This document shows positions 1-11,025 of a stretch of 11,025 nt of DNA, in pieces. Within the stretch, counting starts at the first letter, position 1, and each line of letters begins with the position of its first letter. Source of the DNA: Clostridia bacterium (GTDB lineage Bacteria; Bacillota_A; Clostridia; Christensenellales; CAG-138). The notes under the pieces were generated by a model. The model was not told where the DNA came from, did not search any database, and saw nothing but the letters and a program-made list of their open reading frames with translations. A program made the translations under genes and the position numbers. The DNA is taken from assembly GCA_017459315.1 (NCBI GenBank), contig JAFUDD010000002.1, positions 1 through 11,025 of the forward strand, given 5' to 3'.

Positions 1-227
1 AGCGGCTCGGCATCGCGCAGGCGATCATGGAAAGCCGTTCGCTGCTGATTTTGGACGAGCCGATGAACGGTCTCGATAAGCACGGCGTCGCAGAGATGCG
101 TGCGCTGTTCAAAAGCCTTGCGACCGACGGGCGGACGATCCTGCTGGCGAGCCATAATATACAGGACATCGAAACGCTCTGCGACACGGTTTGCGAAATG
201 GACGCGGGCGTGATGACGATGCTGTAG
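1..227 (+). CDS. ABC transporter ATP-binding protein, C-terminal end (partial)
   Basis: This is the 3' end of an ABC transporter ATPase whose start lies before the window. The open frame runs from base 3 (first residues RLGIAQAIM, the helix that follows the LSGGQ signature) to a TAG at 225-227. Visible motifs are Walker B with its catalytic glutamate and D-loop (LLILDEPMNGLD) and the H-loop switch histidine (LLASHN). Walker A and the signature motif are outside the window. The tail after the H-loop is short (about 25 residues), with no extra C-terminal domain. The subunit would hydrolyse ATP at the inner face of the membrane to power a permease; the 'DEPMNGLD' form is common in drug/lantibiotic and Nat/CcmA-type exporters, but the substrate cannot be told. 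The ABC family is certain; the subfamily is a guess. Confidence 0.93.
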   Translation, partial: RLGIAQAIMESRSLLILDEPMNGLDKHGVAEMRALFKSLATDGRTILLASHNIQDIETLCDTVCEMDAGVMTML

Positions 228-347
228 GCATTGCCAATGATATTCGGCTTCGCCGAGTGATATTTGTCTGCGACAAATGATATTGCCCTGCGGGCAGTGA
301 TATTTGCCCCGATGGGGCAAGTTAAGGAAAATTCTCCTTCGGAGAAT
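227..347. repeat. Tandem array of mini-hairpins joined by TGATATT
   Basis: The 7-mer TGATATT occurs at 238-244, 258-264, 278-284 and 298-304, exactly 20 bp apart. Between copies lies a different short perfect inverted repeat each time: TCGGC/GCCGA (244-256, loop TTC), TTTGTC/GACAAA (263-277, loop TGC), TGCCC/GGGCA (284-296, loop TGC), TTGCCCC/GGGGCAA (304-320, loop GAT). A further one, ATTCTCC/GGAGAAT (331-347, loop TTC), follows after a diverged linker. A weak GGC/GCC pair (227-235) touches the stop codon of the ABC gene. Every loop is three bases and closed by C-G. The linker is conserved while the stems differ but remain paired, which suggests selection on structure. No T-tract follows, so it is not a set of ordinary terminators. 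Function unknown; it could shape mRNA ends or be a genome-wide dispersed repeat. Confidence 0.85.
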
Positions 348-438
348 CGAAACAGAATATCGCTGCGAAGCCATATAACTGCACCGCAGATGCAATACAA
401 CTTACAACATCCACCCGGCAGGGGAGAAGGGAAATACA
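348..438 (+). promoter_or_regulatory. Leader of the surface-protein gene with strong RBS
   Basis: This is the rest of the gap between the hairpin array and the surface-protein gene. A purine-rich ribosome site (AGGGGAGAAGGG, 420-431) sits seven bases before the ATG at 439 and fixes that start. A TATAAC at 374-379 resembles a -10 box, but no acceptable -35 lies 16-18 bp upstream, so the promoter call is weak. Nothing else was recognised here. Confidence 0.45.
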
Positions 439-2433
439 ATGAAACGCATTCTTGCATGGCTTTTGATTGCTTTGCTGTTGGCGACGCCGCTGCTGTCGCT
501 GGCCGACGGCGAGGACGGCACGGACGCAGCGCCGACGGAGACGCCGACCGAGCAGCCGACCGAAACGCCGAGCGCGACGCCCTCGGAAACGCCGAGCGCG
601 ACGCCCTCGGAAACGCCGAGCGCGACGCCGACAGCGACGCCATCGGAAACACCGACTGCGACGCCTTCGGAAACGCCGAGTACGGCGCCGACCGTAACGC
701 CCTCGGAACAGCCGACCGAGAAGCCGACGGAGACACCCACCGAGCAGCCGACCGAGCAGCCGACGACGGAACCGACCGCAACGCCGACGGCGGTGCCGAC
801 CATCGGGGAGGTGCTGTCCATCGACACGGCAACGGTCTACGACGGCATGGCCAAGTCCTACGGGCAGGGGTATGTGCCGACGGTGTCCGGCAACACGGCG
901 ACGGTGATCCTGCCGCTTGTGGGCGATACGCTCGGGCAGAAGATCCGCGTCACACCGGAGCTGTCCCCGGATGGACCGTACATTCTCGGCAATTACCAGT
1001 TCGACGTCAGCAAATCGACCGTCACGGCGACGGACAAAAAGACGCATGAAGTATTCTTGATCCGCCTCGATCTGCCGCTGTCCGGTTCGCGCAACAACGG
1101 CACCTATCCGATCCCGTTCACGGTCGAATACGTGACGCTCGACGGCACGCAGACGCAGCAGACGTTTACTGTGCAGCTGACGATCACGGACGGCAAGAAC
1201 CCGAACGCATCGAGCGGCGGGGGCGGCGGCTGGACGGTGGTGCGAAAGCCGGTGCTGCTGATCGAGCAGGGAACGGTATCGCCTGCCGAGGTGGCGGGCG
1301 GCGAGACGGTTGCGATACACGTTTCGGTACGCAATGTCGGCAACATCGACGCGGCCAACATCCGCATCGGCGTGTCGCCGGAGACGGATGTGCTGACGCT
1401 GACCGGCGATCTCAATGCGCAGTTCTTCCCGTTTCTCGGCGTGCAAAAGACCGCGGAGGCCGATTTTGCGCTGCTGACGGCGGTCGGCGCGCCGGAGGGC
1501 GAGTATGTCGCGGTGCTGCAGATCGAGTATGAGGATCGGTTCGGCGGCACATACAGCGAGGTCGGCCGCTATCGCATCCGCGTGACGCAGCCGAAGGTGG
1601 AGATTACGGCCATCGACTACGCCGAAACGGTCGGCGGCGGGCAGGACTTTGCCGTTTCGCTGACGCTGACCAATACCGGCGCGCGCGACGCGAGCGATAT
1701 CGCCGTGCAGTTTGTGCCGGGCGACGACGCGATCCGGCATAAAGGCGTGCAGGACACGGTCTATGTCGATTCGCTGGCAAAGGGCGAAAGCAAAACGGTT
1801 TCGTTCGATCTGCGCGCGCTGCCGAGCGCGTTTGAGGGCAAGCATGATTTCGGCTTTGCTCTTGGTTATCAGGAGCAGGGCAGCGGCGGCGCGTTTACGG
1901 GCGAGAGCCGGTATACGCTGCACGTACAGCAAAAGGCGCAGCTCGGCTATGACGACGTGCGCCTGCCCGAAAGCATGACAAGCGGCGAGAGCTTTTCGCA
2001 ACCGGTCTGCGTCTACAATACCGGCTTTACACCGATCTACAACGTGCGCTGCACGCTCGACTGCGACGGGCTGATCTGTTCCTCGGCATTCCTCGGCAAC
2101 CTCGACCCGCAGCAGAGCGCGGACAAGACGATGACCGTGTTTGTCACGACGCTGTCGAATACGCAGAAGTACGGCGATACCTACGGCAGCTTCACGATCA
2201 GCTATGAGGACGCGGACGGGCAGCAGTACAGCGAATACCTGTCGGTCAAAATGGCGATCAAGGAGCCGGTCAAGCAGACCGACGAGGAAAAGGAGCGCGA
2301 GCGGCAGAAGGTGGAGGAGCAAAACCTGCTGTCGCAATGGTGGGTATCGGTGCTGATCGGCATTGCGGTGATCTGCATTTTGATCGCGGTGCTCGTGATC
2401 TCGCGGTTTGCAAGGATGCTGCGGATGAAATGA
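439..2433 (+). CDS. Membrane-anchored surface protein with Thr/Pro repeat stalk and CARDB-like domains
   Basis: A 664-residue exported protein. Residues 1-22 are a signal peptide (MKR, hydrophobic core, SLADG). Residues 32-121 are a low-complexity TPSATPSE/TPTEQP repeat, like a cell-wall-spanning or glycosylated stalk. Residues 122-254 form a beta-rich domain, followed by a Ser/Gly linker (about 257-264). Three consecutive immunoglobulin-like segments follow (about 265-390, 391-510, 510-612), with the pattern 'G..V.I.V.V.N.G..DA.NI' typical of CARDB/COG1361 S-layer-type domains. Four cysteines (PVCVYN, VRCTLDC, LICSS) lie only in the third segment, allowing two disulfides or a metal site. A charged stretch (DEEKERERQ) precedes one transmembrane helix (about 636-657) and a basic tail, so the bulk is outside the cell. 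The ligand is unknown. Proteins of this layout are often found beside ABC exporters in Firmicutes, as here, but cotranscription is unproven. There is no LPXTG motif. Confidence 0.88.
   Translation: MKRILAWLLIALLLATPLLSLADGEDGTDAAPTETPTEQPTETPSATPSETPSATPSETPSATPTATPSETPTATPSETPSTAPTVTPSEQPTEKPTETPTEQPTEQPTTEPTATPTAVPTIGEVLSIDTATVYDGMAKSYGQGYVPTVSGNTATVILPLVGDTLGQKIRVTPELSPDGPYILGNYQFDVSKSTVTATDKKTHEVFLIRLDLPLSGSRNNGTYPIPFTVEYVTLDGTQTQQTFTVQLTITDGKNPNASSGGGGGWTVVRKPVLLIEQGTVSPAEVAGGETVAIHVSVRNVGNIDAANIRIGVSPETDVLTLTGDLNAQFFPFLGVQKTAEADFALLTAVGAPEGEYVAVLQIEYEDRFGGTYSEVGRYRIRVTQPKVEITAIDYAETVGGGQDFAVSLTLTNTGARDASDIAVQFVPGDDAIRHKGVQDTVYVDSLAKGESKTVSFDLRALPSAFEGKHDFGFALGYQEQGSGGAFTGESRYTLHVQQKAQLGYDDVRLPESMTSGESFSQPVCVYNTGFTPIYNVRCTLDCDGLICSSAFLGNLDPQQSADKTMTVFVTTLSNTQKYGDTYGSFTISYEDADGQQYSEYLSVKMAIKEPVKQTDEEKERERQKVEEQNLLSQWWVSVLIGIAVICILIAVLVISRFARMLRMK
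532..801 (+). repeat. Intragenic tandem repeats encoding the Thr/Pro stalk
   Basis: This coding repeat gives residues 32-121 of the surface protein. At DNA level there are two perfect adjacent 24-bp copies (565-588 and 589-612, encoding TPSATPSE) and a third that matches for 17 bases from 613. Diverged copies continue to about 801 (TPTATPSE, STAPTVTPSE, TPTEQPTEQP). Perfect copies beside diverged ones point to recent slippage or unequal recombination, so repeat number may vary between strains. Confidence 0.9.
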
Positions 2434-2520
2434 ACTGTCGAAAAAGCGGGCAACGCCGCGCATAAAAGAACGGCGCTGCGGCCATACTATGCGCAGAACG
2501 ATGAAAGAGGTGACAGAGAT

Positions 2521-2673
2521 ATGAAACCGTTGGCAATGGGCCTCGGCATGGTCGCCGGCGCGGCGCTCGCCGTGACCGCCATCACGACCGTCTATCCCGA
2601 TGTCCCGCGGCGCATGAAGCGCGACGGGAAGCGCGTTCTGCACATGGGCAAGCGCATGTGGAACGCATTTTAA
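2521..2673 (+). CDS. Small hypothetical single-span membrane protein (50 aa)
   Basis: A short frame from ATG 2521 to TAA 2671-2673 with a good ribosome site (AGAGGTG at about 2506-2512). Residues 4-26 are Gly/Ala-rich and hydrophobic (MGLGMVAGAALAVTAI), fitting one membrane helix. The remainder is strongly basic (RRMKRDGKRVLHMGKRMWNAF) and would sit in the cytoplasm or against the membrane. It begins 87 bases after the surface-protein gene with no clear terminator between, and ends just before a good terminator, so it may be the last gene of that transcript. Similar small Gly/Ala-helix proteins with basic tails are common and uncharacterised in Clostridia. I do not recognise a named family. 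Confidence 0.65.
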   Translation: MKPLAMGLGMVAGAALAVTAITTVYPDVPRRMKRDGKRVLHMGKRMWNAF

Positions 2674-2692
2674 GCGGCGTTTGCCGCAAACG

Positions 2693-2726
2693 AAAACGAC
2701 TGCCGCGTATCAGCAGTCGTTTTTTT
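2693..2726. terminator. Bidirectional rho-independent terminator
   Basis: The inverted repeat AAAACGACTGC (2693-2703) and GCAGTCGTTTT (2713-2723) makes an 11-bp stem with a 9-base loop, followed by a T-run to 2726. It ends the plus-strand 50-aa gene. Read on the minus strand, the same stem ends in TTTTCGTTT and lies about 25 bases past the stop of the PatB/MalY-type gene, so it can terminate both converging transcripts. Confidence 0.9.
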
Positions 2727-2750
2727 CTGTTACATTTGCAGCCGGCGGCT

Positions 2751-3914
2751 TTAGGCTTGATAGGTGCGCACGCCTTCGATCAGCCGCTGCAGCCCATCCA
2801 GAACCATCGCGCGCGGGCAGGCGACGTTCATGCGCAAAAAGCCCTGTCCGGCTTTGCCGTAGACCTCGCCCGCGGCAAGGTACAGCCCGGTCGAGGCCTC
2901 CAAATGGCGACAGAGCGCGCGGCTGTCCGGCGCGAGCTCGGAAACGTCGAGCCACAGAAGATAGGTCGCTTCGCCCGACACGACATGCACGGCGGGCAGC
3001 GATTTTTCGAGCGTTTCACATACGAGCGTGCGATTATCGAAAATGTATTCGCGCAGCGCGTCGAGCCACGGCGCGCCCTTTGTGAATGCGGCGACGGCGG
3101 CGGGCACGGCGAACGCATTCGGTTCTGCGACCTCGTCGGTGTTCAGCCCGCGCCATACCTTATGGCGCAGCACGGGATCCGGCACGGCGACCGCGGCGGT
3201 CTGCATCCCGGCCAAATTGAACGCCTTGGTCGGCGCGATGCAAGCGATCCCGACCGCGCGGCAGTCGTCCGACACGGACAGAAACGGAACATACCCTTTG
3301 CCGGGCGCCGTGAGATCACAATGGATCTCGTCCGAAATGACCGTGACATGGTGTTTGCGGCAGAGCGCCCCGATCCGCGCGAGCGTTTCGGCGTCCCAGA
3401 TTTTGCCGACCGGGTTGTGCGGGCTGCAGAGAATGAACAGCGTGGTTTGCGGGTCGCTGAGCTTGCGTTCAAAGTCCTCCCAGTTGATCGCATACGCGCC
3501 GTTTTCGTACAAAAGCGGACATTCGAGCGCGCGGCAGCCGTTGTTGAGCGTGCTGTTGAAAAAGATGTTGTAGACCGGCGTCAGAAGCAGCACGTTTTCG
3601 TTCGGCGTCGTCAGCTTGCGCACGATCGACGAGATCGCGGGCACGACGCCCGTGCAGAAGATCAGCCAGTCGCGCTTCATCGTAAAGCCGTGGCGCGTCC
3701 GCCACCAGCCGATGTACGCGTCGTACCATGCGGCGGGAATGTCACCGTAGCCGAACACGCCGTGATCGAGGCGGCTTTGCAGCGCGTCGAGAATTTCCGG
3801 CGCAGCGGGAAAGTCCATATCCGCGATCCACATCGGCAGCGCGCCCTCCGGCACGGCCCACTTCACCGCATCGTCCCGGCGGCGGTTCACCGGCGTATCA
3901 AAATCGTACCGCAT
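2751..3914 (-). CDS. PatB/MalY-family PLP-dependent C-S lyase (cystathionine beta-lyase-like aminotransferase)
   Basis: A 387-residue fold-type I PLP enzyme. The N-terminus MRYDFDTPVNRR and the motif LPMWIADMDF (27-35) are signatures of the MalY/PatB branch. Cofactor residues visible are N167 (SPHNPVG), D195 (SDEIHCD), the Schiff-base lysine K230 (APTKAFNLAG) and the carboxylate-binding arginine near residue 361 (FLRMN). The family cleaves the C-S bond of cystathionine or cysteine conjugates to a thiol, pyruvate and ammonia, serving methionine synthesis or sulfur release; the true substrate is not readable. The start is placed at the ATG at 3914 because it matches the family N-terminus. An ATG at 3932 would add six residues and overlap the upstream DUF3737 gene by 13 bases. 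Neither has a clear ribosome site, so translation is probably coupled to the upstream gene. A terminator lies just downstream. Confidence 0.93.
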   Translation of the reverse strand: MRYDFDTPVNRRRDDAVKWAVPEGALPMWIADMDFPAAPEILDALQSRLDHGVFGYGDIPAAWYDAYIGWWRTRHGFTMKRDWLIFCTGVVPAISSIVRKLTTPNENVLLLTPVYNIFFNSTLNNGCRALECPLLYENGAYAINWEDFERKLSDPQTTLFILCSPHNPVGKIWDAETLARIGALCRKHHVTVISDEIHCDLTAPGKGYVPFLSVSDDCRAVGIACIAPTKAFNLAGMQTAAVAVPDPVLRHKVWRGLNTDEVAEPNAFAVPAAVAAFTKGAPWLDALREYIFDNRTLVCETLEKSLPAVHVVSGEATYLLWLDVSELAPDSRALCRHLEASTGLYLAAGEVYGKAGQGFLRMNVACPRAMVLDGLQRLIEGVRTYQA

Positions 3915-3919
3915 AACCG

Positions 3920-4795
3920 TCAGCGCAGCCATTCCGGCCGGTCGGCGCGCACGTCGATCTGCTCCGCTTCGATCACGGTGCGCGTTGGATCGACCTTGTC
4001 GGCCTCCACGATCAGTTCCCCGATGCCCTTGACCGTGATTTTGCCGCCCGCAGGGTTCAGCACGCTGTCGATCTTCGTCGTGATCTCGGCGTCGGCGGTC
4101 GAATACTCGAACGCAAGCGTCGTGTGGACGAGCTTGCAGTTGACCATCTTAAGGTTCTCAACGTAGCACATGCCCTGCAGACTTTCGATCGTGCAGTTGA
4201 TCAGCGTCAGATTCTTTGCGTTCCAGCCGAGGTATTCGCCGGAAATGAACGAATCGTAGACCGTCACGTTCTCGCTGTTCCAGAACGCGTCCTTGGTCAA
4301 AAGGTACGCGTTGCGGATCACGGCGTTTTTCACGCCGTCGAACGAATAGTTGCCGTCGAGCCGCAGTCCGTCGATTTCGAGGTTTTCGCTGTTCATCAAA
4401 AAGTAATCGCCCTTGGCGGTGACATTGTGCATCGTCACGTCCGTGCAGCTCCAAAGCGTTTCGGCGGCGTTGGTGAACGTCACGTCGGTCAGCGTCAGCC
4501 CCTTGCAGCGGCGGAAGTTTTTCGGCGCCTGGATCATCGCGTTTTCGACGGTCAGGTTCTCCGTGTACCACACGCCCGCGCGCGCCATCTCGAACCAGGT
4601 GCAGTCCGTGGCGTGGATATCCTTGGCGTACCACAGCGGGTATTTCCAGCGGAACATGTCGCCCTTGAGGCACAGGCTGCGGCTTTCCTTTAGGGGAGAT
4701 TCGCCGTTTTCAAAGGTACAGTCGATGATTTCGGCATCGCGCACGGCAAAGAGCGCGCGCTCGCCGGTGAAGGTTTGTTGGGTGTAGGTTTTCAT
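3920..4795 (-). CDS. DUF3737 family right-handed beta-helix protein
   Basis: A 291-residue cytoplasmic protein (no signal peptide or membrane helix) built from repeated short beta turns, such as 'NLTVENAMI', 'GLTLTDVTF', 'NLTLINCTI', 'NLKMVNCKL', as in a right-handed parallel beta-helix. The start MKTYTQQTFTGERALF, the motif SLCLKGDMFRWKYPLWYAKDI and the cadence of CTW, SENLEI and SENVTVYDSFISGEYLGWNAKNL match DUF3737 (PF12541) as I know it. Function is unknown; some proteins with this fold bind or act on carbohydrates, but no catalytic residues can be assigned. A ribosome site GGAGAG sits five bases before the ATG. The gene overlaps or lies a few bases from the following C-S lyase gene, suggesting a functional pair. 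Confidence 0.88.
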   Translation of the reverse strand: MKTYTQQTFTGERALFAVRDAEIIDCTFENGESPLKESRSLCLKGDMFRWKYPLWYAKDIHATDCTWFEMARAGVWYTENLTVENAMIQAPKNFRRCKGLTLTDVTFTNAAETLWSCTDVTMHNVTAKGDYFLMNSENLEIDGLRLDGNYSFDGVKNAVIRNAYLLTKDAFWNSENVTVYDSFISGEYLGWNAKNLTLINCTIESLQGMCYVENLKMVNCKLVHTTLAFEYSTADAEITTKIDSVLNPAGGKITVKGIGELIVEADKVDPTRTVIEAEQIDVRADRPEWLR

Positions 4796-4827
4796 GTATT
4801 CTCTCCGTTTTTGTGATTTTCGGCAGG

Positions 4828-4863
4828 AAAACGACCCGTGAACAGCGTGAGCCGCGCGGGTCG
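4828..4863 (-). terminator. Hairpin terminator after the DtxR-type gene
   Basis: The minus strand has CGACCCG (4863-4857), an 18-base loop and CGGGTCG (4838-4832) followed by TTTT, 20 bases after the regulator's stop. Only about 32 bases then remain before the DUF3737 start and no promoter is evident in them. The hairpin may therefore be leaky, or act as an attenuator, with the DUF3737 genes partly read from upstream. Confidence 0.65.
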
Positions 4864-4883
4864 CAATAGGTTTGGTTATCGAG

Positions 4884-5255
4884 TCAGATGCTCTTTTTCA
4901 AAAGCCCGCGGATCGCGGAAAACGTTTCCTCGGAAATGTCGTGCTCGATCTTGCAGGCGTCCTCGCGCGCAATGTCGGCAGGCACGCCGATCTCCTCAAG
5001 GTATTCGGACAGAACCTTGTGCCGCGTATAGATGCGCTGCGCGATCGCCTCGCCCTTCTCGGTCAGAGTAATGCGGCCGTCCGGATCCATCAGAAGATAG
5101 CCGTTTTCGCGCAGACGCTTGACGGCATAGCTCACCGACGGCTTGGTGACGCCGAGCTTATCCGCTATATCGACCGAACGGATATAGCCGTGCTTTTCAC
5201 GCATCATCAGCATTGCTTCCAAATAGTCTTCCGCAGATTCCCGAATTGTCATCAT
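4884..5255 (-). CDS. DtxR/MntR-family metal-dependent transcriptional regulator (short form)
   Basis: A 123-residue repressor of the DtxR/MntR family. Residues about 8-65 form a winged helix (EDYLEAM, VDIADKLGVTKPSVSYAVKRL, wing GRITLTEKG). Residues 66-123 are the metal-binding dimerisation helices. Probable ligands are D10, E13, H79, C101, E104 and H105. D10/E13 resemble the MntR manganese site, whereas C101-E104-H105 (DACKIEH) matches the DtxR/IdeR iron site. There is no C-terminal SH3/FeoA domain. With Fe2+ or Mn2+ bound it would repress metal-uptake genes, but no transporter gene is in the window. The start at 5255 has GGGAG six bases upstream; a second ATG at 5252 is possible. Its promoter is at 5284-5312 and its terminator at 4828-4863, so it is likely a single-gene unit. 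Sites it binds were not identified. Confidence 0.9.
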   Translation of the reverse strand: MMTIRESAEDYLEAMLMMREKHGYIRSVDIADKLGVTKPSVSYAVKRLRENGYLLMDPDGRITLTEKGEAIAQRIYTRHKVLSEYLEEIGVPADIAREDACKIEHDISEETFSAIRGLLKKSI

Positions 5256-5283
5256 AAGCCGCTCCCGAATGTATTCTATGTAT

Positions 5284-5312
5284 ATCCTACCACAACACTT
5301 TGCTTTTGGCAA
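5284..5312 (-). promoter_or_regulatory. Sigma-A type promoter for the DtxR-type gene
   Basis: On the minus strand TTGCCA (5312-5307; five of six to TTGACA), a 17-bp spacer and TAGGAT (5289-5284; four of six to TATAAT) lie about 30 bp before the start at 5255. It sits immediately after the putative terminator of the CPBP operon, which supports its place. No classic DtxR or MntR box was seen over it. Confidence 0.6.
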
Positions 5313-5317
5313 GCGAT

Positions 5318-5347
5318 AAACGCCCGCTTCCTTCTCGAAACGGGCGT
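5318..5347 (-). terminator. Probable terminator of the SPFH-CPBP operon
   Basis: The minus strand reads ACGCCCG (5347-5341), a 14-base loop, CGGGCGT (5326-5320) and then TTTATC. It lies 36 bases past the stop of the second CPBP gene. The stem is GC-rich but the T-run is short, so efficiency is uncertain. Confidence 0.65.
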
Positions 5348-5383
5348 AAATTCACGGATTTGTCACGATTCTTTGCCGGGGGA

Positions 5384-6340
5384 TCATGCCTGCATTTCCG
5401 CTGCGGAATCGTTTTCCTGTGCCTTCGGCAGGCGCTTGCTCCACGTCGCCCAAAGCACGACAGCCGCAACGATGAACCCTACCATGCCGACAATGCCGGT
5501 GGACACGGGGCCAAGGAACGGGTCGCCGCCGTCGAACGTGAACAGCATCCCCAGCCCCGCGCAGCCGTTGATCATGCCGTGTCCGAAGATCGCCGGCCAT
5601 GCGGATCCCGTTTTCAGCGATACGTAGTCCAGCAGCGTTCCGGTCGTCACCGTAAACACGCACATCATGGCAATGCCGCCCCACGGCCAGCCGGGATAGC
5701 CCACGCCGTAGTTATGCCCGAGTGCGATGATCGGGGCGTGCCACAGTCCCCAGATCACGCCGGAAAGCAGCAGCATCGGCAGCGGCTTTAGGACCTTGTT
5801 CAGCTTCGGCACCAAATAGCCGCGCCAGCCCCATTCCTCCCCGAAGCACGCGACGGCGTTCAGCGCGGGCGCGATCAGCACCTCGGCAAATTGAACGATC
5901 AGCAAAGCCCAAAGCGGCATCGGCAGCGGCTGATCACCCGACAGGGACAGAATATAGCGCATGTTCGGATCGAACGTGTCCGGCCGGAGCAAAAACCACA
6001 GAACCGCGCCGAAGATCGTCAGCACGAGCGGGCCGAACCATGCAAACGCATAGATCGCCCAATGGCCCTTGAGGTTGGGCTTCAGGAAATGCTCGGTAAA
6101 GCCCTCCTTGGTGAGCAGCCGCGTTAAAAGCGCGCACAGCGCAGGAAAGAACATCTGCGCCGCGACCGCAAGCTGATAGAACAGCGCGACCTCTGCACCG
6201 CTTGTTTCCGTCAGGCGGGACAGCGGCACAAGCACAAGGAAGTCATACGCATACGTCAGCGCAAAGGTCAGCCCCAGAAAGACGCCGATGCGTTTCCATA
6301 CGGTATTGATTTCGTCACGGGATAAGAGACTCGCTTTCAT
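5384..6340 (-). CDS. CPBP family intramembrane glutamic endopeptidase (second of tandem pair)
   Basis: A 318-residue polytopic membrane protein with the three motifs of the CPBP (CAAX protease and bacteriocin-processing, Abi) family: EEWGWRGYL with E168, E169 and R173; GLWHAPI with H201; and FGHGMIN with H254 and N258. These residues form the active site of the Rce1-like glutamic protease fold. Several hydrophobic helices are visible (about 17-40, 52-74, 95-118, 141-163, 187-205, 221-240, and one near the C-terminus). Bacterial members act in bacteriocin self-immunity, peptide maturation or unknown membrane proteolysis; the substrate here is unknown. The start at 6340 has GGAGG nine bases upstream; a TTG at 6367 would be longer but lacks a ribosome site. 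The gene overlaps the preceding CPBP gene by 26 bases, so translation is probably coupled. Confidence 0.93.
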   Translation of the reverse strand: MKASLLSRDEINTVWKRIGVFLGLTFALTYAYDFLVLVPLSRLTETSGAEVALFYQLAVAAQMFFPALCALLTRLLTKEGFTEHFLKPNLKGHWAIYAFAWFGPLVLTIFGAVLWFLLRPDTFDPNMRYILSLSGDQPLPMPLWALLIVQFAEVLIAPALNAVACFGEEWGWRGYLVPKLNKVLKPLPMLLLSGVIWGLWHAPIIALGHNYGVGYPGWPWGGIAMMCVFTVTTGTLLDYVSLKTGSAWPAIFGHGMINGCAGLGMLFTFDGGDPFLGPVSTGIVGMVGFIVAAVVLWATWSKRLPKAQENDSAAEMQA

Positions 6341-7475
6341 TTTGCTGTACCTCCGCGGGTTGTTCAAAGCGTTTGGAGAATTTGGGAAGCAGCAGCACCG
6401 TCACAAGCGCGAGCGCCGAAATCGGCAGCCGCAGCAGTGCCCATGCGCTCTGCTCGTTCAAAAGCGACATGGCGAGCATCAGCAGATCGGTTGTGACAAG
6501 CGTGACGAGCCCGAACACGCGCATGATGATCATGCCGGGGTTGCGCCACGTTGCGTTCGTCGCGCCCGCAAAGTCGGACACGGTGGGGGAGAGCAGCGGA
6601 TCGTGCGCCTTTTTGCGGAGGAGCAGCACGATCACACCGATCACGCCGAGCGAGATCACGGCGATATTCCAGCCAAGCAGGATGTCGATATCCGCAAGGG
6701 CGAAGAACTCCGGCAGCGTCGCGGTCAGGTTGATCATGCCGTGCAGCAGCATCGTATAGACGATCCTGCCCGTCCGCATATAGACCATGGCGAACAGCAG
6801 ACCGATGAAGAACGCAAGGAAGAACTGTCCGCTGTTGCCGTGGATCAGACCGAACAGCAGCGCGCTCACGAGCATCGCAAAGCCTTCGCCGTAGGGATGC
6901 AGGCGGTCGAGCAGGAATTTCCGGCATGCCAGCTCCTCGAAGATCGGCGCGCCGATCACCATATAGAGGTACATCGGGATCGCCTCGGTCTTCAGCCCGT
7001 TCAGCAGTTCATCCATGCCGTTCGATTCGGTCACGCCGAAGAACATCGGCAGGTTGCCGATCAATACGCCGATGCCCCACAGGCCGTAGGTCATCAGCGC
7101 CACGACGAGAAACTGCCCAAGCGACAGCGATTTCTTTTCGAGGGGGACGCGCTCGGTCAGAATCTTTCGGATGATCAGCAGGCCGACCGTCATGCCGACG
7201 ATCATGCCGAGCACATAGACGAGCAGTATCCAGCGTATCCCGCCGGTTTCGCGCAGCAGCGTCATGATGCTGTCCATCGACAGGCGTAAATCACCCTGCA
7301 GCTGCGGTACGATCAGCACAAAGGATACGATAACCGCCGCGATCACAACGAAGATCGAGCCGATCATTTGCAGACTTTGATACTGCACGAGCATCGAAAT
7401 CCCCGCGCGGTTGTACGCACGCTTCATCAGCGCGGGTTTATCCGGCACGGCCGGGGTATTCACAGGTTGTTCCAT
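6315..7475 (-). CDS. CPBP family intramembrane metalloprotease-like protein (first of tandem pair)
   Basis: A 386-residue membrane protein with CPBP/CAAX-protease motifs FEELACRKFL (E180, E181, R185), LFGLIHGN (H212) and LLHGMIN (H245, N249). About eight hydrophobic segments are visible, two beyond the catalytic core (roughly 264-284 and 325-370) and a soluble polar tail. It is clearly a diverged paralogue of the next gene rather than a recent duplicate, since only the motifs align by eye. The ATG at 7475 has AGGAGG eight bases upstream. It follows the ribbon-helix-helix gene by 38 bases and overlaps the second CPBP gene by 26, so all are probably one transcript from the promoter at 8891-8919. 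Substrate unknown; a role in membrane stress or peptide immunity is inference. Confidence 0.92.
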   Translation of the reverse strand: MEQPVNTPAVPDKPALMKRAYNRAGISMLVQYQSLQMIGSIFVVIAAVIVSFVLIVPQLQGDLRLSMDSIMTLLRETGGIRWILLVYVLGMIVGMTVGLLIIRKILTERVPLEKKSLSLGQFLVVALMTYGLWGIGVLIGNLPMFFGVTESNGMDELLNGLKTEAIPMYLYMVIGAPIFEELACRKFLLDRLHPYGEGFAMLVSALLFGLIHGNSGQFFLAFFIGLLFAMVYMRTGRIVYTMLLHGMINLTATLPEFFALADIDILLGWNIAVISLGVIGVIVLLLRKKAHDPLLSPTVSDFAGATNATWRNPGMIIMRVFGLVTLVTTDLLMLAMSLLNEQSAWALLRLPISALALVTVLLLPKFSKRFEQPAEVQQNESESLIP

Positions 7476-7496
7476 AGTTCCTTCCTCCTTGCTTCC

Positions 7497-7511
7497 GCAC
7501 CCATGGGGTGC
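7497..7511. other. Intercistronic mini-hairpin (3-base loop)
   Basis: GCACCC (7497-7502) and GGGTGC (7506-7511) pair perfectly around a 3-base loop. It lies between the stop of the ribbon-helix-helix gene and the ribosome site of the first CPBP gene. With no T-run it is unlikely to terminate; it could set mRNA stability between the cistrons. The stem-plus-3-base-loop form resembles the hairpins at 227-347, without the TGATATT linker. Confidence 0.5.
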
Positions 7512-7513
7512 TG

Positions 7514-7738
7514 TTACTCCCTGTTTCTTGTATCTATGGGCAGCGTCATATCAAGCGGGGCGTCCATCGTATCGGAAACGTAGCGTCCGTTCTTTTTGCG
7601 CTGCTTGACACATTCGGTCAAAAGGTATTCGATCTGTCCGTTCACCGAACGGAAATCATCCTCGGCCCACGCGGCGATAGCCTCGTAGAGCTTGGGCGAA
7701 AGCCGCAGCGGGACCTGTTTTTTGATGGGTTCTGCCAC
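7514..7738 (-). CDS. Small ribbon-helix-helix (Arc/MetJ-type) DNA-binding protein
   Basis: A 74-residue protein with an Arc-like fold: the DNA-contacting beta-strand (KKQVPLRL, about 6-13), helix A ([16 protein letters not shown]), the turn SVNG and helix B ([15 protein letters not shown]), followed by a polar tail. Such dimers bind short inverted repeats in the major groove. The start is GTG at 7738 with AAAGGAGGG about seven bases upstream. It lies 81 bases after the SPFH gene in the same direction; this SPFH plus small ribbon-helix-helix pairing is, to my knowledge, frequent in Clostridia. It is a natural candidate for the repressor of its own operon at the palindrome 8866-8882, which is inference only. 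An antitoxin role is less likely because no toxin gene is beside it. Confidence 0.88.
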
Positions 7739-7787
7739 TTCTTGTCCCTCCTTTCATCGCTGCGCAGGGCGCGGGCGATACAGCGGC

Positions 7788-7810
7788 GGGGCGGGTTTTT
7801 CGCCCGCCCC
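7788..7810. other. Strong intercistronic stem-loop between SPFH and RHH genes
   Basis: GGGGCGGG (7788-7795) and CCCGCCCC (7803-7810) form a perfect 8-bp GC stem with a 7-base loop. It starts ten bases past the SPFH stop codon. On the minus strand no T-run follows it, so it is more likely a 3'-end stabiliser or partial attenuator that lowers expression of the downstream genes than a full terminator. On the plus strand the loop holds the T-run, so it is no terminator there either. Confidence 0.6.
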
Positions 7811-7819
7811 TGTTATGTC

Positions 7820-8839
7820 TTAGTACAGGCTGCCCGAATTGACGACGGGCTGCGCGTCGTGGTTGCCGCAGAGGACGACCAGCAGGTTCGATACCATCGC
7901 GGCCTTGCGCTCCTCGTCGAGCACGACGGTGCCCTTTTCGCTGAGCCGGTCGAGCGCCATTTCAACCATGCCGACCGCGCCGTCCACGATCATCTTGCGG
8001 GCGTCGATGATGGCCGAAGCCTGCTGTCGCTGCAGCATGACCGCCGCGATCTCCGGCGCATAGGCCAGGTAGGTGATGCGCGCTTCGATGATCTCGATGC
8101 CGGCCTCGTTCACGCGGGCCTGGATCTCGTCGCGGATGCGCCCAGCAACGATCTCGCTCGAGCCGCGAAGCGAGCCGTCGTCCGCCACGCCGTCGCCGGT
8201 CGTGTCCACATTGGGCGCTACGTCGTAGGGATAGAGCCGCACGACGTTCCGCAGCGCCGCGTCGCATTGCAGCGACAGGAATTCCTTATAGTTGTCTACG
8301 TTGAACACCGCTTTTGCCGTGTCCGTGATGCGCCATGTGACCGCAATGCCGATCTCGACCGGATTGCCGAGGCAGTCGTTGATCTTCTGGCGGTTGTTGG
8401 AAAGCGTCATGATCTTCAGCGACAGCTTTCTGGAGAGGTCCTCCGCGCTCGCGGTGCGGACGCCGTTCTTGGATGTGTCGATGATCTGCTGCACGGTCGA
8501 AACGTCGCCGCTTTGGCTCAGCTTCGTTTTCGCCGCCGGGTTCACCGCCGAGCAGAACGGATTCACAAAGTAGAAGCCCTCGCCCTTCAGCGTGCCGACA
8601 TACTTGCCGAACAGCGTCAGCACCAACGCCTCCTGCGGCTTTAAGATCTTCAGACCCGGAATAATGATCCAGCCGAGCAGGAAGAACAGCAGGCTGACGA
8701 CGAACAACAGGGGATTGCCGCCCTCGTCCATCTTCTGTCCGCCCGTGATCATGCCGATCAGCGACAGCACATACAGCACGATCAGCCCGATCAACACCGG
8801 CATACCGATCTTGCGGCCTTTGAGTTCGATTTCTTTCAT
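7820..8839 (-). CDS. SPFH domain (band 7 / prohibitin-like) membrane protein
   Basis: A 339-residue membrane scaffold protein. Two hydrophobic helices come first (about 13-32 and 43-63), then the SPFH domain from [25 protein letters not shown] through [31 protein letters not shown], then a long helical stretch (about 220-295, [31 protein letters not shown] split by short breaks, then [15 protein letters not shown]). The tail is [16 protein letters not shown] and ends SGSLY. SPFH proteins oligomerise into membrane cages or microdomains and often partner with membrane proteases, which fits the two CPBP genes in this operon. An acidic loop ([10 protein letters not shown]) in the domain resembles a calcium-binding repeat. 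The start at 8839 has AAGGAGGGA just upstream; the TTG at 8857 overlaps that site and is rejected. The first gene of its operon. Confidence 0.95.
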
Positions 8840-8865
8840 TGGAAATCCCTCCTTCAAAATTATGT

Positions 8866-8882
8866 GATATCAATTTGATATC
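8866..8882. promoter_or_regulatory. 17-bp perfect palindrome, candidate operator of the SPFH operon
   Basis: GATATCAA (8866-8873), a central T, and TTGATATC (8875-8882) form a perfect inverted repeat. It lies 9 bp past the -10 box on the minus strand, at or just after the expected transcription start, and before the ribosome site. A repressor bound here would block initiation. The cotranscribed ribbon-helix-helix protein is the obvious candidate, but a GntR- or PadR-type regulator elsewhere is equally possible. Confidence 0.7.
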
Positions 8883-8890
8883 TTGATGAT

Positions 8891-8919
8891 AATATAGCAC
8901 GCCCTATATGGCTTGTCAA
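8891..8919 (-). promoter_or_regulatory. Sigma-A promoter of the SPFH operon
   Basis: On the minus strand there is a perfect TTGACA (8919-8914), a 17-bp spacer and TATATT (8896-8891; five of six to consensus). It is the best promoter in the window and sits 52 bp before the SPFH start codon, downstream of the rubrerythrin terminator. Confidence 0.85.
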
Positions 8920-8958
8920 GGGAAATCTGAAAGAATTTTGAGGGGACATTCTATATAG

Positions 8959-8988
8959 AAAAGAACCCTCTGCCAAAGCAAAGGGTTC
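8959..8988 (-). terminator. Rho-independent terminator of rubrerythrin
   Basis: The minus strand reads GAACCCT (8988-8982), a 12-base loop, AGGGTTC (8969-8963) and TTTTCT. It lies about 40 bases past the rubrerythrin stop and before the SPFH promoter. Confidence 0.8.
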
Positions 8989-9027
8989 GAGCGTTCCGGT
9001 TGAAAGGCCGCGCCTTATGCCGCCTTC

Positions 9028-9570
9028 TCAATAATTGGTTTCATGTACCTCAAAGTATGCCTGCGGATGGTTGCAGACGGGGCAGACTTCGGGCGCCTTG
9101 GTGCCGACGACGATGTGACCGCAGTTGCGGCACTCCCACACCTTGACCTCGCTCTTGGCAAAGACCTGCTGCGTTTCGACGTTCTTCAGCAGCGCGCGAT
9201 AGCGTTCCTCATGCGCCTTTTCGATGGCGGCGACGCCGCGGAACTTTTCGGCGAGCTCGGCAAAGCCCTCGGCCTCGGCGGTCTTGGCGAAGTCCTCATA
9301 CATATCGGTCCATTCGTAGTTCTCGCCGTCGGCGGCGGCCGCGAGGTTCTCGGCGGTCGTGCCGATGCCGTTCAGCTCCTTGAACCAGAGCTTGGCATGC
9401 TCCTTTTCATTGTCGGCGGTCTTCAAAAACAGCGCCGCGATCTGCTCATAGCCCTCCTTCTTCGCCTTGGACGCAAAGTAGGTGTACTTGTTGCGGGCTT
9501 GCGATTCGCCCGCAAACGCCGCCTGCAGATTCTTTTCGGTCTGCGTACCCGCATATTTGTTCTGTGCCAT
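9028..9570 (-). CDS. rbr: Rubrerythrin
   Basis: A 180-residue non-haem iron peroxidase of anaerobes that reduces hydrogen peroxide to water with electrons from rubredoxin or NADH-linked carriers. The N-terminal four-helix bundle carries the di-iron ligands, visible as ESQARNKY (E22, Y29), [10 protein letters not shown] (E55, H58), the AEAEGF helix near residue 100, and IEKAHEERY (E117, H120). The C-terminal rubredoxin-like Fe(SCys)4 domain has C147, C150, C163 and C166 (CRNCG and CPVC). Length and order match the classic single-chain form. The start at 9570 has AGGAGG about five bases upstream; a TTG at 9600 is rejected. It lies 51 bases after a ModE-type regulator in the same direction, with no terminator between, so the two are probably cotranscribed. 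It points to an oxygen-sensitive host. Confidence 0.97.
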
Positions 9571-9621
9571 AGTGACCTCCTGTTTTGTTTTGTATGCCAA
9601 ACGGAACCGTGCGGCCCCGCT

Positions 9622-9969
9622 TTACTCCATCTGCCCGAACATGTCCTCGAACACCTCGTCCGCATAATCGCGCACGGTCTGCTCGAACGCGCGGTAGGCG
9701 TTCAAAAACTGCCGCCCTTCGGGGGAAAGCGCCGCGCCGCCGCCGCCCTTGCCGCCCGCTTTCGAAACGAGCAGCGGGAACGACAGCGATTTTTCCGCCG
9801 TCTTGATGATGCTCCACGCCTTGGAATAGGCCATGCCCATTTCCATCGTCGCCTGCCGCAGCGAATGCAGCCGATCCACGCGCTCGAGCAGTTCCGCGAT
9901 CCCCGGCCCGAACACCTTGTCCTGCCCGTAGAGCCGCAGCGTCATCACATAGCGCAGCTTGTCCGCCAT
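9622..9969 (-). CDS. ModE N-terminal-type winged-helix regulator (LysR-like HTH)
   Basis: A 115-residue stand-alone DNA-binding domain. It matches the N-terminal part of molybdate regulator ModE: FGPGIAELLERVDRLHSLRQA, then the recognition segment EMGMAYSKAWSIIKTAE (about 45-61), then a glycine-rich wing (SKAGGKGGGGAALSPEGR). The C-terminal molybdate-binding TOBE domains of full ModE are absent, so molybdate sensing is not supported. The start at 9969 has GGGAGG eight bases upstream; an ATG at 9987 would add six residues but has a poorer site. A possible promoter (TTGCGT, 17 bp, TACAAT) lies at 9999-10027. It precedes rubrerythrin by 51 bases, so it may control or just share its transcript; that link is inference. 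What it senses is unknown. Confidence 0.88.
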   Translation of the reverse strand: MADKLRYVMTLRLYGQDKVFGPGIAELLERVDRLHSLRQATMEMGMAYSKAWSIIKTAEKSLSFPLLVSKAGGKGGGGAALSPEGRQFLNAYRAFEQTVRDYADEVFEDMFGQME

Positions 9970-9998
9970 CTTTTCCGCCTCCCGCATTTCTCTTTTGT

Positions 9999-10027
9999 AT
10001 TGTATCGCATCGGGGGCGAAAACGCAA
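9999..10027 (-). promoter_or_regulatory. Possible promoter of the ModE-type regulator and rubrerythrin
   Basis: On the minus strand TTGCGT (10027-10022; only three of six to TTGACA), a 17-bp spacer and TACAAT (10004-9999; five of six to TATAAT). It is correctly placed, 30 bp before the start codon and right after the preceding terminator, but the -35 box is weak. Confidence 0.45.
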
Positions 10028-10037
10028 GGAGGAAAGC

Positions 10038-10070
10038 AAAAAGAAACGCTTCCGCTGCGGGAAGCGTTTC
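10038..10070 (-). terminator. Rho-independent terminator after the XRE regulator locus
   Basis: The minus strand has GAAACGCTTCC (10070-10060), a 6-base loop, GGAAGCGTTTC (10053-10043) and then TTTTT. This strong 11-bp stem lies 25 bases past TAA 10096-10098. That supports the full reading frame, not the premature stop at 10255, as the original gene end. Confidence 0.92.
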
Positions 10071-10095
10071 CACTCTGTTCTGTATCCGAACGCGC

Positions 10096-10254
10096 TTATT
10101 CGTCCTCGGGTGCGCCGCTTGCCTTTTGCGCATAGCGACGGATCGTTTCGACCATGCGCTTGTTTTGAAAGCTCGCCTCGATCTCGTCCATATCGACCGT
10201 GCGGCCGGAGAGGATGCCTTGGATCAGCACCTCCGCATACATGACCTCGCGGGT
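10096..10254 (-). pseudogene. Stranded C-terminal part of the XRE regulator
   Basis: After the TAA at 10255-10257 the same frame stays open for 52 codons (TREVMYAEVLIQGILSG, a helical MDEIEASFQNKRMVETIRRYAQK stretch, then an acidic end) to TAA 10096-10098. Composition is protein-like and hydrophilic-helical, and the terminator at 10038-10070 sits right behind it. Replacing TAA by AAA would give a continuous 179-residue protein, with the local sequence LKDPKTREVMYAEVL. So this is probably a recent nonsense mutation or an error in the sequence. An ATG at 10242 is too poorly served by a ribosome site to suggest independent translation. Confidence 0.75.
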
Positions 10255-10635
10255 TTACGGGTCCTTCAAATAGGTCAGCAGATCCATATTCATCTTCTCG
10301 TTGATGCCCTCGATCATGCCGGTGAAAAACGTGCTGTCCTCTCCGAACAGAACGCCGATGCTTTCGATGTTTCGGAAGCCCGTCATCACGTCCTCCAGCC
10401 GCATCAGCCGCCGTTCGTTGGCCGCGAACGCGCCACCGTGCAGCAGCTTGTCCGCCGTCGTGTTCAGAATATCGCAAAGATCCAAAAGCAGCCCCGTATC
10501 CGGCAGCGCGTCGCCGTTCTCCCACTTGGAAACGGCTTGAAACGAAATGCTCAGCTTTTCGGCCAGCTCCTTTTGCGTCATGCCTGCCGACTTCCGAAGC
10601 TGCTGTATATAATGTCCGATTTTTAAGGTATCCAT
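10255..10635 (-). CDS. XRE family transcriptional regulator, truncated by an in-frame stop
   Basis: A 126-residue product as written. Residues about 6-62 are a Cro/C1-type helix-turn-helix (IGHYIQQLRKSAGMTQKELAEKL, split by eye, then SISFQAVSKWENGDALPD and LLLDLCDILNTTADKLL). Residues 70-126 are a helical segment of unknown role. The stop at 10255-10257 falls in mid-helix and the frame continues 52 codons further, so the protein is missing its last third. The DNA-binding domain is intact, so the shortened protein may still bind DNA. The ATG at 10635 has AAGGAG seven bases upstream. It has its own promoter (10675-10703) with a palindrome at the start site, a layout common for self-repressing XRE regulators. 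Target genes are unknown. Confidence 0.85.
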   Translation of the reverse strand: MDTLKIGHYIQQLRKSAGMTQKELAEKLSISFQAVSKWENGDALPDTGLLLDLCDILNTTADKLLHGGAFAANERRLMRLEDVMTGFRNIESIGVLFGEDSTFFTGMIEGINEKMNMDLLTYLKDP

Positions 10636-10657
10636 ATTGTTGCTCCTTTTCTCTTTC

Positions 10658-10670
10658 CTGCGGTCCGCAG
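10658..10670. promoter_or_regulatory. 13-bp palindrome at the XRE transcription start, candidate operator
   Basis: CTGCGG (10658-10663), a central T, and CCGCAG (10665-10670) form a perfect inverted repeat. It lies 5-17 bases past the -10 box of the XRE promoter on the minus strand, over the expected start of transcription. This is where an autorepressor would bind. It could instead be only a small leader hairpin. Confidence 0.55.
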
Positions 10671-10674
10671 AACC

Positions 10675-10703
10675 ATCATACCGTAAAGTACGGGATTCGT
10701 AAA
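10675..10703 (-). promoter_or_regulatory. Sigma-A promoter of the XRE regulator
   Basis: On the minus strand TTTACG (10703-10698; four of six to TTGACA), a 17-bp spacer and TATGAT (10680-10675; five of six to TATAAT), 40 bp before the start codon. Upstream, GAAATTT is repeated directly at 10710-10716 and 10719-10725 in an AT-rich stretch, which may aid promoter opening. Confidence 0.6.
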
Positions 10704-10746
10704 TAACGGGAAATTTGAGAAATTTCTACTTTCAATAGAATGACAG

Positions 10747-10773
10747 AAAAACGCCCGCTGCAAAAAGCGGGCG
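10747..10773 (-). terminator. Rho-independent terminator of the TrpB-like gene
   Basis: The minus strand reads CGCCCGCT (10773-10766), a 6-base loop, AGCGGGCG (10759-10752) and TTTTT. It lies 17 bases past the TrpB-like stop codon. Confidence 0.92.
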
Positions 10774-10789
10774 CAGAGGGGGAAACGAG

Positions 10790-11025
10790 TCAGTCAATTT
10801 GGGGCAAGCTCGCAAAGCTCTTGGCAAGCTCCTCGTCGGTCGGGATATAGTCGGTCATTTCGCCGTTGTGGAAGCGTTCGTAAGCGACCATATCGAAGTA
10901 GCCGGTGCCGGTCAGACCGAACACGATGTTTTTGGCTTCGCCGGATTCCTTGCATTTTTCGGCTTCGTCGATGGCAACCTTGATCGCGTGCGCGCTCTCC
11001 GGCGCGGGAAGGATGCCCTCGACGC
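10790..11025 (-). CDS. TrpB-like PLP-dependent enzyme, C-terminal end (partial)
   Basis: The last 78 codons of a gene that starts beyond the window, ending in TGA at 10790-10792. The reading EGILPAPESAHAIKVAIDEA, then KNIVFGLTGTGYFDMVAY and DYIPTDEELAKSFASLPQID matches the C-terminal part of TrpB2-type tryptophan synthase beta-like proteins. These include the EG(I/L)xPAxESAHA motif shared by all TrpB proteins and the GTGYFDM segment of the TrpB2 branch. The family joins indole and serine to make tryptophan; the TrpB2 branch is often encoded away from trpA and may salvage indole or act on other substrates. The PLP lysine is outside the window. No other trp gene is visible. Confidence 0.9.
   Translation of the reverse strand, partial: VEGILPAPESAHAIKVAIDEAEKCKESGEAKNIVFGLTGTGYFDMVAYERFHNGEMTDYIPTDEELAKSFASLPQID

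Follow-up and report, generated by a model that had tools for sequence, protein, structure and literature searches.

MITEs and fold-back elements are small, mostly gene-free DNAs with inverted ends, many copies, sharp edges and empty sites. The element described here resembles MITEs in being short, in its high copy number, in its inverted terminal sequences and in the lack of a transposase among nine open reading frames (ORFs) scanned; unlike MITEs, it shows no target-site duplication, and its ends keep linkers and hairpin shape rather than stem sequence. REP/BIME sequences are likewise composed of a short unpaired tag and a hairpin, in high copy and in inverse-orientation pairs, and, as far as the available sections of these reports go, REP stems and loops vary between families (PMC3733652, PMC8266576). 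The REP/BIME tag, however, is GTAG or CGTC, whereas the linker here is RTGAWATN (commonest forms TGATATT, TGATATA, TGAAATT, TGAAATA, CTAAATT and TGAAATC, in a search that itself asked for such linkers). Also unlike REP/BIME, the arrays reach up to 13 hairpins with differing stems side by side in one arm, and no Y1 gene was found in several element-rich draft genomes. The promoters of the phage N4 virion RNA polymerase are small hairpins with a three-base loop, extruded from supercoiled DNA; the accessible part of the source states that they need a C-G closing pair and a loop G and A, extrude in vivo and allow bases elsewhere to vary as long as the hairpin survives (PMC4496689). Those are single phage promoters, whereas the present arrays are chromosomal and are likened to them by hairpin form alone, not by promoter role. 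Integron attC sites are folded single strands read by an enzyme (PMC8266576, in excerpt), as is proposed below, but the units here are near-perfect mini-hairpins. Until its mover is known, the element is best filed with the REP/MITE kind.

The name that the element already carries comes from RNA biology. Gut-1 was reported among noncoding RNAs from environmental sequences, and the part of that article at hand places it in the human gut only (Weinberg et al., 2010, PMC2864571); its Rfam entry, RF01706, has the type 'Gene; sRNA', and the Gut-1 consensus is itself a series of hairpins with UGAAAU joins. The locus examined here shares these hairpins and UGAAAU-type linkers and scores above the gathering cut-off; set against the published description of a human gut noncoding RNA, it belongs to a dispersed, inverted-pair DNA element with DNA-type loops. 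Our search, which left subscription journals mostly outside, found no literature on Gut-1 or RF01706 beyond PMC2864571, and among the titles listed, again mostly without subscription journals, none was relevant to TGATATT hairpins or to MITEs or palindromic repeats of gut Clostridia. The features of the locus, within a window that comprises the whole stretch of DNA analysed (11,025 bp), are as follows.

3..227, forward strand: C-terminal end of an ABC transporter ATP-binding subunit; ORF with its frame open leftward, stop TAG at 225-227.
217..288, forward strand: match to Rfam RF01706, Gut-1; score 50.9 bits, gathering cut-off 50.
236..304, forward strand: four linkers A[AG]TGATATT at 236, 256, 276 and 296; exact 20-bp period, RTGAWAT being the linker type of the family.
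245..255, forward strand: hairpin 1, CGGC-TTC-GCCG; loop on the opposite strand GAA.
265..275, forward strand: hairpin 2, TGTC-TGC-GACA; loop on the opposite strand GCA.
285..295, forward strand: hairpin 3, GCCC-TGC-GGGC; loop on the opposite strand GCA.
305..319, forward strand: hairpin 4, TGCCCC-GAT-GGGGCA; loop on the opposite strand ATC, not GNA.
320..347, forward strand: inner block AGTTAAGG and hairpin 5, ATTCTCC-TTC-GGAGAAT (331-347); loop on the opposite strand GAA.
348..405, reverse strand: possible decayed right (inverted) arm; weak, its right edge a guess.

Four forward-strand copies of TGATATT, at 238, 258, 278 and 298, account for every copy in the window, where 0.62 would be expected by chance and where four or more arose in one of 200 shuffles. 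The exact 20-bp period given by the initial annotation was confirmed, as were its perfect stems, its triloops (TTC, TGC, TGC, GAT and TTC, in that order) and its fifth hairpin of 7 bp. Each stem does pair with itself, as it had stated, but its claim that the stems share no sequence was slightly too strong, stems 3 and 4 both containing GCCC. Nor does the array begin at the stop codon: it follows the TAG at 225-227 by 8 nt, with AATGATATT from position 236. The annotation was silent on the inner GTTAAGG block, which is common in related elements. Positions 225-365 fold better than shuffled sequence with either RNA (z -3.65) or DNA (z -3.95) parameters, 0 of 200 shuffles equalling them under each set, and four of the five hairpins have a C-G-closed mini-hairpin loop of the GNA/GNNA type. 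Beyond the array, traces of an opposite arm at 348-377, likewise absent from the annotation, consist of inverted-repeat pairs (239-252/348-361, 241-253/365-377 and 294-304/356-366) and a single linker-like CGATATT on the minus strand at 362-356, and no Rfam match was obtained on the minus strand of 150-450. The right arm of this element looks decayed, if it is an arm at all.

The array is situated between the stop of the ABC gene and a 664-aa CARDB-domain protein that starts at 439. The upstream ORF reads LLILDEPMNGLD (Walker B type) and ASHN, and its name was taken from this motif because the 74-aa fragment had no Pfam match. Two terminator-like sites lie in the array region against 0.4 expected, and no promoter-like site was found at 150-520. 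Using the 664-aa neighbour as a guide, no orthologue of the locus was recovered among 31 genomes of the order of genome G001 (E<=1e-30), and in the order of genome G007 one of 394 genomes (E<=1e-20) had just a 28% partial match. All 16 genomes of the family of G001 matched the protein, in short stretches only and nearly all within its repeat-rich first quarter, among the matches listed; metagenome proteins are up to 97% identical to it. Elsewhere in the window, on the minus strand at 5384-7475, stand two adjoining ORFs of the CAAX-protease-like (Rce1-like) type, whose listed coordinates overlap by a small amount.

The Gut-1 match exceeds the gathering score by a narrow margin, the first hairpin of the model being a poor fit, and a second, sub-threshold match covers 295-358 (30.9 bits). 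The initial annotation had suspected a dispersed but undescribed element of gut Clostridia with TGATATT-linked hairpins. Dispersal was borne out by copies in other genomes; the match to Gut-1 (PMC2864571) rules out that the element is undescribed. The feature is thus real and already named, and the biology attached to the name is incomplete and probably wrong. The R-scape and Term-seq experiments that had been suggested presume an RNA, whereas the signature looks DNA-like.

A scan of a collection of species genomes for three linkers at a 20-bp period returned 56 stretches, of which 17, judged by eye, are hairpin arrays; these come from 10 genomes that, by their titles, belong to Clostridia of the gut or rumen or to related bacteria. 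All 10 contain Gut-1 matches, from 7 to 95 per genome (E<=1e-3), in what is no random sample, the genomes having been chosen by the array pattern. Even sampling of the class, with stricter filters, gave Gut-1 matches (E<=1e-6) in 52 of 391 genomes, 39 of them above the cut-off, and within the family of G007 the figure was 14 of 197. Window positions 225-350 had no match in plasmid and phage collections, and the triple-linker pattern gave five stretches in a viral collection, none a hairpin array by eye. Most of the genomes are drafts, read in part. A further set of 40 loci (set 2) came from eight additional genomes (G658, G737, G748, G803, G820, G857, G948 and G966), picked from the class-wide Gut-1 matches by match number and contig size with tRNAs ignored.

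In the loci read, Gut-1 matches occur as converging pairs. In the typical element a centre is enclosed by a left arm and an inverted right arm, each arm being built from repeats of an RTGAWATN linker and a perfect stem, mostly of 4-8 bp, with a 3-4-nt loop; 48 of 59 elements measure 75-320 bp, the longest 1101 bp. A converging partner within 450 bp was present for 43 of 68 arrays in G007 (8 of the unpaired ones near contig ends), 27 of 42 in G011 (3 near contig ends) and 6 of 8 in G115, compared with only 9 of 46 in G001 (5 near contig ends). The arrays of G001 are longer, with up to 13 detected hairpins, and flank centres of other repeats, which in part explains its low pairing. By eye, the centres of three long G001 elements (L242 5620-5980, L243 9550-9860 and L257 9040-9500) are tandem repeats whose unit, very roughly 100 bp long, contains an AAACGCC...GGGCGTTT hairpin. 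In set 1, 46 of 115 arms have the block [GA]T[TG][AG]AGG after the innermost linker, against 2.2% of random 40-mers. A sister element has GCTAAAT linkers throughout (L424 1465-1584 and L437 1718-1799), the L437 copy lying behind a tRNA-Lys gene.

The element is dispersed in a manner that differs sharply between close relatives. G007 has 57 Gut-1 matches (E<=1e-6) and its sister species G228 and G229, which are 77-88% identical to it in the shared region, have none; matches are also lacking in 10 of 14 genomes of its genus. All three G007 elements checked at orthologous spacers are missing from G229 and G228, and by eye none was seen in other relatives with both flanks placed; these spacers are too diverged for the exact junctions to be read. 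Four copies of one subfamily are 85-90% alike, with unrelated flanks and sharp edges (AATGATAT...ATATCATT). When 59 elements, whose edges are placed to within a few bases, were compared with shuffled flanks at offsets of 0-5 and lengths of 2-9, target-site duplications showed no clear excess. Runs of the rho-independent-terminator type (T5 at the left end or A5 at the right end) mark 16 of 59 elements against 5.6% of random positions, a control that is generous to the placement claim because random positions include coding DNA; the opposite-side runs occurred 2 and 2 times.

In set 2, a tRNA 3' end lies no more than 110 bp upstream of 27 of 41 paired elements (5.0% for random placement in the same loci). 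The tRNA genes concerned are of 15 isoacceptor kinds, and no element had a tRNA only on its 5' side. Elsewhere the link is found in 1 of 21 elements in G007, 3 of 13 in G011, 1 of 3 in G115, 1 of 2 in G197 and 0 of 3 in G001. The usual order after the CCA is GAAAAAAG, a terminator hairpin, CTTTTTTC and AAYGAAAT. Across 55 loci (set 2 and 15 others), an element stands behind 38 of 79 tRNA genes (a first pattern, too strict, gave 2 of 79), and T?GAAAA, a pattern chosen post hoc, directly follows the CCA in 31 of the 38 tRNAs with an element and in none of the 41 without. On the far side, a loose pattern detected an ATC...CCA tail (for example GCATCTAAACCATTCGGCTCTTCCA) in 15 of 33 elements, often with a terminator beyond it; between L402 and L437 the tail reads GCATCTAAACCATTCGGCTCTTCCA or GCATCATTATTGTTCTGCTTTGCCA, about 10-20 nt outside the last linker, and L407 has two units in tandem behind a tRNA-Tyr gene. 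An empty site is provided by the tRNA-Met gene of G702, which equals that of G748 without the element and has a terminator directly after its CCA. The same terminator recurs in G748 behind tRNA-Glu, past the far end of an element, and may itself be a repeat. Together, this suggests that insertion occurs exactly at the CCA and that the terminator is carried along. Five genomes have an element at the tRNA-Lys site, one of them an element of the GCTAAAT type, and therefore some insertions may be old or kept.

The hairpins themselves bear a signature that is DNA-like. Among 441 distinct spacers, 298 have a perfect stem of at least 5 bp, compared with 10.3 after shuffling, and in set 2 the count is 83 of 157 against 3.5. 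A plain decayed tandem repeat, or hairpins arisen by chance, has practically no probability left in spite of the exact 20-bp period and the 39 of 56 same-pattern stretches that by eye are plain repeats or chance, being ruled out by this excess of stems. Among 27 near-copy pairs, 37 stem changes are two-sided, all of them Watson-Crick and none non-pairing, and 33 are one-sided (A-C 17, G-T 8, other 8); these are counts of cells rather than events, as pairs share copies, and 50 gapped hairpins are left out. The initial annotation's premise that stems vary with compensation thus finds strong, incomplete support: 37 of 70 changed cells are compensated, and 33 of 70 are not. At variable stem positions, mismatches in set 1 comprise G-T 14, A-C 25 and other 38 (n=2460 pairs), and in set 2 G-T 3, A-C 8 and other 20 (n=829 pairs); the pooled G-T 17 against A-C 33 (p 0.03) is a weak lean to G-T on the opposite strand. 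When whole hairpins including linker letters are counted in set 2, the left arm has G-T 40 and A-C 4, and the right arm, on the top strand, A-C 34 and G-T 6. We attribute this G-T wobble on the TGAAAT strand to the counted R of RTGAAAT, which at outer ends without a preceding hairpin is A 31, G 27 and C 1 times (n=59). Two earlier tallies are superseded, namely a stem count that included linker letters (Watson-Crick 2574, G-T 37, A-C 32, other 24) and a 20-bp-unit statistic with non-clostridial tandem repeats mixed in (GNA 87 of 197; stem cells paired 72% against 33% permuted).

On the ATATCA strand, 149 of 229 triloops are GNA and 3 are TNC; of 77 tetraloops, 53 are GNNA (only 20 of these GNRA) and none is TNNC; the closing pair is C-G in 286 of 306. 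Set 2 behaves alike (GNA 38 of 59, TNC 1; GNNA 20 of 33, with GNRA 8, and TNNC 0; C-G closing 85 of 92). Loop type tracks the linker strand, with TNC 26 and GNA 0 in left arms and GNA 19 and TNC 0 in right arms. According to the available portions of the literature, a GNA or GNNA loop with at least two G-C pairs makes an extraordinarily stable DNA mini-hairpin (PMC4686876), and d(cGNNAg) is a selected stable DNA tetraloop, as worded in a reference title in PMC5090098. That the loops are of this published extra-stable type suggests that the hairpins fold as DNA. Linkers are uniform as well: in G007, the one genome in which this was counted and only for letters matching TGA[AT]AT, none of the 42 arms mixes the two forms of the fourth letter, TGAAAT and TGATAT (uniform arms after shuffling: mean 10.9, maximum 23), and both arms share the linker type in 19 of 21 elements, the other two being hybrids. 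Such uniformity would fit a protein-binding site with two specificities.

On balance, the array in the window probably represents a single arm of a mobile DNA element that is small, non-autonomous and resident in gut Clostridia, and the Gut-1 model of Rfam would describe an arm of this kind. The arms resemble recognition ends, with sequence supplied by the linkers and shape by the hairpins. An arm would turn single-stranded through replication, or through extrusion under negative supercoiling as in the phage N4 promoters; the ATATCA strand would then fold into a string of mini-hairpins with unpaired linkers between them, and a trans-acting recombinase or transposase might recognise linker sequence and hairpin shape while ignoring stem sequence. 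Linkers would change together because they must match the recognising enzyme, and landing behind a terminator, or apparently carrying one in the tRNA group, would leave host transcription intact. The full proposal, that the ends of a mobile element are read by shape by an enzyme that binds freely varying, self-complementary DNA mini-hairpins with fixed linkers evolving in concert, and that one lineage inserts exactly at the tRNA 3' CCA with its own terminator, is put forward tentatively and is doubtful as a whole. Several findings weigh against the mobile-element view: no transposase or recombinase among the ORFs scanned, no Y1_Tnp match in G007, G011 and G082, no target-site duplication, one-sided stem changes that almost equal two-sided ones in number (33 vs 37), the G-T wobble of set 2 when linker letters count as stem, tRNA sites occupied in several genomes, the poor pairing of G001 arrays, the scarcity of tRNA links in G007, and, for the window itself, a decayed right arm and a locus for which no orthologue was found.

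Stems might alternatively be maintained by mutation, template switching copying one hairpin arm onto the other in what is otherwise an ordinary MITE; the 'process that writes hairpins' of the initial annotation is a rival of this type. We regard this account as rather unlikely. Two-sided changes without wobble intermediates are what it would produce, template switching has been reported to create and maintain hairpins (PMC8794818, in the part available), and homogenisation of arms is on record in the accessible text of PMC8604942. The one-stranded loop bias (GNA 149 vs TNC 3; GNNA 53 vs TNNC 0) speaks against it, though switching can invert loops; in the yeast study, as far as its available text goes, inversion occurred only with arms >9 bp (PMC8604942), so the bias counts less against switching at stems of 4-8 bp. 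Uniform linkers and the near-equal number of one-sided changes are left unexplained by template switching.

It is unlikely, in our estimation, that Gut-1 is a structured small RNA or a 3'-UTR or terminator-like RNA array with its hairpins under RNA selection, as its Rfam type, the gathering-level match and the published description (PMC2864571, as available) would have it. Compensated stem changes, the position of the array behind a gene of the same direction, the good RNA fold (z -3.65) and the two terminator-like sites (vs 0.4 expected) agree with an RNA, which could also claim the G-T wobble that set 2 displays when linker letters count as stem. Variable stem positions, by contrast, have no G-T excess (14 vs A-C 25; 3 vs 8), and the GNNA tetraloops show no GNRA preference (20/53). 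Moreover, since loop type follows the linker strand, one transcript would hold opposite loop types in its two arms. The absence of a promoter-like site at 150-520 and a copy number that varies between 57 matches and zero among sister species also count against an RNA. RNA covariation as the sole reading is not favoured, given the loop types and the lack of a G-T excess.

We think it quite unlikely that the element is of the REP/BIME type and owes its movement to a Y1 HUH enzyme (TnpA-REP or IS200/IS605) acting on single-stranded hairpins. The combination of tag and hairpin, the inverted pairs, the dispersed copies and the lack of target-site duplication would all suit such an enzyme, and Y1_Tnp genes were found in 7 of 24 genomes searched, including G001, G002, G004, G010, G115 and G197. 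However, none was found in the element carriers G007, G011, G082, G094 and G206, draft genomes in which absence is not final, and the tag is TGAWAT, neither GTAG nor CGTC. With carriers that lack a Y1_Tnp match, Y1/RAYT as a general mover is not supported.

Should the reading of Gut-1 as a mobile DNA element be true, an Rfam 'small RNA' of 52 of 391 sampled class genomes would become a mobile element and its annotation would be corrected. Nature would also have provided an example in which numerous compensated hairpin changes persist at the DNA level, so that selection on DNA hairpins is separable from template switching. An enzyme that reads shape and tolerates any stem, and placement at tRNA 3' ends, would interest both basic and applied research. 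Twelve converging pairs are spaced 450-9000 bp apart, six of them with ORFs of at least 100 aa. No transposase or recombinase was detected in the nine ORFs inside four of these wide pairs (L254, L271, L367 and L382), the ORFs of L183 and L252 lying outside the scan. The nine comprise a formate/nitrite transporter, a serpin, a SUFU-like protein, a weak DUF4064 match, an HTH protein and four unmatched sequences, and look cargo-like or like ordinary genes. In L382 (3087-4188) the gene between the arms is a membrane-like ORF without a Pfam match and in L367 (1503-2212) it is an HTH ORF; the arms may move cargo.

Two further observations concern sequences around or beside the element. Elements of G011 and G206, and partly of G002 (L262, L234, L263, L265, L233 and partly L188), have a common outer flank, GAATTCGAACTCTT(A/G)CA, which in several cases follows TTTTGCGYRTG and in some frames reads as a short C-terminus; this flank may belong to a larger unit or mark a preferred site. 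Lastly, L213 2960-3350 (contig G007:C45) is another dispersed, hairpin-rich repeat of about 385 bp, without the linkers studied here; the G007 matches listed include at least 17 more copies of it, complete or partial, that are 83-92% identical.
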